From: Streptomyces sp. P3
GTDB lineage: Bacteria; Actinomycetota; Actinomycetes; Streptomycetales; Streptomycetaceae
Direction: 5' to 3'
NCBI RefSeq assembly: GCF_003032475.1
Contig: NZ_CP028369.1
Location: 5,952,001-6,016,000, forward strand
DNA length: 64,000 bases
Positions 1 to 64,000 of this stretch are shown here, in pieces (within the stretch, counting starts at the first letter, position 1; each line of letters opens with the position of its first letter). Made by a program: the position numbers and the translations under genes. The notes beneath the pieces were generated by a model. The model saw only the letters and a program-made list of their open reading frames with translations, did not search any database and was not told where the DNA came from.

Positions 1-45
1 TAAGGCAGTTGGGCCTTCGTGTCCGCTGCCAGGAGAGGAGCGCCC

Positions 46-333
46 GTGCCGCAGTCCGAAGAAGAGCCTCTCGTCGCGCTCGCGGCGCGCCTCGAGCATG
101 ACGGCCCCCGCTTCGCCCGGGCGCCGCGCACCGGACGCCCCGCCCGGCCCCGCGAGTACCGCCGCACCTGGGCCCGCTGGACGCTGGCGGCGGGCCTGGC
201 CGGGCTGACCGGCGGCGTCCTCCTGTCGCACGGACTGCTGATCGCGGCGGGGCTGGTCGTCACCGGCATCGGCGTGCAGCTTCTCGACGCGCACCGGGCG
301 CGAGGGGGCCGCCGTCACCTTCCTCTCCGGTGA
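46..333 (+). CDS. DUF3040 family small membrane protein
   Basis: A 95-aa protein with an acidic, helical N-terminus (SEEEPLVALAARLEHD), an Arg/Pro-rich stretch, then two adjacent hydrophobic segments at about residues 47-62 and 65-82 and a short basic tail. This is the layout of the actinobacterial DUF3040 family, whose biochemical role is unknown; it is probably an inner-membrane protein. GTG at 46 is chosen because an AGGAGAGGAG ribosome binding site lies 5 nt upstream; an in-frame upstream GTG at 19 has no such site. Nothing upstream is visible, so operon membership is unknown. Confidence 0.8.
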   Translation: MPQSEEEPLVALAARLEHDGPRFARAPRTGRPARPREYRRTWARWTLAAGLAGLTGGVLLSHGLLIAAGLVVTGIGVQLLDAHRARGGRRHLPLR

Positions 334-454
334 GACGGAGAGCCCGCCTGCGCTGATAATCTTTACCGAGTACTTACGTTTCGCCGGGCGTCGACGCGCT
401 CAGCCGTGGAGCGACGGCCGGCGGTCCGGTCACCGACGTGAGGGAGGGCGTGCC

Positions 455-550
455 ATGGGTCGAGTCATCCCCGTGCGCGTCGACAACGCCGCCCGCGACC
501 GCGTTCCGGATATCGGCGGTACCGGCCCGAGCGACTCCCCGCAGCGCTGA
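455..550 (+). CDS. possible 31-aa small ORF
   Basis: ATG at 455 is preceded by GGGAGG with 8-nt spacing and opens a 31-codon frame with mostly G/C third positions, ending in TGA. An AT-richer stretch with a GATAAT -10-like hexamer lies about 95 nt upstream (355-360). No domain is recognised. It could be a genuine small protein or leader, or chance in GC-rich DNA; only the ribosome binding site and codon bias support it. Confidence 0.25.
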   Translation: MGRVIPVRVDNAARDRVPDIGGTGPSDSPQR

Positions 551-931
551 CGCGTAGCTCCCCCCCGCACGGTGGGAGCCCCGCCCCTGCGGCCGGTACT
601 GCCGCGCACGCGACCCCGCTGCCGCCGGCACGCCCCGGGCCGATCCGGCGGACCGCGCCTCGGTCCCGCTCGTCGGCCGCCCCGGTCGGTGTCCGGGGAA
701 CGAACGGCTCTGCCGCCCGCGGCGTCAGCCCGCCTGCTCCGTGCGGTACCCCGGGCAGCGACCGGCCGCTCGGGAAAGTCCGCGTTCCACACACGTACGG
801 CGGTCCGCCCCGCCCCCGCACCCCGGCGCCCGCGCGGGGGCGACACCGCCGGCTCCGCGAAAGCACAGACGCACCCCGCCGACCTCGACCGACGCGCCAC
901 CACCGATCCCGACCGACGGAGGAAGACGCCC
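551..931. other. intergenic, no supported gene
   Basis: Open frames cross this stretch on both strands, but all lack a ribosome binding site and show arginine/proline-rich shadow composition. The only clear signal is the CGGAGGAAG ribosome binding site just before the antiporter start at 932. Confidence 0.5.
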
Positions 932-2182
932 GTGCACGACACCACCGCCCTGCTCATCGAACTCGGGGCGATCATCCTCGCCCTGGGCCTGCTGGGACGC
1001 CTGGCGGGACGGGTGGGCTTCTCGCCCATACCCCTCTACCTGCTCGCCGGGCTCGCCTTCGGCCAGGGCGGCATGCTGCCCCTGGAGGCGAGTGCGGAGT
1101 TCATCGCCACCGGCGCCGAGATAGGGGTCATCCTCCTGCTGCTCCTGCTCGGCCTGGAGTACAGCGCCTCCGAACTCGTCACCAGCCTGAAGACCCAATA
1201 CCCCTCCGGCGCGGTCGACTTCGTGCTCAACGCCGTGCCCGGCGCGGCCGCGGCCCTGCTGCTCGGCTGGGGTCCGGTGGCCGCGGTGGCGCTGGCCGGC
1301 GTCACCTGGATCTCCTCCTCCGGCGTGATCGCCAAGGTCCTCGGAGACCTGCGCCGGCTGGGTAACCGGGAAACCCCGGTCGTCCTCGGCATCCTGGTCA
1401 TGGAGGACCTCTCCATGGCCGTCTACCTGCCGATCCTCACCGCCCTGCTCGCCGGCGTGAGCCTCGCGGGCGGCGCGCTCACCCTGCTGATCGCCCTGGG
1501 CACCGTGGGGGCGGTCCTGTACGTGGCGTTGCGGCACGGCCGGCTGATCAGCCGCGCGGTCTCCTCCGACAGCGCCGAGATGCTGCTGCTCGTCGTCCTC
1601 GGCCTGACCCTGGTGGTCGCCGGCATCGCACAGCGCCTCCAGGTCTCCGCGGCCGTCGGCGCCTTCCTGGTCGGCATCGCCCTGTCCGGCGAGGTGGCCG
1701 AGGGCGCCAGCAGTCTTCTCACCCCGCTGCGGGACCTGTTCGCCGCGGTCTTCTTCGTCTTCTTCGGACTGCACACCGACCCCGCGGCCATCCCGCCCGT
1801 CCTCTTCCCCGCCCTGGCTCTGGCCACCGTCACCACCCTGACGAAGATCGCCACCGGATACTGGGCGGCACGACGCGCCCGGATCTCGGTCAAGGGCCGG
1901 TGGAGGGCGGGCGGAACCCTGGTCGCGCGCGGTGAGTTCTCCATCGTCATCGCCGGGCTCGCGGTCGGCGTCGAACCGCGCATCGGACCGCTGGCGACCG
2001 CGTACGTGCTGATCCTGGTCATCCTCGGGCCGCTCGCCGCCCGCTGGACCGAGCCCCTCGCCAACCGTCTCACCGCGGTACGCGTGGCACCGGCGGGGGC
2101 GGCCGAGGCCGTGGGCGCGGTCGACGCCGTGGAATCCGCCGGGACCGCGGGAGGCGCCGGGGCCGTGCCCGCGAGCCGTTGA
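932..2182 (+). CDS. Kef-type cation/proton antiporter (CPA2 family)
   Basis: A 416-aa polytopic protein with about 12 hydrophobic segments, matching the Na+/H+ exchanger domain of KefB/KhtU-like CPA2 antiporters (early motif LLLLLLGLEYS; late motif FFVFFGLHTDP). The family exchanges K+ or Na+ for protons across the inner membrane. It lacks the C-terminal TrkA-N domain of KefB/KefC and ends in an Ala/Gly/Val-rich tail, which fits use of a separate regulatory subunit such as the TrkA-C protein at 3390-3875. GTG at 932 follows a GGAGGA ribosome binding site; the long in-frame extension upstream is low-complexity and rejected. Confidence 0.88.
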   Translation: MHDTTALLIELGAIILALGLLGRLAGRVGFSPIPLYLLAGLAFGQGGMLPLEASAEFIATGAEIGVILLLLLLGLEYSASELVTSLKTQYPSGAVDFVLNAVPGAAAALLLGWGPVAAVALAGVTWISSSGVIAKVLGDLRRLGNRETPVVLGILVMEDLSMAVYLPILTALLAGVSLAGGALTLLIALGTVGAVLYVALRHGRLISRAVSSDSAEMLLLVVLGLTLVVAGIAQRLQVSAAVGAFLVGIALSGEVAEGASSLLTPLRDLFAAVFFVFFGLHTDPAAIPPVLFPALALATVTTLTKIATGYWAARRARISVKGRWRAGGTLVARGEFSIVIAGLAVGVEPRIGPLATAYVLILVILGPLAARWTEPLANRLTAVRVAPAGAAEAVGAVDAVESAGTAGGAGAVPASR

Positions 2183-2226
2183 GGAACAACGTGCCGCGGC
2201 GCGGTTACGACGCCCGGACGTCGGCG

Positions 2227-2242
2227 CCCCTTCGGGAAGGGG
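2227..2242. terminator. short perfect hairpin after the antiporter
   Basis: CCCCTTCGGGAAGGGG is a perfect inverted repeat 44 nt after the antiporter stop, overlapping the start of an AT-richer GATAAT segment (2244-2249) that may be a -10 box for the next gene. It has no U-tract, so termination is possible but unproven. Confidence 0.4.
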
Positions 2243-2283
2243 AGATAATCCGTGGGCGAGCGTCCGAGCCGAACGGGGAGGCC

Positions 2284-3363
2284 ATGACCGACCGCAGCAC
2301 GTCCGAGCAGTTCCTGGACGGCTTCCAGCGCATGCTCGCGGACGCGGCCGCCACCGGCCGCCGTCTGACCCGCGAGGAGATCCAGTCCCGGCGGGCACAC
2401 GGCGCCCGGGCCGCCGAAGGCGGACACGACTGGCGCAGCCTCGTAAGGGCCCACCTCGCCGCCGGCCGGGAGGGCTGGCCGCGGGGGGCCGACCCGGCCG
2501 GTGTCCTCACCGTCGTCGAACAGGCCCTGGACGCCTTCGCCGACGGCTACGAGAGCGCGCAGCGCCTCGTGATCCGCAAGGAGGAGGCCGCCCGCCGCGA
2601 GTTCATCGACGACCTGCTGCACGGGCGCGGGGACCCGGGCCAACTCGCCGCGCGCTCCGAGCGGTTCGGCCTGCGCCTGTCCCGCGCCCACGCGGTCGCG
2701 GTGGCCGGGGGACCCGCCGAGTTCGACGAGACGGACCCCGTACCGCGCCGGGTGGCGGGCGAGCTGTTCGGCCGCTTCGAGGACCGCCGCATCCTGTTCA
2801 CCACCAAGCACGGCCGGATGGTGTGCATCGCCCCGGGCGGCCAGGACGAGGTCCTCACACACTTCGCCGAGCAGGCCCACGCCGCAGCCGTGGGGCAGGT
2901 CCAGGTCGCCGTCGGCAGACCCAGACCGGGGCCGGTCGGCATCGGCCACAGCTACCAGGAAGCGCTCAACGCCCTCGAGGTGGCCCAGCGCATGGGCCTG
3001 GACGAGCCGCTGCTGCGCGCCGCCGACCTGCTCGTCTTCCCCGTCCTCGCCCGGGACAGGCAGGCCCTGGTCGATCTCGTCCACAGCGTCCTCGGGCCGC
3101 TCGAACGGGCCCGCGGCGGTGCGCAGCCGCTGCTCACGACCCTGACGGCGTACTTCGACTCCGGCTGCGTGGCGGCGGCCGCCGCCCGGCAGCTCTCGCT
3201 GAGTGTGCGTGCCCTCACCTACCGGCTGGAGCGCGTCCACCAACTGACCGGCGCCGACCCGGCCGACCCCGGCCACCGGTACACGCTGCAGACCGCGGTC
3301 ATCGGCGCCCGTCTGCTCGACTGGCCGGCCAGACGCCTGCATCCGACCGACGGGCCTGCCTGA
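2284..3363 (+). CDS. PucR/CdaR-type helix-turn-helix regulator
   Basis: A 359-aa protein. The C-terminus (about residues 300-350) has the PucR-type HTH pattern: a phenylalanine-aspartate stretch followed by AAARQLSLSVRALTYRLERV. The centre (about 110-260) resembles the GGDEF-like region of CdaR/PucR regulators, and the N-terminal 100 residues are helical. Such proteins are transcription activators of catabolic or transport genes. ATG at 2284 is preceded by GGGGAGG. It lies 101 nt after the antiporter and converges with the TrkA-C gene only 26 nt away, so it may regulate this ion-transport locus; that link is inferred from position only. Confidence 0.82.
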   Translation: MTDRSTSEQFLDGFQRMLADAAATGRRLTREEIQSRRAHGARAAEGGHDWRSLVRAHLAAGREGWPRGADPAGVLTVVEQALDAFADGYESAQRLVIRKEEAARREFIDDLLHGRGDPGQLAARSERFGLRLSRAHAVAVAGGPAEFDETDPVPRRVAGELFGRFEDRRILFTTKHGRMVCIAPGGQDEVLTHFAEQAHAAAVGQVQVAVGRPRPGPVGIGHSYQEALNALEVAQRMGLDEPLLRAADLLVFPVLARDRQALVDLVHSVLGPLERARGGAQPLLTTLTAYFDSGCVAAAAARQLSLSVRALTYRLERVHQLTGADPADPGHRYTLQTAVIGARLLDWPARRLHPTDGPA

Positions 3364-3389
3364 GGGCGCCGCGCGGGAGGGCAGGGGGG

Positions 3390-3875
3390 TCACTCCCGTT
3401 CGAGGATCGCGGCGGCCGCGTCCACGCCCTCCCGGGTGCCGATCACGATGAGGGTGTCCCCGCCGGTCAGCCGGAACCGGGGAGTCGGCGACGGGATGGC
3501 CTCGGCGCGGCGCAGCACGGCCACGATCGAGACACCGGTCTCGGTCCGCATGCGGGTCTCCCCGAGCAGCCGCCCGTTCCAGTGCGATGTGGCCGTCAGC
3601 TCGACGCGCTCCGCCACCAGACCCAGCTCGGTGGTCGACAGCAGGCTGGGACTGTGGTGCGTCGGCGTCATCGCGTCGATGAGCGCCGCCGCCTCCCCGG
3701 AGGTCAGCCGCACCGACAGCGCGCAGGCGTCCGGATCGTCCTCCTGGTAGGCGTTCAGCGTCCGCGCTCCGTCGCGGTGCGCGACCACCGAGACGCGACG
3801 CTGCTCCCGTGTGGTCAGGTCATAGCGGACGCCGATGCCCGGCAACGGCGTACTGCTCAGGCGCGGAGCCCCCAC
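3390..3875 (-). CDS. TrkA-C domain regulatory subunit of a cation/proton antiporter (KhtT-like)
   Basis: A 161-aa cytosolic protein. The N-terminal half (PLPGIGVRYDL, then HRDGARTLNAY) matches the conserved N-domain of KhtT/YhaT-type antiporter subunits. The C-terminal half (about 85-160) is a TrkA-C (RCK-C) ligand-binding domain ending GGDTLIVIGTREGVDAA. In Bacillus the homologous KhtT binds c-di-AMP and controls KhtU; here the partner is probably the antiporter at 932-2182. GTG at 3875 fits the domain boundary. The upstream GTG at 3923 would sit inside a TAGGGT -10 box, so it was not used. Confidence 0.83.
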   Translation of the reverse strand: MGAPRLSSTPLPGIGVRYDLTTREQRRVSVVAHRDGARTLNAYQEDDPDACALSVRLTSGEAAALIDAMTPTHHSPSLLSTTELGLVAERVELTATSHWNGRLLGETRMRTETGVSIVAVLRRAEAIPSPTPRFRLTGGDTLIVIGTREGVDAAAAILERE

Positions 3876-3927
3876 GACTGCCCCCAGTCCGGATCGAGCG
3901 TGCTGCGAACGTTGTCGGTCCACCCTA

Positions 3928-3974
3928 GTGCCGTGACCGGAGAGTTCACCGGCTCGCCTTCGCGGTCACGGCAC
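3928..3974. promoter_or_regulatory. 12-bp perfect inverted repeat with 23-bp spacer upstream of the TrkA-C gene
   Basis: GTGCCGTGACCG (3928-3939) and CGGTCACGGCAC (3963-3974) are exact inverted repeats separated by 23 bp, directly upstream of the TAGGGT -10 box (complement of 3922-3927) of the minus-strand TrkA-C gene. Centre-to-centre distance is 35 bp. Spaced arms beside a promoter suggest a dimer-of-dimers operator or looping site; the regulator is unknown. Confidence 0.5.
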
Positions 3975-4121
3975 CGGGCCGTGCCCGGCGGGTGACCGAA
4001 GCCGGGCTCGTGCGCCCCGGCGACGGGGTGGGAGACTTCGTGTTCAGGACCACACTGCCGTGGGGCCGGCGCTCCCGGCCCGGCGTCCCTTCGGCACGGG
4101 GGCCGGAAGGAGGCGTGGAGA

Positions 4122-4562
4122 ATGATCGAGTGGGTGTCCCTCAGACAGGGCACCAGGCCCGTACCCCAGCCCGTCGCGACTCCACTGGTGTGGGCCACCG
4201 CCTGCGTCGGCGCGCTGACGCTGGTGACGGTGCACAACATGCTCGTGGGCTCCGACCGGCCCGGGCTCGCACTGGCCGCGCTGTCCCTGCTGGCCGGCCT
4301 GCTGGGACTGTGCGCCCGCTTCACGGCGGCACCCGGCACGGCCCTGCTGTGCTGGCTGACCCTCAACGGCTTCGCCGTTCCGCCTGCCGGGACCCTCACC
4401 TGGACCGGCCACCGTGACACCTTCTGGCTCAGCTGTCTGTGCGCCGCGACCCTCGTCGGCACGGCGGCCGCCCGGATCGGCCATGCCCGGGCCGCCTACC
4501 GTCGTCTCGCGTCCGCGGTCCCGACCGGCCCGGACCCGGAGGACGAGCCGCACGTCCGCTGA
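4122..4562 (+). CDS. small integral membrane protein
   Basis: A 146-aa protein with four hydrophobic segments (about residues 20-42, 46-66, 70-92 and 104-122) and short loops, the arrangement of a compact inner-membrane protein. An Arg-rich region and an acidic tail follow the last segment. No catalytic motif was recognised and no function is proposed. ATG at 4122 follows AAGGAGG. It converges with the DUF6766 gene, with only 9 nt between the two stops. Confidence 0.72.
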   Translation: MIEWVSLRQGTRPVPQPVATPLVWATACVGALTLVTVHNMLVGSDRPGLALAALSLLAGLLGLCARFTAAPGTALLCWLTLNGFAVPPAGTLTWTGHRDTFWLSCLCAATLVGTAAARIGHARAAYRRLASAVPTGPDPEDEPHVR

Positions 4563-4571
4563 TCCGCTCGC

Positions 4572-5291
4572 TCAGCCCTCCACACCGGTGGCGTCGTGGG
4601 CCGCTCCGACCGGCTTCGACTCCGGGGAGCCGCGTTGCCGCAGGTAGATGGAGAGCACCGCCATGGAGGCGACCGCGAGCAGCTCGGACTGCCAGTTCTG
4701 CAGGGTGCGGTTCCAGAACTCCGCCGCGCCCAGGTAGTCCGACCAGCTCAGGGGCGCCTGCAGTTGCCGCAGTCGCTGCTCGTTGGAGGCGGCCATGCCG
4801 GTGATCGACTGGACCAGCCAGGACAGCACGAAGATCGTCCCCATGACCAGCAGCAGGGAGTGCGAGTACAGCGCGCGCCGCCAGCCGCGGCTCCTGGCCC
4901 AGCGCGGCGAGCCGTCCTTGGCGTACGCGCCGACCATCTGGTCCTCGTCCGACTCGGCACCGGCCTTGTGCAGCTCCTTGGACTCCGGCGAACCGCGTTG
5001 CAGGAGCCATACCGTGGCCCCGACGTAGAGGAAGAACTGCAGGTACTCCGACTGCCAGTTCTCCGAGACGTCCACGGCGAAGTCGGACGAGGTGACGTAC
5101 GCGCCGAGTGAGACCTGCTGGAGTCCCTCCACGGCCATCTGGTCGTTGAAGTCGGCGTGCCCCGCGATCGCCTGGCCGATCAGGCTCAGCAGGAACGCGC
5201 CGAGGAAGAACAGCCCGAGCCCGTTGTCGTGCACGAAGCCCCGCAGGCCCCGGCGCTGTCGGGGCCCGGCGCCGGAGGTGCGGCCGGTCAT
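4572..5291 (-). CDS. DUF6766 family membrane protein
   Basis: A 239-aa protein with four membrane segments, near residues 24-42, 83-98, 142-160 and 202-218. It shows an internal duplication: each half ends with a pattern NWQSE-x-L followed about 17 residues later by a Leu-x-Gln-Arg-Gly-Ser-Pro-Glu-Ser-Lys box (first copy near 78-107, second near 195-226). DUF6766 proteins are common in actinobacteria and some proteobacteria, with unknown function, and are often beside stress genes. Its ATG overlaps the stop of the 27-aa peptide upstream (ATGA), so it is the third gene of the operon starting at 5786. Confidence 0.85.
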   Translation of the reverse strand: MTGRTSGAGPRQRRGLRGFVHDNGLGLFFLGAFLLSLIGQAIAGHADFNDQMAVEGLQQVSLGAYVTSSDFAVDVSENWQSEYLQFFLYVGATVWLLQRGSPESKELHKAGAESDEDQMVGAYAKDGSPRWARSRGWRRALYSHSLLLVMGTIFVLSWLVQSITGMAASNEQRLRQLQAPLSWSDYLGAAEFWNRTLQNWQSELLAVASMAVLSIYLRQRGSPESKPVGAAHDATGVEG

Positions 5292-5371
5292 CGGTGCATC
5301 AGTCCCAACACCGCGAGATAGACGAGGCCGACCGCGATGATCGCGACGACCAGGACGAACATGACGCGCAT
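5288..5371 (-). CDS. 27-aa single-pass membrane peptide
   Basis: The frame encodes MRVMFVLVVAIIAVGLVYL followed by AVLGLMHR, one hydrophobic helix with a short basic end. It is wedged between the lipoprotein stop (5376; 4-nt gap) and the DUF6766 start (ATGA overlap). It has its own GGGTGAG ribosome binding site 5 nt before the ATG. Operon position, coupling and composition make it a likely real small membrane protein, possibly a partner of the DUF6766 protein. Confidence 0.6.
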   Translation of the reverse strand: MRVMFVLVVAIIAVGLVYLAVLGLMHR

Positions 5372-5375
5372 GTGC

Positions 5376-5786
5376 TCACCCGCCCTTGACCGTGCACTGG
5401 TAGGGCCGGCCCGGTCGCGGCTCGCACCCCGCGGCCACGATCTTCCAGCCGCCGGTGAAGCGGGAGAGGAACAGGGTGTCCGAGGCGAGCACGGCCCGCG
5501 CCTGGTTGCCGTAGACGTCCGTGTGCCGCACCGCGCCGCCGGCCGGCAACGACTCCTGGCCCAGCGCCTTCGGGCACGGAAGCGCGGCGGACTGTTCCAG
5601 CTCCTGCTCGGTCTCCGGCGCGAGCAGCGCACAGGCGCGGTCGTAGGCGTCGTCGCGCAGCGCCGACTGGAACCGTGCCGCAGCGTCCCGGACGTCGTCC
5701 TGCCGTTCCGCCACCGCACCGCACCCGCTGACCACGCAGACGGCCAGCACCACGGCCAGCGCGACGCCGTACCCTCGTGCGGCCAT
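5376..5786 (-). CDS. secreted lipoprotein, function unknown
   Basis: A 136-aa precursor with a lipoprotein signal peptide: short basic N-region, hydrophobic core (VALAVVLAVCVVSG) and a lipobox VSGC with Cys at about residue 22. The mature part has two further cysteine pairs and a compact alpha/beta pattern (region GGWKIVAAGCEPRPGRPYQC), as in small secreted proteins with NTF2-like or stress-related folds; the fold is not certain. ATG at 5786 has an ideal GGGAGGTGAG ribosome binding site. First gene of the lipoprotein - 27-aa peptide - DUF6766 operon. Confidence 0.78.
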   Translation of the reverse strand: MAARGYGVALAVVLAVCVVSGCGAVAERQDDVRDAAARFQSALRDDAYDRACALLAPETEQELEQSAALPCPKALGQESLPAGGAVRHTDVYGNQARAVLASDTLFLSRFTGGWKIVAAGCEPRPGRPYQCTVKGG

Positions 5787-6007
5787 GCGCTCACCTCCCT
5801 GGGCAGTACACCGCAGCGTTCCCCGGTGAGGCGGCCGCGGCACCGCGCCTTCGGCCGGCCGGCCCATCGTGCGAACCGGTGACCGGGCCGGTGACGGGGG
5901 GCGCGTCGACCGGGGCGACCACGGGCGGTGCGGGAGGGCGCCTGCCCGCCGCGCGGACGCGGCGGGCAGACCGGGAGGGCGAGGAGCCGGGGGCCGGTGA
6001 CGGGTGG

Positions 6008-6190
6008 TCAGTCGACACCCCGCACCACGTTCCAGTCGTTCCCCCGGCGGCTGCGGCCCACGTCGCCGTCGATCGTCGCGCGGACACAGGTGCGGATGCG
6101 CTGCCCGCGCAGCCGGCGTGCCGTCGCCCAGCCCGTCTCCGGTCGGCGTACGGCGAGGGTCTTCTCGGTCTCCACAGGTACGGCGGTCAT
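6008..6190 (-). CDS. hypothetical 60-aa protein
   Basis: A short basic ORF preceded by a purine-rich AAGGAAG sequence about 12 nt upstream of its ATG. Composition (Arg 18%, no hydrophobic core) neither supports nor excludes coding, and no family is recognised. It is divergent from the molybdopterin oxidoreductase, with 277 nt between the starts. Treat as tentative. Confidence 0.35.
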   Translation of the reverse strand: MTAVPVETEKTLAVRRPETGWATARRLRGQRIRTCVRATIDGDVGRSRRGNDWNVVRGVD

Positions 6191-6467
6191 CTTCCCGTCA
6201 TCTTCCTTCTTCGTCCGGTCCGTTACGTTCCGGACAGGTTCATGCCTTTTGGTGCGTATCCGTCACCGAGTTTCCCCACCGCTCGGCGGGAAACGTCCGC
6301 AAGCGATCGGCGCGGGAGCGCCGCAGCGGCCGCAACGCCGGGAACAGGGGCCACCGCCGCCCGCCTGCCCCGGTCGCCGTGCCGGCGTCGGCGTTACGTG
6401 ATCGAGTCGAGGGGTACCGGGAGACGGGCGGCGTGAGCGCGCCGAACCACGGCGTCTGGAGGTTGGC

Positions 6468-8957
6468 ATGGACTCATCGGTCGACCGGATCGCCCGACCG
6501 TGGGGCAGCCGCACCCCGTACGACCGGCACGCGTCCTGGCCCGCCCGCGTGGACACCCACCTCGAGGCGGGCGTCGCACCGGAGCAGGTGCAGCGCTGGG
6601 TGCGGGCCGCCTCGATCCTGCACTCCGACGGCGACGCCATGGACATCGCCGTCGTCGACGGGCGCACGGCCGGGGTGCGCGGCCGGGTGGACGACCGCGT
6701 CAACCGCGGACGCCTCGGTCCGAAGGACGCCTTCGGCTGGCAGGCGAACTCCTCCTCCGGCCGCCTGACCAGGCCGTTGGTCCGCGAGGACGGACGTCTG
6801 GTGGAGTGCGACTGGGACACCGCGATGGAGCGCGTCACCTCCCGCTCGCGCGAGCTGCTGACTCGGCGCGGCCCCGGATCGATCGGCTTCTACACCTCGG
6901 GGCAGCTGTACCTGGAGGAGTACTACACCCTCGCGGTGCTGGCCCGGGCCGGCATCGGCACGAGCCACCTGGACGGCAACACCCGCCTGTGCACGGCCAC
7001 CGCCGGCGAGGCGCTGAAGGAGTCCTTCGGCTGCGACGGACAGCCCGGCAGCTACGACGACATCGACCACGCGGACGTGATCGCGCTGTTCGGGCACAAC
7101 ATCGCCGAGACGCAGCCCGTGCAGTGGATGCGCATCCTCGACCGGCTGGAGGGCGGTGACCCGCCCCGCCTGGTGTGCGTCGACCCGCGTCCCACCCGGG
7201 TGGCACGCAGGGCGGCCGTCCACCTCGCCCCGCGCGTCGGCACCAACGTGGCGCTGCTGAACGCGCTCCTGCACGAGATCATCCGCGCCGGCCGCGTCGA
7301 CCACGACTACGTCCGTACGCACACCGTCGGCTTCGAGGAGCTGGCGTCCCGGGTCGAGGAGTGCACTCCCGAGTGGGCGGCGCGGATCTGCGACGTGCCG
7401 GCCGCGTCGATCCGTGCGGCCGCCGACCTCCTCGGCGCGGCCGACCGGCTCCTGTCCACGGTCCTGCAGGGCGTCTACCAGTCCCACCAGGCCACCGCCG
7501 CCGCCGTGCAGATCAACAACCTGCACCTGGTCCGCGGCATGCTCGGCCGGCCGGGCGCCGGCGTGCTGCAGATGAACGGGCAGCCCACCGCGCAGAACAC
7601 CCGCGAGTGCGGCGCCGACGGCGACCTGCCGGGCTTTCGCAACTGGCAGAACGACGACCACGTCGCCGACCTCGCCCGGGTGTGGAACGTCGAGCCCTCC
7701 ACCATCCCGCACCACACCCCGCCCACCCATGCGATGCAGATGTTCCGGTACGCCGAGCAGGGCTCGATCCGCATGCTGTGGATCAGCGGCACCAACCCGG
7801 CGGTGTCACTGCCCGAGCTGGCCCGGGTGCGCTCGATCCTGCAGCAGGAGCGTCTGTTCGTGGTGGTGCAGGACCTGTTCCTCACCGAGACCGCCCGGCT
7901 GGCCGACGTGGTGCTGCCCGCCGCGACGTGGGGCGAGAAGACCGGCACGGCCACCAACGCCGACCGCACCGTGCACCTGTCGGAGAAGGCGGTCGAACCG
8001 CCCGGCGAGGCCAGGCCCGACCTCGACGTCTTCCTCGACTACGCCGCCCGCATGGACTTCCGCGACAAGGACGGCGGCCCGCTGATCACCTGGCACGACC
8101 CGGAGTCCGCCTTCGAGGCGTGGAAACGCTGCAGCGCGGGGCGGCCGTGCGACTACACCGGCCTCACCTACGCCAAACTGCGCGGCGCGAGCGGCGTCCA
8201 GTGGCCGTGCAACGAACAGGCCCCCGACGGCACGCCGCGCCTCTACGCCGACGGCGTCGCCTGGGCGCATCCCGACGTCTGCGAGAGCTACGGCAAGGAC
8301 CTGGTGACGGGCGCCGCCGACGACGTCGTCGAGTACCGCTCCCTCAACCCGGACGGCAAGGCCGTGATCAGGGCGGCCGACTACCTGCCGCCGCACGAGG
8401 CACCCGACGAGGACCATCCCTTCCAGCTGACCACCGGCCGCACCCTCTACCACTTCCACACCCGCACCAAGACCGCGCGGGCGCCCCAGCTGAACGCCGC
8501 CGCCCCCGACGTGTGGGTGGAGGCCTCCGCGTCCGACGCCGCCGCCCTCGGGCTCCACGAGGGCGACCTGGTCGAGGTCGGCACCCGCCGCGGCGCCGTG
8601 CGGGGGCGGCTGCGCGTGACCGACATCCGCCCCGGACTGCTCTTCCTGCCTTTCCACTACGGCTACTGGGACACCGAGGGCGGACACGGGCCGGGCGGCG
8701 GCATGCCGGGACGCGCCGCCAACGAGACGACCGTCACCGACTGGGACCCCGCCTCCAAGCAGCCGCTGTTCAAGACCGCCGCTGCGGCGCTGCGGCTCGT
8801 GGAACGCGGGGACGGACGCGTCGCCCCCGCACCGACCACCACGGCGTCGGCGCCCTCCCGCGCCGACGCCGCGCCGGCCACGGTCGGCGGCCCGACCGCC
8901 CTCGTCACCGAGTCGTCCGTCCCTGCCCGGGACCGCCGAGCGCAGGAGGCACCGTGA
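6468..8957 (+). CDS. molybdopterin oxidoreductase (nitrate reductase/NapA-like) lacking the N-terminal [4Fe-4S] cysteines
   Basis: An 829-aa catalytic subunit of the DMSO-reductase superfamily. The core (about 110-530) has NapA/NasA-like signatures, including GNTRLCTATAG with the presumed Mo-ligand cysteine at residue 175, and the C-terminal dinucleotide-binding domain (about 640-790) has LTTGRTLYHFHTRTKT. The N-terminal domain is recognisable (VNRGRL-GPKD near 78-87 matches the usual VNRGRL-CPKG) but has no cysteine before residue 114, so the [4Fe-4S] cluster of this subfamily cannot form in the usual way. There is no Tat signal, so it is probably cytosolic. The last 50 residues are Ala/Thr/Pro-rich. 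ATG follows GGAGG. A GTGA overlap couples it to the next gene. The substrate is unknown. Confidence 0.85.
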   Translation: MDSSVDRIARPWGSRTPYDRHASWPARVDTHLEAGVAPEQVQRWVRAASILHSDGDAMDIAVVDGRTAGVRGRVDDRVNRGRLGPKDAFGWQANSSSGRLTRPLVREDGRLVECDWDTAMERVTSRSRELLTRRGPGSIGFYTSGQLYLEEYYTLAVLARAGIGTSHLDGNTRLCTATAGEALKESFGCDGQPGSYDDIDHADVIALFGHNIAETQPVQWMRILDRLEGGDPPRLVCVDPRPTRVARRAAVHLAPRVGTNVALLNALLHEIIRAGRVDHDYVRTHTVGFEELASRVEECTPEWAARICDVPAASIRAAADLLGAADRLLSTVLQGVYQSHQATAAAVQINNLHLVRGMLGRPGAGVLQMNGQPTAQNTRECGADGDLPGFRNWQNDDHVADLARVWNVEPSTIPHHTPPTHAMQMFRYAEQGSIRMLWISGTNPAVSLPELARVRSILQQERLFVVVQDLFLTETARLADVVLPAATWGEKTGTATNADRTVHLSEKAVEPPGEARPDLDVFLDYAARMDFRDKDGGPLITWHDPESAFEAWKRCSAGRPCDYTGLTYAKLRGASGVQWPCNEQAPDGTPRLYADGVAWAHPDVCESYGKDLVTGAADDVVEYRSLNPDGKAVIRAADYLPPHEAPDEDHPFQLTTGRTLYHFHTRTKTARAPQLNAAAPDVWVEASASDAAALGLHEGDLVEVGTRRGAVRGRLRVTDIRPGLLFLPFHYGYWDTEGGHGPGGGMPGRAANETTVTDWDPASKQPLFKTAAAALRLVERGDGRVAPAPTTTASAPSRADAAPATVGGPTALVTESSVPARDRRAQEAP

Positions 8958-9454
8958 ACGGCATCGCTTTCACCCTGCGCGCGCTGCACCACGGCGAGCG
9001 ACACCTCGCCGGTCAGCTGATCGCCGTCGCCGAACGCCACCGCACCGAGCACGAGGTCCACCATGTGGCCCGCGACCTCGCCGCCTGGTCCCGGGCCCAT
9101 GTCGCCTCCCTGGCCGAGGCCGCCCGCGCCCACGGCCTCGACCTCGACGGATCGCCCGGGGCTCCCGCGACCGGTGCGACCGGTGTGCTGTCGACGCTCC
9201 GGGAGAAGACCGCCGAGGCGGTGGGCCGCCGCCCCGAGCCCGGGCTGCTGCTCCTGCGTGATCTGCGGGAACTGCATCTGAGCGCCGCGGAGAACTCCCT
9301 GTACTGGGAGATGCTGGCGCAGGCCGCACAGGCCACGAAGGACGACGAGCTGCTCGCCGTCGTCTCCTCGTGTCACCCGCAGACGCTGCGCCAGATGCGG
9401 TGGACCAACACCCTGATCAAGAACCTCTCGCCACAGGTCCTCACCTGTCCGTGA
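8954..9454 (+). CDS. helical ferritin-like protein coupled to the molybdoenzyme
   Basis: A 166-aa, almost entirely helical protein. Two long helices (about 5-62) are rich in His and Glu (HHGERH, ERHRTEHEVHH), and after a Gly/Ala linker two more helices (about 92-155) carry LRDLRELHLSAAEN and CHPQTLRQMRW. Spaced E/H residues on a four-helix scaffold resemble ferritin-like or DUF892-like domains, but a complete di-iron motif cannot be assigned by eye. GTG at 8954 overlaps the TGA of the molybdopterin oxidoreductase (GTGA), so the two are translationally coupled and the product is probably a dedicated partner. Confidence 0.72.
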   Translation: MNGIAFTLRALHHGERHLAGQLIAVAERHRTEHEVHHVARDLAAWSRAHVASLAEAARAHGLDLDGSPGAPATGATGVLSTLREKTAEAVGRRPEPGLLLLRDLRELHLSAAENSLYWEMLAQAAQATKDDELLAVVSSCHPQTLRQMRWTNTLIKNLSPQVLTCP

Positions 9455-9653
9455 CGTCGATGTCAGCCCATGACGCCGATCCTGCCCGCGCCCGTGGGAC
9501 GCCGGGCCCCGCGGCTCCGGGCGACCGCGGCGAACCCGGCGGCGTCGGCTGTGAGGGGCGCGAGGGGCGTGTGTGGGGCAGCGGCCAGTGGGCACTCAGT
9601 GGGGCGGAACGACGCGCCCCGCACCTGGAGCGCCCTGCCGAACGGAGAACGCG

Positions 9654-10337
9654 ATGACGGCGCAAGCATGGGCGCCACAGGCGCCGGCCCGGGCCTGTAT
9701 CCCGCCGGGTGTGTACACCCCCCAGTGGGACACCCGGCTGCTGACGCGTGCCCTGTCCCGTGAGGACATCGGCTCCGCCACGGAGGTGCTGGACCTGGGC
9801 ACCGGCTCCGGGGCCCTCGCCGTTCAGGCCGCACGGCTGGGCGCCCGGGTGACGGCGGTCGACATCTCGCGGCTGGCGGTGCTGACCGCGAGGTTCAACG
9901 CGCTGCTCGCCGGCCAGCGGGTCCGATGCCGTCGGGGCGACCTCACCGCGGCCGTGCCGGGGCGGTCGTACGACCTGGTCGTGAGCAACCCGCCCTACGT
10001 GCCGTCGCCCGCCACGGCGCTGCCGCACCGGGGCCTGGCGCGGGCCTGGGACGCGGGCCGGGACGGGCGCGTGTTCATCGACCGGATCTGCTCCGAGGCG
10101 CCCGCCGTCCTGAATCCCGGCGGTGCCCTGCTGCTCGTGCACTCGAGTCTGTGCGACACCCAGGCCACCCTGCGGCGTCTGGCGGACGTCGGACTGCGCG
10201 CCGTGGTCACCGACCGGGCCACCGTGCCGCACGGCCCGGTCCTGCGCTCCCGCCACCGGTGGCTCCTCCAGCAGGGCCTGCTGGAGGACGGCGAGAACCA
10301 CGAGGAACTGGTGGTGGTCCGCGCCGAACGCGCGTGA
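9654..10337 (+). CDS. HemK2/PrmC-like class I methyltransferase
   Basis: A 227-aa Rossmann-fold methyltransferase. Motif I for SAM binding is VLDLGTGSGALAVQAARLGA (near 45-64). The catalytic NPPY motif, VVSNPPYVPSP (near 112-122), is typical of enzymes methylating glutamine or adenine amide/amine nitrogen, such as PrmC/HemK and the HemK2 branch that modifies proteins. The VYTPQWDT segment near the start is the HemK2-type substrate-side motif. ATG at 9654 follows CGGAGAA. It stands alone, 200 nt after the molybdoenzyme operon, and is followed by a hairpin. Confidence 0.84.
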   Translation: MTAQAWAPQAPARACIPPGVYTPQWDTRLLTRALSREDIGSATEVLDLGTGSGALAVQAARLGARVTAVDISRLAVLTARFNALLAGQRVRCRRGDLTAAVPGRSYDLVVSNPPYVPSPATALPHRGLARAWDAGRDGRVFIDRICSEAPAVLNPGGALLLVHSSLCDTQATLRRLADVGLRAVVTDRATVPHGPVLRSRHRWLLQQGLLEDGENHEELVVVRAERA

Positions 10338-10340
10338 CGC

Positions 10341-10363
10341 CCGCGCCGCGCGGTGCGGCGCGG
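10341..10363 (+). terminator. hairpin after the methyltransferase
   Basis: CCGCGCCGC and GCGGCGCGG form a perfect 9-bp stem with a 5-nt loop, starting 4 nt after the methyltransferase stop. No U-tract follows, as is common for Streptomyces terminators. Confidence 0.5.
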
Positions 10364-10523
10364 TCACCCTGCGGGCGCGCACGGGTCTCCCTCACGGCGG
10401 AGATCCTCCGGGCGGCCGGGGCGGTGACCCGTCGCGGTGACAGGGCGGGGGAAGGGCGGTCACCGCCACCCCGGCAGGCGCCGGCCGCCCGGCGGCCCGC
10501 GGAGCAGGAACCGCGCCACGGTG

Positions 10524-11867
10524 TCACCAGCCCGTCAGCAGCAGGTGGTTGAGGAGCAGCGCGAGCACCACCTGTGCGGCGAGCCACGGCCGGGGCCGGG
10601 GCAGCAGCGCGCACGCGGCGAGCAGCCACTGGGCGAACGGCAGCCAGATCCGCTCGGTCTCCGCCTTGCTCATCCCGGACAGGTCGGCGATCAGCAGCGC
10701 GGCGAACACGGCGGCGACCAGCAGGGCGAGACGGGATTCGGGGGAGGCGCCCCGCACGTCCGCGAGCCGTGCGGGAGAGCGGGGGAACGCGCCGCCGGCG
10801 CGTCGCAGCGCGGCCACCGTGGCCGGACCCACGATCAGGACCGTGCAGGCGAGGTTGGCCCACACCCAGTAGCCGTAGGGCCGGACGCCGCCGGCGCCCT
10901 GGTGGTAGCGGTCGACCAGCAGTCGGTACGCCTCCCACCAGTCGAAGCCCGCCACGGTGAACGCGAGCGGGACGACGGCGGCTCCAGCGACGACGTACGG
11001 CAGCGGCCGCAGTCGCTGCGGCCCGCCGAGCAGCAGGACGGCGGCCCCGATCACCGCGAACAGGGTGAGGCCGTACGACAGATAGCAGGTGAGCCCGAAG
11101 AGGAGCCCCGCGGCGAGGCCGGCCCGGCGCGGCCGGTGTCCGGTGACCGCGAGGGCGAGGAAGGCGACCGTCCAGGCGGCGACCGCGGTGAAGTAGCCGT
11201 CGGCGGAGGTGCCCGTCCACACCGCGGCCGGCGCCAGCACCAGGAACGGCGCCGCCCGGCGGGCGTGGCCCTCGCCCACGAGCGTCCGCACGGCGACGAG
11301 GACCGCCGCGCACGCCGACCCGCCCACGGTGATGCACCAGACCCCGGCCCAGCCTCCGCCGCCGAGTCCCACCCGGTCGAGCAGGACGAAGGTGAGCGGC
11401 GCCGCGGGCGGATGGCCCGCCACGTGGGCGGGCCAGTTGTCGGGGGACTGGAGCAGGATGTGGTGGGTGAAGTCCCGCAGGGTGGCCGGGATGTCCTGGA
11501 AGCGGTCGATGACCCGCAGGTACTCGTGCCGGGTCGTGAGCCGGCCGGCGACCCCGCGCTGCCAGCCGTCGACGAGCGCCAGGGCAAAGATCCAGGCCGT
11601 GGCGGTGCCCCAGGACGACCAGAGCAGCGTCCGCCACCGCAACCGGGCCGCGACGGCCGGTCCGCAGGCGACGACGGCGACCGCGACGACGATCGCCGCC
11701 GGGGTGCCCGGTCCGACATGCGGCTGCCAGGTGGCCAGCAGCGGGGGCCAGTTCACCCGCAGGGTGCCGTGGTCCCGCTCGATCGCGGTACCGACCAGCA
11801 CGGCGGCCGCGACGAGCAGAGCAGCTGCCACCGTCGCACCCAGGTCACGGAGATGATCACGATTCAC
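10524..11867 (-). CDS. GT-C-type polytopic membrane glycosyltransferase-like protein
   Basis: A 447-aa inner-membrane protein with about 10-12 hydrophobic helices. After the first helices there is a large outward loop (about 100-165) with DRFQDIPATLRDFTHHILLQ and the acidic/aromatic pattern seen in polyprenyl-phosphate-mannose-dependent (GT-C/GT87-like) transferases; HPPAAPL near 155 recalls membrane mannosyltransferases. The substrate is unknown. The start is GTG at 11867, 6 nt downstream of a TAGCGT -10 box (leaderless). It is divergent from the molybdoprotein at 11981, and the nearby GT2, DUF2064 and epimerase genes fit a glycan-assembly role. Confidence 0.7.
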   Translation of the reverse strand: MNRDHLRDLGATVAAALLVAAAVLVGTAIERDHGTLRVNWPPLLATWQPHVGPGTPAAIVVAVAVVACGPAVAARLRWRTLLWSSWGTATAWIFALALVDGWQRGVAGRLTTRHEYLRVIDRFQDIPATLRDFTHHILLQSPDNWPAHVAGHPPAAPLTFVLLDRVGLGGGGWAGVWCITVGGSACAAVLVAVRTLVGEGHARRAAPFLVLAPAAVWTGTSADGYFTAVAAWTVAFLALAVTGHRPRRAGLAAGLLFGLTCYLSYGLTLFAVIGAAVLLLGGPQRLRPLPYVVAGAAVVPLAFTVAGFDWWEAYRLLVDRYHQGAGGVRPYGYWVWANLACTVLIVGPATVAALRRAGGAFPRSPARLADVRGASPESRLALLVAAVFAALLIADLSGMSKAETERIWLPFAQWLLAACALLPRPRPWLAAQVVLALLLNHLLLTGW

Positions 11868-11873
11868 AGGGGA

Positions 11874-11879
11874 ACGCTA
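11874..11879 (-). promoter_or_regulatory. -10 box (TAGCGT) for the GT-C-like gene
   Basis: TAGCGT on the minus strand ends 6 nt before the GTG start at 11867, the spacing expected for a leaderless transcript. No convincing -35 was found. Confidence 0.5.
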
Positions 11880-11968
11880 GGCCGCCGCGGGCCCGTCGAC
11901 GCCGCTTAGCCCGCGGACGTCAGCGTTTCGTCATGTGTCGAAGGCCCCGTCGCCGGGCCGCCTCGGCC

Positions 11969-11974
11969 TACGGT
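11969..11974 (+). promoter_or_regulatory. -10 box (TACGGT) for the molybdoprotein gene
   Basis: TACGGT ends 6 nt before the ATG at 11981, and no Shine-Dalgarno sequence precedes that ATG, so the transcript is probably leaderless. It forms a divergent promoter pair with the box at 11874-11879. Confidence 0.5.
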
Positions 11975-11980
11975 CGGCGC

Positions 11981-13279
11981 ATGTCACGGTTGCCCACCCT
12001 GCCGTCCCTGTCCGCCTCCCCCCGCCTGCCGACCTCTCCCCGGTTCTGGCGCAGCCCGCTGCGCGGTCCGTGGTTCACCTCCGTCCTCGGTGTCGTGCTG
12101 CTCGGCGGGATCACCGTGCTGTTCGTGACGGGGCTGCTGTCGTACGCCGCCTACAACCCGGATCTCTCGCCGGTGAACGACAAGACCCCGGACAAGGGGC
12201 TGCTCGGCTTCTACCTCTTCGCGTGGCCGACGGACCCGCCCTGGCTCTACCGGCTCACCCAGGGCGTCCACGTCACCCTCGGGATCACCCTGATCCCCGT
12301 CCTGCTGGCGAAACTGTGGTCGGTGATCCCCCGGCTGTTCGCGCTGCCGCCCGCGCGGTCGCTCACCCACGCGCTGGAGCGCCTGTCACTGCTCCTGCTG
12401 GTCGGCGGCGCGCTGTTCGAATTCGTCACCGGCGTGCTCAACGTCCAGCTCGACTACGTCTTCCCCGGCTCCTTCTATCCGCTGCACTTCTACGGGGCGT
12501 GGGTGTTCTTCGCCGCGTTCACCGCCCACGCGGTACTGCGCGCGCCGGCCGCCGTACGCAACCTGCGCCGACTGCGGGACGAGCCGGAGCCCGCCCGGGA
12601 GGAGGCCGCCCGCGGCGCGGAGGTCTCGCTGACCGCGCCGCGTCCCGCGGAGCCCACCGTGACGCGGCGGGGCGCGCTCTGGCTGGTCGGAGGCGGTTGC
12701 CTGCTGCTGTTCGTCACGTCGGCGGGGCGGAGCTTCGACGGGCTCGCCCGGCGGACTGCCTTCCTCGCGCCGCACGGGGGTGCGGAGCCGGGCAGCGGCC
12801 CCGGCGGCTTCCAGATCAACAAGACGGCCGTCTCCCGGGGGATCGTCGCGGCCGAGACGAGCGCGGACGCGTGGCGGCTGACCGTCACCGGGCCCGCCGG
12901 GACCGTCCGGCTGAGCCGGGCCCAGCTGCTCGAACTCCCCCTGCACAGCGCGGCGCTGCCCATCGCGTGCGTGGAGGGCTGGTCCACCTCCGACCAGTGG
13001 TGGCGGGGCGTGCGGCTGCGTGATCTCGCCGCCCTGGTCGGCCACGACGCGGACGCGGCGCCCGACGTCCTGGTCGAGTCGCTCCAGCGGAGCGGGGCCT
13101 TCCGCCGGGCGGCGCTGCGCGCGAACCAGGTGCGCGATCCGCGCTCCCTGCTGGCCCTGGACGTCAACGGTGAGCCGCTGACCCCCGACCACGGATTCCC
13201 GGCCCGGATCATCGTGCCCGCCGCGCCCGGCGTGCTGAACACCAAATGGGTCGCCCGGCTGACGTTCGGCGAGCTGTGA
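11981..13279 (+). CDS. sulfite-oxidase-like molybdoprotein fused to a cytochrome-b-like membrane domain
   Basis: A 432-aa protein. The N-terminal half (about 25-205) has four hydrophobic helices with histidines placed for heme b (QGVHVTLG; YPLHFYGAWVF; FTAHAVL), as in cytochrome b561-type domains. A fifth helix (about 230-248) anchors the C-terminal half, which is an oxidoreductase molybdopterin-binding domain: PIACVEGWSTSDQWWRG carries the presumed Mo-ligand cysteine (near 330), and DHGFPARIIVPAAPGVLNTKWV is the family C-motif. It probably passes electrons between a periplasmic-side Mo site and membrane carriers; the substrate is unknown. It starts the strand that continues with the small membrane gene at 13338. 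Confidence 0.84.
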   Translation: MSRLPTLPSLSASPRLPTSPRFWRSPLRGPWFTSVLGVVLLGGITVLFVTGLLSYAAYNPDLSPVNDKTPDKGLLGFYLFAWPTDPPWLYRLTQGVHVTLGITLIPVLLAKLWSVIPRLFALPPARSLTHALERLSLLLLVGGALFEFVTGVLNVQLDYVFPGSFYPLHFYGAWVFFAAFTAHAVLRAPAAVRNLRRLRDEPEPAREEAARGAEVSLTAPRPAEPTVTRRGALWLVGGGCLLLFVTSAGRSFDGLARRTAFLAPHGGAEPGSGPGGFQINKTAVSRGIVAAETSADAWRLTVTGPAGTVRLSRAQLLELPLHSAALPIACVEGWSTSDQWWRGVRLRDLAALVGHDADAAPDVLVESLQRSGAFRRAALRANQVRDPRSLLALDVNGEPLTPDHGFPARIIVPAAPGVLNTKWVARLTFGEL

Positions 13280-13337
13280 CGGCGCCGGCGGGACGAGCGG
13301 TACGGCCAGCTGTGAACACCCCGGTGAGGAGACACCT

Positions 13338-13874
13338 GTGAGGCGACCTGTGAGGCGGCACGGCGCGACGGCGGCCCGGCCGCCCGGTGCGAAGGCGACC
13401 GGCGCCCTGCCCGGGACGCACGCCGGCAGCCCGTTCCCCCTGCTGCTTCTGGCCTGCTCGTTCGCGCTGGCCGGTTATGCGGGGGTGCGGCTGCTGGCGG
13501 ACGACTGGTTCGCGGTGGCCCTGTGGTTCGTGGGCGCCGCACTCCTCCACGACCTGGTGCTGTTGCCGCTGTACGCGACGGCCGACCGTGCGTCCGTGAG
13601 GTCGCTGGAGGCGGCCGGCCACCGCGCGTGGGCCCTGTACGTGCGGGTGCCGGCCGTTCTGTCCGGGCTGCTCCTGCTGGTGTGGTTCCCGCTGATCAGC
13701 GGGCGCGTGGAGGAGCGTTACCGGTCGGCGACCGGGATGTCCGCGGACGGGTTCCTCGCCCGCTGGCTGCTGATCACGGCCGCGCTCTTCGGTGCCTCGG
13801 CGCTGCTGCTCGCGCTGCGCCGGCGGCCGGGGCTGCGCAGGGCGACGAAGCAACGGCCGCCCGCCGACCACTGA
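13338..13874 (+). CDS. small membrane protein
   Basis: A 178-aa protein with a basic Pro/Ala N-terminus and four membrane helices (about 33-50, 57-78, 96-116 and 138-158), the last followed by a basic tail. No enzymatic motif is seen. GTG at 13338 follows GAGGAGA. It lies 58 nt after the molybdoprotein on the same strand and may be its membrane partner. Its 3' end overlaps the antisense 3' end of the methyltransferase gene by 157 bp; the last helix lies in the overlap, so the C-terminus appears genuine. Confidence 0.72.
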   Translation: MRRPVRRHGATAARPPGAKATGALPGTHAGSPFPLLLLACSFALAGYAGVRLLADDWFAVALWFVGAALLHDLVLLPLYATADRASVRSLEAAGHRAWALYVRVPAVLSGLLLLVWFPLISGRVEERYRSATGMSADGFLARWLLITAALFGASALLLALRRRPGLRRATKQRPPADH

Positions 13875-14563
13875 TCGGCGGCCCGCCAGCCCGTCGGGCC
13901 GGTGCGCCGGAGCAGTGCCCGGGTACCGAGCCGGGCCCACGGGAACGGGACGCCGGCCCCGCCCCGGACGTCGACGAGACGGACGTCGATGCGTTCGTCG
14001 ACGTCCACGGGAGCCGTCTCGGCGATCAGCAGACCGCCGGGGACCAGGGTCCCCGCCAGCCTTTCGAGCAGGGCCGCCGCGTCGCCGCCGATGCCGAGGT
14101 TGCCGTCGACGAGCAGGGCGGTGCCCCAGCGGCCTTCCCCGGGGAGCGGCTCGAAGACCGAGCGCCGCAGCGCGGGGCCGCCGAGCCGGACCGTGTGCCG
14201 GACGGCGGCCTCGCTGACGTCGATGCCCAGAGCGGTCCGGCCCCGGGAGGCGAGCTCGGCGACCAGCCGTCCGGGACCGCAGCCGACGTCGAGCACGGCG
14301 CCCTCGCAGCGGTCCAGTACCTGCCGGTCCACGGCGTCGGCGCGCCCGCACCAGCGCTCCACGTCCAGGGGCAGCAGCCAGCCGTCCCCACGGCGCAGGA
14401 AGAGCGGTCCGCGGCCGGCCCGGAGGGCGTCGGCGTACGGGTCGGCGCGGGACCAGCCGTGTTCCGCGCCCTCGCGCGTCACCGCCTCGTTCGTCACCGC
14501 GTCGTTCGTCGTCACCTCGTGCGTCATCGCGCCTTTCGTCATCACCTCGTGCGTCGTGCTCAT
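13718..14563 (-). CDS. class I SAM-dependent methyltransferase with a repetitive N-terminus
   Basis: A 281-aa protein. The SAM-binding motif VLDVGCGPGRLVAELASRG lies near 92-110, LGIDVSEAA follows, and the later strand LVPGGLLIAETAPV completes the fold. About 30 N-terminal residues are Thr/Glu/Ala-rich imperfect repeats (MTKGAMTHEVTTNDAVTNEA), unlike the usual start of the family. ATG at 14563 overlaps the stop of the DUF2064 gene (ATGA). The C-terminal tail, about 50 residues, is antisense to the gene at 13338 and looks low-complexity. Third gene of a GT2 - DUF2064 - methyltransferase operon; it probably methylates a product of the linked glycan pathway. Confidence 0.78.
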   Translation of the reverse strand: MSTTHEVMTKGAMTHEVTTNDAVTNEAVTREGAEHGWSRADPYADALRAGRGPLFLRRGDGWLLPLDVERWCGRADAVDRQVLDRCEGAVLDVGCGPGRLVAELASRGRTALGIDVSEAAVRHTVRLGGPALRRSVFEPLPGEGRWGTALLVDGNLGIGGDAAALLERLAGTLVPGGLLIAETAPVDVDERIDVRLVDVRGGAGVPFPWARLGTRALLRRTGPTGWRAADQWSAGGRCFVALRSPGRRRSASSSAEAPKSAAVISSQRARNPSADIPVADR

Positions 14564-15177
14564 CGGCTGCCGACCGCGCGGAGCCGGGTCAGGGCGGTGG
14601 CGAAGCGGCCGTGCGCGGCGCAGGCGGCGACCGCCTCCGCGTCGGCGGACGTGTCCACGTCCCGCAGGCGCGGCAGGTCGCGTACCCGCAGTCCGGCGGC
14701 GACGAGCCGGGCACGCTGCACCGCGCCGGTGACGGACGTCGACATCGGCACGCCGCGCAGCAGGTCCGGGTCGGGGTGGGCCAGCCCGAGGGCCCAGAAG
14801 CCGCCGTCCTCGGCGGGGCCGAAGCAGGCGTCGTACCCGTCGAAGTCCACGGTGAGCAGCTCCGGTGTCACCTGGGGGGTGTCCATCCCGATCAGCAGGG
14901 CGGGACCGTCGCATCCGGCGAAGGCCGCGGCGAGCCGCTCGTCGAGACCGCCCGCGCACTGCGGCACGACGTCGAAACCGGGCGGCAGCCACGGGCCGAT
15001 CTCCCCGTCCAGCACGAGCACCCGACGCCGGGCGGGTGTCGCGGCGACCGCGCGCAGGGTGTCCTCGAGGGCCGCCTCGGCGAGCGAGGCGGCCTCGGCG
15101 GGTGTGAACGGCGGGGTCAGGCGGGTCTTCACCCGGCCCGGACGCGGTTCCTTGGCGACGACGAGCAAAGTGGTCAT
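14560..15177 (-). CDS. DUF2064 (CofC/GT-A-like) nucleotidyl or glycosyl transferase
   Basis: A 205-aa protein of the DUF2064 family (TIGR04282 group), with a GT-A-type Rossmann fold. The N-terminal VVAKEPRPGRVKTRL motif resembles the nucleotide-binding loop of nucleotidyltransferases. GMDTPQVTPELL (near 95-106) carries the conserved Asp-Thr-Pro, followed by GPAEDGGFWALGL. Enzymes of this group are usually encoded beside GT2 transferases, as here, and are thought to act on sugar or phospholipid-linked intermediates; the exact reaction is unknown. It is coupled at both ends by ATGA overlaps. Confidence 0.82.
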   Translation of the reverse strand: MTTLLVVAKEPRPGRVKTRLTPPFTPAEAASLAEAALEDTLRAVAATPARRRVLVLDGEIGPWLPPGFDVVPQCAGGLDERLAAAFAGCDGPALLIGMDTPQVTPELLTVDFDGYDACFGPAEDGGFWALGLAHPDPDLLRGVPMSTSVTGAVQRARLVAAGLRVRDLPRLRDVDTSADAEAVAACAAHGRFATALTRLRAVGSR

Positions 15178-15923
15178 CGGCGGACGCCTTCCTCGGCGGG
15201 CACGGGAGCCGGAGCGGGAGCCGGGCCCGCCGCGGGCGTCGGCGCCGGTGTCGGGGGTTCGGCCAGGACGCGGCTCATGTCGCGCACCGCCTGCCAGGTG
15301 CCGCGCCAGGTGCCCGTCACCTTGGACGCGCCGGACCGCGGCAGATACGGGACGTCGTGCTCGGCCACGCGCCAGCCCGCGTCGGCGGCCCGTACGACCA
15401 TCTGCAGGGGATAACCGCTGCGCCGGTCGGTCAGGCCGAGCCCGAGCAGCGCCTCACGGCGGGCGGCGCGCAGCGGACCGAGGTCGTGCAGACACAGGCC
15501 GGTGCGGCGGCGCAGCATCCGGGCGAGCGCGATGTTGCCGGCCCGGGCGTGCACGGGCCAGACGCCGCGGCCCTGCGGGCGTCTGCGCCCGAGCACCAGG
15601 TCGGCCCGGCCGCCCTGGACCTCACGTACGAACGGAACGAGCAGAGCCGGGTCGAGCGAGGCGTCGCAGTCGCAGAAACACACGGTGCCGGCGGTCGCGG
15701 CGCTCAGCCCGGCGTGGCAGGCGGCGCCGAAGCCACGGCGCGGCTCGTCGACGACGACGGCGCCGAGTCGCCGGGCGATGTCCGCCGAGCCGTCGGAGGA
15801 ACCGTTGTCGACGACGAGCGCGCGCCAGCCGGAGGGAATGCGGGAGAGCACCCAGGGGAGCGCCTCGGCCTCGTTCAGACAGGGGAGGACGACGTCGACG
15901 TCCTCGAGCGGGGGAGGGGTCAT
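15174..15923 (-). CDS. family 2 glycosyltransferase (dolichol-phosphate-mannose-synthase-like)
   Basis: A 249-aa GT2 enzyme. VDVVLPCLNEAEALPWVL (near 8-25) is the opening strand, VVDNGSSDGS gives the nucleotide-sugar contacts, and CDCDASLDP (near 83-91) contains the metal-binding DxD. No transmembrane helices are present, so it is cytosolic or peripheral. The C-terminus is a Pro/Ala-rich repeat (TPAPTPAAGPAPAPAPVP). It probably transfers a sugar to a polyprenyl phosphate or related lipid. ATG at 15923 lies 10 nt after a TAGGGT box, so the leader is very short. First gene of the operon, divergent from the response regulator. Confidence 0.86.
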   Translation of the reverse strand: MTPPPLEDVDVVLPCLNEAEALPWVLSRIPSGWRALVVDNGSSDGSADIARRLGAVVVDEPRRGFGAACHAGLSAATAGTVCFCDCDASLDPALLVPFVREVQGGRADLVLGRRRPQGRGVWPVHARAGNIALARMLRRRTGLCLHDLGPLRAARREALLGLGLTDRRSGYPLQMVVRAADAGWRVAEHDVPYLPRSGASKVTGTWRGTWQAVRDMSRVLAEPPTPAPTPAAGPAPAPAPVPAEEGVRR

Positions 15924-16049
15924 CACGTCTCTCACCCTACGAACGGGAATCGGGCATTTCGGACTGTGGCTCCTTACGAAACACGGACGTCGACGCGGGA
16001 CGGGGGCCGCGGGGCGACGCGGGGCGGCCGACGGTGCGAGGCTGGCCGT

Positions 16050-16811
16050 ATGGAACAGCAGCCGTACGAGCAGGCCGCGGACGCCCCCGCGAGCCCGGGG
16101 GCCCGGACCACCGGGGCCCGGGTCCTCGTCGTCGACGACGACCCGACCGTCGCCGAGGTCGTCGCGGGCTACCTCGACCGCGCCGGATACCTGGTGGACC
16201 GGGCGGGTGACGGGCCGTCCGCCCTCGCCGGCGCCGCCGCCCACTGGCCCGACCTGGTGGTCCTCGATCTGATGCTGCCCGGCATGGACGGCCTCGAGGT
16301 GTGCCGGCGGTTGCGCGGCCGGGGGCCCGTCCCGGTCATCATGCTCACCGCCCGCGGCGACGAGGACGACCGTATCCTCGGCCTGGAGGTCGGCGCGGAC
16401 GACTACGTCACCAAGCCGTTCAGCCCCCGGGAACTGGTGCTCAGGGTGGAGTCCGTGCTGCGCCGCACCCGGCCCGGGGCGGGCGCCCGGTCCCTCGGCG
16501 CGGCCGGAATCACCCTCGACCCGGCGGCCCGCCGCGCCACCCGGGCCGGCGCCGAACTGGCGCTCACCCTGCGCGAGTTCGACCTCCTGGCGTTCTTCCT
16601 GCGGCATCCCGGCAGGGCGTTCAGCCGCGAGGACCTGATGCGGGAGGTGTGGGGCTGGGACTTCGGCGACCTGTCGACCGTCACCGTCCACGTCCGGCGG
16701 CTGCGCAACAAGGTCGAGGACGATCCGGCCCGGCCCCGTCTGATCCAGACGGTGTGGGGCGTCGGTTACCGTTTCGATCCGGCGGCCCCCGCCGGCCCCG
16801 GTGAGGAGTGA
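16050..16811 (+). CDS. OmpR/PhoB-family response regulator
   Basis: A 253-aa protein. After an unstructured 25-residue start, the receiver domain (about 27-140) shows the acidic pair in VVDDDP, the phospho-acceptor aspartate in VVLDLMLPGMDG (near 73), the Thr in MLTARG and the Lys in TKPFSPREL. The C-terminal winged helix (about 158-248) has ALTLREFDLLAFFLRHPG and GVGYRF, as in PhoB. It is co-transcribed with the kinase immediately downstream and probably controls the divergent glycosyltransferase operon or other envelope genes; targets are not visible. Confidence 0.92.
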   Translation: MEQQPYEQAADAPASPGARTTGARVLVVDDDPTVAEVVAGYLDRAGYLVDRAGDGPSALAGAAAHWPDLVVLDLMLPGMDGLEVCRRLRGRGPVPVIMLTARGDEDDRILGLEVGADDYVTKPFSPRELVLRVESVLRRTRPGAGARSLGAAGITLDPAARRATRAGAELALTLREFDLLAFFLRHPGRAFSREDLMREVWGWDFGDLSTVTVHVRRLRNKVEDDPARPRLIQTVWGVGYRFDPAAPAGPGEE

Positions 16812-16813
16812 CC

Positions 16814-17926
16814 GTGCGCGACACCCTTCTCATCGCCCTGTACGCCCTGCTCGGCGCCGGCGCGGCCGGGCTGCTCGGCGCGGGCGCCCTGTGGCTGCTG
16901 CGCCGCCGGTCGCTGACCGGCTCGCTCACCGTGGTGGCGGCCGTCGCGGTGACCGCCATGCTCGCGGGCACCCTCGCCGTGGCGCAGGCGATGTTCCTGT
17001 CCCCGCACGATCTGAGCGTGGTCACCACGGTGGTCGCGATGGCGGCCGTCGTCTCGCTGGCCACCGCGCTGGCGCTAGGCCGCTGGGTGGTCGCCCGCAG
17101 CCGCGAACTCGCCCTCGCGGCCCGCTCCTTCGGCGACGGCGGCGACTTCACCGCACCCGACGGACCGGCCACCGCCGAACTCGCCGCGCTGAGCCGCGAG
17201 TTGCAGACCACCAGCGCGAAACTCGCCGAGTCCCGGGAGCGGGAGCGGGCGCTGGAGTCGTCCCGGCGGGAACTCGTCGCCTGGATCTCGCACGACCTGC
17301 GCACCCCGCTCGCGGGCCTGCGCGCGATGTCCGAGGCGCTGGAGGACGGCGTCGCCGTCGACCCCGGCCGCTATCTGCGCCAGATCCGCACCGAGGTCGA
17401 ACGTCTCAACGGCATGGTCGGCGACCTCTTCGAACTCTCCCGCATCCACGCGGGCGCCCTGGCCCTGTCGCCTGCCCGGATGTCGGTCTACGACCTGGTC
17501 GGCGACGCACTCGCCGGGGCGTATCCGCTGGCGTACGAGCACGGGGTGCGACTGGTGGGGGACCGGGTGGAGCCCCTGCCGGTGGAGGTGGACGGCAAGG
17601 AGATGAGCCGGGTACTCGGCAACCTGCTGGTCAACGCGATCCGCCGGACGCCCGCCGACGGCACCGTCATGGTGGCCGCCGAACGCTCGCCCGACGGCGT
17701 GGTGCTGTCCGTGTCGGACAGCTGCGGCGGCATCCCCGAGGAGGACCTCGCCCGCGTCTTCGACACCGGCTGGCGCGGCACCCACGCCCGGACGCCGCCG
17801 GCGGGAGCCGGACTGGGTCTGGCGATCGTCCGAGGCATCGTGGAGGCGCACCGGGGCCGGGCCACCGTGCACAACATCCCCGGCGGCTGCCGTTTCGAGG
17901 TGGTGCTGCCCACGGCAGCTTCATGA
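16814..17926 (+). CDS. sensor histidine kinase
   Basis: A 370-aa membrane kinase. Two hydrophobic regions (about 3-26 and 36-55), with a third near 68-90, anchor it with little extracellular sequence, so it may sense within the membrane. HisKA is near 150-215 with the phospho-acceptor in ISHDLRTPLAGLRAM. The ATPase domain has VLGNLLVNAIRRTP (N box, Arg where Tyr is usual), SDSCGGIPEED and GAGLGLAIVRGIVEAHRG (G boxes). GTG at 16814 is preferred, with AGGAG 5 nt upstream; the overlapping GTG at 16808 would abut that site. It is partner of the response regulator at 16050 and ends in a strong hairpin shared with the epimerase gene. Confidence 0.9.
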   Translation: MRDTLLIALYALLGAGAAGLLGAGALWLLRRRSLTGSLTVVAAVAVTAMLAGTLAVAQAMFLSPHDLSVVTTVVAMAAVVSLATALALGRWVVARSRELALAARSFGDGGDFTAPDGPATAELAALSRELQTTSAKLAESRERERALESSRRELVAWISHDLRTPLAGLRAMSEALEDGVAVDPGRYLRQIRTEVERLNGMVGDLFELSRIHAGALALSPARMSVYDLVGDALAGAYPLAYEHGVRLVGDRVEPLPVEVDGKEMSRVLGNLLVNAIRRTPADGTVMVAAERSPDGVVLSVSDSCGGIPEEDLARVFDTGWRGTHARTPPAGAGLGLAIVRGIVEAHRGRATVHNIPGGCRFEVVLPTAAS

Positions 17927-17942
17927 CGCGGGCAGCACCACC
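17899..17942. terminator. bidirectional terminator between convergent genes
   Basis: GGTGGTGCTGCCC (17899-17911) and GGGCAGCACCACC (17930-17942) are perfect 13-bp inverted repeats around an 18-nt loop that contains the kinase stop codon. They sit exactly between the convergent kinase and epimerase genes. Confidence 0.72.
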
Positions 17943-17956
17943 GGCCCTGTGCGGTC

Positions 17957-18958
17957 CTACGCGCCGCGCATCCCCGCCGACGCGAACTCCCGCATGCCTT
18001 CCGTGAAGCCGACCAGCGGCTTCCAGCCCAGCTCCGCCCGCAGCCGGGACGAGTCCGCCGTGATGTGCCGGACGTCCCCCAGCCGGTACTCGCCGGTCAC
18101 CACCGGCTCGGGTCCGCCGTGGGCGGCGGCCAACGCCCTCGCCATCTCGGCGACGGTGTGCGGCTCGCCGCTGCCGGTGTTGTACGCGGTGAGCGCGCCG
18201 GCGGCCGGATCCGCCTCCAGCGCGGCCGCGTTGGCCGCCGCCACGTCCCGTACGTGCACGAAGTCCCGTCGCTGCAGCCCGTCCTCGAACACGCGCGGCG
18301 CCTCGCCCCGGGCGAGCGCCGAACGGAAGAAGGAGGCGACCCCGGCGTACGGGGTGTCCCTGGGCATCCCGGGGCCGTAGACGTTGTGGTAGCGCAACGA
18401 CACCGCCGACCCGCCCGTCGACCGCGCCCAGGCGGCGGCCAGATGCTCCTGGGCGAGCTTGGTGGTGGCGTACACGTTGCGCGGGTCCGCCGCCGCGTCC
18501 TCGCCGACCAGCCCGGCGGACGGCTCCCGGCCGCACACCGGACACCGCGGCTCGAAACGCCCGGCCGCCAGGTCGGCGACGACCCGGGGCCCCGGCCGCA
18601 CCACGCCGTGCCGCGCACACGTGTACCGGCCCTCCCCGTAGACGACCATCGACCCGGCCAGCACGAGCCGCCGTACGCCCTGCGCGGCCATGGCCGTCAG
18701 CAGGACGGCGGTGCCCAGGTCGTTGCGGGAGACGTACTCCACGGCATCGGCGAACCCGGCGCCCAGCCCGACCATGGCGGCCTGATGGCACACCGCGTCC
18801 ACCCCGGCCAGGGCGCGGGCCACGGCCTGCTCGTCGCGCACGTCCGCGGCGGGGTCGGCCCGCACGTCGAACACGACGGCTTCGTGCCCGCGCGCCCGGA
18901 GCGCCTCGACCACATGGGACCCGATGAACCCGGCGCCGCCGGTGACCAGTACACGCAT
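17957..18958 (-). CDS. NAD-dependent sugar-nucleotide epimerase with Cys/His insertion (dTDP-L-rhamnose 4-epimerase-like)
   Basis: A 333-aa extended SDR. The NAD-binding GGAGFIGSHVVEAL lies at 7-20, and the YATTK catalytic motif is in DPRNVYATTKLAQEHL (near 160-175). Between strands 5 and 6 (about 115-150) there is an insertion with Cys, His and a CPVC pair that could bind zinc, a feature I associate with WbiB-type dTDP-L-rhamnose 4-epimerases. It probably supplies a nucleotide sugar for the adjacent glycosyltransferases. ATG at 18958 lies 6 nt after a TAACGT box, giving a leaderless transcript. Confidence 0.83.
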   Translation of the reverse strand: MRVLVTGGAGFIGSHVVEALRARGHEAVVFDVRADPAADVRDEQAVARALAGVDAVCHQAAMVGLGAGFADAVEYVSRNDLGTAVLLTAMAAQGVRRLVLAGSMVVYGEGRYTCARHGVVRPGPRVVADLAAGRFEPRCPVCGREPSAGLVGEDAAADPRNVYATTKLAQEHLAAAWARSTGGSAVSLRYHNVYGPGMPRDTPYAGVASFFRSALARGEAPRVFEDGLQRRDFVHVRDVAAANAAALEADPAAGALTAYNTGSGEPHTVAEMARALAAAHGGPEPVVTGEYRLGDVRHITADSSRLRAELGWKPLVGFTEGMREFASAGMRGA

Positions 18959-18964
18959 GGCTCC

Positions 18965-18970
18965 ACGTTA
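18965..18970 (-). promoter_or_regulatory. -10 box (TAACGT) for the epimerase gene
   Basis: TAACGT on the minus strand ends 6 nt before the ATG at 18958, consistent with leaderless transcription. The intervening GGAG could alternatively act as a weak ribosome binding site. Confidence 0.45.
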
Positions 18971-19006
18971 GGGCGGCGCACCCGCCGACACCCTGCTCCG
19001 CGCCCG

Positions 19007-19570
19007 TCACGTCACGACTCCGTAAGAGTCGGTCGTCCGCGAGAGTCGGTCGAGGGCCGCCCCGCCCCGCTGCGCACACTCCTCGTCGGCGAGCAGACAG
19101 GCGGTGAGCGCCGCGATGTCGTCCTGCAGACGGTCGTGGCTGTGGGCCAGCAGGTCGGTGCGCGGCCGGCGCAGCAGCTCGTCGGGCGGCGGTTTCCCCC
19201 AGGAGCGCAGTCGCCGGTGTCGGGGATGGAACGAGCCGTCGGGCTCGCGGGTCTCGGTGACTCCGTCCGTGTACAGCGGGAGTTGGTCGCCGGGCCGGAA
19301 GGCGTAGGCCTCGACGTGATACGGATCGCCGACGAGCATGCCGAGGTTCAGCGGCGGAGCCGACCGCCCCCCGGGCGAGTTCGCGGACCCCGTTCGGCCC
19401 GATGAGCAGCGGGGCGGGTGACCGCAGTTGACGATCCGGACGACGCCGTCGTCGGCGCGGATCTCCGCGAAGACGGCGGTGACGAACCGTTCGCCCGGGT
19501 CGGGGCCGCCGGTCAGCGCCGCCCTGCGGCTCATGCTCGTCTCCATGCGGTCCGCCAGGGCAGGCAGACC
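19007..19570 (-). pseudogene. decayed SpoIIE-type PP2C phosphatase (C-terminal fragment)
   Basis: The frame matches only the C-terminal part of SpoIIE-type phosphatases: ERFVTAVFAEI, IVNCGHP, GDQLPLYTDGVTETREPDGSF and DDIAALTA. The sensor region and first half of the catalytic domain are absent upstream. Between the NCGHP motif and the APPLNLGM segment (about 19345-19425) the expected PLLIGPNGVRELA sequence is in the next frame, so a one-base loss and a compensating gain have scrambled about 20 residues. LPLYTDG in place of the usual LLLYTDG and RPRTD further suggest drift. No start codon or ribosome binding site fits. Judged a non-functional remnant. Confidence 0.75.
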
Positions 19571-19728
19571 GGGCTCGACTTTTGTCACACGGCCCGGGCA
19601 GGACGTCCAGCCTGCTGCGCGCAGCCGCGGCACACCGGTGACTGCTCCGCATGGCGGCAGGTTCACCGCCGCGGCCCCGCTCCGCTGCCGCCCCCGTCGA
19701 CAGCCTGAGCGGCGGTGAGCCGGACGCG

Positions 19729-20472
19729 TCAGACGGTCGCCGGCTGCTTCTCGTCCGCGGCGGCGGGAACGGACTCCGTCGAGTAGAAGACGGACTTGCC
19801 CTGCTTGCTGCGACGGACCTGCCCCTTGGCCACCAGGGCCTCCAGGGTGCTGCGCACCACCGTGATCTTGACGCCGCGTTCCGGGTGGGTGCCGGTCAGC
19901 GCTTCGGTGACTTCGAGGGCCGAGCGGGGCGCACCCTCGCCGGTCAGGTGACCGACGACGAGTTCACGCAGCGTCGGACCGTCGGCGGCCTTCGACGCCT
20001 GCTTGGCGGCAGACGCCTGCTTGGCCGCCGGGGCCGCCTTCGACACCGCGTCGGCCTTGGGCGCGGGCGCCGACACGGCCTTCGGTGACTTCGCGGCCTT
20101 CGGTGACGACGCGGGCTTCGCCGGTGACGCGGCGGTCTTCGGCGTTGACACGGCCTTGGGGGACGCCGCCTTCCTGGAGCGCGCCTTCTTCTGCCCACCG
20201 CCCTGCGCGGCGGCAGGCGCGGCCTGGCGGGGAACGGAAGCCGTGGGCGCGCTCGTGGAAGCCGCCTCGGCCGCCGCCTCGGCCCCGCCGAGCGCCTGCT
20301 GCATGTTGACCAGCAGCGCGTGGTCGTGGCGCAGTGACTCCAACTTCTCCTGCAGCGCGGTCACTTCGTTGCCGAGACGCTCCTGCTCCTCGGTGTTGTG
20401 CTTCAGGTCGTCAGCCAACCGGGCGGCGTACAGCGGCCTGAGGCTGGTCGTCTCGTCATGGTTGTCGGCCAC
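19729..20472 (-). CDS. H1-like DNA-binding protein: coiled coil, Ala/Lys/Pro linker, winged helix
   Basis: A 247-aa protein in three parts. A coiled coil (about 20-65) has heptad leucines; a disordered Ala/Lys/Pro/Ser linker (about 66-165) carries repeated ASPKA/SSPKA-type units resembling histone H1 tails; and a winged-helix-like domain (about 168-232) contains TLRELVVGHLTGEGAPRSAL and TVVRSTLEALVAKGQV. The wing-type domain suggests sequence- or structure-dependent DNA binding and the tail non-specific DNA contact, so it may be a nucleoid-associated regulator. GTG at 20472 has an AAGGAGG ribosome binding site. No catalytic motif was found. Confidence 0.72.
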   Translation of the reverse strand: MADNHDETTSLRPLYAARLADDLKHNTEEQERLGNEVTALQEKLESLRHDHALLVNMQQALGGAEAAAEAASTSAPTASVPRQAAPAAAQGGGQKKARSRKAASPKAVSTPKTAASPAKPASSPKAAKSPKAVSAPAPKADAVSKAAPAAKQASAAKQASKAADGPTLRELVVGHLTGEGAPRSALEVTEALTGTHPERGVKITVVRSTLEALVAKGQVRRSKQGKSVFYSTESVPAAADEKQPATV

Positions 20473-20645
20473 GAGGGCCCTCCTTGGAGTGATGTGCCGT
20501 GGTTTTGCCGAATAGTACTCACCGCCCTCATGACCGCGTCGCGCATGTGCACAATCTCCCTCCGCCCGGTACCCCGCGACCCCGCACCCCGCGAACCCAC
20601 CACACGTGACCGTTCGGCCCGCAGCCGCGGAGACCGAGTGAACCG

Positions 20646-23315
20646 TCACTGGCCCACGGACAGTTGCTGCTCGGTCCAGATGACCTTGCCTTCGGGTGTG
20701 TAACGCGTGCCCCAGCGGTCGGCGAACTGGGCCACGAGGAAGAGCCCGCGGCCGCCCTCGTCCATGCCGGCGGCGCGGCGCAGATGCGGTGAGACGCTGC
20801 TCCCGTCGGACACTTCGCAGATCAGGCTGCGGTCACGGATCACGCGCACGGTGATGGGCCCGGTCGCGTACCGGATGGCGTTGGTGACCAGTTCGCTGAG
20901 GATGAGTTCCAGGGTGAACGCCTCCTCGTCCAGTCCCCAGTCGTGCAGCAGGCCGCTGACGCAGGCCCGCACACCGGAGACGGCCGCGGGATCGGACTCC
21001 ACCTGCCAGACCGCCATCCGGTCACCGTCGAGCAGCCGGGTGCGGGCGACGAGCAGGGCGACGTCGTCGCGCGGGGCGGTGGGCAACAGGGTGTCCATCA
21101 CGGCCTGGCACATCTGTTCAGGTGTGCGTCCGGCGTGTGCGACGACGCCGCGCAGCCGTTCGATCCCCTCGTCGATGTCCCGCTGCCGTTCCTCGAGCAG
21201 ACCGTCGGTGTACAGCACGATGCTGCTGCTCGGGGGTAGTTGGATCTCCGCCTTCTCGTAGGGCAGCCCGCCCAGTCCCAGCGGCGGTCCGGCCGGCACG
21301 CCGGCCAGGCGGGCCCTGCCGTCCGGGTGGACGACAAGGGGCTCCAGGTGACCGGCGCGGGCCATGGAGCACCGGCCGGACACCGGGTCGTAGACCGCGT
21401 ACAGGCAGGTGGCGCCGGTCAGCGTCGGAGTGTCGGCGTTGTCGTCGTCACGGTCCTGGTCGATACGCGTGACGAGTTCGTCCAGATGCCAGAGCAGTTC
21501 GTCGGGAGGCAGATCGAGCGTCGAGAAGTTGTGGACGGCGGTGCGCAGTCGACCCATGGTGGCGGCGGCGTGCAGACCGTGTCCCACGACGTCGCCCACC
21601 ACGATGGCGACCCGCGCCCCGGGCAGTGGGATGACGTCGAACCAGTCACCGCCGACGCCGCCGAGGCCCGCCTCGGCCGGCAGGTAGCGGTGCGCCACCT
21701 CGACGGCGCTGTGCTCGGGGAGCGCCTGCGGGAGCAGGCTCCGCTGCAGGGTGACGGCCGTGGCGTGCTCGCGGGTGAAGCGGCGGGCGTTGTCGATGCT
21801 CACCGCCGCACGGGCCACCAGCTCCTCCGCGACCGAGAGGTCCTCCTGGTCGAACGGCGTGGGTTCCCGCGAGCGCCAGAAGGTCGCCACACCGAGGATC
21901 ACACCGCGCGCCCGCAGGGGAGCCGCGATCATCGAGTGGATGCCGGAGGCCACCAGGGCGCGAGCGCGGTCGGGGGCCTGTGCCTGCCAGCCGGAGAACG
22001 CCGCCATGTCGGCCTCCAGCACCATCCGCCCCGAACCGAACCCGGTGGCCTGCGGCGTCGAGGGGGCGAAGTGGATGAGTCGACCGGTCGGATACAGCGG
22101 TGTGCCCGTGCGCACGCCGTGCAGCGCGACCCGACGCAGCTCCGCGATGTTCGCCAGGTTCGGTTCCTCTCCGCGCAGCACGGCGTCGGCCAGGTCGACG
22201 GTGACGTAGTCGGCGAACCTGGGCACGGCCAGTTCGGCCAGTTCCTCCGCGGTGCGCGTCACGTTCAGGGTGGTTCCGATGCGCAGTCCGGCTTCGTACA
22301 GCAGGCTCAGCCGCTCCTGGACGACCTCCACGCGCCCGACCAGAGCACTGAGTTCCGTCGTGTCCCGCAGGGTGGTGACCGAGCCGCCGGGGCCGGGCAG
22401 CTGCTCCATGGGGCGCTGACTGACCGCCAGCAGGCGGGTGCCGACCTTGATCACCCGGTCGGTGGACGTCGTGCCCGACAGCAGGAGCCGTTCGGCGCTC
22501 GGTTCCAGCCCGAGGCTGCTGACGGGCCGCCCCTCCACGTCGGCGCCGAATTCCAGCAGCCGCCGCGCCTCGTCGTTGGCCAGGACCAGCCGGTCCTGCT
22601 GGTCGATGATGAGGACCCCTTCGCGCACCGCGTGCAGGACGGCGTCGTGGTGCTCGTACATCCGGGTCATCTGCGCCGGACCGAGCCCGTGCGTCTGGCG
22701 GCGCAGCCGCCGGCTGATCAGCGCACTCCCCGCGGTGGCCGCCGCGAGCACCAGCGCCGTCGCCGCCAGGACGAGCGGCGCCTGCCGGTCGGCCGCCACA
22801 CTCACCCGCTTGACCGTGATGCCCGCGGAGACCAGCCCGACGATCTTCCCGGCCGGGTCCCTGACGGCGACGACGGTCCGTACCGACCGGCCCAGCGTCC
22901 CGGTGGTCGTCTCGGTGACGACTCCGCCGTGCTGGGCCTTGGTGATGCTGCCGATGTAATGCTGGCCGATCCGCGCGGGGTTGGGATGGGTGTAGCGGAT
23001 GCCTTCGACGCTCATCACCACGACGAAGTCCACGCCGGAGCGCACGCGCGTCTGCTCGGCCTGGCGCTGCAGCACCGCGGTGGGCTTCGGCTCGCTCAGG
23101 GCCTGGACCACCGAGGGCGAGGAGGCGACGGCGGAGGCCACCGCGAGGGTGCGGTTACGGGCCTCACGCTCGGCGTCTGTCCGGGCCTGCAGCAGCAGGG
23201 CGGCCACCGCGGCCGCCACCAGCACCAGAATGACGAAGACCTGGAGAACGAACACCTGGCCGGCGACGGTCCGTAGCCCCTGCCAGGACCGCAGACGTCC
23301 GAGCCGTCGATCCAT
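20646..23315 (-). CDS. SpoIIE-family PP2C phosphatase with Cache-like sensor, PAS, GAF and anti-sigma-type ATPase domains
   Basis: An 889-aa regulator. A transmembrane helix (about 18-42), an extracytoplasmic Cache/PAS-like sensor (about 50-175; FVVVMSVEGIRYTHPNP) and a second helix (about 180-197) start the protein. A PAS domain (about 215-320), a GAF domain (about 335-515), a PP2C phosphatase domain (about 540-745; GGVGGDWFDVIPL, GDVVGHGLHAAATMGRLR, LYTDGL) and a C-terminal HATPase (about 770-885; LSELVTNAIRYATG, GGRGLFLVAQFADRWG) follow. Such proteins control partner switching: the phosphatase dephosphorylates STAS antagonists and the ATPase domain resembles RsbW. Its ATG is leaderless-like after TTAGAT. 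Confidence 0.9.
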   Translation of the reverse strand: MDRRLGRLRSWQGLRTVAGQVFVLQVFVILVLVAAAVAALLLQARTDAEREARNRTLAVASAVASSPSVVQALSEPKPTAVLQRQAEQTRVRSGVDFVVVMSVEGIRYTHPNPARIGQHYIGSITKAQHGGVVTETTTGTLGRSVRTVVAVRDPAGKIVGLVSAGITVKRVSVAADRQAPLVLAATALVLAAATAGSALISRRLRRQTHGLGPAQMTRMYEHHDAVLHAVREGVLIIDQQDRLVLANDEARRLLEFGADVEGRPVSSLGLEPSAERLLLSGTTSTDRVIKVGTRLLAVSQRPMEQLPGPGGSVTTLRDTTELSALVGRVEVVQERLSLLYEAGLRIGTTLNVTRTAEELAELAVPRFADYVTVDLADAVLRGEEPNLANIAELRRVALHGVRTGTPLYPTGRLIHFAPSTPQATGFGSGRMVLEADMAAFSGWQAQAPDRARALVASGIHSMIAAPLRARGVILGVATFWRSREPTPFDQEDLSVAEELVARAAVSIDNARRFTREHATAVTLQRSLLPQALPEHSAVEVAHRYLPAEAGLGGVGGDWFDVIPLPGARVAIVVGDVVGHGLHAAATMGRLRTAVHNFSTLDLPPDELLWHLDELVTRIDQDRDDDNADTPTLTGATCLYAVYDPVSGRCSMARAGHLEPLVVHPDGRARLAGVPAGPPLGLGGLPYEKAEIQLPPSSSIVLYTDGLLEERQRDIDEGIERLRGVVAHAGRTPEQMCQAVMDTLLPTAPRDDVALLVARTRLLDGDRMAVWQVESDPAAVSGVRACVSGLLHDWGLDEEAFTLELILSELVTNAIRYATGPITVRVIRDRSLICEVSDGSSVSPHLRRAAGMDEGGRGLFLVAQFADRWGTRYTPEGKVIWTEQQLSVGQ

Positions 23316-23447
23316 AGCCCCATCTAACCCCGGCTCGTACCCGCCATCACCCCAGAACGCCGGGCTTCGGCGAACTCGTCACCCGCGGTGCCGTGCCGTG
23401 CAAGCGCGGAACCGCGGGTTCCGCGATGCCCGGCCGCACCCGGCGGG

Positions 23448-24521
23448 TCAGCCGCCGACGGGGCCGGAGCTCTCGCGGACGATCAGGTCGGTGCCGGCGA
23501 ACGTCGGCTCGGGAGACCGGTGGCCGCTCTCCAACTGGCCGCGCAGCAGGGCGAAGGCGTCGCGGCCCAGACCCTGGAAATCCATCCGCACGGTGGTGAG
23601 GGCGGGCGTGAGGAACGCCGAGTGCGGGGCGTCGTCGAAGCCGATGACGCTGACGTCGCCCGGCACATCGCGTCCGGCGTGGTGCAGGGCGCGCAGCACG
23701 CCCAGTGCCAGGTCGTCGTTGCCGCACAGGATCGCGGTGATCTCCGGGTCGTCCGCGAGCCCGCGCCCCTCGTCGTAGCCGACCTGCGCGCCCCAGCCCG
23801 TGCCGCCGCGCGGGTCGGGCGGGGTGATGCCGGCCGCCTCCAGAGCGGCGCGCCAGCCCTGGGCGCGGGGGCCTTCGGGACGCCGGGCGCCCACGGACGA
23901 CGGGATGGCGAGGTAGTGGACGGTCCGGTGCCCGAGTTCCAGCAGGTACGCGGTGGCGGCCCGGGCGGCCTCGCGGTCGTCGGCCCACACGGCGGGACGG
24001 GGAGGGGTCCCGCCGGGCGGCGGGGCCTCGACGACGGCGGCGCACGGCACGTCGGCCGGGGCCCGTTCCAGTGCGGCGGCGCCGAGCGGGTCGAAGCCGA
24101 TGACCAGCAGCCCGCCGCCCTCGGCCGCTGCCGCGGACATCGTGCGGTCGAGGTCGTCCTCGGGCGTCAGCACCTTCACGCCCAGCGCGTATCCCGCGGC
24201 GCGGGCCGCTTCCTCCAGGCCCTGCAAAGTGGCCGCGTAGCCGTGGAGGGTCGTGTTCGAGGTCAGGACGGTGAGGGACCGGGTCACGCCGCTGGCGAGG
24301 GCGAACGCGGTCGGGTTGCGGCGGAATCCCAGACTCTGGACGGCCGCCTCGACGCGGCGGCGCGTCTCCTCGCGGACGTTCGGGTGACCGTTGATCACCC
24401 GGGAGACGGTCTGGTACGACACGCCTGCGGCCCGAGCGACATCGCGAATGCTGGCGGCTTTGCGCTGTTCCCGCCCGGCGCCCGAGGGGTGGTCGGGGGT
24501 CGTGTGACCGGTCACATTCAT
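23448..24521 (-). CDS. LacI-family transcription regulator
   Basis: A 357-aa repressor. The N-terminal HTH (about 25-75) has SIRDVARAAGVSYQTVSRVINGHPNVREET, split in two by the sequence limit here: SIRDVARAAGVSYQTVSR and then VINGHPNVREET. The C-terminal periplasmic-binding-like domain (about 85-345) would bind a sugar effector. ATG at 24521 starts the protein; codons 3-7 overlap the perfect palindrome TGTGACCGGTCACA (24503-24516). It lies downstream of araBAD on the same strand, after 270 nt with hairpins, and has its own operator-like box (24529-24545). It probably controls the ara or alpha-galactosidase genes. Confidence 0.88.
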   Translation of the reverse strand: MNVTGHTTPDHPSGAGREQRKAASIRDVARAAGVSYQTVSRVINGHPNVREETRRRVEAAVQSLGFRRNPTAFALASGVTRSLTVLTSNTTLHGYAATLQGLEEAARAAGYALGVKVLTPEDDLDRTMSAAAAEGGGLLVIGFDPLGAAALERAPADVPCAAVVEAPPPGGTPPRPAVWADDREAARAATAYLLELGHRTVHYLAIPSSVGARRPEGPRAQGWRAALEAAGITPPDPRGGTGWGAQVGYDEGRGLADDPEITAILCGNDDLALGVLRALHHAGRDVPGDVSVIGFDDAPHSAFLTPALTTVRMDFQGLGRDAFALLRGQLESGHRSPEPTFAGTDLIVRESSGPVGG

Positions 24522-24557
24522 CCTGTGAGTGTGAGCGGCCGCAATGCCGCGCGTCAA
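24503..24557 (-). promoter_or_regulatory. lacI promoter/operator region
   Basis: On the minus strand a TTGACG -35-like box (24552-24557) is followed by TTGCGGCCGCTCACAC (operator-like, 24529-24544) and, inside the first codons, TGTGACCGGTCACA (24503-24516), a perfect 14-bp palindrome. The first box aligns with TTGTGACCGCTCACAA upstream of the decayed lacI copy, so both are candidate autoregulatory LacI operators. Confidence 0.5.
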
Positions 24558-24612
24558 GTGACGGGAATGACCGGAGTCGGTCTCCGTGCGACAGGTATAT
24601 CAGGGAACGCGT

Positions 24613-24630
24613 CGGCCGACCGGTCGGCCG
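24613..24630. repeat. 18-bp perfect palindrome downstream of araD
   Basis: CGGCCGACCGGTCGGCCG is fully self-complementary. It shares the CGGTCGGCCG core with the larger palindrome at 24695-24718 and probably contributes to transcript termination or processing after the ara operon. Confidence 0.5.
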
Positions 24631-24694
24631 GGGTACACCCGAGCCGACCGGGTCGACCCCGGCAGGCGCGGGATGACCGGCCGGCTCGCGGTGA

Positions 24695-24718
24695 CCGGAC
24701 GGTCGGCCGACCGTCCGG
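24695..24718 (-). terminator. 24-bp perfect palindrome after araD (probable terminator)
   Basis: The 12-base arms CCGGACGGTCGG and CCGACCGTCCGG are exact reverse complements with no spacer, 75 nt after the araD stop. This is the strongest candidate for the end of the araBAD transcript. A perfect spacer-less palindrome could also be a protein-binding site. Confidence 0.5.
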
Positions 24719-24748
24719 CCGGCCGACGAGTCGTTCAGTTGTTCTGAC

Positions 24749-24780
24749 TCCTTGAGTCCTTGAGCCCTTGAGCCCTCGGG
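24749..24780. repeat. 8-bp tandem repeat (TCCTTGAG) x3 plus a degenerate copy
   Basis: TCCTTGAG, TCCTTGAG, CCCTTGAG and a degenerate CCCTCGGG follow each other just downstream of the araD stop. Such a short tandem array can vary in copy number; no function is suggested. Confidence 0.6.
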
Positions 24781-24792
24781 TCGTGGAGTCGG

Positions 24793-25515
24793 TCAGGAAG
24801 GCGTGGGCGCCGGGTTGCCGTAGTAGGCGTCGGGGCCGTGCTTGCGGGTGTAGTGGCGGTTGAGGAGGTGGGGCGGGGGCGGTGCGGTCGGGGACAGCGC
24901 GAAGGTGTGCAGGGCGATGTCGGCGACGGCTTCGCAGATGATGGCGTGCTCGAGCGACTTGCGGGCGGTCGGCCCCCAGGTGAACGGGCCGTGGTTGGCC
25001 ACCAGGGCGGCGGGCACCTCGACCGCCCGCTGGTCGTCCTCCTCCAGGAGGTCCACGATGACCCGCCCGGTGTTGTACTCGTAGTCCTTCGCGCACTGCT
25101 CGGCCGTGAGGTCCGGGGTGACCGGGATCGGGCCGTTGAAGGTGTCGGCGTGGGTGGTGCCGAGCACGGGGATGTCGCGGCGGGCCTGGGCGAAGGCTAC
25201 GGCGCGGGTGGAGTGGGTGTGGGTGACGCCGCCGATGGAGGGGAAGGCGAGGTAGAGGCAGCGGTGGGTCTCGGTGTCGGTGGAGGGCCGCAGGTGCCCG
25301 TCGACGACCGTGCCGTCCGACAGGCGGACGGTCACCAGGTCGTCGAGACCGAGGTCCTCGTAGGGGACCCCGGAGGGCTTGATGACGAAGACGCCCGCCT
25401 CGCGGTCGACGCCGCTGACGTTGCCCCAGGTCAGCGTCGCCAGGCCGACCTGAGGGATGGTCAGGTTGGCGTCCAGCACCTCCTGCCGCAGACCGTCGCG
25501 TACTCGTACGGTCAT
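24793..25515 (-). CDS. araD: L-ribulose-5-phosphate 4-epimerase
   Basis: A 240-aa class II aldolase/epimerase. It converts L-ribulose 5-phosphate to D-xylulose 5-phosphate in the L-arabinose pathway. GVFVIKPSGVPYEDL (near 45-59) is the substrate phosphate loop, GVTHTHSTRAVAFAQA (near 93-108) carries two zinc-ligand histidines, and LVANHGPFTWG (near 169-179) the third. Length and motifs match E. coli AraD. It follows araA by 44 nt, in which a 11-codon minicistron overlaps the araD ATG (ATGA); AAGGAGG precedes the ATG. Final step of the araBAD operon. Confidence 0.95.
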   Translation of the reverse strand: MTVRVRDGLRQEVLDANLTIPQVGLATLTWGNVSGVDREAGVFVIKPSGVPYEDLGLDDLVTVRLSDGTVVDGHLRPSTDTETHRCLYLAFPSIGGVTHTHSTRAVAFAQARRDIPVLGTTHADTFNGPIPVTPDLTAEQCAKDYEYNTGRVIVDLLEEDDQRAVEVPAALVANHGPFTWGPTARKSLEHAIICEAVADIALHTFALSPTAPPPPHLLNRHYTRKHGPDAYYGNPAPTPS

Positions 25516-25547
25516 CGGCTTCCTCCTTGCACACGGATCAGAGCCAT
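25512..25547 (-). CDS. possible 11-aa minicistron overlapping the araD start
   Basis: ATG at 25547 opens MALIRVQGGSR and ends in a TGA that overlaps the araD ATG. It has a GAGGGCGG ribosome binding site beginning right after the araA stop. It could keep ribosomes passing from araA to araD (translational coupling) or be chance; the peptide itself contains the araD ribosome binding site codons. Confidence 0.25.
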   Translation of the reverse strand: MALIRVQGGSR

Positions 25548-25558
25548 GGTGTCCGCCC

Positions 25559-27076
25559 TCACAGCGCCTGGGCGAGACGGTGGTAGGCCGCGTTCCAGCG
25601 GACTTCCTTGGCGAACTGCTCGGTGCGGGTGTTCTCGTCGATGGTGAGGAGCTCGACGCCGGTCATGGCGGCGTAGTCGGTGAGCGTCTCCACGCTCACG
25701 GCCGAGCTGAGCACGGTGTGGTGCGGGGCGCCGGCGAGCAGCCAGCTCTCCGCGGACTCGGCCAGCGAGGGGCGGGGCTCCCACACGGCGCGGGCCACCG
25801 GCAGACGGCGCAGCGGCTCGCTCGGGGAGATGACGTCGACGACGTTCGCGGTCAGCCGGAAGCGGTCGCCGAGGTCGGAGAGACCGACGACGACGGCGGG
25901 GCCCTCGGCGGCGTTGAAGACCAGGCGGACGGGGTCCTCGCGGCCGCCGATGGAGAGGGGGTGGATCTCGGCGCTGGGGCGGCCGGCGGCGATGGAGGGG
26001 CAGACCTCGAGCATGTGGGCGCCGAGGACGCACGGCTTGCCGGGGCCGAGGTGGTAGGTGTAGTCCTCCATGAAGCTGGTGCCGCCGGGGCTGCCGACGC
26101 CCATGACCTTCATCGTGCGCAGCAGGGCCGAGGTCTTCCAGTCGCCCTCGCCGCCGAAGCCGTAGCCGTCGGCCATGAGGCGCTGGACGGCGATGCCGGG
26201 CAGCTGCCGCAGGCCGCCGAGGTCCTCGAAGTTGGTGGTGAAGGCGGTGAAGCCGCCCTCGGTGAGGAAGACGCGCAGACCGGCCTCGATGCGGGCCGCG
26301 TACAGCAGGGAGTCGTGCTGGTCGCCGCCGGGGCGCAGGGCCTCGGCGACGTCGTAGGAGTCGGTGTACTCGGCGGCGAGTTCGGCGACGTCCTTGTCCG
26401 GCACGGCGTCGACGACGGCGACGAGGTCGTTGACGCCGTAGGTGTTGACGGAGAACCCGAAACGCAGCTGGGCCTCGACCTTGTCGCCCTCGGTCACGGC
26501 GACGTCGCGCATGTTGTCGCCGAAGCGGGCCAGGCGCAGGGTGCGGGCCGTGTGGCGGCCGACGGCGGCGCGGGCCCAGGCGGCGACGCGGCGCACGACG
26601 CGGGGGTCGGTGGCGTGACCGGCGACGATCTTGCGGTCGACGCCGACGCGGGACTCGATGTGGCCGAACTCGCGGTCGCCGTGGGCGGCCTGGTTGAGGT
26701 TCATGAAGTCCATGTCGATGCTGGGCCAGGGCAGCGACAGGTTGTACTGGGTGTGCAGGTGCAGCAGCGGCCGGTCGAGGGCGCTGAGTCCGGCGATCCA
26801 CATCTTGGCGGGGGAGAAGGTGTGCATCCACACGATCACGCCCACGCAGGTGTCGGAGGCCGAGGCCTCCTGGCACATCCGCCGGATCGCGTCGGCGTCG
26901 GTCAGGACCGGCTTCCACACGATTTTGACCGGGATCTCGCCCGGGTGACCCAGCGTCTCGGAGATGCTCCGGGACTGCTCGGCCACCTGCTGCAGCACGT
27001 CGTCGCCGTACAGGCCCTGGCTGCCGGTGAGAAACCAGACCTCGTGGTCGGGGTAGGGCGTGGCGTTGGCTTCCAT
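25559..27076 (-). CDS. araA: L-arabinose isomerase
   Basis: A 505-aa cytosolic enzyme that interconverts L-arabinose and L-ribulose with Mn2+. It shows the family start [21 protein letters not shown], here divided as [14 protein letters not shown] and LYGDDVL, plus the conserved [15 protein letters not shown] (near 295-309) with the catalytic glutamate and [12 protein letters not shown] (near 331-342). Length equals E. coli AraA (500). ATG has GAAAGGAAAC upstream. It lies 76 nt after araB and is followed by araD on the same strand. Confidence 0.96.
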
Positions 27077-27152
27077 GTCGGACGTTTCCTTTCGGGAATG
27101 ATGACCACAGAGCAGATGGCGGTGACGTTCACCGCGCGGGGGTACGGCGTTC

Positions 27153-28847
27153 TCAGGCGGATGCCTCGGCGCGGATACGGCGCAGGCGGTGCATGACCTC
27201 GTTGGCGCCGCGGCCGAAGTAGTCGTGCAGCAGCCGGTACTCGGCGAACAGGCGGTCGTAGGCCGCAGCCCGCTCGGGGTCGGGCTGGTAGACCGCCGGG
27301 CGGGCCTTGCCCATGGCGTGGGCGGCGGCCCTGATGTCCGGGTACGAGCCGGCCGCGACCGCCGCGTGCATCGCGGCGCCGAGGGCCGGTCCCTGGGCCG
27401 AGTCGATGACGCCGAGGGGCAGACGGGTGACGTCGGCGTAGATCTGCATCAGCAGCTCGTTCTTCGTCAGACCGCCCGCGATGATCAGCTCGCGCACCGG
27501 CACGCCGGAGTTCTCGAAGGCCTCGATGATGGTGCGGGTGCCGAAGGCGGTGGCCTCCAGCAGCGCCCGGTAGACGTCCTCGGGGCGGGTGGACAGCGTC
27601 AGGCCCACGATCACGCCGCTGAGGTCGTGGTCGACCAGGACGGAGCGGTTGCCGCTCTGCCAGTCCAGCGCGATCAGCCCGTGCTCGCCGATCTTCTGCT
27701 CGGCCGCGAGCGCGGTGAGGTGCTGGTGCGCGTCGCGTCCGAGGGCGGCCGCCTCCTCGGCGTACGCGGCGGGGAAGCCGGTGCGCACGAACCAGCCGAA
27801 GATGTCGCCGACGCCGCTCTGCCCGGCCTCGTAGCCCCACAGGCCCGGCAGGATGCCGCCGTCGACGACGCCGCACATGCCCGGCACCTCGGCCCACTGG
27901 TCGGAGCTCATGACGTGGCAGGTGGAGGTGCCCATGATGGCCACCATCCGGCCCGGCTCCACCGCTGTCGCGGCGGGCGCCGTCACATGGGCGTCGACGT
28001 TGCCGACGCACACGGCGATGCCTTCCGGCAGGCCCGTCCAGGCCGCCGCCTCGGCCGTCAGGCCGCCCGCCAGATCGCCGAGCTGCCCGATCGGGTGCTC
28101 CAGCTTGGTGCTCACGAAGTCGGCGAAGTCGGGGTTCAGCGCGGCGAGGTACTCCGGCGACGGGTAGACGCCGTCCTGCAGCTGGCCCTTGTAGCCGGCG
28201 GTGCAGGCGTTGCGGACGTAGTTCCCCGACAGCCGCCACACGATCCAGTCCGCGGCCTCCACCCAGCGCTCGGTCCGGGCGTAGATCTCCGGGTCCTCCT
28301 CGAGGAGCTGCAGCGCCTTGGCGAACTCCCACTCCGAGGAGATCTTGCCGCCGTAGCGCTTGATCCACGGCTCCTTGCGCTGCTCGGCCAGCGCCGTGAT
28401 GCGGTCGGCCTGGGCCTGGGCCGCGTGGTGACGCCACAGCTTGACGTAGGCGTGCGGACGGCCGGTGAGGTCCGGCAGCTCGCACAGCGGCGTGCCGTCG
28501 GCCAGCGTCGGCACCATCGTGCAGGCGGTGAAGTCCGTGCCGATTCCCACGACCTGCTCCGGGCGCACCCCCGAGCGGGCCAGCGCCTCAGGTACGGCGA
28601 TGCGCAGGACGTCGATGTAGTCGGAGGGCACCTGCAGCGCCCAGTCCGGCGGCAGCGCGGTCCCGTCCGGCAGCTCCCGGTCGAGCACGGCATGGGTGTA
28701 CGGGTGCTCGGCCGACGCCAGCTCGGCGCCGTCGGAGACCCGGACCACCACGGCCCGCCCGGACAGCGTGCCGTAGTCGACTCCGATGACATAGGTGTCG
28801 GGACGGGACTCTTCCCCGCGCTCGTCCAGGATCTCGGCGTTCACCAC
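27153..28847 (-). CDS. araB: ribulokinase
   Basis: A 564-aa FGGY-family kinase phosphorylating L-ribulose with ATP. The N-terminal ATP/sugar-binding region has [17 protein letters not shown] (near 16-32), [16 protein letters not shown] follows near 100-115, and the C-terminal FGGY domain has [20 protein letters not shown] (near 453-472). GTG at 28847 (or the adjacent GTG at 28844) fits; the long N-terminal extension would read through the promoter. Upstream, GTTCGGTAT occurs twice as a direct repeat. First gene of araBAD; the order B-A-D matches Gram-positive and actinobacterial ara operons. Confidence 0.94.
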
Positions 28848-28861
28848 CGGACCGCCCTTCT

Positions 28862-28889
28862 GTTCGGTATGACAATCAACGTTCGGTAT
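28862..28889 (-). promoter_or_regulatory. direct repeat GTTCGGTAT upstream of araB
   Basis: GTTCGGTAT occurs at 28862-28870 and again at 28881-28889, a 19-bp period (about two helical turns). It lies just upstream of the araB start and in the araB promoter region. Tandem binding on one DNA face suits an AraC-, DeoR- or GntR-type regulator and does not resemble the TTGTGA-type LacI boxes elsewhere. Confidence 0.45.
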
Positions 28890-29012
28890 TGCGGATAGGG
28901 GAAAGGTAACCGGTGGTGTGGAGGATGGGGAAGGCCGGGGCCCGTGAAGACCCCGGCCGGGGCGAAGTCGGCCGGTCGGCGGCGCGGCCGCCACCTTGCC
29001 GATGTCGGGCGC

Positions 29013-29220
29013 TCACCTGGTGGAGTTTGCGAAGGTGACGGCTTTTATGTCGGCCTTCCGGGTGACCGGGACCGGCAGATCGCGGAAGTCGGGCCGGCTG
29101 GAGGATTTGCTGAACGCGACCGTGTTCGTGGTGCCGTTCGCGTAAAGGTCCGCCGCCCCGGAGAGGCCGCTGGTGTGGCGGTTCCCGGAACCCGCGAACT
29201 CGCACGGCGCGCGTTCGTCA
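29013..29220 (-). pseudogene. remnant of a secreted carbohydrate-binding (CBM35-like) sequence
   Basis: On the minus strand a frame reads ADLYANGTTNTVAFSKSS and ends ADIKAVTFANSTR. The first stretch resembles the end of CBM35/CBM6-type carbohydrate-binding modules (a strand of the type LYANGTNTVxFxNPSG), which are often appended to secreted glycosidases. There is no start, signal peptide or catalytic domain, and the surrounding frames are interrupted. I read it as debris from a lost secreted sugar-binding enzyme; the match is short and uncertain. Confidence 0.35.
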
Positions 29221-29299
29221 CGTGACACCCGGCCGCCGGGGCCTTCGCCTGGCAGGTGAGGGCGTTCGCGGCGCCCGCGCCGATGTGGCCGACGTGCTC

Positions 29300-29555
29300 G
29301 CCCGCCCGAGGGTCGGGCGTTGCCGGAGACGTCCGCGGTCCCGGCGGAGTCGCCGTCCACCGTGAGGCTCCGGGTGGCGGGGCCGCCCGACTGACGTGCC
29401 TCGTTCCGCACGCTCGGGTGGCCGTCGGCGACCCTCGTGACGGTCTGGGAGGGGAGGTCCGCCGCCGGGCGACGTCGCGAATGCCGGCGGCCTCCCGCTG
29501 CCCGGGGGCGGTCGCCCCGGCCGCCGAAGCTTGTGTGACCGGTCGCTGACCTGCG
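29300..29555 (-). pseudogene. decayed lacI-family regulator gene (duplicate of the 23448-24521 gene)
   Basis: The minus strand contains the beginning of a LacI gene split between frames: AAGIRDVARR in one frame, then LPSQTVTRVADGHPSVRNEA in another, then ATRSLTV. The same blocks occur in order in the intact LacI at 24521. At DNA level GCCGCCGGCATTCGCGACGT matches the intact gene with two differences, and the GACCGGTCACAC start region is also shared. Several deletions destroy the frame and the effector domain is missing. The gene lay divergent to the alpha-galactosidase, so it was probably its former local regulator. Confidence 0.7.
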
Positions 29556-29559
29556 AGGA

Positions 29560-29575
29560 TTGTGAGCGGTCACAA
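29560..29575. promoter_or_regulatory. LacI-type operator candidate upstream of the alpha-galactosidase
   Basis: TTGTGAGCGGTCACAA is palindromic in 14 of 16 positions and resembles classic LacI-family operators. It lies between the decayed lacI and the alpha-galactosidase. A degenerate copy stands at the same place before the intact lacI (24529-24545). It is probably the binding site of the intact regulator at 23448-24521. Confidence 0.55.
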
Positions 29576-29726
29576 CTTGGGCGCCAAGAGACTTGGGACC
29601 AGGGACTCACTCCTCGGTCACCCCGGCCGGCGCGGCGGACCCACCGCCTCCCGAGCGCGAATCTCCAGTTCAGAGCGCCTACGAGAAGCACCGCAGGACC
29701 GAACCGTCCCGGAAGGGGAAACTGCC

Positions 29727-31850
29727 TTGGCCACTGCCGTCGCGACAGACGAGAGGTCCCGTGTCTGGTCCCGCCCGGAACTCGGACTGCACGCCGTGGT
29801 GGACGCCGGGGGATCGGTGCGACTGGGCAGACCCGACCAGGACCGGGCCTGCCTGGTCCCCCTCGTCGAGGTGACCGCCACCGGCCACGGACGCCGGTGG
29901 TCGGGCGAACGTTTCATCGAGACGTCCGTGGGCGAACGCCTCGCCTATCGCGGCCACGAGACGGTCCACGAGGGCGGCCGGGAGCGCACCACGATCCGGC
30001 TGGCGGACCCCGTGACCGGACTCGCCGCCCACGTCACCCTCGAGGCGGGCGGCGGAGCGGTTCCCGGCACCGGCTTCCTGCGGGCCCGGGTGCGCCTGGT
30101 CAACGAGGGCGCGGCCCCGATCCGGCTGGAGAGCGTGACCACGCTGACCCTCGGCGGTATCGCCGACGCCGACGGATCGCTCGACGGTCTCACCCTGCAC
30201 TGGGCCGACAACGACTGGCTCGCCGAATGCCGCTGGCGGCAGGCCCCCTACCGCGACCGGGCCGTCGCGCTGAGCCGGTCCGCCCACGGCCACGACGGCC
30301 GCGGCTGCTTCGAGCGGTACTCGCAGGGCAGCTGGTCCACCGGCCGCCACCTCCCCGTCGCGGGCCTCACCGACCGGGACGGCGGGGCGTGGCTGTGGCA
30401 GATCGAGTCCAGCGCGGGCTGGCGCTTCGAGACAGGTGAGCGCGAAGGATCCGCCTACGTCGCGCTGTTCGGCCCCGACGACGCCCACCACCAGTGGCAG
30501 CACACCCTCGCGCCGGGCCAGGAGTTCCACACCGTGCCCGCCGTCCTCGTCCGCACGGAGAGCGGCGGCCTGGACGCCGCTTTCGGGATCCTCACGGACC
30601 ACCGCCGCGGCATCCGCCGCGACCACCCCGACCACCGCGCGCTCCCGGTGATCTACAACGACTACATGAACACCCTCATGGGCGACCCCACCACGGAGAA
30701 ACTGCTGCCCCTGATCGAGTCCGCGGCCGCCGCCGGCGCGGAGGTCTTCGTCATCGACGCGGGCTGGTACGACGACGACGCCCAGGGCTGGTGGGACGCC
30801 GTGGGCGCCTGGGAAGCCGCCCCGAACCGCTTCCCCGGCGGCATCGAACAGGTCCTGGACGCCATCCGGCAGTGCGGTATGACGCCGGGGCTGTGGCTGG
30901 AGCCCGAGGTCGTCGGCGTGCGCAGCCCACTGGCCCGGACGCTGCCGCCCGAGGCGTTCTTCCAGCGCGGCGGGCTGCGCGTCACCGAACACGGACGGCA
31001 CCAGCTGGACCTGCGCCACCCGGCCGCCCGCGCCCATCTCGACCGGGTCGCCGACCGGCTCGTCGGCGACTGGGGCGTCGGCTACCTCAAGCTCGACTAC
31101 AACATCAACATCGGCCCCGGCACGGAGAGCGGCACCGGCGAGGGCCCCGAGAGCCCGGGCGCCGGACTGCTCGGACACCACCGCGCCCACCTCGACTGGA
31201 TGGCCTCACTGCTCGACCGGCACCCCCGTCTCGTCCTGGAGAACTGCGGGTCGGGCGGCCTGCGCATGGACTACGCGCAGCTGGCGGTGACGCAACTGCA
31301 GTCCACCAGCGACCAGCAGGACTTCCTGCGCTATCCGCCGATCGCCGCCGCGGCCGCGACCGCCGTCGCGCCCGAGCAGGCGGCCGTCTGGGCCTACCCC
31401 CAGCCGGCGCACAGCCTCGACGAGATCGCCTTCACCCTCACCGGCGCACTCCTCGGCCGGGTCCACCTCTCGGGGTTCCTCGACCATATGGACGACGACC
31501 GGTTCGCCCTCGTGCGCTCGGCGATCGGGGTGTACAAGGACATCCGCCCCCGGATCGCCGGCGCCCACCCCTTCTGGCCGCTCGGGCTGCCCGCCTGGGA
31601 GGACGCCTGGCTCGCGCACGGGCTGCGTGGCCCCGAGTCCACGTTCCTGACGGTGTGGCGCCGGGGCCCCGGCGGTGAGCGGCGCGCACTGTGCCTGCCG
31701 CACCTGCGGGGCGTCGGCCCGGTACCGGAGGTGCTGTACCCGGGCACCTCCGACGCCACCGTCCGGTGGGACGCCGACGCGGGGATCCTCACCGTCCGCC
31801 TGCCCCGCCCCGACACCGCGGTGCTCCTGCGGTGGGACACCGCCCTCTGA
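29727..31850 (+). CDS. alpha-galactosidase, GH36 family
   Basis: A 707-aa cytosolic glycoside hydrolase releasing alpha-1,6-galactose from melibiose/raffinose-type sugars. The N-terminal beta-sandwich covers about 1-290. The catalytic (beta/alpha)8 barrel covers about 300-620, with VFVIDAGWYDDD, MTPGLWLEPEVVG, the nucleophile Asp in YLKLDYNINIGPG (near 457) and the acid/base Asp in STSDQQDFLRYP (near 530). A C-terminal beta domain ends the protein. No signal peptide is present. TTG at 29727 is chosen because GGAAGGGG lies 7 nt upstream; the longer reading frame upstream runs through the operator and decayed lacI. Monocistronic as far as visible. Confidence 0.86.
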   Translation: MATAVATDERSRVWSRPELGLHAVVDAGGSVRLGRPDQDRACLVPLVEVTATGHGRRWSGERFIETSVGERLAYRGHETVHEGGRERTTIRLADPVTGLAAHVTLEAGGGAVPGTGFLRARVRLVNEGAAPIRLESVTTLTLGGIADADGSLDGLTLHWADNDWLAECRWRQAPYRDRAVALSRSAHGHDGRGCFERYSQGSWSTGRHLPVAGLTDRDGGAWLWQIESSAGWRFETGEREGSAYVALFGPDDAHHQWQHTLAPGQEFHTVPAVLVRTESGGLDAAFGILTDHRRGIRRDHPDHRALPVIYNDYMNTLMGDPTTEKLLPLIESAAAAGAEVFVIDAGWYDDDAQGWWDAVGAWEAAPNRFPGGIEQVLDAIRQCGMTPGLWLEPEVVGVRSPLARTLPPEAFFQRGGLRVTEHGRHQLDLRHPAARAHLDRVADRLVGDWGVGYLKLDYNINIGPGTESGTGEGPESPGAGLLGHHRAHLDWMASLLDRHPRLVLENCGSGGLRMDYAQLAVTQLQSTSDQQDFLRYPPIAAAAATAVAPEQAAVWAYPQPAHSLDEIAFTLTGALLGRVHLSGFLDHMDDDRFALVRSAIGVYKDIRPRIAGAHPFWPLGLPAWEDAWLAHGLRGPESTFLTVWRRGPGGERRALCLPHLRGVGPVPEVLYPGTSDATVRWDADAGILTVRLPRPDTAVLLRWDTAL

Positions 31851-31883
31851 GGCGGCGCTCGCCACCTGGGGGCGGGCCGGCAC

Positions 31884-31951
31884 CACGGACCGGCTTCCGT
31901 CACGGACCGGCTCGCGTCACGGACCTGCCACCGTCACGGACCTGCCACCGG
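31884..31951 (+). repeat. four tandem 17-bp repeats in the gap after the alpha-galactosidase
   Basis: Four consecutive units of the form CACGGACCKGCYNCCGT occupy 31884-31900, 31901-31917, 31918-31934 and 31935-31951, the last slightly changed. The rest of the gap 31851-32218 holds no supported gene. Purpose is unknown; the array could be structural, a protein-binding array or simple slippage. Confidence 0.7.
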
Positions 31952-32204
31952 GGACCGCCGGCGCGGCGCGGCCGGCCGCGACCCGTGAAGCGGTGACGGC
32001 TGCCGAGCGGAGCCGGTGGCGTCGCAGCCGAGTCCCGACCCGGTGCGCGCTGCGCGGGCCTCACGGAAGCCGACCCGCCCTCCGGGGAGCGACGGTGCCG
32101 GTTTCCGGAGGGGCGGCGGCCCCTCTCGTGTCCGCCGCCGGGGCCGGTGCCCGGGCCGCCGCCGGGCGGTCCGGGGCGACTCGATGGGGTGCGGTCCCGG
32201 CTGC

Positions 32205-32210
32205 TACGTT
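32205..32210 (+). promoter_or_regulatory. -10 box (TACGTT) for the cupin gene
   Basis: TACGTT ends 8 nt before the ATG at 32219 and no ribosome binding site intervenes, so the transcript is probably leaderless. Confidence 0.5.
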
Positions 32211-32218
32211 GCGGACGC

Positions 32219-32608
32219 ATGAGCGACAACGTGTACGTGGGCAACGCCGGCAAGGACGCGGCGCTGGACCACGGCTGGCTGCTGGGCCACTTCAAGGACG
32301 CCGACGACCCCCGGCACAGCGCGGACGTGGAGATCAAGTGGGGCGTCCACCCGCCCGGCGACGAGCGGGTGCAGTGGGTGAGCGGTGAAGTGCGCACCGC
32401 CCTGCTGGTGCTCATCAGCGGGCGCTTCCGGGTCGAGCTGCCCGGGCGCAGCGTCGTGCTGGCGGAGCAGGGCGACTACATCGTGTGGGGCAAGGGCGTC
32501 GACCATTCCTGGTACGCGGAGGAGGAGTCCGTCGTCCTGACGGTTCGCTGGCCGTCGGTCGCGGGCTACCGGGCCACCGCCGACGCCGGCCCGCAGGCCC
32601 GGGGCTGA
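32219..32608 (+). CDS. cupin-domain protein
   Basis: A 129-aa protein with a single small beta-barrel: LLVLISGRFRVELPGRSVVLAEQGDYIVW (residues 63-91) reads as cupin motif 1, and VDHSWYAEEESVVLTVRW supplies the second half with its histidine. Metal-binding residues are incomplete, so it may be a sensor or non-metal cupin. Family members are sometimes mislabelled as signal peptidase. It converges with meaB, with 2 nt between the stops and a 6-bp inverted repeat over both (GGCTGA/TCAGCC, 32603-32616). Confidence 0.75.
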   Translation: MSDNVYVGNAGKDAALDHGWLLGHFKDADDPRHSADVEIKWGVHPPGDERVQWVSGEVRTALLVLISGRFRVELPGRSVVLAEQGDYIVWGKGVDHSWYAEEESVVLTVRWPSVAGYRATADAGPQARG

Positions 32609-32610
32609 AC

Positions 32611-33612
32611 TCAGCCGCCGCGCGCCCCGCCGCCCCCTTCCGCGAACGTCGCGAGGATGCGCTCGGCCGCCAGCGTCGCCGTCAGCCCGCCGTCCCTGAC
32701 CTGTTGTTCGAGGAGCGGGGCGAGGGTGCGCACCGCCGGGTCGGCGTGCAGCCGGCCGAGGAGTTCGTCGCGGACCATGGTCCAGGTCCAGTCGACCTGC
32801 TGGTCGCGCCGTTTGGCGGCCAGGCGCCCGGTGGAGTCGAGCACCGTGCGGTGCTGTTCCAGGCGCTCCCAGACGGTGTCCAGCCCGGACGACTCCCGGG
32901 CGCTGCAGCTCAGCACGGGCGGCGCCCACGCGGCGTCCTTGCCGTGCATCAGCCGCAGCGCGCCCGCCAGTTCGCGGGCGGCGGCGCGGGCGTCGAGCTC
33001 GTGCGGGCCGTCCGCCTTGTTGACGGCGATGACGTCGGCCAGCTCCAGGACGCCCTTCTTGATGCCCTGCAGCTGGTCGCCGGTGCGGGCGAGGGTGAGC
33101 AGCAGGAAGGAGTCGACCATGCCCGCGACCGCGGTCTCGGACTGGCCGACGCCGACCGTCTCGACGAGGACCACGTCGTAGCCGGCCGCCTCCATCACCA
33201 CGATCGACTCCCGCGTCGCCTTGGCGACCCCGCCGAGGGTGCCCGCGGTGGGGGAGGGGCGGATGAACGCCGCCGGATCCACCGCGAGACGTTCCATCCG
33301 GGTCTTGTCACCCAGGATCGAGCCCCCGGTGCGGCTGGACGACGGGTCGACGGCGAGCACCGCCACCCGGTGGCCCCGCGAGGTCAGCAGCGTGCCGAAC
33401 GCGTCGATGAACGTCGACTTGCCCACGCCGGGCACTCCGCTGACGCCGATCCTGCGCGCCCTGCCGCTGTGCGGGAGCAGCTCGGTCAGCAGCTCCTGCG
33501 CCAGCGCCCGGTGCTGGGGCCGGGTGGACTCGACGAGGGTGATGGCGCGCGCGACGATCGCGCGCTTCCCGTCGAGTACACCCTTCACATACGTGTCCAG
33601 GTCGATGGCCAT
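32611..33612 (-). CDS. meaB: methylmalonyl-CoA mutase-associated GTPase MeaB
   Basis: A 333-aa G3E-family P-loop GTPase that guards methylmalonyl-CoA mutase, gating cobalamin transfer and protecting the enzyme from inactivation. The Walker A loop is [18 protein letters not shown] (near 57-74), the switch/Walker B region is [22 protein letters not shown], here split as [13 protein letters not shown] and SILGDKTRM, and VNKADG (near 200) is the guanine-specificity motif. It starts 5 nt after the mutB stop, so it is the third gene of mutA-mutB-meaB. Confidence 0.95.
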
Positions 33613-33617
33613 GGGCG

Positions 33618-35792
33618 TCAGAGGCCGTGCCCGAGGTCGTCCGACAACCGCTTCACCAGGTCGTACGCGGCGTCCGGGATGACCGTGCCGGGCGGGAAGA
33701 CGGCGGCCGCGCCCATCTCCAGGAGTGTGGGCACGTCCTGCGGCGGGATGACTCCGCCGACGACGATCATGATGTCCTCGCGTCCTTCCTCGGCGAGCTG
33801 CTCGCGCAGCGCCGGCACCAGGGTGAGGTGTCCGGCGGCCAACGACGACACCCCGACGATGTGCACGTCGGCCTCGACGGCCTGACGCGCCACTTCGCCC
33901 GGGGTCTGGAACAGCGGGCCGACGTCGACGTCGAAGCCGAGGTCGGCGAAGGCGGTGGCGATCACCTTCTGGCCGCGGTCGTGTCCGTCCTGGCCCATCT
34001 TGGCGACCAGGATGCGCGGCCGCCGGCCCTCGGCCTCCTCGAACGCGGACACGAGGCCGCGGGTGCGGTCCACGGAGGGCGACTCCCCTGCTTCGTTGCG
34101 GTACACGCCGGAGATCGTACGGATCTGGCTCGCGTGCCGGCCGTACACCTTCTCCAGGGCGTCGGAGATCTCACCGACGGTGGCCTTCGCGCGGGCCGCG
34201 TGCACGGCCAGCTCCAGCAGGTTGCCCTCGCCGCCCGCGGCCCGGGTCAGCGCGTCCAGGGCGGCCCGGCACGCGTCGTCGTCCCGCTCCTCGCGCAGCC
34301 GGCGCAGCTTCTCGATCTGCTGGGTGCGCACGGAGGAGTTGTCGACCTTGAGGACGTCGATCTGCTCGTCGCTGTCGACGCGGTACTTGTTGACGCCGAT
34401 CACCGGCTGGCGCCCGGAGTCGATGCGGGCCTGCGTGCGGGCGGCTGCCTCCTCGATGCGCAGCTTGGGGATGCCGGCGTCGATGGCCCTGGCCATGCCG
34501 CCCGCGGCCTCGACCTCCTCGATGTGCTGCCAGGCGCGCCGCGCGAGGTCGTACGTCAACCGCTCCACGTAGGCGCTGCCGCCCCACGGGTCGATCACCC
34601 GCGTGGTGCCGGACTCCTGCTGGATCAGCAGCTGTGTGTTGCGGGCGATGCGCGCGGAGAAGTCGGTCGGCAGCGCGAGCGCCTCGTCGAGGGCGTTGGT
34701 GTGCAGCGACTGCGTGTGGCCCTGGGTCGCCGCCATCGCCTCGACGCAGGTGCGCGTCACGTTGTTGAAGACGTCCTGCGCGGTCAGCGACCAGCCCGAG
34801 GTCTGCGAATGGGTGCGCAGCGACAGCGACTTGCTGTTCTGCGGGTCGAACTGCTTGACCAGCTTCGCCCACAGCAGGCGCGCCGCCCGCAGCTTGGCGA
34901 CCTCCATGAAGAAGTTCATGCCGATCGCCCAGAAGAAGGACAGCCGCGGCGCGAACGCGTCGACGTCCAGGCCCGCTTCACGCCCCGCCCGGATGTACTC
35001 CACGCCGTCCGCGAGCGTGTACGCCAGCTCCAGGTCGGCCGTCGCGCCCGCTTCCTGGATGTGGTAGCCGGAGATGGAGATGGAGTTGTAGCGGGGCATC
35101 CGCTGCGAGGTGTAGGCGAAGATGTCGGAGATGATCCGCATCGACGGCTTCGGCGGATAGATGTAGGTGTTGCGGACCATGAACTCCTTGAGGATGTCGT
35201 TCTGGATGGTCCCGGCCAGCTTCTCGGCCGGCACGCCCTGTTCCTCGGCGGCGACGATGTAGAGCGCGAGCACCGGCAGCACCGCGCCGTTCATCGTCAT
35301 CGACACGGTCATCCTGTCCAGCGGGATGCCGTCGAACAGCTGGCGCATGTCGTAGATCGAGTCGATCGCCACACCGGCCATGCCGACGTCGCCGGTCACC
35401 CGCGGGTGGTCGCTGTCGTACCCGCGGTGCGTCGGCAGGTCGAAGGCGACCGAGAGGCCCTTCTGGCCGGCCGCGAGGTTGCGGCGGTAGAAGGCGTTGG
35501 ACTCCTCGGCGGTGGAGAAGCCGGCGTACTGACGGATCGTCCACGGCTGGTTGACGTACATCGTCGGGTACGGGCCGCGCAGGTACGGCGCGGCACCCGG
35601 ATAGGTGCCCAGGAAGTCCAGACCCTCCAGGTCCTGACCGGTGTACAGCGGCTTGACGTTGATGCCCTCGGGGGTCTCCCACAGCAGGTCGTCCCCGCCC
35701 GCCGCCCTCTTCACCGCCGTGCGCCACTCGTCGGCGCCGGCGTCGGCGGCCGGGGTCCCCAGTTCGATCCCGGAGAAGTCGGGGATTGCCAT
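33618..35792 (-). CDS. mutB: methylmalonyl-CoA mutase, large (alpha) subunit
   Basis: A 724-aa adenosylcobalamin-dependent isomerase subunit catalysing succinyl-CoA to (R)-methylmalonyl-CoA. The substrate barrel (about 50-550) contains [20 protein letters not shown] and the CoA channel residues. The C-terminal cobalamin domain (about 590-715) has the base-off/His-on motif in [20 protein letters not shown] (D-x-H-x-x-G). In Streptomyces this supplies methylmalonyl-CoA for polyketides and degrades propionate. Its ATG overlaps the mutA stop by one base (TGATG), so it is translationally coupled. Confidence 0.97.
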
Positions 35793-37603
35793 CAGGACAC
35801 AGCTCCCATGCGGTCAAGGGTGGCGGACAGCACGGCGACGGCGTCGCAGCCCGCGAAGACGTACGCGTCGACCCCGGGGTACTGCCCAGGGCGTCCGGCG
35901 AGGAACACGTGCGAGGCGCCGGCGGCTCGCAGCCGGGCCGCCTCCGTCTGCGCCTGCTCTTCGTACAGGGCGTCACTCGAGCACAGGCAGACCTCCGTGG
36001 CGCCGCTGTCCTCGAACGAGCCCTCGGTGACGGGCTCGACGCCGCCGGCCTGGAACAGGTTCGCGGCGAAGGTCAGCCGGGCGGTGTGCGCGGCGGCCGG
36101 ACCGAGCGCCGCCAGATAGATCCGCGGCCGGGAGCCGGTCGCCGCGAGGTGGGCGTCCGAACGCGCCCGCAGCGCCTCGTACGCCTCGTCGCGGCGCACC
36201 CGCGGCAGACCGCCGGAGCGCGGTTCGGGCGCGCTCTCGCGCACCACCGGCTTCTCCGCGAGGAACGGGAACTCACTGACCCCGGTGATGGGTTCGCGCC
36301 GCTTGGCGAGCCGGCCGCTGCGCGCCTGCCACGTGTCGGCGAGGTCCTTCGCGAGGCGGCCCGAGCGCAGGGCGGCCGCCTGACCGCCGCTGCGCTCGAT
36401 CCCCTGGAAGAACTCCCAGCCCGCGTGGGCCAGTTCGTCCGTCAGGCGTTCCACGTACCAGGAGCCGCCCGCCGGGTCGATGACCCGGGACAGATGCGAC
36501 TCCTCGATGAGGATCGTGGACGTGTTGCGGGCGATGCGCCGCGCGAACGCGTCGGGCAGGCCGAGCGCGTCGTCGAAGGACAGCACGGTGACGGAGTCCG
36601 CTCCGCCCGCCCCCGCGGCCAGCGTGGCGATGGTGGTCCGCAGCATGTTCACCCACGGGTCGCGGCGCGACATCATCACCGGCGAGGTCACCACGTGCTG
36701 GATCTGCGCGCCGGCGCCGGGCGCCCCGGACACCTCGGCGACCCGGGCCCACAGCCGGCGGGCGGCCCGCAGTTTGGCGATCGTGAGGAACTGGTCGGCG
36801 GTCGCCGCGTAGCGGAACTCCAGTTGCCCGCAGGCCTGTTCGACGCTCAGCCCGGCCTCGGTCAGCTCCCGCAGATAGCCGACGCCGGTGGCCAGCGAGG
36901 CGCCCAGTTCCTGCGCGGCGGAACCGCCGGCCTCGTGGTAGGGCAGCGCGTCCACGGTCAGCGCCCGCAGTCGCGGATACTCCCGCGCGCACAGCCGCGC
37001 CAGTTCGGCGGACGCGGCGAACGCGACCGGTTGTCCGGTGCGGGTCTCGTGGCCCAGGGGATCGGCGCCGAGGTTGCCGCGCGCCGCGTCCTTCGCGACG
37101 CCCCGCTCCTCGAACAGCCGCAGCAACTCCCGTGCGGCGGGCTCGACCTGGTCCCCCGCGTCGAGGACGACCGGCGCCAGGTCGAGAAGCACGCCGTCCA
37201 GGACCCGGCCGAGGGACGGCACCGGGATGCCGCCCTCGCCGGCCACCAGCCACAGGGAGGTGACGCCGTTCTCCAGGTCCGCGAGCACGGCGCGGTTGTC
37301 GTCGGCGGTGTGCCGCTGCCGTACGTCCCAGCCGCCGACGGCGTTCCCTTCGGGCCGGCTGCCGCGCACGAAGGGCGCGAAACCGGGGTGACCGTGCTCG
37401 GGCGCGGCGTCGCGCGCGGTGTAGAGGGGGCGGGTGCGCAACCCGTCCTCGAGGGCGGTGGACAGGGCTTCCTCGGCCTGAGCACCCTCGACATCCTTGC
37501 CCGACTTGCGCAGCACGCCTGCGATGAGGCGCTGCCACTGCTCGTGGGTGGCGTCAGGGAACTCGCCGGCCAGCTGGAGCCCGTCGTCAGGCAGGACCGT
37601 CAT
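35792..37603 (-). CDS. mutA: methylmalonyl-CoA mutase, small (beta) subunit
   Basis: A 603-aa homologue of the large subunit. The barrel domain is recognisable ([20 protein letters not shown] near 375-394), but the C-terminal cobalamin domain has lost the D-x-H-x-x-G motif (the equivalent region reads [20 protein letters not shown]), as expected for the structural subunit of the heterodimer. It starts the mutA-mutB-meaB operon. Its ATG stands 6 nt after a TAGCAT box, suggesting a leaderless transcript. Confidence 0.95.
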
Positions 37604-37609
37604 GCTCGG

Positions 37610-37615
37610 ATGCTA
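37610..37615 (-). promoter_or_regulatory. -10 box (TAGCAT) for mutA
   Basis: TAGCAT on the minus strand ends 6 nt before the mutA ATG at 37603; there is no ribosome binding site in between, so a leaderless transcript is likely. Confidence 0.5.
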
Positions 37616-38179
37616 GGCCCAAGACACGAAGGAGCAGCAGAGGGCATCGCTGTGACCTTTCCCTCGCCACGGCTGTGACGTGCCCCGCTCCACCGGGACT
37701 CGACTCCGCGAAGCGGCTCGGACCGGGCCTGACCAGGCAGGACGGCCGACGCCGGCCGACGGCGCGAAGACGGGCTCCGGACCGGGCGGCGGGCCGGCCC
37801 GGCGGCGCGCCACCGGCGCTTCAGCAGGGCCCCGGCGCCACTCCGGCGGAGGCGTCCGTTCCGGCCCTCGACGGACCCCGGCCCGGCCTCGCGGCAGGAG
37901 GGCCGTGCACCCCGGCCGCCACCGCTCCATGCGCCGGTTCCGGGTCCCGGTCGCTCAACTCCCGCGGACGACAGGCGATCTGATGCTCGACCGACCGGGC
38001 GCTCCCTCCGGGGACGACGTCCGAGCCGCGCCGGGCTGCACGACGGCAGCCGCGTCCGCGGTCGTGACGCGTCCCCCTCCGCGCACCGGGACGCGCCCAG
38101 GGCGTAGCCGGCCGCCGGTCGCCGGCCGCCACCGTGGTCGAATCGCCGGACCCCCCTCGTCGGAAGAGAGGCGCTCCGC
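37616..38179. other. intergenic, no supported gene
   Basis: A 560-nt GC-rich stretch between divergent mutA and the GNAT gene. Several open frames cross it on both strands, but none has a ribosome binding site or a recognisable domain. The only clear signals are the mutA -10 box at its left edge and an AGAGAGG sequence before the GNAT start. Confidence 0.5.
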
Positions 38180-38953
38180 GTGACGACCCGCAGGCCGGCC
38201 CCGCCCCCGGCTCCCGAACCCGAACCCGAACCCGGTTCTGAGTCCGGCTCCGGGTCGGTGCCCGCGGCGCCGCATCCGTTGCTCGCGTACTTCCTCGACG
38301 CCGCCGACGGCTGTTTCCCGCCGGCCGACGGCGCCGTCACGGTGCTGCCCGCACTGCCCACACCGCCCGGCGCGCTGGAGGCGTCGGTCGCCTTCACCGG
38401 TCACGCCGTCCTCGCAACCGCGCTGGCCGCGCCGAAGATCCACGCCCTGCGCCCCGACGGGTTCGGCGGCTCGATGGGTCCGGACTTCCTGCGCGCCCTC
38501 GCCGGACCCACGGGCTGGATCGGGTCGGTCGACGCCGTCCTGGTCCGCCGCGGTTTCGGCGGGGCCGCCCGACTGCAACCGCTCTCCGGGGCCGACGGCC
38601 ATCCGCGGGTGCGGTACGCACGCCGGCTGCGCGCCGGAGTGCGGGTCTTCGGCGACGAGCGGGGGCTGGTCACCCTGGCGGCGGGACTCGCCGGCCGGAC
38701 GGAACTGAGCATCGAACTGCACACACCCGACCACGGCGGCCGCAGTGGGCACGGCAGGTCGCTGCTCGGCGACGCGCTCACGCTGGTGCAGGCGGGCGAA
38801 CCGGTCTTCGCCGCCGTCGCCCCGGGCAACGCGCGCTCGATGCGGGCGTTCCTCGCCGCCGGCTTCACCCCGGTCGGCGCCGAGGTAATCGTCAGGCCGG
38901 ACCGGGCCCCGGCACAGCGGCGCCGCGGTGGCCACGAGTCGCCGCCGCCCTGA
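38180..38953 (+). CDS. GNAT-family N-acetyltransferase
   Basis: A 257-aa protein. An N-terminal Pro/Glu/Ser low-complexity stretch (EPEPEPGSESGSGS, about 12-27) precedes the folded part. Near the C-terminus, HGGRSGHGRSLLGDALTLV is the acetyl-CoA pyrophosphate-binding motif (R/Q-x-x-G-x-G/A type), and VAPGNARSMRAFLAAGFTPVG (here VAPGNARSMRAF then LAAGFTPVG) is the typical GNAT final helix-strand. The middle region is not assigned. GTG at 38180 lies about 10 nt after AGAGAGG. It precedes the ligase/amidotransferase cluster, so it may acetylate an amino acid or peptide there; this is inference. Confidence 0.68.
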   Translation: MTTRRPAPPPAPEPEPEPGSESGSGSVPAAPHPLLAYFLDAADGCFPPADGAVTVLPALPTPPGALEASVAFTGHAVLATALAAPKIHALRPDGFGGSMGPDFLRALAGPTGWIGSVDAVLVRRGFGGAARLQPLSGADGHPRVRYARRLRAGVRVFGDERGLVTLAAGLAGRTELSIELHTPDHGGRSGHGRSLLGDALTLVQAGEPVFAAVAPGNARSMRAFLAAGFTPVGAEVIVRPDRAPAQRRRGGHESPPP

Positions 38954-39279
38954 GCCCGTGTCACCGTCGTGATGAGCCGGTGAAACCCCGACGGTGGACC
39001 CGTGTGAATTCGGGTACCCGGCAGCGCGGCGCGTGCGGCTGCGTCGTGGCGCGAGAGTGCGGAAGGGGTACGCGCGGGCCGGAACCGGTTCGGCCATGGC
39101 GGCCTGCGGAGTCCCGGCCCTGCGAGACTATGCTCATCTGAGTATAATATGCAACAGATGTGCGCTACTGGGCTTATGTGCCGGTCTGTGGGGAACTTGG
39201 TCTCCGCGACCAGCCGCCGGCACCGACCCGGAGGATCAGCCCTCCACGTGGGCGTCCGGGCATACCCCGAGGAGTGAAC
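38954..39279 (+). other. intergenic with promoter and long leader before the ligase gene
   Basis: No supported gene. The stretch contains an unusually AT-rich segment around a TATAAT hexamer at 39143-39148, followed by about 130 nt of untranslated leader with a GAGGAG ribosome binding site at its end. Confidence 0.55.
39143..39148 (+). promoter_or_regulatory. consensus -10 hexamer TATAAT upstream of the ligase gene
   Basis: TATAAT, a perfect vegetative -10 match and rare in such GC-rich DNA, lies in an AT-rich patch 132 nt before the GTG at 39280. A second TATGCT stands at about 39130. No good -35 was found, so an activator may be needed. Confidence 0.5.
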
Positions 39280-40461
39280 GTGAGTATGCGTATCGGAGTG
39301 GAGGAAGAGTTCCACGTCCTGGAGGTGGAGAGCGGGCTCCTGGTGCCACGCGCCCAGGCCGTGCTGGAACACCTGCCCAAACGGACCTTCACGACCGAAC
39401 TGCATCAGTCGACGGTCGAGTCGAACAGCGGTGTGCACACGTCGCTGGACGACCTCTACGCCGATCTCACCGAGACGAGACGCCGACTCGACGAGGCTGC
39501 CGCCTCGTCGGGGCTGGCGGTGATGGCCGCGGGCACCGCGCCCCTCGCGCCCGCCGCCTCCGCACACCCCACCGCCGACGCCCGCTACCTGCACATGGCC
39601 GAGGAATACCGCAGGATCGCCGACGAGCAGCTCATCTGCGGCGCCCAGGTCCACGTGGACGTGCCCGACCGTGACACGGCCGTACGCGCCATGTGCGCAG
39701 TGTCGCCCTGGCTGCCCGTGCTCCTGGCGCTCTCCGCGAGCTCCCCGTTCTGGCAGGGGGCCGACACGGGGTACGCGAGCTGGCGCACTCTGGTGTGGCA
39801 GCGCTGGCCCACCGCGGGTCCCGCCGGATGCTTCGCCGACGCGGCCGAGTACGACGCCGCGGTGGACGACTTCGTCCGCGCCGGGATCATCAGCGACCCG
39901 GGGATGGTCTATTACGACGTGCGCCCGTCCTCCCACCTGCGCACGCTCGAACTGCGCGTCTGCGACGCCTGCCCGCGCGCGGAGACCGTCGTCCTCATCG
40001 CCGGCCTCTTCCGCGCCCTGGTGACGGTGGCCCGCGAGCGGCTGCGCACACAGGACGGGCCGGTCTGCACCGGACGGCACGAGTGGCTGCGCGGCGCCAC
40101 CTGGCGCGCGGCCCGCTGCGGCCTCGAAGGGACGCTCGTGGACCCCGAGACGCACCGCGAGGCGCCGGCGCCGCAGGTCCTGCGCAAGCTGCTCGTCCGA
40201 CTCCGTCCCGCGCTCGAGGCACACGGCGACTGGGACACCGTCCGCTCGCTGGCCCGGTCGGCGCTCGCCGACGGCAGCGCGGCGCGCCGCATGCGCCGTA
40301 CGGCACAGGACGAGGACCTGCTGGCCTGCGTCGACATGCTCATAGCCGAGACCCGCGGCGAACGCGCCCGCGGACTGCGCGGCCCCTCCGGGCCGTCCGC
40401 CGTGGGCGGCTCGCGCTCCTCCGTCCTGCGCCGAGCACTGCCGGAGGCCATCGGCCGCTGA
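39280..40461 (+). CDS. YbdK-type carboxylate-amine ligase (glutamate-cysteine ligase 2 family)
   Basis: A 393-aa ATP-dependent ligase of the GCS2/YbdK family. RIGVEEEFHVLEVESGLLV near the start carries the paired metal-binding glutamates, CGAQVHVDVPDRDTAVRAM (near 113-131) has the conserved H-V-D, and YYDVRPSSHLRTLELRVCDA (near 209-228) is the conserved core. The family joins a carboxylate, usually gamma-Glu or another amino acid, to an amine; the real substrate here is unknown. GTG at 39280 has GAGGAG 5 nt upstream. It precedes a small ORF and an amidotransferase, which argues for a role in dipeptide or peptide-amide synthesis. Confidence 0.88.
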   Translation: MSMRIGVEEEFHVLEVESGLLVPRAQAVLEHLPKRTFTTELHQSTVESNSGVHTSLDDLYADLTETRRRLDEAAASSGLAVMAAGTAPLAPAASAHPTADARYLHMAEEYRRIADEQLICGAQVHVDVPDRDTAVRAMCAVSPWLPVLLALSASSPFWQGADTGYASWRTLVWQRWPTAGPAGCFADAAEYDAAVDDFVRAGIISDPGMVYYDVRPSSHLRTLELRVCDACPRAETVVLIAGLFRALVTVARERLRTQDGPVCTGRHEWLRGATWRAARCGLEGTLVDPETHREAPAPQVLRKLLVRLRPALEAHGDWDTVRSLARSALADGSAARRMRRTAQDEDLLACVDMLIAETRGERARGLRGPSGPSAVGGSRSSVLRRALPEAIGR

Positions 40462-40648
40462 CGTGCTCGTGAACGCCATGGACACCGGGTACCCCGGTCC
40501 GGCAGCACCGTCGGTCGCCTCGCACCGGCGGTGGGCGGCGGCAGTGCGGGCAGCCGCGGGAGCGGCCACCTCGCAGCGCACGGGGCGTGCCCGACGGTTC
40601 CCCATGCTCCGCCCCTCGGGCATCCGATCCGTTCAGAAAGGTTTTGTC

Positions 40649-40759
40649 ATGTCCAGCAGCACGGCTGAGGTCGTGATCGGCGAGGGCGGTCCGGTTCTCC
40701 GGAACCGGTCCGCGGACGCCGACGAGCGGAACGGAGGTGGTACGCCATGTGCGGTCTGA
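40649..40759 (+). CDS. possible 36-aa small protein overlapping the amidotransferase gene
   Basis: ATG at 40649 is preceded by CAGAAAGG at good spacing. The frame encodes MSSSTAEVVIGEGGPVLRNR, then SADADERNGGGTPCAV, ending with a Cys two residues before the end. It overlaps the amidotransferase start (40747) by 13 nt in another frame and contains that gene's GGAGGTGG ribosome binding site, so translation of the two may be coupled. It resembles no family I know. It could be a leader peptide, a RiPP-like precursor for the enzymes around it, or only a regulatory ORF. Confidence 0.45.
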   Translation: MSSSTAEVVIGEGGPVLRNRSADADERNGGGTPCAV

Positions 40760-42531
40760 GCGGAGAGATCCGCTTCGACGGACGGCGACCCGATCCGGCG
40801 GCCGTCGGGCGCATGAGCGACCGGCTCGCCGCCCGCGGACCCGACGGCCAGGGCTTCTGGACGCGAGGCGCGGTGGCGCTGGGGCACCGGCGGCTGAAGA
40901 TCATCGACCTGTCGGACCTCGGGGCCCAGCCGATGACGGACGCCCGCGGCGAGCTCACCGGCGTATTCAACGGCTGCGTGTACAACTACCGGGAACTGCG
41001 CGACGAACTGCGCGGCCTCGGCCACCGTTTCACGTCGACGTCCGACACCGAGGTGGTGCTCAAGGCCTACCGGCAGTGGGGGACCGCCTGCGTCGAGCAC
41101 TTCCACGGCATGTTCGCCTTCGCCCTCGTCGAACACCGCACCGGCCGCGTGGTGCTGGCCCGCGACCGGCTCGGCATCAAGCCCCTCTACCTGTCCCGGA
41201 CGCCCGGCCGGCTGCGCTTCGCCTCGTCGCTGCCCGCCCTCCTCGCCGCCGGGGACGTGGACACCTCGCTCGACCCGACGGCCGTCCACCAGTACCTCAG
41301 CTGGCACGCCACGGTGGCGTCGCCCCGCACGGTCCTGAACGGGGTGCGCAAGCTTCCCCCGGCCACCGTGCGGGTCGTCGAGCCGGACGGCACGCACCGC
41401 GACCACCGCTACTGGCAGCCGTCCTACACGCGCCGGCCCGACTACGCGGGCATGGGCGCGAACGAATGGCGCGACGCGGTCCTGGAGGCGCTGCGCACCG
41501 CCGTACGACGCCGGATGGTGTCCGACGTCCAGGTCGGCGTGCTGCTCTCCGGCGGCCTCGACTCCAGCCTCATCGTCGCCCTGCTGGCCGACGAGGGGCA
41601 GCGGGACCTGATGACGTTCAGCGTCGGCTTCGAGTCGGAGGGCGGCGAGGAGGGCGACGAGTTCCGCTACTCGGACCTGGTGTCCCGGGAGTTCGCCACC
41701 GACCACCGCCGCCTGCTGGTGCCCTCCGACCGGGTGTCGACGGCCCTGGACGGCGCGATCGCGGCCATGAGCGAGCCCATGGTCAGCCATGACGTGGTCG
41801 CCTTCTACCTGCTGTCCGAGCAGGTGTCGAAGGAGGTGAAGGTCGTGCAGAGCGGGCAGGGCGCCGACGAGGTGTTCGCCGGCTACCACTGGTACCCGCA
41901 GCTGGCCGAGGCCGCCCGGGAGGACGAGCCCGAGCGGTACGCCGACACGTACTTCGACCGGCCGCACGCCGACCTCGCCCGGATTCTCCAGCCGCACATG
42001 CTGCCGCACCGCGACGTCTCGGGCGACTTCGTCCGCGCGCACATGGCGGTGCCGGGGGCGCAGAGCGCCCTGGACGCGGCACTGCGCCTCGACACCCACG
42101 TCATGCTGGTCGACGACCCCGTCAAGCGGGTCGACAACATGACGATGGCCTGGGGCCTCGAGGCCCGGGTGCCGTTCCTCGACCACGAGCTGGTGGAGCT
42201 GGCCGCGGCCTGCCCGCCGGAGCTCAAACTCGCCGACGGCGGAAAGGGCGTGCTGAAGGAGGCGGGCCGCAAGCTCCTGCCGCGCGAGGTCGTCGACCGC
42301 CCCAAGGGCTACTTCCCCGTCCCCGCGGTCCGCCATATGGCGGGTCCCGTCCTGCAGCGCGTGCGGGAGGCGCTGAAGGCGCCCGAGGCGACGGAACGCG
42401 GGCTGTTCCGGGAGTCGTACGTGGCCGAGCTCCTCGCGGCGCCCGACGAGTGCCGGACCAGGCGCGGAGCGAACGCCCTGTGGCAGGTAGCTTTGCTGGA
42501 GATATGGCTGCAGACGCACGGAATCACGTGA
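40747..42531 (+). CDS. asparagine-synthetase-like amidotransferase (N-acetylglutaminylglutamine amidotransferase-like)
   Basis: A 594-aa two-domain enzyme. The class II glutaminase domain (about 1-200) starts MCGLSGE with the catalytic Cys2, then RGPDGQGF and NGCVYNYRELRDEL. The synthetase domain (about 240-570) has the PPi-binding LLSGGLDSSLIV loop (near 264) and VVQSGQGADEVFAGYHWYP (near 363-381). Wording such as HRRLKIIDLSDLGAQPM and SEPMVSHDVVAFYLL matches the TIGR03104 (NAGGN amidotransferase) group better than housekeeping AsnB. It would amidate a peptide-like carboxylate using glutamine. Strong GGAGG precedes its ATG. It is coupled to the S9 peptidase by a GTGA overlap. Confidence 0.85.
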   Translation: MCGLSGEIRFDGRRPDPAAVGRMSDRLAARGPDGQGFWTRGAVALGHRRLKIIDLSDLGAQPMTDARGELTGVFNGCVYNYRELRDELRGLGHRFTSTSDTEVVLKAYRQWGTACVEHFHGMFAFALVEHRTGRVVLARDRLGIKPLYLSRTPGRLRFASSLPALLAAGDVDTSLDPTAVHQYLSWHATVASPRTVLNGVRKLPPATVRVVEPDGTHRDHRYWQPSYTRRPDYAGMGANEWRDAVLEALRTAVRRRMVSDVQVGVLLSGGLDSSLIVALLADEGQRDLMTFSVGFESEGGEEGDEFRYSDLVSREFATDHRRLLVPSDRVSTALDGAIAAMSEPMVSHDVVAFYLLSEQVSKEVKVVQSGQGADEVFAGYHWYPQLAEAAREDEPERYADTYFDRPHADLARILQPHMLPHRDVSGDFVRAHMAVPGAQSALDAALRLDTHVMLVDDPVKRVDNMTMAWGLEARVPFLDHELVELAAACPPELKLADGGKGVLKEAGRKLLPREVVDRPKGYFPVPAVRHMAGPVLQRVREALKAPEATERGLFRESYVAELLAAPDECRTRRGANALWQVALLEIWLQTHGIT

Positions 42532-44888
42532 CCGACGGCGACCGGAGCGGGCGGGCCGCACAAGGCCCGGCGCCCGCCCTGCGGCGGGTCGACGCCGGCC
42601 TCGCGACGTTCGGAGCGCCCGCATGGCACGCGGGCGCTCCGCCCGCGGACCCGCCCGCGGACCCGCCCGCGGACCCCCGCCCCGCGGACGGGGACGCGTC
42701 CGGCGAGGTGTGCGCGGCCGCCCCGGCCCTGGTGCTGCTGCCCGAGGCGGCCGGACCGCGCGAGGCCGTGAGCCGGCTGCGCGCGCACGGCTGCTGGTAC
42801 CCCTCCGCGGGCGCCGACGGGGCCGAGGTGGCCTTCATCTGCGACCGCGGCGGGGTGCCCCAGCTCTGGGCCGGGCCCGTGAACAGCGCGGAGGTGCGGC
42901 TGCTGGACTCCTCGCCGGATCCCGTCACCGAGGTGTCCTGGTCACCGGACGGCCGCTGGATCGCCTACACCACCGCGCCGGGTGGCGGCGAGCACTCCCG
43001 GGTGCTGTGCGTGCGCCCCGACGGCACCGGCCGGCGCGTACTGGCCGGCGCCGACCCGGGCAGCACCGCCTACCTGGGCTGCTGGTCGCACGACGGCGCC
43101 TGCCTCGCCGTCACGGTCACCGCGCCGCCCGCCCGCGCCCCCGGCGACCCCCGGGGCCGGAAGCCGGCGGACCGCGGCCCGGCCGGCAGCCCGCTCGACG
43201 GCTCCCCGCCGCCCGCCGGGTGGGCCGACCGCGGCGGACACGCCACGCTCCTGGGCGCCTCCTCCTACGACGCCGGAACGTGGCACGGTCCGGCGGCCGC
43301 CACGGGGACGGTGACCGGGGCGACGAGCGGCGCGCCGCTCGAGGACACCGCTGCTGCGGCGACGACCGTGCGCCCCGACGGCGGCCTGTCGGTCTACCTG
43401 CTCGACCCCGACGGTATGACGTCGCCCGCCCTGCTGACCACGGAGACCCACGCGGCCACCCTGCGGGCCTGCGACCTCAGCCGGGACGGCTCCCTCGTGC
43501 TGCTGCGCCGGGGACCGCGAGGCCGGCGGGAGGCCGTCGTGCGGCGGACGGACGACGCGAGGGCCACCTTCGCCCTGCCGGTCGCCGACGGAGACCCGTG
43601 GATCGGCAGGTTCTCACCCGACGCCCGGACGCTGTGGCTGCGCAGCAACGCGGACCGGGAGTACGCGGCGCTCCTCGCCGTGGTCCTCGACGCGGACGGC
43701 CGGCCCGAGGGCGCCTCCCACGACCTCCTCGAAGCGCCGCACCACACGTGGGTCGTCGCGGAACGCGAGGGCTGCGACCTCGAACTGCTGGCGATGGCCC
43801 ACGACGGCCGCACCGCCGCCCTGGCCTGGAACAGCCGGGGGGCGAGCGCACTCGAACTGGTCGAGACCTTCCCGGCCCTCCAGGGTGTACCCGCAGCTCC
43901 GGCTCCCGACCGCACGGGCCCGGCACGGCCCGTCCCCCTGCCGCACGAGGTCGTCACCCGTGTCACGGCGGCCGGAGCGGGCCGCCTGCTGCTCGCGCTG
44001 TCGGGCTCGCAACGCCGCCCCGGCGTGTGGTGGGCCCACGAAGGCGTGTCCCTGTTGCGCACCCCCTGGTCCTCGAAGGACGAGGACGCCGTCCCGCCGG
44101 GCCGTCCGCCCGTGCGCCCCGTCCCGCTGCGGCTGACGGCGCGCGACGGGCTGTCGCTGAGCGGCTGGTACTACCGTGCGCCGGGCCGTCCCTCGAGCGT
44201 GCCCGCGCCCTGCGTGATCCATCTGCACGGCGGCCCCGAGGAACAGGAACGCCCCGTCCTCCACCCGCTCTACCACGAACTGACCGGGCGCGGCCTGGAC
44301 GTCTTCGCCCCGGACGTGCGCGGATCCTCCGGCCATGGCCGCTCCTTCGTCGACGCCGACCTCGGGGCGGGCCGCTTCGCCGCCCTGGACGACGTCGCCG
44401 ACTGCGCGGCCCACGTCGTCACGACGGGGCTCGCCGACCCGACACGGCTGGCCGTCATGGGCCGCTCCTACGGCGGCTACCTGACGTTCGCCTCCCTGGT
44501 GTGGCACCCCGAACTTTTCCGCACCGGAGTGGCCGTCTGCGGCATGTCCGACCTCCTGACCTTCTTCGCGGCGACGGAACCCTGGCTCGCCGAGTCCGCC
44601 GCGCACAAGTACGGTCACCCCGACCGTGACCGGGAGCTGCTGCGCTCCCTGTCGCCGATGACCCGCGTCGACGCGCTGCGCGTCCCGGTGCTGGCCGTCC
44701 ACGGCGAACACGACACCAACGTGCCGCCGGAGGAGTCGCGCCGGTTCGTACGGGCCGCCCGCGAACGGGGTCTCGCCGCCGAACTGCTCACGCTGCGCGA
44801 CGAGGGCCACGACTTCCTGCGCGCGGACAACCGGCGGCTGTTCCGCCGGGCCGCCGCCGACTGGATGGAGCGCCACCTCCTGCTGTGA
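42528..44888 (+). CDS. S9-family (prolyl-oligopeptidase-like) serine peptidase
   Basis: A 786-aa peptidase. About 500 N-terminal residues form a WD/propeller-like domain (VSWSPDGRWIAYTT near 136-149), and the C-terminal alpha/beta hydrolase (about 540-785) has the Ser in VMGRSYGGYLTF (near 648), the Asp in VHGEHDTNVPPEESRRF and the His in LRDEGHDFLRADNRRLF. No signal peptide is present, so it acts in the cytosol. GTG at 42528 overlaps the amidotransferase stop (GTGA). Residues about 37-52 encode PPADPPADPPADP from a 12-bp DNA repeat, and an 11-bp perfect hairpin lies at 42612-42640. In NAGGN-type clusters a peptidase often accompanies the amidotransferase. Confidence 0.86.
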   Translation: MTDGDRSGRAAQGPAPALRRVDAGLATFGAPAWHAGAPPADPPADPPADPRPADGDASGEVCAAAPALVLLPEAAGPREAVSRLRAHGCWYPSAGADGAEVAFICDRGGVPQLWAGPVNSAEVRLLDSSPDPVTEVSWSPDGRWIAYTTAPGGGEHSRVLCVRPDGTGRRVLAGADPGSTAYLGCWSHDGACLAVTVTAPPARAPGDPRGRKPADRGPAGSPLDGSPPPAGWADRGGHATLLGASSYDAGTWHGPAAATGTVTGATSGAPLEDTAAAATTVRPDGGLSVYLLDPDGMTSPALLTTETHAATLRACDLSRDGSLVLLRRGPRGRREAVVRRTDDARATFALPVADGDPWIGRFSPDARTLWLRSNADREYAALLAVVLDADGRPEGASHDLLEAPHHTWVVAEREGCDLELLAMAHDGRTAALAWNSRGASALELVETFPALQGVPAAPAPDRTGPARPVPLPHEVVTRVTAAGAGRLLLALSGSQRRPGVWWAHEGVSLLRTPWSSKDEDAVPPGRPPVRPVPLRLTARDGLSLSGWYYRAPGRPSSVPAPCVIHLHGGPEEQERPVLHPLYHELTGRGLDVFAPDVRGSSGHGRSFVDADLGAGRFAALDDVADCAAHVVTTGLADPTRLAVMGRSYGGYLTFASLVWHPELFRTGVAVCGMSDLLTFFAATEPWLAESAAHKYGHPDRDRELLRSLSPMTRVDALRVPVLAVHGEHDTNVPPEESRRFVRAARERGLAAELLTLRDEGHDFLRADNRRLFRRAAADWMERHLLL
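42612..42640 (+). repeat. 11-bp perfect inverted repeat inside the S9 peptidase start region
   Basis: GGAGCGCCCGC (42612-42622) and GCGGGCGCTCC (42630-42640) form a perfect stem with a 7-nt loop, 84 nt into the coding sequence. Just after it a 12-bp unit GCCCGCGGACCC is repeated three times (42641-42676). The hairpin could slow ribosomes or end stray transcripts; it also encodes a low-complexity linker. Confidence 0.6.
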
Positions 44889-44965
44889 ACGTCTCCCGGC
44901 GGGTGTGAACGTTCCCCGGACCCGGTGTGCGTAGAGCGGCGGACGCGGGGTAGTCGAAGCGAGTC

Positions 44966-45013
44966 GGCAGGAAGCGGCGCGATGCCTGGGGAGGTCGAGC
45001 GCCGCTTCCTGCC
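44966..45013 (+). terminator. strong intrinsic-type terminator after the S9 peptidase
   Basis: GGCAGGAAGCGGCGC (44966-44980) and GCGCCGCTTCCTGCC (44999-45013) are a perfect 15-bp stem with an 18-nt loop, followed by TTGCTTT. It closes the transcript of the ligase/amidotransferase/peptidase cluster and insulates the RsbQ gene. Confidence 0.82.
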
Positions 45014-45119
45014 TTGCTTTCCCCGGGCGGGGCCTGCCCCCGCTGTCGCCGGGCGGGAGGCCCGCTGCCGCACGCCGGTGGCGCGGACCGTGCCGGGCGG
45101 GAGCCGACGGCGGTGATGG

Positions 45120-45125
45120 CAGGAT
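45120..45125 (+). promoter_or_regulatory. -10 box (CAGGAT) for the RsbQ-like gene
   Basis: CAGGAT ends 7 nt before the ATG at 45133, with no ribosome binding site between, so the start is probably leaderless. Confidence 0.4.
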
Positions 45126-45132
45126 GGTTGGT

Positions 45133-45936
45133 ATGGACATTCGTCGCAGGAACAACGTCGTGATCACCGGTCGGCCGGACGGACCGGTGGTCGTACTGGC
45201 CCACGGGTTCGGCTGCGACCAGAACATGTGGCGACTGACGGTCCCCGCCCTCGCCGAGCACCACCGGGTCGTCCTGTTCGACTACGTCGGCTCGGGCCGC
45301 TCGGACCTGACCGCCTGGGACGAGAAGCGGTACTCGACCCTCCAGGGCTACGCACAGGACGTCGTCGACGTCTGCGAGGAACTGGACCTGCGGGACGCCG
45401 CCTTCGTCGGCCACTCGGTCAGCGCGATGGTCGGCGTCCTCGCCGCGCGGGCCGCGCCGGACCGGATCGGATCGTTGGTGATGGTGGCCCCGTCGCCCTG
45501 CTACATCGACACCGACGGCTACCGCGGCGGGTTCAGCGCCGAGGACATCGACGAACTGCTGGCGTCCCTGGAGTCGAACTACCTGGGCTGGTCCGCGGCC
45601 ATGGCCCCGGTCGTCATGGGCAACCCCGAGCGGCCGGAGCTGGGCGAGGAGCTGACGCACAGCTTCTGCGCCACCGACCCCGACATCGCCCGCGTCTTCG
45701 CCCGCACCACGTTCCTGTCCGACTCCCGCGACGACCTCAAGACCGTGGCGGTGCCGACCCTGGTCCTCGAATGCGTCCAGGACGTCATCGCCCCGCGCGA
45801 GGTCGGCGCCTACGTGCACGCCGAGATCCCCGGCTCCACCCTGGTGACGCTGCCCGCCACCGGCCACTGCCCGCAGCTGTCCGCCCCGCAGGCCACCAAC
45901 GCGGCCGTCCTCGACTTCCTGCGCGGCCTGAGGTGA
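45133..45936 (+). CDS. RsbQ-like alpha/beta hydrolase
   Basis: A 267-aa alpha/beta hydrolase. VVVLAHGFGCDQNMWRL is the oxyanion loop (near 18-34), the nucleophile Ser is in FVGHSVSAMVGVLAA (near 95), the acid is in LECVQDVIAPREV (D near 217) and the His in LPATGHCPQLSAPQ (near 245). This matches RsbQ of Bacillus, which with RsbP activates sigma-B on energy stress, and the related strigolactone/karrikin-receptor hydrolases. No signal peptide. Its stop overlaps the start of the RsbP-like phosphatase (TGATG), so the hydrolase probably senses or makes a small ligand for that phosphatase. Confidence 0.87.
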   Translation: MDIRRRNNVVITGRPDGPVVVLAHGFGCDQNMWRLTVPALAEHHRVVLFDYVGSGRSDLTAWDEKRYSTLQGYAQDVVDVCEELDLRDAAFVGHSVSAMVGVLAARAAPDRIGSLVMVAPSPCYIDTDGYRGGFSAEDIDELLASLESNYLGWSAAMAPVVMGNPERPELGEELTHSFCATDPDIARVFARTTFLSDSRDDLKTVAVPTLVLECVQDVIAPREVGAYVHAEIPGSTLVTLPATGHCPQLSAPQATNAAVLDFLRGLR

Positions 45937-47231
45937 TGTGCCCCGCCGGAGAAGGACCGGAGCCCTACGGGGCGGACGCCGCGTCGACCGACGCCGCGTT
46001 CACCGCGCTGCTCGAGGACAGCGCCGAGGACCTGTACGAGTCCGCGCCCTGCGGATACCTCTCGACGCTGATGGACGGCACCATCGCCAAGATCAACACG
46101 ACACTGCTGGGCTGGCTCGGCCTGGAGCGCCGGGCGGTGGTGGGCCGCATGCGGTTCACCGACCTGCTCGCCGTGGGCGGCAAGCTGTACCACGAGACGC
46201 ACTTCGCGCCGCTGCTGCAGATGAAGGGCGAGATCAGCGGCATCGCCCTGGAGATGAAGAAGGCCGACGGCGGACGCATACCGGTCCTGGTCTCCTCCGT
46301 CGTCAAGCACGGCGGCGAGGGCGAGCCGCTGCTGATCCGCACCACCGTCTTCGACGCCTCCGACCGCCGCTCCTACGAAGAGGAACTGCTGCGCCGCAAG
46401 CGGGAGGCCGAGCAGGCGCACCGGCAGGCGGAGGCCGACCGGGCCCGGCTCAAGGAGGCCCTGGCCGCGCTGCAGCAGTCCCTGCTCCCCGCGACCCTGC
46501 CGAAGGTGCCGGGCGTGGAGACGGCCGTGTACTACCACACCGCGGCGCCGGACCGGCTCGGCGGCGACTTCTACGACCTCTTCGCCCTGGACGGCAGCCG
46601 CTGGGCGTTCTTCCTCGGCGACGTGTGCGGCAAGGGCCCCAAAGCCGCCGCGGTCACCTCGCTGACCCGCTACACCCTGCGCGCGGCGGCCCTGCACGAC
46701 CCCGACCCCGTCACCGCGCTCACCACCTTGAACACGGTGCTGCACGAGCGCTACACCGGCGGCGACCCGCGCTACTGCACGGCGATCTTCGGCATCCTCA
46801 CCCGCGCCCCGGACACCGGTCGCGTCACCGTCAGCCTGGCGTCCGGCGGCCATCCGCCCGCCCTCGTCATCCGCGGCGACGGGGAGACCGACTTCCTGCC
46901 CACTCCCGGAGGGCTCCTGGTCGGCGTGCTGCCCCAGGCCACCTTCACGCCCGCCGCCACCACCCTCGGACCCGGCGACACGCTCCTGCTGTACACCGAC
47001 GGTCTGACCGAGGCGCGCACCGGACCCGACCGCGCCGACCTGTACGGCGATCACGCCCTGCGCGACTTCGTCGCCGCGCACGCCGGCGCGTCACCGCACG
47101 GCATCGTCAAGGCCCTGACCGGGCTGCTGGAGGGCCTCGGCGACGGAGTCGACGACGACACCGCGCTGCTCGCCATCGGTGTCCCGGGCATTGGTCCGGC
47201 ACCCCTACCGGCAATGGATCACCCGAGATGA
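45936..47231 (+). CDS. RsbP-like PAS-PP2C phosphatase
   Basis: A 431-aa protein. A PAS domain (about 30-150) begins APCGYLSTLMDGTIAKINTT. A coiled coil (about 155-190; EEELLRRKREAEQAHRQAEA) follows, then a SpoIIE-type PP2C domain (about 195-420) with RLGGDFYDLFALD, FLGDVCGKGPKAAAVTSLTR, LYTDGLTEAR and DDDTALLAIG. In Bacillus RsbP dephosphorylates RsbV to release sigma-B when RsbQ signals. Here the upstream RsbQ-like hydrolase and the downstream STAS gene complete that arrangement. Both junctions overlap (TGATG and ATGA). Confidence 0.9.
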   Translation: MCPAGEGPEPYGADAASTDAAFTALLEDSAEDLYESAPCGYLSTLMDGTIAKINTTLLGWLGLERRAVVGRMRFTDLLAVGGKLYHETHFAPLLQMKGEISGIALEMKKADGGRIPVLVSSVVKHGGEGEPLLIRTTVFDASDRRSYEEELLRRKREAEQAHRQAEADRARLKEALAALQQSLLPATLPKVPGVETAVYYHTAAPDRLGGDFYDLFALDGSRWAFFLGDVCGKGPKAAAVTSLTRYTLRAAALHDPDPVTALTTLNTVLHERYTGGDPRYCTAIFGILTRAPDTGRVTVSLASGGHPPALVIRGDGETDFLPTPGGLLVGVLPQATFTPAATTLGPGDTLLLYTDGLTEARTGPDRADLYGDHALRDFVAAHAGASPHGIVKALTGLLEGLGDGVDDDTALLAIGVPGIGPAPLPAMDHPR

Positions 47232-47590
47232 ACACAGTGAAGATCGCCGCTCGTGACGCGGCCACCGGTCCCGTGATCGAGGTTGTCGGCGACCTCGACT
47301 ACGCCACCGCGCACGAGCTGCGCGACTTCGTCGCCGGGACCGTCCTGCGTCCCGGCCAGTGCGTGGTCCTCGACCTGGCGCGGCTGGAGTTCTGCGACTC
47401 CAGTGGCATCACCGCCCTGATCGCGGCCCGCAACCACGCGGCCGCCGCCGGGGCCGACGTCGCCCTGGCCGGCGTGCCCGCCAACACGCTGCGCGTCCTG
47501 CGGATCGTCGGACTCGACCAGGTCTTCCTGCTCCACCCCGACGCGCGCTCGGCCACCGGCGACCGCCCCACCGGCACACCGCCCCGATAG
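47228..47590 (+). CDS. STAS-domain anti-sigma-factor antagonist (RsbV/SpoIIAA-like)
   Basis: A 120-aa single-domain STAS protein. VIEVVGDLDYATAHELRDFV starts the fold, and LARLEFCDSSGITALIAARN holds the conserved Asp-Ser-Ser, the second Ser being the usual phosphorylation site. It would be the substrate of the RsbP-like phosphatase and would bind an RsbW-type kinase encoded elsewhere. Its ATG overlaps the phosphatase stop (ATGA). Third gene of the RsbQ-RsbP-STAS operon. Confidence 0.9.
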   Translation: MNTVKIAARDAATGPVIEVVGDLDYATAHELRDFVAGTVLRPGQCVVLDLARLEFCDSSGITALIAARNHAAAAGADVALAGVPANTLRVLRIVGLDQVFLLHPDARSATGDRPTGTPPR

Positions 47591-47709
47591 CCCCCGCGCC
47601 GCGACCCGGTGACCGGAAACCGGGTCTACGACGAGAGACCCGCCACCGGCGACGGACCCGTGGCGGTACCCTCCGGGACCGGCACGTCGAGGTACCGATT
47701 CCCGAGGGG

Positions 47710-48444
47710 TCATCCGCGCTCGCGCAGATACGCCTCCAACTCGGCGGCCCCGCTCAGCAGGGCCCGCCCGCGCGCGGACAGCCGACGGTGCCAGTCGCCC
47801 AGCGCGCCCTCCAGCGGCTCCAGGCCGCCGGCCGCCCGCACCTGGGTGATCAACGGGGCTATCTGTTCCAACAGGTATCCGCCCCGCCTGAGGTGGTGCG
47901 CCATTCGCACATCCCGCACATCGGCCTCGTCGTAGACCCGGTATCCGGTCACCGGGTCGCGGCGCGGGCGCACCAGACCGGCGCGCTCCCATGCGCGCAG
48001 GGTCGCGGGCCGGATGCCGAGCCCTCTCGCCAGGGGCCCGATGAACAGGCCGACGGCCCGCGGGCGCGTGGTGCCGGGTGCGGATGCCGTGGCGGGCGTC
48101 AGGTCGCGCAGGGCGCGTTCCACGGCCTGGAGCGTCCTTCGGTCCTCCAGCAGCCGGGCGTGGCTCTCGTCGACACAGCGGAAGGCCTCGTCGAGCGCGC
48201 CCGCGTTCACGGCCCGCATGATCGCCGTCGCCGTCGGGTGGCCGTGACCGGGCACGAGGGCCAGGAACGCGGCCAGGGCCCGCGCGTGCAACGGCGTGTA
48301 GGTGCGGTAGCCGTGGGCCGTGCGGTCGGCGGCCGGAAGGATGCCGGCCTCCTCGTAGTTCCTGACGGCCTGCGTGGACAGGCCGTGACCGCGCGCCAGG
48401 TCGATCGGCCTGAGCTGTCCGTTGCTTTGAAGGTTTCGTCCCAC
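47710..48444 (-). CDS. MerR-type regulator with two tandem HTH domains
   Basis: A 244-aa protein with two MerR-like winged HTH units. The first (about 8-80) is IDLARGHGLSTQAVRNYEEAGILP with HGYRTYTPLHARAL; the second (about 125-195) is GPLARGLGIRPATLRAWERAGLV with GYRVYDEADVRDVRMAHHL. A helical C-terminus follows. GTG at 48444 fits a leaderless start 7 nt after a TAGCAT box; an ATG at 48453 would lie partly inside that box. It is divergent from the erythromycin-esterase-like gene, whose -10 box lies in a perfect palindrome, so it probably regulates that gene and perhaps itself. Confidence 0.75.
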   Translation of the reverse strand: MGRNLQSNGQLRPIDLARGHGLSTQAVRNYEEAGILPAADRTAHGYRTYTPLHARALAAFLALVPGHGHPTATAIMRAVNAGALDEAFRCVDESHARLLEDRRTLQAVERALRDLTPATASAPGTTRPRAVGLFIGPLARGLGIRPATLRAWERAGLVRPRRDPVTGYRVYDEADVRDVRMAHHLRRGGYLLEQIAPLITQVRAAGGLEPLEGALGDWHRRLSARGRALLSGAAELEAYLRERG

Positions 48445-48491
48445 GACCTCCATGCTATCCGGGCACAAGGCGGAAGAAGTCTCCACCGAAG

Positions 48492-48511
48492 CTTCAACGA
48501 TAGCGTTGAAG
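48492..48511 (+). promoter_or_regulatory. palindromic operator over the -10 box of the esterase gene
   Basis: CTTCAACGATAGCGTTGAAG has perfect 8-bp arms (CTTCAACG/CGTTGAAG) with ATAG between. The TAGCGT -10 box (48501-48506) sits inside it and the ATG follows 7 nt later at 48514, so the esterase transcript is leaderless. Position between divergent MerR-type and esterase genes makes this the likely site of the MerR-type regulator. Confidence 0.6.
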
Positions 48512-48513
48512 GC

Positions 48514-49716
48514 ATGGCAACTGACCTCACGGACACCGCCCATGCCGTCGAAGCGGCCGCCGTCATGAAACTGCTCGCACGGCGGCCCCGGCTGCTCTCC
48601 CTGGGCGAACCCACCCATGGCGAGGACACCCTGCTCGACGTGCGCAACGAGCTGTTCCGGCAGCTCGTCGAAGAGGAGGGCTACCGCACGATCGCGTTGG
48701 AGAGCGACTGTCTGGCGGGCCTGGTCGTGGACGATCATGTCGCCTTCGGCGCCGGGACCCTGGACGACGTCTTGGAGCGCGGGTTCAGCCACGGATTCGG
48801 CGCCTCTGCGGCCAACCGCGAACTCGTGCGCTGGATGCGCGCCTTCAACGAGGGCCGGCCCGCCGCGGACCGGCTGCGCTTCGCAGGCTTCGACGGCCCG
48901 CTGGAGATCACCGGCGGCGCGAGCCCCCGGCAGGCTCTCACCGCGTTGCACGCCCACCTCGCCGCCCGGGTGGACGGGGACCTGCTGCCCTGCACCGAGG
49001 AGACGCTGGACCGACTCCTCGGGGCCGACGACCGGTGGCCGGACCCGGCCGCGATGACGGACCCCTCGCGGTCCGTCGGGCGGTCGCGCGAAGCCGGCGA
49101 ACTGCGGCTGATCGCCGACGACCTGGTGGCGCTGCTCGACGCGCAGACCCCGCACCTGACCGCCACGACCTCGCGCGACGAGCAGGACCGCGCCCGCCTG
49201 TACGGACGCACCGCCGTCGGTCTGCTGCGCTACCACCACTGGACGGCCGACACCTCACCGGGCCGCATGACCCGTCTGGTCGGCCTGCGGGGCGCGATGA
49301 TGGCCGACAACCTGCTCGCCCTCGCCGAGCGAGGGCCGGTCCTGGCGCACGCACACAACGCGCATCTCCAGCGGGAGGAGAGCTCGATGCGGATGGGTGG
49401 ACGGGAGGTGCGGTGGTGGAGTGCCGGCGCGCTGGTGCACGCCCGCCTGGGCGACGAGTTCGCCTTCCTGGCCACCGCGGTCGGCACGATCCACGGCCGC
49501 GGAGTGGACGCCCCGACACCGGACACCGTCGAAGGACTCCTGTACGCCCTGCCGCACGACCGCTGTGTCATCGACGTCCCGCGCCTCGCCGCAGCGCTCG
49601 GCGACCCGCGCCCCTCCCCACGCCTGTCCCCCTGGTTCGGCTACGCGCCCCTCGACCCCGCCCATCTCGCCGACGGCGACGCGATCGTCTACGTCAAGAA
49701 CCTCGCGGAGGGATAG
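48514..49716 (+). CDS. erythromycin-esterase family protein
   Basis: A 400-aa protein of the EreA/EreB-like family. LLSLGEPTHGEDTLLDVRNE (near 28-47) holds the conserved histidine, TIALESDCLAGL the conserved glutamate, and LAHAHNAHLQREESSMRMGG (near 273-292) the second conserved histidine group. EreA/EreB open the macrolide ring, but many family members in soil actinobacteria have no known substrate, so resistance is not claimed. It is single-copy in its transcript and is preceded by the palindrome shared with the MerR-type regulator. Confidence 0.85.
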   Translation: MATDLTDTAHAVEAAAVMKLLARRPRLLSLGEPTHGEDTLLDVRNELFRQLVEEEGYRTIALESDCLAGLVVDDHVAFGAGTLDDVLERGFSHGFGASAANRELVRWMRAFNEGRPAADRLRFAGFDGPLEITGGASPRQALTALHAHLAARVDGDLLPCTEETLDRLLGADDRWPDPAAMTDPSRSVGRSREAGELRLIADDLVALLDAQTPHLTATTSRDEQDRARLYGRTAVGLLRYHHWTADTSPGRMTRLVGLRGAMMADNLLALAERGPVLAHAHNAHLQREESSMRMGGREVRWWSAGALVHARLGDEFAFLATAVGTIHGRGVDAPTPDTVEGLLYALPHDRCVIDVPRLAAALGDPRPSPRLSPWFGYAPLDPAHLADGDAIVYVKNLAEG

Positions 49717-49846
49717 CGCGCCGCTCTCGCCCCGCGTGTCGGCCCTCGTCACCGTGCGGCGAGTTCCCGGTCAGGCAGGCGGCGCGCTTTTTCGCGCTCC
49801 GGGGTTGGGCGAGCGAACGGCCATCGGGTTTACAGACGCGGGCAAC

Positions 49847-50032
49847 GGTCGGCTGGAGACCCGATACGGGCTGCTGACGGGCATCGCCGCCGAGGCGGGG
49901 GTGTCGGTCAGCACCGTGTCCAAGGTGGTGCACAGGCGGCGCGACGTCGGCGCGGCCACCCGGGCTCGGGCGGCGGAACTGAGCGCGGGCCGCCGCGCGG
50001 CGGCCCGGAAATCGGGTGTGAGGGAGCCCCGA
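49847..50032 (+). pseudogene. LacI-type HTH remnant
   Basis: In one frame the plus strand reads GIAAEAGVSVSTVSKVVHRR, followed by RDVGAATRARAAEL: a recognisable LacI DNA-binding domain. The effector-binding domain is absent and the sequence continues as low-complexity. No start codon with a ribosome binding site and no long frame is present, so it is a truncated remnant. The rest of the gap 49717-50138 holds nothing supported. Confidence 0.5.
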
Positions 50033-50138
50033 GAGGGGACTTGGAGTGCAGGCAGGGTCCAGCGGCGTTCCCATGGGGCTGGCCCGGCCCAGGCTCTTTC
50101 GGTTCAGACAGCGTGCCGGGGGAGCCGCCCCCGCGGGG

Positions 50139-50837
50139 TCAGAGTCCGCCCTTCTCGCAGACCAGGCGCGCGACCTCGCGGAGCTTGACGTTGTTCTCCT
50201 GCGAGTAGCGGCGCAGCACGTCGAAGGCCTGCTCCTCGTTGAGGTGGTGGCTTCCCATGAGGATGCCCATGGCCTCGCCGATGGCGTGCCGGGTGGCGAC
50301 GGCCTGCTCCATCTGGGCGTGGGTGCGGGCGCTCGAGAAGGCGACCGCGGCATGCGAGGCGAGCAGCCAGCCGGCCAGCTCACTGGCCTCGCCGAACGCG
50401 CCGGGCTTGCGCGAGTAGAGGTTCAGCGCGCCGAGATCCTCGTCCTCGGTGAAGAGCAGGAAGCCCATCATGCTGCCCAGGCCGAGTGCGTGGGCCTGCG
50501 GGGCGTAGGCCGGCCAGCGCTGATGCTCGACCGTGAGGTCGGCGATGCGGTAGACCCGCTCTCCGGAGCCGCTGCGGGCGGCGTCGAAGCACGGTCCCTC
50601 GCCGAGCCGCGCCTGCAGGCGGTCGCTGTCGACGACCAGGCGATCCGTGGGAGCGAGCGACTCCACCTGCGAGTCGTGCAGCACGAGGATGCCGGCGGCG
50701 TCACAACCGGCCACCAGCTCGGTGGCCGATGTGGTGATCCGCTCGAGGGTGGCGCCGACCGAATCCTGCGCGAGGAGATCCCGCGCCATCGACGCCATTT
50801 GTTCCGCAAACCGGCCCCAGTCCACGCCGCGCTCCAT
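50139..50837 (-). CDS. GAF-ANTAR domain protein
   Basis: A 232-aa regulator. The GAF-like sensor (about 10-165) contains RLQARLGEGPCFDAARSGSG and ends near the NLYSRKPGAF region. The ANTAR RNA-binding domain (about 170-230) reads RHAIGEAMGILMGSHHLNEE followed by AFDVLRRYSQENNVKLREVA. ANTAR proteins bind dual-hairpin RNAs and act as antiterminators; no RNA target pair was found near it. ATG at 50837 is preceded by GGGAG, and the long frame upstream is not coding. Confidence 0.88.
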   Translation of the reverse strand: MERGVDWGRFAEQMASMARDLLAQDSVGATLERITTSATELVAGCDAAGILVLHDSQVESLAPTDRLVVDSDRLQARLGEGPCFDAARSGSGERVYRIADLTVEHQRWPAYAPQAHALGLGSMMGFLLFTEDEDLGALNLYSRKPGAFGEASELAGWLLASHAAVAFSSARTHAQMEQAVATRHAIGEAMGILMGSHHLNEEQAFDVLRRYSQENNVKLREVARLVCEKGGL

Positions 50838-51048
50838 TCTCCCGCCTGCCTGCAACTGCCCGCATACCCAGCTTGGCACGCGAGTAGCACCACGATCAGG
50901 GCGACGGCCCGGGGCCGGGCGGGGGAGCGGCGCCCTGCCGTCGGCGGGTCCGGTCGCCCACGTCCCCGCCCGCCCCGCGCCCAGCCGCCCCCACGTCCCG
51001 CCGCCCGGGCGGGCGGTGCGGAGTGTGTGGATCAGCCCGACCGGAGCG

Positions 51049-51903
51049 TCACGACCCGGCGTGGGATGTGGGGTCCGTCTCGGCACCCAGGGCGTCCGTC
51101 CACGCGGTCTGCACGCGCTTCCACTCCCGTTCGCAGCCGCGTGCACGGCGTGCGGGGAGCGACCGCGGGCCGACGAGGTCCGTGTGCCGCGCGGGGTCGG
51201 CCCCGTAGAGGTAGCAGAGGTGGTTGACGGCGCGCTGCTCGTCCGTGGAGTGGTCGTCCTGCCGGCCGTCGTCGGCGTTCTCGTAGATGATCGCGGACAA
51301 CCGCCAGGTCCGCGCGGCGGAAAGCAGCCGCCGTTGCCCCTCGGCTCCCTCACGGAGCAGCATGAGCGCGGCGAACTGGTCCGCGCGATCCTCCTCACGA
51401 GCGCTCAGCGGGAGGTCGAGAACGTCGAGCACCGCGTGCGCGCTCTCGTGGAACAGCGTCTCCAGCATGACGGCGGACAGCACGTCGTCGGACGCCCGTT
51501 GCCCGGCAGCCCGGTAGAGATCACGGGTTTCGGAGATCTCCTCGTAACAGATCTCCATGCGTCGAGCGCCGGGGTCGTACGCGGACCCTTCGCCGCCGCA
51601 GGACCGGAGGACCATCACCACCGGCGGATCCAGTGCGACGAGAGCGCCGACGCCCGCAGCAGCCGCCTCGGGCAGCTTGCGGGTGCGGAGGAACGCCGCG
51701 TCGCCCCTGTCCGCACCCGACGGTTGCTCGTAGCGGACGGTGACACTCGAACTCACGGCGCTCGGCGCGTCGGCCGTGCCCGTTCGGCACCCCGTGGCGA
51801 GGGCCGTGAGGACCACGCAGAGGGAGAGCGTCGCGGAATGCGGGGCGGCCCGGGCCGGCTTCCTGCTGCGGACGTCTCCCCGGCCCGTGGTGCGGGCACG
51901 CAT
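51049..51903 (-). CDS. DUF4344 secreted metallopeptidase (lipoprotein)
   Basis: A 284-aa precursor. The signal peptide (about 1-39) has a basic N-region, a hydrophobic core and a lipobox ALATGC, so the mature protein is a surface lipoprotein. The catalytic motif is TLFHESAHAVLDVLDLPL, i.e. HESAH of the HExxH type, with the nearby EEDRADQFAALMLL helix giving the third-ligand glutamate. It matches DUF4344, putative extracellular metallopeptidases. ATG at 51903 is preferred to the GTG at 51909; GAGGGGG lies 10 nt upstream. Transcribed alone. Confidence 0.82.
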   Translation of the reverse strand: MRARTTGRGDVRSRKPARAAPHSATLSLCVVLTALATGCRTGTADAPSAVSSSVTVRYEQPSGADRGDAAFLRTRKLPEAAAAGVGALVALDPPVVMVLRSCGGEGSAYDPGARRMEICYEEISETRDLYRAAGQRASDDVLSAVMLETLFHESAHAVLDVLDLPLSAREEDRADQFAALMLLREGAEGQRRLLSAARTWRLSAIIYENADDGRQDDHSTDEQRAVNHLCYLYGADPARHTDLVGPRSLPARRARGCEREWKRVQTAWTDALGAETDPTSHAGS

Positions 51904-52089
51904 CGCCACCGGTCCCCCTCCCCGATCCCACCCACCGGCATTCCTACCAGAGACCGTCCGCGGGTGAGCGTTCGCCGGAGGGGCGGAGCGCGGGCGGCCG
52001 GTTGAAGCCGTGCCTGCGGAGGTCGCCCGCGCGGCGGCGGGCCGCCTGCGCCGTGCGGGCAGTCCGCGCTGCCCGGGCCGCGCGCTGCG

Positions 52090-52968
52090 CTATTCGATGC
52101 GGGTGGCGGCCCTGTCGGCGTGGCCGCCGGCGCCCAGCAGGCCCGTGGGGCGCAACGGCTCCTCGGCCTCGAGTCGGGGCAGGGTCCGCCGCGTCGCGCG
52201 CAGCACGAGGGGTGGGATCGCCGCCCGGCCCACCTGGGCGAGACGCAGCCACGAGGGGATGTAGACAGCGGTGCGCCGCTGTTCCACGGCGCGCACCAGG
52301 CGGGCCGCGACGGCCTCCGGGGGGTGCACACGCCGTGCGGGAAACGGCATGTGGGCCCGCAACTCCCGCAGGGCGGCGTACCGGTCGCCGTCACGGATCA
52401 TGTCCGTGTCGATCCAGCTGAGGTAGGCGAGGCCCACGGCCACGTCACGGTGCGCGACCTCGGCCCGCAGGGCGTGGGCGAAGGCCTCCACGCCGGATTT
52501 CGACGCGCAGTACGCGCTCATCAGCGGGGCGGCACCGAAGGATGCCAGCGAGGCGATCTGCAGGTGATAGCCGGCGGTCCGCATCAGGTCGGGCAGGAAG
52601 GCCCGGGCGGTCTGAGCGCTGCCGACGAGGTTGACCTCGATCACGCGGCGCCACGTCCCGGCATCGGTACGGGCGAAGAGCCCGGCTTCGGCGACGCCCG
52701 CGTTGGCCACGACCGCCGACGGCGGGCCCAGGCGCCCGCGGACGGCTTCCGCGGCGTCGTGGAGGGCCTCGCTGTCGGTGACGTCCACCCGCAGGGCCAG
52801 CGTGGTCCCCGGCAGCGCTGCGGCCGTCGCCCGCAGCGCCGCCCCGTCGTGGTCGAGCAGGGCCAGCCGCGCACCCCGCCCGGCGAGCGCGGCCGCGAGT
52901 GCCGCTCCCACGCCGCGTGCTGCTCCGGTGATCACGACGGTGCGGTCCTTGAGAGGGCTGTCGTCCAC
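52090..52968 (-). CDS. short-chain dehydrogenase/reductase
   Basis: A 292-aa classical SDR. The cofactor motif VVITGAARGVGAALAAALAG (near 11-30), VVANAGV (near 85-91), the catalytic Ser in LQIASLASFGAAPLMSAYCASK, and the Tyr-x-x-x-Lys in that same stretch (YCASK near 152-156) are present. The C-terminal 80 residues are longer than minimal SDRs and hydrophobic/basic, perhaps membrane-associated. The substrate is unknown. It stands 93 nt after the gene at 53062 on the same strand, in a row with a desaturase-like and an SRPBCC gene, so a shared lipid or isoprenoid pathway is possible. Confidence 0.85.
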   Translation of the reverse strand: MDDSPLKDRTVVITGAARGVGAALAAALAGRGARLALLDHDGAALRATAAALPGTTLALRVDVTDSEALHDAAEAVRGRLGPPSAVVANAGVAEAGLFARTDAGTWRRVIEVNLVGSAQTARAFLPDLMRTAGYHLQIASLASFGAAPLMSAYCASKSGVEAFAHALRAEVAHRDVAVGLAYLSWIDTDMIRDGDRYAALRELRAHMPFPARRVHPPEAVAARLVRAVEQRRTAVYIPSWLRLAQVGRAAIPPLVLRATRRTLPRLEAEEPLRPTGLLGAGGHADRAATRIE

Positions 52969-53061
52969 GGCGGTTCCCTTCTGGTTTCCGGGGTTCGGGC
53001 CGGGGGAGAGGGACGCGGCCGGGCTCCGTTCCGGCCGCGTGTCGCCCCTGCCGGGCCGGCC

Positions 53062-53550
53062 TCAGCCCGGACGGTCGCCGCCGTCGGCCGGGCGGGCCGT
53101 GTGGGCGGGGTGACCGGCGGTGCGGCGCGCCTCCTTCATCTCGGCCTCGTACAAGTGGTCGCGGCCCTGAGCCAGCTGGTTCACGGCCTCCCGGGCGAGG
53201 CGCGTGAACGGCTGGTGGTAGGTCGCGTCGTACGCCTCGACGATCTGGAAGGTCCAGCGCCCCGGGATGACGTTGCGGCCCAGGATCTCCGTGTCCACCG
53301 TGTCGGCCCATTCGGGGTGGCCGGCCTTGCGCAGCAGGTCGACGGCCTGGTCCAGCTGCAGGTCCGCGGTGCCCGTCAGCTGGTGGAAGCTGTAGAGGTG
53401 GCCTCGTGCGCGTTCGGTGGTCTCCAGCGCCTTGGACAGCGCTCCGAGCGCTTCCACGGTCTCGTCGCTGACGCCTTCCGGGCGCCGGTGGGCGCGGTCG
53501 GGACCGTCGGGCGCAAGGGTGTGGTCGGTGCCGTCCTCAGGGATGTCCAT
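53062..53550 (-). CDS. hypothetical protein
   Basis: A 162-aa protein with no family I can name. After a variable N-terminus of 35 residues, about 100 residues are well-ordered and helical, including LYSFHQLTGTADLQLDQAVD and WADTVDTEILGRNVIPGRWT, then a helix with REAVNQLAQGRDHLYEAEMK and a His/Pro-rich tail. Conserved-looking aromatic and His residues suggest a structured helical bundle. ATG at 53550 is chosen over a TTG 24 nt upstream. It lies between the desaturase-like gene and the SDR, all on the same strand. Confidence 0.65.
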   Translation of the reverse strand: MDIPEDGTDHTLAPDGPDRAHRRPEGVSDETVEALGALSKALETTERARGHLYSFHQLTGTADLQLDQAVDLLRKAGHPEWADTVDTEILGRNVIPGRWTFQIVEAYDATYHQPFTRLAREAVNQLAQGRDHLYEAEMKEARRTAGHPAHTARPADGGDRPG

Positions 53551-53613
53551 GGTGATGTCCGTTCCATGTACCAAGCGGCTCGCGGGCCGAGGGGAAGGGG
53601 GCGGTTCGGGGTG

Positions 53614-55245
53614 TCACGGCGCGTGCGGTGTCTTCCGTCCGGTGCGGTCCCGGCGGGTGAGGACACGCTGGGCGCGGGTGAGCCCCGAGAGCCGCTGCCG
53701 GTGCAGTGCGGCACGGGCGGCGTTGGCTCCCGGGGCCCCGTGGACGCCTCCGCCCGGGTGCGCGGAGGCCGAAGCGAGGTAGAGCCCCTTGACGGGAGTC
53801 TCCGGGCGGCCCGTTCCGGGCACGGGGCGGAAGACGAGCTGCTGGTGCATGGCCGCCGTGCCGCCGTTGATCGCGCCCCGGTACAGATTGCTGTCCAGCG
53901 CCTGGAGCGTGGGCGGGGCCAGGATGCGCCGGGCCCGGACGAGGGAGCGGAATCCGGGAGCGAATCGTTCGACCTGGCGTTCGATCCGGTCGGCCATGAT
54001 CTCCTGCTCCCGGGGGCTCCAGGAACCCGTCAGCCCCTCGTCGCCCGCGTCCGACGTGATGACCTGCGGGAGATGGGTGTACGCCCAGGCGGCCTCGGTC
54101 CCCCGGGGCGAACGTGACGCGTCCGCCGTGGTCATCTGGCCGAACAGGGCGAACGGCCGGTCGGGCGCCTGGCCCATGGCGATCTGGGCCGCGAAGCGGG
54201 TGAGCTCGTCCACGCCGTCCGCCAGATGGACGGTGCCGGCCTGCGCGGCCGACGCGGCCCGCCAGGGCACGGGACCGTCGCACGCCCAGTCCACCTTGAA
54301 GGTCGCGAAGTCCCACTCGAAGCGCCTGAGGTCGTCGAGCACCTGGGACGGCAGGTGCTCGGCTTCGACGAGCCCGCCGTACAGCGCCGAGGCCGACACG
54401 TCCGCGAGGACGGCGCGCCGGGCGGCCACCGCCTCACCCTCGGCGGTGCGCACGCCGACGGCCCGCCCGTCCCGCACGATCACGCGCCGCACGCGCCGTC
54501 CGCAGCGCAGGACGCCGCCACGCGATCGCAGCCGGCGCACGAGTGCTTCGGTCAGCGCCCCGGCGCCGCCGACCGGCACGGGAAAGCCGAAGCTCTGCCC
54601 GAGCATGGACATCAGCCAGCCGAAGCCGCCGCTCCCCGCGGCCTCCGGAGCCAGGTCGGCGTGCAGCGCGTTCCCGGCCAGCAGCAGCCTGCCGCCCTCG
54701 CCCCCGAACTCCTCTGTCCCCATGCGGCGCACCGGCAGGATCAGCGTCCGGGCCATCCGCAGGCCGCCGGCCCCCCTGAGCCTCGCGGCGAGCCGGGCGG
54801 TGGCGCGCAGCGGCGGGAACGGGGTGAACAGGGCGTCCAGAATGTCCGGGCCGAGGCGCTCCCACGCGTTGTGCAGGCGCCTCCACGCGTCCCCGTCGCC
54901 GGGGTGGAAGGCGTCGAGGGAGTCGGCGGTGGCGTCGAGGTCCCGGGCGAGTACCGCGCACCTGCCGTCGGCGAGCGGATGGGCCAGCACGCGGGGTGCG
55001 TGACTCCAGCGCAGCCCGTGATCGCCGAGACGCAGCCGCCGCAGCACGGGCGACGCGGCGGCGAGCGGATAGAACGAGCTGAAGAGGTCGTTCACGAACT
55101 CCGGGTCGACCTCCCGGTCGTGACGCACCGCTCCACCCGGCTCCGGCTGCTCCTCCAGGACCTCCACGCTCCAGCCCTCGTCGGCGAGCAGGTTGGCCGC
55201 CACCAGCCCGTTGGGCCCGGCGCCGATCACCACCGCATCAGGCAT
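53614..55245 (-). CDS. phytoene-desaturase-like FAD-dependent oxidoreductase
   Basis: A 543-aa flavoprotein. The FAD-binding GxGxxG is in AVVIGAGPNGLVAANLLADE (residues 4-23). The C-terminal FAD motif is VKGLYLASASAHPGGGVHGAP (split VKGLYLASASA/HPGGGVHGAP, near 490-510), typical of the CrtI/NAD(P)-FAD oxidoreductase family. Such enzymes desaturate carotenoids or oxidise long hydrophobic substrates, but no carotenoid gene is nearby, so the substrate is open. ATG at 55245 overlaps the SRPBCC gene by 8 nt, so the two are coupled. Confidence 0.88.
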   Translation of the reverse strand: MPDAVVIGAGPNGLVAANLLADEGWSVEVLEEQPEPGGAVRHDREVDPEFVNDLFSSFYPLAAASPVLRRLRLGDHGLRWSHAPRVLAHPLADGRCAVLARDLDATADSLDAFHPGDGDAWRRLHNAWERLGPDILDALFTPFPPLRATARLAARLRGAGGLRMARTLILPVRRMGTEEFGGEGGRLLLAGNALHADLAPEAAGSGGFGWLMSMLGQSFGFPVPVGGAGALTEALVRRLRSRGGVLRCGRRVRRVIVRDGRAVGVRTAEGEAVAARRAVLADVSASALYGGLVEAEHLPSQVLDDLRRFEWDFATFKVDWACDGPVPWRAASAAQAGTVHLADGVDELTRFAAQIAMGQAPDRPFALFGQMTTADASRSPRGTEAAWAYTHLPQVITSDAGDEGLTGSWSPREQEIMADRIERQVERFAPGFRSLVRARRILAPPTLQALDSNLYRGAINGGTAAMHQQLVFRPVPGTGRPETPVKGLYLASASAHPGGGVHGAPGANAARAALHRQRLSGLTRAQRVLTRRDRTGRKTPHAP

Positions 55246-55741
55246 GACCGCCGCCGACGCCGTGCGCTGCCTCCCTGCGCCCCCGCGACCCCGACAGCCG
55301 TTCGGACCGGCCCTGCTCCTCGCACACCCGGGCGAGCCGGGCCAGCATCGCGCGGTGGCGCAGCTGGATCAGTCCCTCGAAACCCACGTTGTGAAGCCGC
55401 CCGCTCGCTCCCTGCAGCGGATGCTCGTCCACGATCACCAGGCAGTGCTCGCCCCAGGGGCGCAGCTCGATGGCGATGCGCGCCGATCCCAGCACGCCCG
55501 CGTGCGCCTCGAGCTCCAGCTCGGAGCCCTCCTCGCAATGCCGCACGACGGTCTCGTCGGTGAGCCGGAAGGGGCCGAGCCGCACCTCGTAGCCGATCGC
55601 GGAGCCGACCTGCGGCCACTGTCCCCGCACCGGTTCGGAGGACGCCGTCCCCACCACCCACTCCGCATACCGACCGCCGTCCGCGAGGACGGCCCACACG
55701 GTCCGCGGACTCACCTTGATCAGCCGATGCCGTACCGCCAC
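55238..55741 (-). CDS. SRPBCC-family (START-like) ligand-binding protein
   Basis: A 167-aa START/Bet v1-type protein. The first strand and helix read VRHRLIKVSPRTVWAVLADG, then YAEWVV, GYEVRLGPFRLTDETVV and the C-terminal helix EGLIQLRHRAMLARLARVCE. This fold binds hydrophobic ligands such as lipids or polyketides. GTG at 55741 follows GGAGGTG. It starts the SRPBCC - desaturase-like pair (8-nt overlap), so it may present the substrate to the oxidoreductase. Confidence 0.82.
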   Translation of the reverse strand: MAVRHRLIKVSPRTVWAVLADGGRYAEWVVGTASSEPVRGQWPQVGSAIGYEVRLGPFRLTDETVVRHCEEGSELELEAHAGVLGSARIAIELRPWGEHCLVIVDEHPLQGASGRLHNVGFEGLIQLRHRAMLARLARVCEEQGRSERLSGSRGRREAAHGVGGGHA

Positions 55742-56175
55742 GCCACACCTCCGGAGCACCAGGACAGGTCCCCGGCCGAGTGCCCAGCACGGAAAACCCC
55801 AACCGGCGGCCACCGCCGGGCGGCCCCGCTGAGCGGTTCCTTTGCCTCCGCGGCGGCGGCATGAGTCCCTCGCCGCGGGGTCCCGCACCGGACCGCAGGC
55901 GTGCACGGCGGGACGGGGGGCTTCCGCGGCCGCGGGTGCCGACGAGTCCGCGTCCGGCATCGGAAATCGCCCTGGGCGCATGGCTCGGGGCGTGGGCTCA
56001 GCGCGTGACTCGGCTGCTCCGCTCGGGTCTACGTCGGCGCGGCATCCTGACACGCGCGGACACTCCGGCCGGTCGGACGACGGCGGACGACGGTAATCGC
56101 GCGTCGGCGGGGTAGAGGGACGTCGACCGGCCGCCCCGACGGGGCCGGCGCCTCCCCGCAGAGAAGGAGTCGAGG
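55742..56175. other. intergenic, no supported gene
   Basis: A 430-nt stretch between the divergent SRPBCC and DUF6003 genes. Reading frames cross it but lack ribosome binding sites and known motifs. Its right end holds GAAGGAG before the DUF6003 start. Confidence 0.5.
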
Positions 56176-56604
56176 ATGACCGACGAGGCCTACCTGTTCC
56201 TGCTGGACGACGCGTCCGCGGCGCTCGGCGTCGCGCCGTCCGCCGTCGGCGACCTCGCGTGCATGGCCACTCCCGCGGTACAGGCGTGGCTGGACGCGCA
56301 GGGAATCCCGGCGGCGTCCCCGCGGCTGCGCCTGCTGCCGCCGGAGGAGCGGGGGGCCGTCCCGAAGGGAGCGGAACGGCTGCCGGTGCCGTTGAGCGAC
56401 GAGGAGCTGAGCCGGGTGCGGCACGGGCTGGCGCCGGCGTCGCTCGCGCAGGTGGAGGAGGATCTCCTCGCCTACCGCGACTGCACCGACGGCCGGGACG
56501 GTCTGATCGGACGTGCACTGGCCGCGGGTGTGCCGCCCCACCGCGTCGTGGAACTGACCGGAGTGGATCCCGCGGCGGTGACAGCGGCGTCCGGCGAGCG
56601 ATGA
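56176..56604 (+). CDS. DUF6003 family protein
   Basis: A 142-aa acidic helical protein: AYLFLLDDASAALGVAPSAV, then VQAWLDAQG, RLRLLPPEERGAVPKGAERL and VELTGVDPAAVTAASG. I recognise the overall pattern as the Streptomyces DUF6003 family; function unknown. No membrane segment or catalytic motif is present. ATG at 56176 has GAAGGAG upstream. It seems to be transcribed alone. Confidence 0.7.
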   Translation: MTDEAYLFLLDDASAALGVAPSAVGDLACMATPAVQAWLDAQGIPAASPRLRLLPPEERGAVPKGAERLPVPLSDEELSRVRHGLAPASLAQVEEDLLAYRDCTDGRDGLIGRALAAGVPPHRVVELTGVDPAAVTAASGER

Positions 56605-56804
56605 CGCACCGACCGCGCCGGCCACGCCGGGGGCGCGGGCGAGCCTCCTGCGGAAGGTCGGCTCGCGTGCGGTCGGATACGGTCGCGGGTCAGGTCTTCG
56701 ACTCTTCGGCATCGGTCGACACCCTCGACCGCGCCCGGGCCGCCCCCGGCCGTGTCCCTGCCCACGCTCCGCGGCAATGGCCCGTCGTGCCGGTCGCAGC
56801 GGCC

Positions 56805-56810
56805 TAGGCT
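56805..56810 (+). promoter_or_regulatory. -10 box (TAGGCT) for the TmrB-like gene
   Basis: TAGGCT ends 8 nt before the ATG at 56819; no ribosome binding site lies between, so a leaderless transcript is likely. Confidence 0.5.
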
Positions 56811-56818
56811 CGTGTCCC

Positions 56819-57340
56819 ATGATCGTATGGCTCAACGGAACCCACGGTGCCGGCAAGACGACAACCGCCGCACTCGTTCAGCAACTGCTGCCGGATTCCC
56901 GCGTGTTCGACGCCGAGAAGGTCGGCGAGACGCTCATGGACATCACACCGGGGCTGCCCGGCACGGACAACTTCCAGCACTGGCCGCCATGGCGCCCGCT
57001 CGTCGTCGAGACCGCCCGCCACGTACTCGACTACACCGGCGGCACCCTGGTGATGCCCATGACCGTCCTGGTCGAGGGGTACTGGCGCGAGATCGGCGCG
57101 GGCCTCGCGCGACACGCCATCCCGGTGCGGCACTTCGTCCTCCACGCGGACCAGGACACCCTGCGCGGACGCATCGAGGGGGACACCGTCCTCGGACCCT
57201 CCGCGTTCCGCCTGAGGTATCTGGAGCCCTACGCCGAAGCGGCCCGCACGTGGCTGCACGCGGAGGCGGAAGTCGTCGACACCACTCACCTCACGCCCGG
57301 CCAAGCCGCGCTGCGGATCGCGGAGGCCGTCAAGAACTGA
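56819..57340 (+). CDS. TmrB-like P-loop ATP-binding protein
   Basis: A 173-aa P-loop protein. MIVWLNGTHGAGKTTTAALV gives the Walker A at the N-terminus, VFDAEKVGETLMDI follows as in TmrB (the DPEKMG segment), and FQHWPPWRPLVVETA and VMPMTVLVEGYWREI are further shared blocks. B. subtilis TmrB confers tunicamycin resistance by ATP-dependent binding; here the role is not proven and it could be a kinase of unknown substrate. It is leaderless (TAGGCT -10) and precedes the maltokinase-cap-like gene by 59 nt. Confidence 0.8.
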   Translation: MIVWLNGTHGAGKTTTAALVQQLLPDSRVFDAEKVGETLMDITPGLPGTDNFQHWPPWRPLVVETARHVLDYTGGTLVMPMTVLVEGYWREIGAGLARHAIPVRHFVLHADQDTLRGRIEGDTVLGPSAFRLRYLEPYAEAARTWLHAEAEVVDTTHLTPGQAALRIAEAVKN

Positions 57341-57399
57341 GCTCCGGGGGGATGGGAAGGTGAGAGCGTCGCATCCGTTCACGGAGGGGAAACCTCGGC

Positions 57400-58065
57400 A
57401 TGGCCGTCATTCACCACACCGTCCTGAAGCCGACCAAGCTGGAACTGCTCACTTCCTGGCTGCCCACCCGGCCGTGGTACGTCGGCGGCGGGGGCCGGCC
57501 GGAGCCCGCCAAGGCCGGCGGCTTCCGGCTGGACGACCCGCAGGGCGAGGTCGGGATCGAGTTCATGGTCGTCACCGACACCGCCGGCCCGCACCCGGCC
57601 GCCTATCTGGTCCCGCTCACCTACCGCGGAGCCCCTCTCGTGGAGGCGGAACACGCCCTGGTCGGCACGATGGAGCACGGGGTGCTGGGCCGGCGCTGGG
57701 TCTACGACGGCTGTCAGGATCCGGTGCTGGTCGCCCAACTGCTGGCGCTGATCGAGGGCCGGGTGCAGGCGCAGGCGCAGAGCACCAGTGACGCGCCCGA
57801 CCGGGAGGTCACCCGCTCCTACACCGGCGTCGCGCCCCTCGTCGCGCCCCCCACCGCCTCCGCCGCCGACGACCGGGACGGCACCGAACTGCCCGCACCG
57901 AACGGCACGACGCTCCGCCTGCAGAGGCTGCTGGCCCCTGTCCCGGACGACGCGCACCTCCTCCCGCCCGGTGCGACCGGCCACGTCGCCGGTCCCTGGC
58001 TCACACCGGCCGGGACCCGCGAGCGGAGCCTGTTCGCCGTCCTGCTCGCGGCGCCTCGCGCCTAG
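57400..58065 (+). CDS. maltokinase N-terminal-cap-like domain protein
   Basis: A 221-aa protein. The first 90 residues read AVIHHTVLKPTKLELLTSWLPTR (shown in part: LKPTKLELLTSWLPTRPWYV) with EVGIEFMVVTD and AYLVPLTYRGAPL, as in the N-terminal cap of maltokinase/Pep2, but the kinase domain is missing. The central part (TMEHGVLGRRWVYDGCQDPV) supports this family. It probably acts as a regulator or binding protein in glucan/trehalose metabolism, but this is inference. ATG at 57400 follows GGAGGGG. It converges with the membrane gene at 58087. Confidence 0.8.
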   Translation: MAVIHHTVLKPTKLELLTSWLPTRPWYVGGGGRPEPAKAGGFRLDDPQGEVGIEFMVVTDTAGPHPAAYLVPLTYRGAPLVEAEHALVGTMEHGVLGRRWVYDGCQDPVLVAQLLALIEGRVQAQAQSTSDAPDREVTRSYTGVAPLVAPPTASAADDRDGTELPAPNGTTLRLQRLLAPVPDDAHLLPPGATGHVAGPWLTPAGTRERSLFAVLLAAPRA

Positions 58066-58103
58066 CTTCCTCCCCGCCCGGTGCCGTCAGGTGGGGAGGA
58101 AGC
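58065..58103. terminator. bidirectional terminator between convergent genes
   Basis: GCTTCCTCCCC (58065-58075) and GGGGAGGAAGC (58093-58103) are perfect 11-bp inverted repeats with a 17-nt loop, located between the two convergent stops and overlapping both gene ends. Confidence 0.72.
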
Positions 58104-58437
58104 CAGGCCACCAGGGCGGGACGTTCCCCGGGCACACGGGATCGGGATACGAGGCCGGCATGCCGAGCCACGTCACGAGGAACCACGTGAACCACAGGGT
58201 GAAGAGCAACCCGGTGACCAGTGCCGCCCGCGGGTGGGTTCGTCCGAGGGTGCCGCGCAGGACCGGCCACGGAGCGGCGGCGGCCAGCCAGACGACCGGC
58301 GCGAGGAAGAGCAGGGTCCCCAGGTCGGCGCCGGCGTTGACACCTACGTCGCAGGAGGCCCATGCCCTCCCGACAGCCACGACGGACACCACCGCGGTCA
58401 GGCCCCCGAAGACGGTGCCGAGCAGGACGCCTCTCAC
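58087..58437 (-). CDS. small membrane protein coupled to PPK2
   Basis: A 116-aa protein with three membrane segments (about 5-25, 38-57 and 66-90). The C-terminal part contains TWLGMPASYPDPVCPGNVPP followed by WWPGFLPT, a motif rich in Pro and Trp. GTG at 58437 overlaps the PPK2 stop (GTGA), so the two are translationally coupled; it could place PPK2 at the membrane. No enzymatic signature is seen. Confidence 0.66.
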   Translation of the reverse strand: MRGVLLGTVFGGLTAVVSVVAVGRAWASCDVGVNAGADLGTLLFLAPVVWLAAAAPWPVLRGTLGRTHPRAALVTGLLFTLWFTWFLVTWLGMPASYPDPVCPGNVPPWWPGFLPT

Positions 58438-59252
58438 CGCTCGCGCGATCCCAGGCTCGCCGCGTGGTCGGCGACGTAGGTGCGGAGATCGCGCGGCGGG
58501 CGCTGGTAGCCGGTCGAGGCGGGCCGCTCGGGGAGCTCCAGCACGGGTGGCGGCACCTCGTGGTACGGCAAGGACGACAGCAGGTGGGCGATCATGTTCA
58601 GCCGTGCACGGCGCTTGTCGTCGCTCTCGACGACGTACCAGGGCGCCTCGGTGATGTCGGTGTGCACCATCATCTCGTCCTTGGCCCTGGAGTACGCCTC
58701 CCAGTTGGTGATCGACTCCAGGTCCATCGGGGAGAGCTTCCACCGCCGCAGGGGGTCCTCCAGCCGACGCCGGAAACGCTCCTGCTGCTCGGTGTCGCTC
58801 ACCGAGAACCAGTACTTGCGCAGCAGTACGCCGTCCTCGGCCAGCATGCGTTCGAAGATCGGGCACTGACGGAGGAAGAGCTGGTGTTCCTCCTTCGTGC
58901 AGAAGCCCATCACGTGCTCCACGCCGGCACGGTTGTACCAGGACCGGTCGAACAGCACGATCTCCCCGGCCGCCGGCAGATGCTCCACGTATCGCTGGAA
59001 GTACCACTGGGTGCGTTCGCGTTCGGTGGGCTTCGGGAGTGCCGCGATGCGCGCCACGCGCGGGTTGAGGTGCTCGGCGACCCGCTTGATCGTGCCGCCC
59101 TTGCCCGCCGCGTCCCGGCCCTCGAACACGATCACCAGCCGGGTGCCCGACGCCCGCACCCACTCCTGCAGCTTCACCAACTCCGTCTGCAGCCGCAGCA
59201 GTTCCTTCTCGTACGCCTTGCGCGGCAGTGCCGCCGCCTTCTTGCCGGACAT
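58434..59252 (-). CDS. ppk2: polyphosphate kinase 2 (PPK2)
   Basis: A 272-aa kinase moving phosphate between polyphosphate and nucleotides. Walker A is VIVFEGRDAAGKGGTIKRVA (near 38-57), Walker B is EIVLFDRSWYNRAGVEHVMG (near 100-119), and the lid has KRRARLNMIAHLLSSLPYHE (near 219-238). Single-domain PPK2s of this length are usually class I enzymes; class is not certain. ATG at 59252 has GGAGG 4 nt upstream; the 40-residue N-terminal extension of the longer frame is Gly/Val-rich and rejected. It heads a two-gene operon with the membrane gene 58087-58437. Confidence 0.93.
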   Translation of the reverse strand: MSGKKAAALPRKAYEKELLRLQTELVKLQEWVRASGTRLVIVFEGRDAAGKGGTIKRVAEHLNPRVARIAALPKPTERERTQWYFQRYVEHLPAAGEIVLFDRSWYNRAGVEHVMGFCTKEEHQLFLRQCPIFERMLAEDGVLLRKYWFSVSDTEQQERFRRRLEDPLRRWKLSPMDLESITNWEAYSRAKDEMMVHTDITEAPWYVVESDDKRRARLNMIAHLLSSLPYHEVPPPVLELPERPASTGYQRPPRDLRTYVADHAASLGSRER

Positions 59253-59402
59253 GCCGCCTCCACCGCCCGTGACCCCAACGCCGACGCCTCCCGCGTTCTC
59301 ACCCGTACCGAGATCGAACACCAGGACGCCACCGTACTGACCGCCGACGCGCCGCGCACCCTGGACGCGCACGGCCGGCCGGGCGGCCCGCCCGGTTGCC
59401 CG

Positions 59403-60386
59403 TCACGTGCCGACCGGCGCCCGTGCGTCGAGGAGCCCCGCCTCGCGCAGGTCGGACCAGAGGCCGTCGGGGATCCGGGCGTCGAACGCCGTTGCGTCGA
59501 GCCGCACTTCCTCCGGGGAACGCATGCCGAGCACGATGCCCGCGACCGCCGGATGCCGCAGCGCAAACGCCATCGCCGCGGCGGGAAGCAGCACGCCGTG
59601 CGCCTCGCAGACGTCGGCGAGTTCGCGCGCCCGCCGCAGGACGTCCGGCGGAGCGGGCGCGTAGTCGAAGGCCGCTCCGTCCGCGGGCCGCGGCGTGGCG
59701 AGCAGCCCGGAGTTGAAGACCGAGGCCGCGAGGACCGACACCCCGCGCTCGACGCAGGCCGGCAGCAGGTCGTCCAGGGCGCTGTGATCGAGGAGCGTGT
59801 ACCGCCCGGAGAGCATCACCACGTCGGCGTCGGTCTCCCGCACCAGCCGGGCCAGCATCCCGGGGTCGTACATGCCCGCGCCGATCGCCCCGACCACGCC
59901 CTGGGAGCGCAGTTCCGCGAGGGCGGGGAAGCCTTCGCGCAGCGCCGTGCCGAAGTGCTCCTCGGCGTCGTGCAGAAGGAGCACGTCGACCCGGTCGACG
60001 CCCATGCGGGTGAGGGAGTCGTCCAGGCTGCGCAGCACGCCGTCCCGGGAGAAGTCCCACACCCGGCGGTGTGTCGCGGGCACCCGGAACCTCCCGTCGC
60101 TGCGGCCCCCGTGACGCTGCGGGACGAGGAGGCGGCCCACCTTGGTGGAGAGGGTGAAGGTGTCGCGAGGCATCCCGCGGAGGAAGTCACCGGTGCGGCG
60201 CTCGGAATGGCCGATGCCGTAGTGCGGGGAGGTGTCGAAGTAGCGGATGCCGCACTCCCACGCGGCGCTCAGCGTCGCGGCCGCGCTCTCGTCGTCGAGC
60301 GGGGCGAAGAGCCCGCCGAGCGGTCCGCCGCCGAAGCCCAGCTCCGTGACCTCCACCGCGCTGCGTCCGAGACGGCTGGTCCTCAT
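59403..60386 (-). CDS. aldo/keto reductase (aldose 1-dehydrogenase-like)
   Basis: A 327-aa AKR. The catalytic Asp and Tyr are in GIRYFDTSPHYGIGHSERRT (near 49-68), Lys in FTLSTKVGRLL (near 82) and His in RVDVLLLHDAEEHFG (near 133). The N-terminal TELGFGGGPLGGLFAPLDDE resembles D-threo-aldose/L-galactose 1-dehydrogenases, so it may oxidise a free sugar; other AKR substrates are possible. ATG at 60386 follows GATGGGGAA. It stands 150 nt upstream of PPK2 on the same strand. Confidence 0.87.
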   Translation of the reverse strand: MRTSRLGRSAVEVTELGFGGGPLGGLFAPLDDESAAATLSAAWECGIRYFDTSPHYGIGHSERRTGDFLRGMPRDTFTLSTKVGRLLVPQRHGGRSDGRFRVPATHRRVWDFSRDGVLRSLDDSLTRMGVDRVDVLLLHDAEEHFGTALREGFPALAELRSQGVVGAIGAGMYDPGMLARLVRETDADVVMLSGRYTLLDHSALDDLLPACVERGVSVLAASVFNSGLLATPRPADGAAFDYAPAPPDVLRRARELADVCEAHGVLLPAAAMAFALRHPAVAGIVLGMRSPEEVRLDATAFDARIPDGLWSDLREAGLLDARAPVGT

Positions 60387-60510
60387 CAGGTGTTCCCCAT
60401 CGGGTGTTCCTCTCCGCGCCCTGCGCGGCTGCGTCGGACGTCGCCTGCCGTGACCGCGGCGCGCTCCCACGGGCTTCCGGGAGGGAGCGCCGCGGTCGGG
60501 GGCGAGGCGG

Positions 60511-60684
60511 TCAGCGCACGATGCGGTGCCTTCGTCCGCCGCGGCGGAACCGGACGGCGGCGTAGGCGAGATCGGCGAGGAGCACGACCGCGCCGATGAC
60601 GAGCAGGTAGAACAACCCGTGGGCCGCGAATCCGATGATGCCCAGGACCAGGGCCACGAGGATCAGGAACAGGAACAGGCTCAT
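60511..60684 (-). CDS. 57-aa hydrophobic membrane protein
   Basis: ATG at 60684 has GGGGAG at correct spacing. The protein starts MSLFLFLILVALVLGIIGFA, continues with a second hydrophobic helix, and ends in a basic tail (RFRRGGRRHRIVR). Two helices plus a basic cytosolic end fit the small hydrophobic proteins common in Streptomyces stress regulons. Function unknown. It precedes the aldo/keto reductase on the same strand with 124 nt between. Confidence 0.68.
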   Translation of the reverse strand: MSLFLFLILVALVLGIIGFAAHGLFYLLVIGAVVLLADLAYAAVRFRRGGRRHRIVR

Positions 60685-60741
60685 CGTTTCTCCCCATGGC
60701 GGGATCCGGCGGTCTCCGGTGGGCTTCGCCGGCCCCGCCCC

Positions 60742-61098
60742 TCAGCGACGGGCGAGACGGCGTTCGCCGCCGGCGCCCGGCAGGTAGTCCAGTTCGTAGT
60801 GGGCGAAGACCTTCGGCTCGTCCGGTGCGAGCAGCTCGCCGTCGACGTCGATCGACGGGGCCTTCCTCACCGCGTTCCTGCCGTAGGCCACTTTGAGGTG
60901 CCCGGGGCCGACCGTCGCCCCGGCGAGCGGGACGAACACCAGGCGGCGACGGGTGGGAAGACCGACGGTCACCGTGGCGAAACTGGGCATGTCGGTGCCG
61001 GTGTCCACATAGACGGACTCCAGGACGCCGATCCTTCTGCCGTCCGGATCGACCACGTCGTGACCGCGCCAGTCTCGGATGTCGCTGGCTTCGAACAT
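60742..61098 (-). CDS. PRC-barrel domain protein
   Basis: A 118-aa protein with a PRC-barrel: DIRDWRGHDVVDPDGRRIGV (residues 6-25) and YVDTGTDMPSFATVTVG, then RRLVFVPLAGATVG and HLKVAYGRNAVRKAP. PRC-barrels act in RNA processing (RimM) or as stand-alone stress proteins; this one is stand-alone. ATG at 61098 follows GGAGG. It stands 57 nt upstream of the 57-aa hydrophobic gene, so both may be on one transcript. Confidence 0.82.
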   Translation of the reverse strand: MFEASDIRDWRGHDVVDPDGRRIGVLESVYVDTGTDMPSFATVTVGLPTRRRLVFVPLAGATVGPGHLKVAYGRNAVRKAPSIDVDGELLAPDEPKVFAHYELDYLPGAGGERRLARR

Positions 61099-61207
61099 GA
61101 GCAACCTCCGCAGGTGCGGGTACCCGGCTTCGCGTCGTGGATGTCCCCGCCGGCCGGCGGCGGGGGAGAGATGACGGGCGGCGCCGGGGCCGGCGGGTCC
61201 CGGCCGG

Positions 61208-63259
61208 TCACAGCGGGCGCGCCAGCAGTATCGCGACGTCGTCCTCGGCGGGATGCGGGAGCATCTGCCCGAGGACGTCGTCGCAGAGCGCGGGGAGGGG
61301 CCGTCCGGTGCGCCGCAGTGCCCGGGCGAGCCGGTCGAGCCCCTGGTCGAGGTCCCGGTCCCGGGCTTCGATCAGGCCGTCGGTGTACAGGACGAGCAGG
61401 GTGCCGGACGGCAGCGAAACCTCTTCGGCCTCGAACTGCTGCCCGCCGGTTCCGAGCGGGGTGCCGGGCGAGCCCTCGAGGAAGGCGACCGTGCCGTCGT
61501 CCGTCACCACGGCCGGCGGGGGGTGACCGGCCCTGGCGACGAGGCATCCGCCGGCGCCGGGGTCGTGGACGGCGTAGACGCAGGTGGCCATCTGGTCCTC
61601 GCCCATGTCGGCCACGACGGCGTCCAGCGAGCGCAGCATGCGGGCCGGGTCGACGTCGTGCCGGGCGAGCGTGCGCACCGCCGTGCGGAGCTGGCCCATC
61701 ACCGCCGCGGCATGGATGCCGTGCCCCATGACGTCCCCGATGACAAGCCCCGTCCGGCCGTCGGGCAGCGCGATGACGTCGTACCAGTCGCCGCCGACGT
61801 CGTGCTCGCTCGCCGGCCGGTACCGGCCCGTGAGCTCGAGGCCGGGGACGACGGGCAGCGCGCTGTTGGTCAGACTGCGCCGCAGGGTCAGGGCCGCCGC
61901 CCGCTGCCGGGTGTACATGAGCGCGTTGTCGATGTTGAGAGCGGCGCGCGCCGCCAGCTCGTCGACGAGCACGCAGTCCTGGTCGTCGAAGGGCTCACGG
62001 CTGCGCAGCCGCGTCACCACGATCGCCCCGAGGACCTTGTCCCGGGCCACCAGCGGGATCAGCCGCGCGGACCCGAGGCTCATGAGGTAGGCGCGCAGCT
62101 CGTCGGCGCGGGGATCGGTGACCAGTGCGGGAACGTCGGACCGGTAGAGGTCGGTGGCGCGGCCGTCGGCGATGACCCGTTCGTAGAGGGAGCCGGCCGC
62201 GATCCGGGAGGTCATGCCCGGGCGGAGCTTCGCGGTCGGGGCGGCGGGATCGGGGAAGCGAGCGGCCATCCGCCGGACCACGCCACGGGTGAGGGCGGTG
62301 GACTCGTCGGGGGCCAGGACCTCTTCGAGGAGCTGCACGTCGGCGGAGTCGGCGAGCTGGGGCACCAGCATCTGCACGATCTCCTCGGAGGTCTGCCGCA
62401 GGTCCAGGGTGGTGCCGATGCGGGTGCCGACCTCCGCCAGCAGCGCGAAGCGGTGTCGGGCCCGTTCGGCGTCGCGTTCCGCCTGCTGGCGCTCGGTGAT
62501 GTCGATGAGGGAGGCGATCACGCCCAGGGTCCGGCCGCCGCCGTCGAGCAGCGGGGCGTAGGAGCACGACCAGGTGTGTTCGCGGTCGGGGTCCGCGGGG
62601 GTCCGCCCGGTGCGGCGGACGTCGACGACGGCCGTGCCCCGCTCCAGGACCTCCCGCATGGTCGCCTCCAGCGCCACGGCGTTGACGCCGGGCACGACCT
62701 CGGTCGGCCGCCTGCCGAGGTGCTCGGCGGCGGAGGCGCCGTTCATCCGGGCGAGGGCGTCGTTGACCCGGAGGAAGCGCAGGTCGACGCCGAGGGTGGC
62801 CAGGCCGATGGGCGACTGGCTGAAGAGGCTTTCCAGGGCCGCGAGGGAATCGCGCATGCGCAGGACCTGGGAGGTCTCCACGGCGATCAGCAGAGCTCCG
62901 GCCCGGCCCCGGGCATCCGCGGCCGGGACGATCCACATCTCCATGGTGACCTGGTGCCCGTCGCGGTGGCGCACCGACAGCGTGCCGACCACGGTTTCCC
63001 CGCCCTGGACGCGGTGGGTGAGTTGGTCGGCCAGCTCACGGTTGCCCTCGGGCACCAGAAGGGCCGACGCGGGCCGGTCGAGGACGTCCTGCGGCCGGTA
63101 CCCGAGCAGATCCTGGGCGGCCAGCGACCACTCCACGACGCGACCGTCAGCGTCCTCCCGCCACAGCGCGATCGGAAGCAGCTCCCGCAGTACGCCCGCG
63201 TACCCGACAGCTCCCCGAGGCTGCTCGGGCGCCGCGCCCGCCCGGTCAGGGGCTTCCAC
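61208..63259 (-). CDS. SpoIIE-family PP2C phosphatase with PAS and GAF domains
   Basis: A 683-aa cytosolic phosphatase. Two PAS domains (about 25-140 and 150-265; VEWSLAAQDLLGYRPQDVLD and LATLGVDLRFLRVNDALARM), a GAF domain (about 290-450; ARLIPLVARDKVLGAIVVTR) and a PP2C domain (about 465-680; DVGGDWYDVIALPDGRTGLV, IGDVMGHGIHAAAVMGQLRT, LYTDGLIEARDRDLDQGLDR, EDDVAILLARPL) follow. No ATPase domain. It would dephosphorylate a STAS antagonist; partners are not identified. GTG at 63259 follows GGGGAGG. A TATAAT hexamer (63284-63289) lies upstream. Confidence 0.92.
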   Translation of the reverse strand: MEAPDRAGAAPEQPRGAVGYAGVLRELLPIALWREDADGRVVEWSLAAQDLLGYRPQDVLDRPASALLVPEGNRELADQLTHRVQGGETVVGTLSVRHRDGHQVTMEMWIVPAADARGRAGALLIAVETSQVLRMRDSLAALESLFSQSPIGLATLGVDLRFLRVNDALARMNGASAAEHLGRRPTEVVPGVNAVALEATMREVLERGTAVVDVRRTGRTPADPDREHTWSCSYAPLLDGGGRTLGVIASLIDITERQQAERDAERARHRFALLAEVGTRIGTTLDLRQTSEEIVQMLVPQLADSADVQLLEEVLAPDESTALTRGVVRRMAARFPDPAAPTAKLRPGMTSRIAAGSLYERVIADGRATDLYRSDVPALVTDPRADELRAYLMSLGSARLIPLVARDKVLGAIVVTRLRSREPFDDQDCVLVDELAARAALNIDNALMYTRQRAAALTLRRSLTNSALPVVPGLELTGRYRPASEHDVGGDWYDVIALPDGRTGLVIGDVMGHGIHAAAVMGQLRTAVRTLARHDVDPARMLRSLDAVVADMGEDQMATCVYAVHDPGAGGCLVARAGHPPPAVVTDDGTVAFLEGSPGTPLGTGGQQFEAEEVSLPSGTLLVLYTDGLIEARDRDLDQGLDRLARALRRTGRPLPALCDDVLGQMLPHPAEDDVAILLARPL

Positions 63260-63283
63260 CGCGGCACCTCCCCATCGGCATGA

Positions 63284-63289
63284 ATTATA
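63284..63289 (-). promoter_or_regulatory. -10 hexamer TATAAT upstream of the PAS-GAF-PP2C gene
   Basis: TATAAT on the minus strand lies in a conspicuously AT-rich patch 25 nt before the GTG at 63259, giving a short leader that holds the GGGGAGG site. No clear -35 was found. Confidence 0.5.
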
Positions 63290-63377
63290 CGAAAACACCA
63301 TATCCGGAACATTCGGGGAAGAGGTGCGCTCGCGTGCACCGTGGCCGGACGCGACCCCGCCGGGCACCCCGTCCCGG

Positions 63378-64000
63378 TCAGACGGGGTAGGCGTGGGTCT
63401 GCGCCGCCTTCACCGCCGCCCACACCTCGGCGCCGGGGTGCAGATCGAGTTCGGCGGCGGCGACCGTGGTCAGGTCCGCGGCGAGCGGCAGCTCTCCGGC
63501 GAGGGCGGCGCGGATCTGGTCGCCGTGGGTCTCCAGGGTCGCCACCTCGCAGCGCCAGAGGTTGCGGGCGCTGGTGCCGGCGGGGCGGACGCGGTGCAGG
63601 GTGACCGCGCTCGGCGGGAACGCCACGAAGACCGGGCCGGCCAGCGCCTCCGTCGTGGTGATCCGCGGTCCGGCGTCGAGGCGGACGACATGCCCGTCGG
63701 CCTCGCCCCGGAAGAGGTTCAGGCCGACCAGTTGGGCGATGTAGTCCGTACGTGGGTGGCGGGCGATGTGGGAGGGGAGGCCCTCCTGGACGACGCGGCC
63801 GTCCTCGACGACGACCAGACGGTCGGCCAGCACCATGGCGTCCAGCGGGTCGTGGGTGACCAGGACGGCGACGGCCTCGAACTCGGCGAGATGGCGGCGC
63901 AGTCGGGTGCGCACCTCCAGTCGGGTGCGGGCGTCCAGCGCGGCCAGCGGCTCGTCCAGGAGCAGCAGGCGGGGACGGGTGGCCAGCGCCCGGGCCAGGG
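63378..64000 (-). CDS. modC: molybdate-type ABC transporter ATP-binding protein, C-terminal part (cut by window end)
   Basis: The visible 207 codons (5' end lies beyond 64000) contain Walker B (LLLLDEPLAALDARTRLEVR), the H-loop VAVLVTHDPLDAMVLADRLV and, in the last 70 residues, a TOBE/MOP-like domain (CEVATLETHGDQIRAALAGE) ending AAQTHAYPV. This layout matches ModC, the ATPase that drives molybdate import; sulfate or other anion transporters of the family are alternatives. The window also contains two molybdenum-cofactor enzymes, so molybdate import fits the context. Confidence 0.83.
   Translation of the reverse strand, partial: LARALATRPRLLLLDEPLAALDARTRLEVRTRLRRHLAEFEAVAVLVTHDPLDAMVLADRLVVVEDGRVVQEGLPSHIARHPRTDYIAQLVGLNLFRGEADGHVVRLDAGPRITTTEALAGPVFVAFPPSAVTLHRVRPAGTSARNLWRCEVATLETHGDQIRAALAGELPLAADLTTVAAAELDLHPGAEVWAAVKAAQTHAYPV

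Follow-up and report, generated by a model that had tools for sequence, protein, structure and literature searches.

A NapA-like molybdopterin oxidoreductase family of Actinomycetota in which one form has none of the N-terminal iron-sulfur cluster cysteines

According to our analysis, the gene at 6468..8957 (plus strand) of the window, which is the whole 64,000-nucleotide stretch of Streptomyces sp. P3 DNA considered here, encodes an 829-amino-acid molybdopterin oxidoreductase that keeps the presumed Mo ligand and the overall NapA fold and has exchanged the cysteines of the N-terminal iron-sulfur cluster for a conserved set of Ser, His, and Asp residues. We read it as belonging to a branch without the cluster in a NapA/NasA/Fdh-like, Cys-ligated family of soil Actinomycetota, with its Mo site retained, no internal Fe-S relay, an accessory helical protein that is also found with a three-cysteine sister form, and production that is probably under general stress control. 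The probability of this reading as a whole is put at about one half.

The enzyme gene and its predicted fold

The source genome is a single contig of 9.85 Mb, and the nearest homologues of the enzyme among the matches listed come from Streptomyces. A Pfam search detected both Mo domains, PF00384 and PF01568, while Molybdop_Fe4S4 (PF04879) scored 13.2, below its cut-off of 22.7. All 25 NCBIfam models listed scored this protein below their cut-offs, the values in bits including 456.8 for Fdh-alpha (cut-off 666.25), 390.9 for NasC (1100), 373.1 for the haloarchaeal NasA (1000), and 304.8 for NapA (930.55). The labels “nitrate reductase” and “anaerobic selenocysteine-containing dehydrogenase,” which databases attach to the family, are unsupported. 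A phmmer search of the PDB aligned residues 40 to 730 with the NapA of Desulfovibrio desulfuricans, and the predicted model (overall pLDDT 88.3, falling to 84 around residues 51 to 60) had its best PDB matches in the same protein, with TM scores of 0.81/0.93 to entry 2jio.

The cluster site is replaced as a set

An earlier note on this DNA had observed that the first 113 residues contain no cysteine, that VNRGRL-GPKD stands at the usual cluster site, and that the presumed Mo ligand Cys175 is kept, and each of these observations holds. The count of cysteines in residues 1 to 113 is zero, and the place of the C-x2-C-x3-C...C motif reads S49-x2-H52-x3-D56...G84-P-K-D87. In the phmmer alignment, Ser49 (6612..6614), His52 (6621..6623), Asp56 (6633..6635), and Gly84 (6717..6719), all encoded on the plus strand, fall on the four cluster cysteines of NapA, and Asp87, encoded together with Lys86 at 6723..6728 (plus strand), falls on the Gly of the NapA “CLKG.” Cys175 (6990..6992, plus strand) lies in the motif RLCTATA.

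The close homologues, taken as the window enzyme plus the best 120 of at least 7777 matching proteins (7998 scored), have the same site: Ser49, His52, Asp56, Asp87, and Cys175 are each present in 121 of these 121 rows, and at residue 84 there are 118 rows with Gly and 3 with Glu. Some of them carry one to three cysteines ahead of the Mo ligand, none of which occupies a cluster position. Across 27 loci of the cluster-less form, codons 52, 56, and 87 differ silently (CAC/CAT and GAC/GAT), so that His52, Asp56, and Asp87 appear to be maintained by selection. The invariance in 121 of 121 homologues and the silent variation together rule out a sequence error or a pseudogene, and the former had been the concern of the earlier note; homologues at 80% identity or more are likewise without the cluster cysteines. 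A cluster built from other conserved N-terminal cysteines is also ruled out, there being none in residues 1 to 113 and only a variable Cys at position 114.

Two forms separated by one change

We compared 171 sequences, namely, those of the loci, every 8th of P0002 to P0121, and every 2nd of P0243 to P0362, with fragments left out, where P0243 is a cysteine-bearing relative. They split into 129 of form A and 42 of form B, to which the window enzyme belongs, and intermediates were absent. Form A has Cys at positions 49, 52, and 56 and Gly at 84 and 87 in 129 of 129 rows; it thus keeps three cysteines, and the fourth site is Gly, so that it may hold a [3Fe-4S] cluster or none, judging from sequence. 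In form B, His52, Asp56, and Asp87 are found in 42 of 42 rows, position 49 is Ser in 38, Thr in 3, and Ala in 1, and position 84 is Gly in 30 and Asp in 12. Lys86 and the presumed Mo ligand do not vary (171/171 each). The two forms are 58 to 65% identical to one another, and 176 columns are invariant across 45 rows spanning both.

The same division is seen in the lists of matches. Classified by motif, the 120 homologues listed for the window enzyme (the best 120 of at least 7777) all belong to form B. Of the 120 listed for P0243, 119 belong to form A, and the remaining one is a fragment lacking its N terminus. The precomputed Fe4S4 Pfam domain is absent from all 120 of the first list and present in 119 of the second. 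One match in the P0243 list is labelled, by name, Thermomicrobiaceae.

Seven columns switch in more than 85% of the rows of both forms: 11, 49, 52, 56, 87, 202 (C to A), and 328 (V to L). Four of the seven belong to the cluster site; columns 11, 202, and 328 lie outside it and, together with differences in length near residues 740, 748, and 817, indicate that the forms differ beyond the cluster. A tree was built, cluster columns excluded, from 100 rows comprising all 42 of form B, 55 of the 129 of form A, and, as the outgroup, the three best paralogues from the enzyme's own genome. It requires a single change between the forms, on a branch with an SH-aLRT value of 86 (a quick tree with long outgroups). 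Across one branch the cluster-site residues thus differ as one set, C, C, C with Gly87 against S, H, D with Asp87; the presumed Mo ligand is retained, as is most of the enzyme. Since the three own-genome paralogues carry four cysteines, Cys is taken as the older state.

Proposed turnover without a cluster and the probable role of the partner

The invariant Mo ligand position and Lys86, the 176 invariant columns, and the full NapA fold of the model all suggest that bis-MGD binding and catalytic turnover should both be preserved in form B. In the mechanism that we propose, Ser49, His52, Asp56, and Asp87 would form a polar plug pinning the former cluster loop to the pterin. An Fe-S relay would be dispensable for turnover, since the funnel would give electrons, or an oxygen atom swapped between two substrates, direct access to Mo in the manner of DMSO reductase. 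The possible gain would be an enzyme able to function aerobically and during iron or oxidative stress.

The role usually assigned to the cluster in this group of enzymes is electron transport, and in NarG it must also be present before the Mo cofactor enters: excerpts of PMC5123574 state that the FS0 cluster must be inserted ahead of Moco. A cluster-free enzyme would then require a different maturation order, and the plug may substitute for a cluster-first folding step of the NarG type. Each form is represented by many enzymes, and the two forms, about 60% identical, have few fixed differences away from the cluster site. They amount to a natural experiment on the function of the cluster, in which pairs of A and B enzymes could separate its parts in electron transfer, in maturation, and in sensitivity to oxygen.

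We regard as tentative a broader picture in which the Fe-S site was converted to a Ser/His/Asp/Asp site that either binds another metal or leaves Mo to be supplied directly, the chemistry being unchanged. The four-, three-, and zero-cysteine relatives would then be stages toward iron independence and safety in air, and the dedicated partner would be a degenerate ferritin-like protein.

That the cluster site has become a mononuclear metal site, with Ser49, His52, Asp56, and Asp87 binding one Fe, Mn, or Zn in a structural or electron-relaying role, is unlikely. One His and two Asp are a plausible set of metal ligands, and His52, Asp56, and Asp87 are invariant in the 42 form B rows and switched together; however, Ser49 gives way to Thr or Ala in 4 of these rows, and a salt-bridge plug accounts for the same residues. 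Still more doubtful is a chemistry that is non-redox or internally balanced, such as hydration or the transfer of a hydroxyl group or oxygen between two substrates, in which a relay would be unneeded. It would fit an enzyme that has lost its only predicted relay, and the superfamily offers a precedent for hydroxyl transfer in pyrogallol-phloroglucinol transhydroxylase (PgtL), according to the excerpts of PMC10100899. Against it, few columns divide form B from the three-cysteine form A, so that the two seem to have their pocket in common.

The earlier note had also described a coupled helical partner and suggested that it may replace the lost electron route; the first part stands, and the second is not supported. 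The partner gene (8954..9454, plus strand; 166 amino acids) begins with a GTG at 8954 that overlaps the TGA of the enzyme gene, and its product is predicted to have a four-helix ferritin-like fold, with a composition of 6.6% His and 7.2% Glu. It adjoins 27 of 28 form B loci, and is in this sense conserved beside the cluster-less form as the note had anticipated. The note had asked whether all cluster-less homologues have it next door. Three Streptomyces genomes whose form B gene is unbroken have no partner gene that could be found anywhere; in a fourth Streptomyces genome without the partner, the form B copy is interrupted by an internal stop. The partner also adjoins 64 of 71 form A loci (one genome is counted twice in these figures), about as often as form B, which rules out a restriction to cluster-less enzymes: it is not specific to them.

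The note had also proposed a search for metal-binding residues in the partner. Diiron ferritin-like proteins have two ExxH motifs and two further Glu residues. In an alignment of 50 partner sequences, the canonical motifs are not conserved: residue 46 is Cys in 25, Ser in 22, Leu in 2, and Val in 1, never Glu, and the ExxH of helix 4 is found in just 2. Only 3 of the 23 His and Glu residues, Glu15, His29, and His49, reach 80% conservation, and a role as a diiron ferroxidase is unsupported. Electron transfer by the partner in the place of the lost cluster is accordingly improbable: the shared operon with overlapping genes, the ferritin-like fold, and the constancy beside form B speak for it, but the similar constancy beside form A, the three genomes with form B and without the partner, and the unconserved ExxH motifs speak against it. 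In the reading that we prefer, the partner would be an accessory or maturation protein common to form A and not a replacement relay.

It is highly improbable that form B is a catalytically dead relative retained as a scaffold. One of the usual cofactors is lost, and lineages without activity exist in the superfamily, as stated in excerpts of PMC10100899. The presumed Mo ligand, kept in 171 of 171 rows, and the 176 invariant columns over both forms point the other way. The least probable alternative is that the cluster has been relocated to Cys308, Cys555, Cys561, and Cys605, all four of which are present in 42 of 42 form B rows and 68 of 129 form A rows (with Cys581 added, all five in 40/42 and 56/129), but Cys308 is fixed in form A too, the other three vary piecemeal there, and we know of no cluster at this place in the fold.

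Distribution and gene neighbours

In a sample of the phylum (296 genomes), the enzyme was found in 18 genomes (E up to 1e-150), the partner in 18 (E up to 1e-4), and both in 16. Among the genomes outside these 16, the enzyme gene of one reaches the end of its contig (G141), a second combines form A with the absence of a partner (G197), a third has a frameshifted form B gene with an adjoining partner (G237), and a fourth has a partner-like gene with no enzyme within the stretch examined (G270). A form A enzyme is also known from Arthrobacter ipis (L054). Cysteine-bearing enzymes make up 2 of the 18 (L024 and L025), and a contig scan seeded with an L024-type form A protein, which leans to form A, gave at least 80 loci. 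In the genus designated g3, 29 of 118 genomes have the enzyme, at 30 loci of which 27 are form B, 1 is form A, and 2 are fragmentary or decayed; one of these genomes (G408) carries a form A and a form B gene, and a separate partner accompanies each. A decayed g3 copy with four in-frame stops (L161) has lost His52. The Streptomyces sample has the enzyme in 28 of 150 genomes, 25 with form B, 2 with form A, and 1 with a B-like sequence bearing Gly at position 54 (L171).

Neighbouring genes were collected from at most about 4 kb on each side of the named loci. Apart from the overlapping frames of the enzyme itself, the two biggest of the top 40 neighbour clusters, which are mostly unannotated, occur in 21 (this one an unannotated frame) and 17 of the 83 stretches, and the neighbours therefore give no lead to the substrate. 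The 17-member cluster is HPP-like, judging from the one member tested; it occurs at 16 form A loci, directly after the partner or overlapping it, and elsewhere at one form B locus. HPP proteins transport nitrite in plants and cyanobacteria.

A promoter-like site and a parallel in Mycobacterium smegmatis

At 6393..6417 (plus strand), 75 nt upstream of the ATG, lies a SigB/SigF-type promoter-like site, GTTA-N15-GGGTAC, recognised from sequence only. It fits a GTTT-like −35 element, from which GTTA is one base off, and a GGGTA −10 element, and is of the type printed for mycobacterial SigF promoters in the excerpts of PMC4694148. The pattern GTTN-N13-18-GGGTA, sought within 120 nt upstream, was present at 9 of 28 Streptomyces loci (1 of 2087 controls) and 22 of 30 g3 loci (9 of 2222 controls), the controls being windows on the opposite strand and in the downstream portion of these loci; the other 19 Streptomyces loci are without it. 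In the first set, for which a stricter pattern and a longer search span were used, 20 of 98 loci had it (10 of 69 form A, 10 of 27 form B, none of the 2 without an assigned form), with about 1 expected from shuffles, and most loci were without it. The enzyme is thus probably made under stress, by way of general stress sigma factors of the SigB/SigF type.

In M. smegmatis, MSMEG_2837 (“nitrate reductase NarB”) and MSMEG_2838 (“conserved hypothetical”) depend on SigF and have a GTTT-N16-GGGTA promoter, as given in the same excerpts; gene order, annotation, and SigF-type promoter are as in the loci described here. Judging from gene order and promoter, we infer that this pair is the same operon as the enzyme and its partner. 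Excerpts of PMC7816997 report that deletion of narB in M. smegmatis left nitrate assimilation and nitrate reductase activity unchanged and that narB expression was undetected under the conditions used. If the operons are indeed the same, nitrate reduction is unlikely to be the main role of the enzyme family.

Comparison with known systems

No description of the two forms was found in the literature searched, with most subscription journals outside its coverage. The enzyme resembles the lineage of NapA, NasA, and cytoplasmic formate dehydrogenases in its fold, its two Mo domains, the Cys at the Mo-ligand position, and Lys86, but the four-cysteine [4Fe-4S] motif of their N termini is absent, with no cluster Cys left, and its Mo-ligand motif is RLCTATA where NapA has RLCM and the FdhF of HDCR has RLCH. 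The M. smegmatis pair discussed above parallels the operon in arrangement, annotation, and promoter type. The partner shares its ferritin-like fold with the superfamily that includes YciE/YciF, Bfr, and XCC3681, without the conserved ExxH diiron motifs.

Among bis-PGD enzymes, DorA, TorA, and BisC are likewise without an N-terminal cluster; excerpts of PMC10100899 name DorA as cluster-less, mention several superfamily members without the cluster, and mark one family in a figure legend as having lost it. The Mo ligand in the DorA group is Ser according to these excerpts, whereas the enzyme described here has Cys175 and is far closer to NapA. Because the enzyme is Cys-ligated and NapA-like, its cluster loss is taken as independent of that of DorA, apparently a distinct event within the Cys-ligated enzymes. 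Form A, for its part, recalls the [3Fe-4S] enzymes AioA and IdrA in its CxxCxxxC motif and non-Cys fourth position (129/129 rows), but it has Cys at the Mo-ligand position, where IdrA, as described in excerpts of PMC10100899, has no amino acid ligand.

Conserved features of the enzyme sequence

Five cysteines of the 829-residue molybdopterin oxidoreductase, Cys308, Cys555, Cys561, Cys581 and Cys605 (window 7389-8282), are nearly fixed in form B, the form with S/H/D/D at the cluster site; in form A, which has three of the cluster cysteines, positions 555, 561, 581 and 605 are variable, 308 being the exception. Past the folded domains, residues 783-796 (window 8814-8855) form a conserved G...APTTTAS-like tail, which is common to both forms and is also present in P0243, a form A protein without the partner. 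Several homologous loci (L048, L026/L028, L160, L161 and L172) carry enzyme copies that are frameshifted, truncated or decaying.

Genomic surroundings of the operon

One genome of genus sample g3, G408, encodes both forms (L152 and L162), each with its own partner. Elsewhere (G270, a genome of the phylum sample; L049), a partner-like gene is present and the enzyme is absent from the stretch examined; the partner-like gene of L049 adjoins a frame that appears HPP-like by eye. At 16 form A loci (L058, L067, L081, L133 and 12 others), a frame for an HPP-like membrane protein lies immediately 3' of the partner gene or overlaps it, the assignment having been checked against PF04982 on L058 only. 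A small gene matching DUF326, a match checked on L088 only, adjoins the operon repeatedly (L088:3424-3825 and five other loci).

In the window itself, a second molybdenum-type gene lies near the enzyme (11933-13279, + strand), and its product has a PF00174 oxidoreductase domain preceded by a weak cytochrome b561 match below the cut-off. On the - strand, 4575-5291 encodes a membrane protein matching DUF6766; a frame resembling it by eye belongs to a neighbour cluster that covers seven stretches around other loci, L099 among them.
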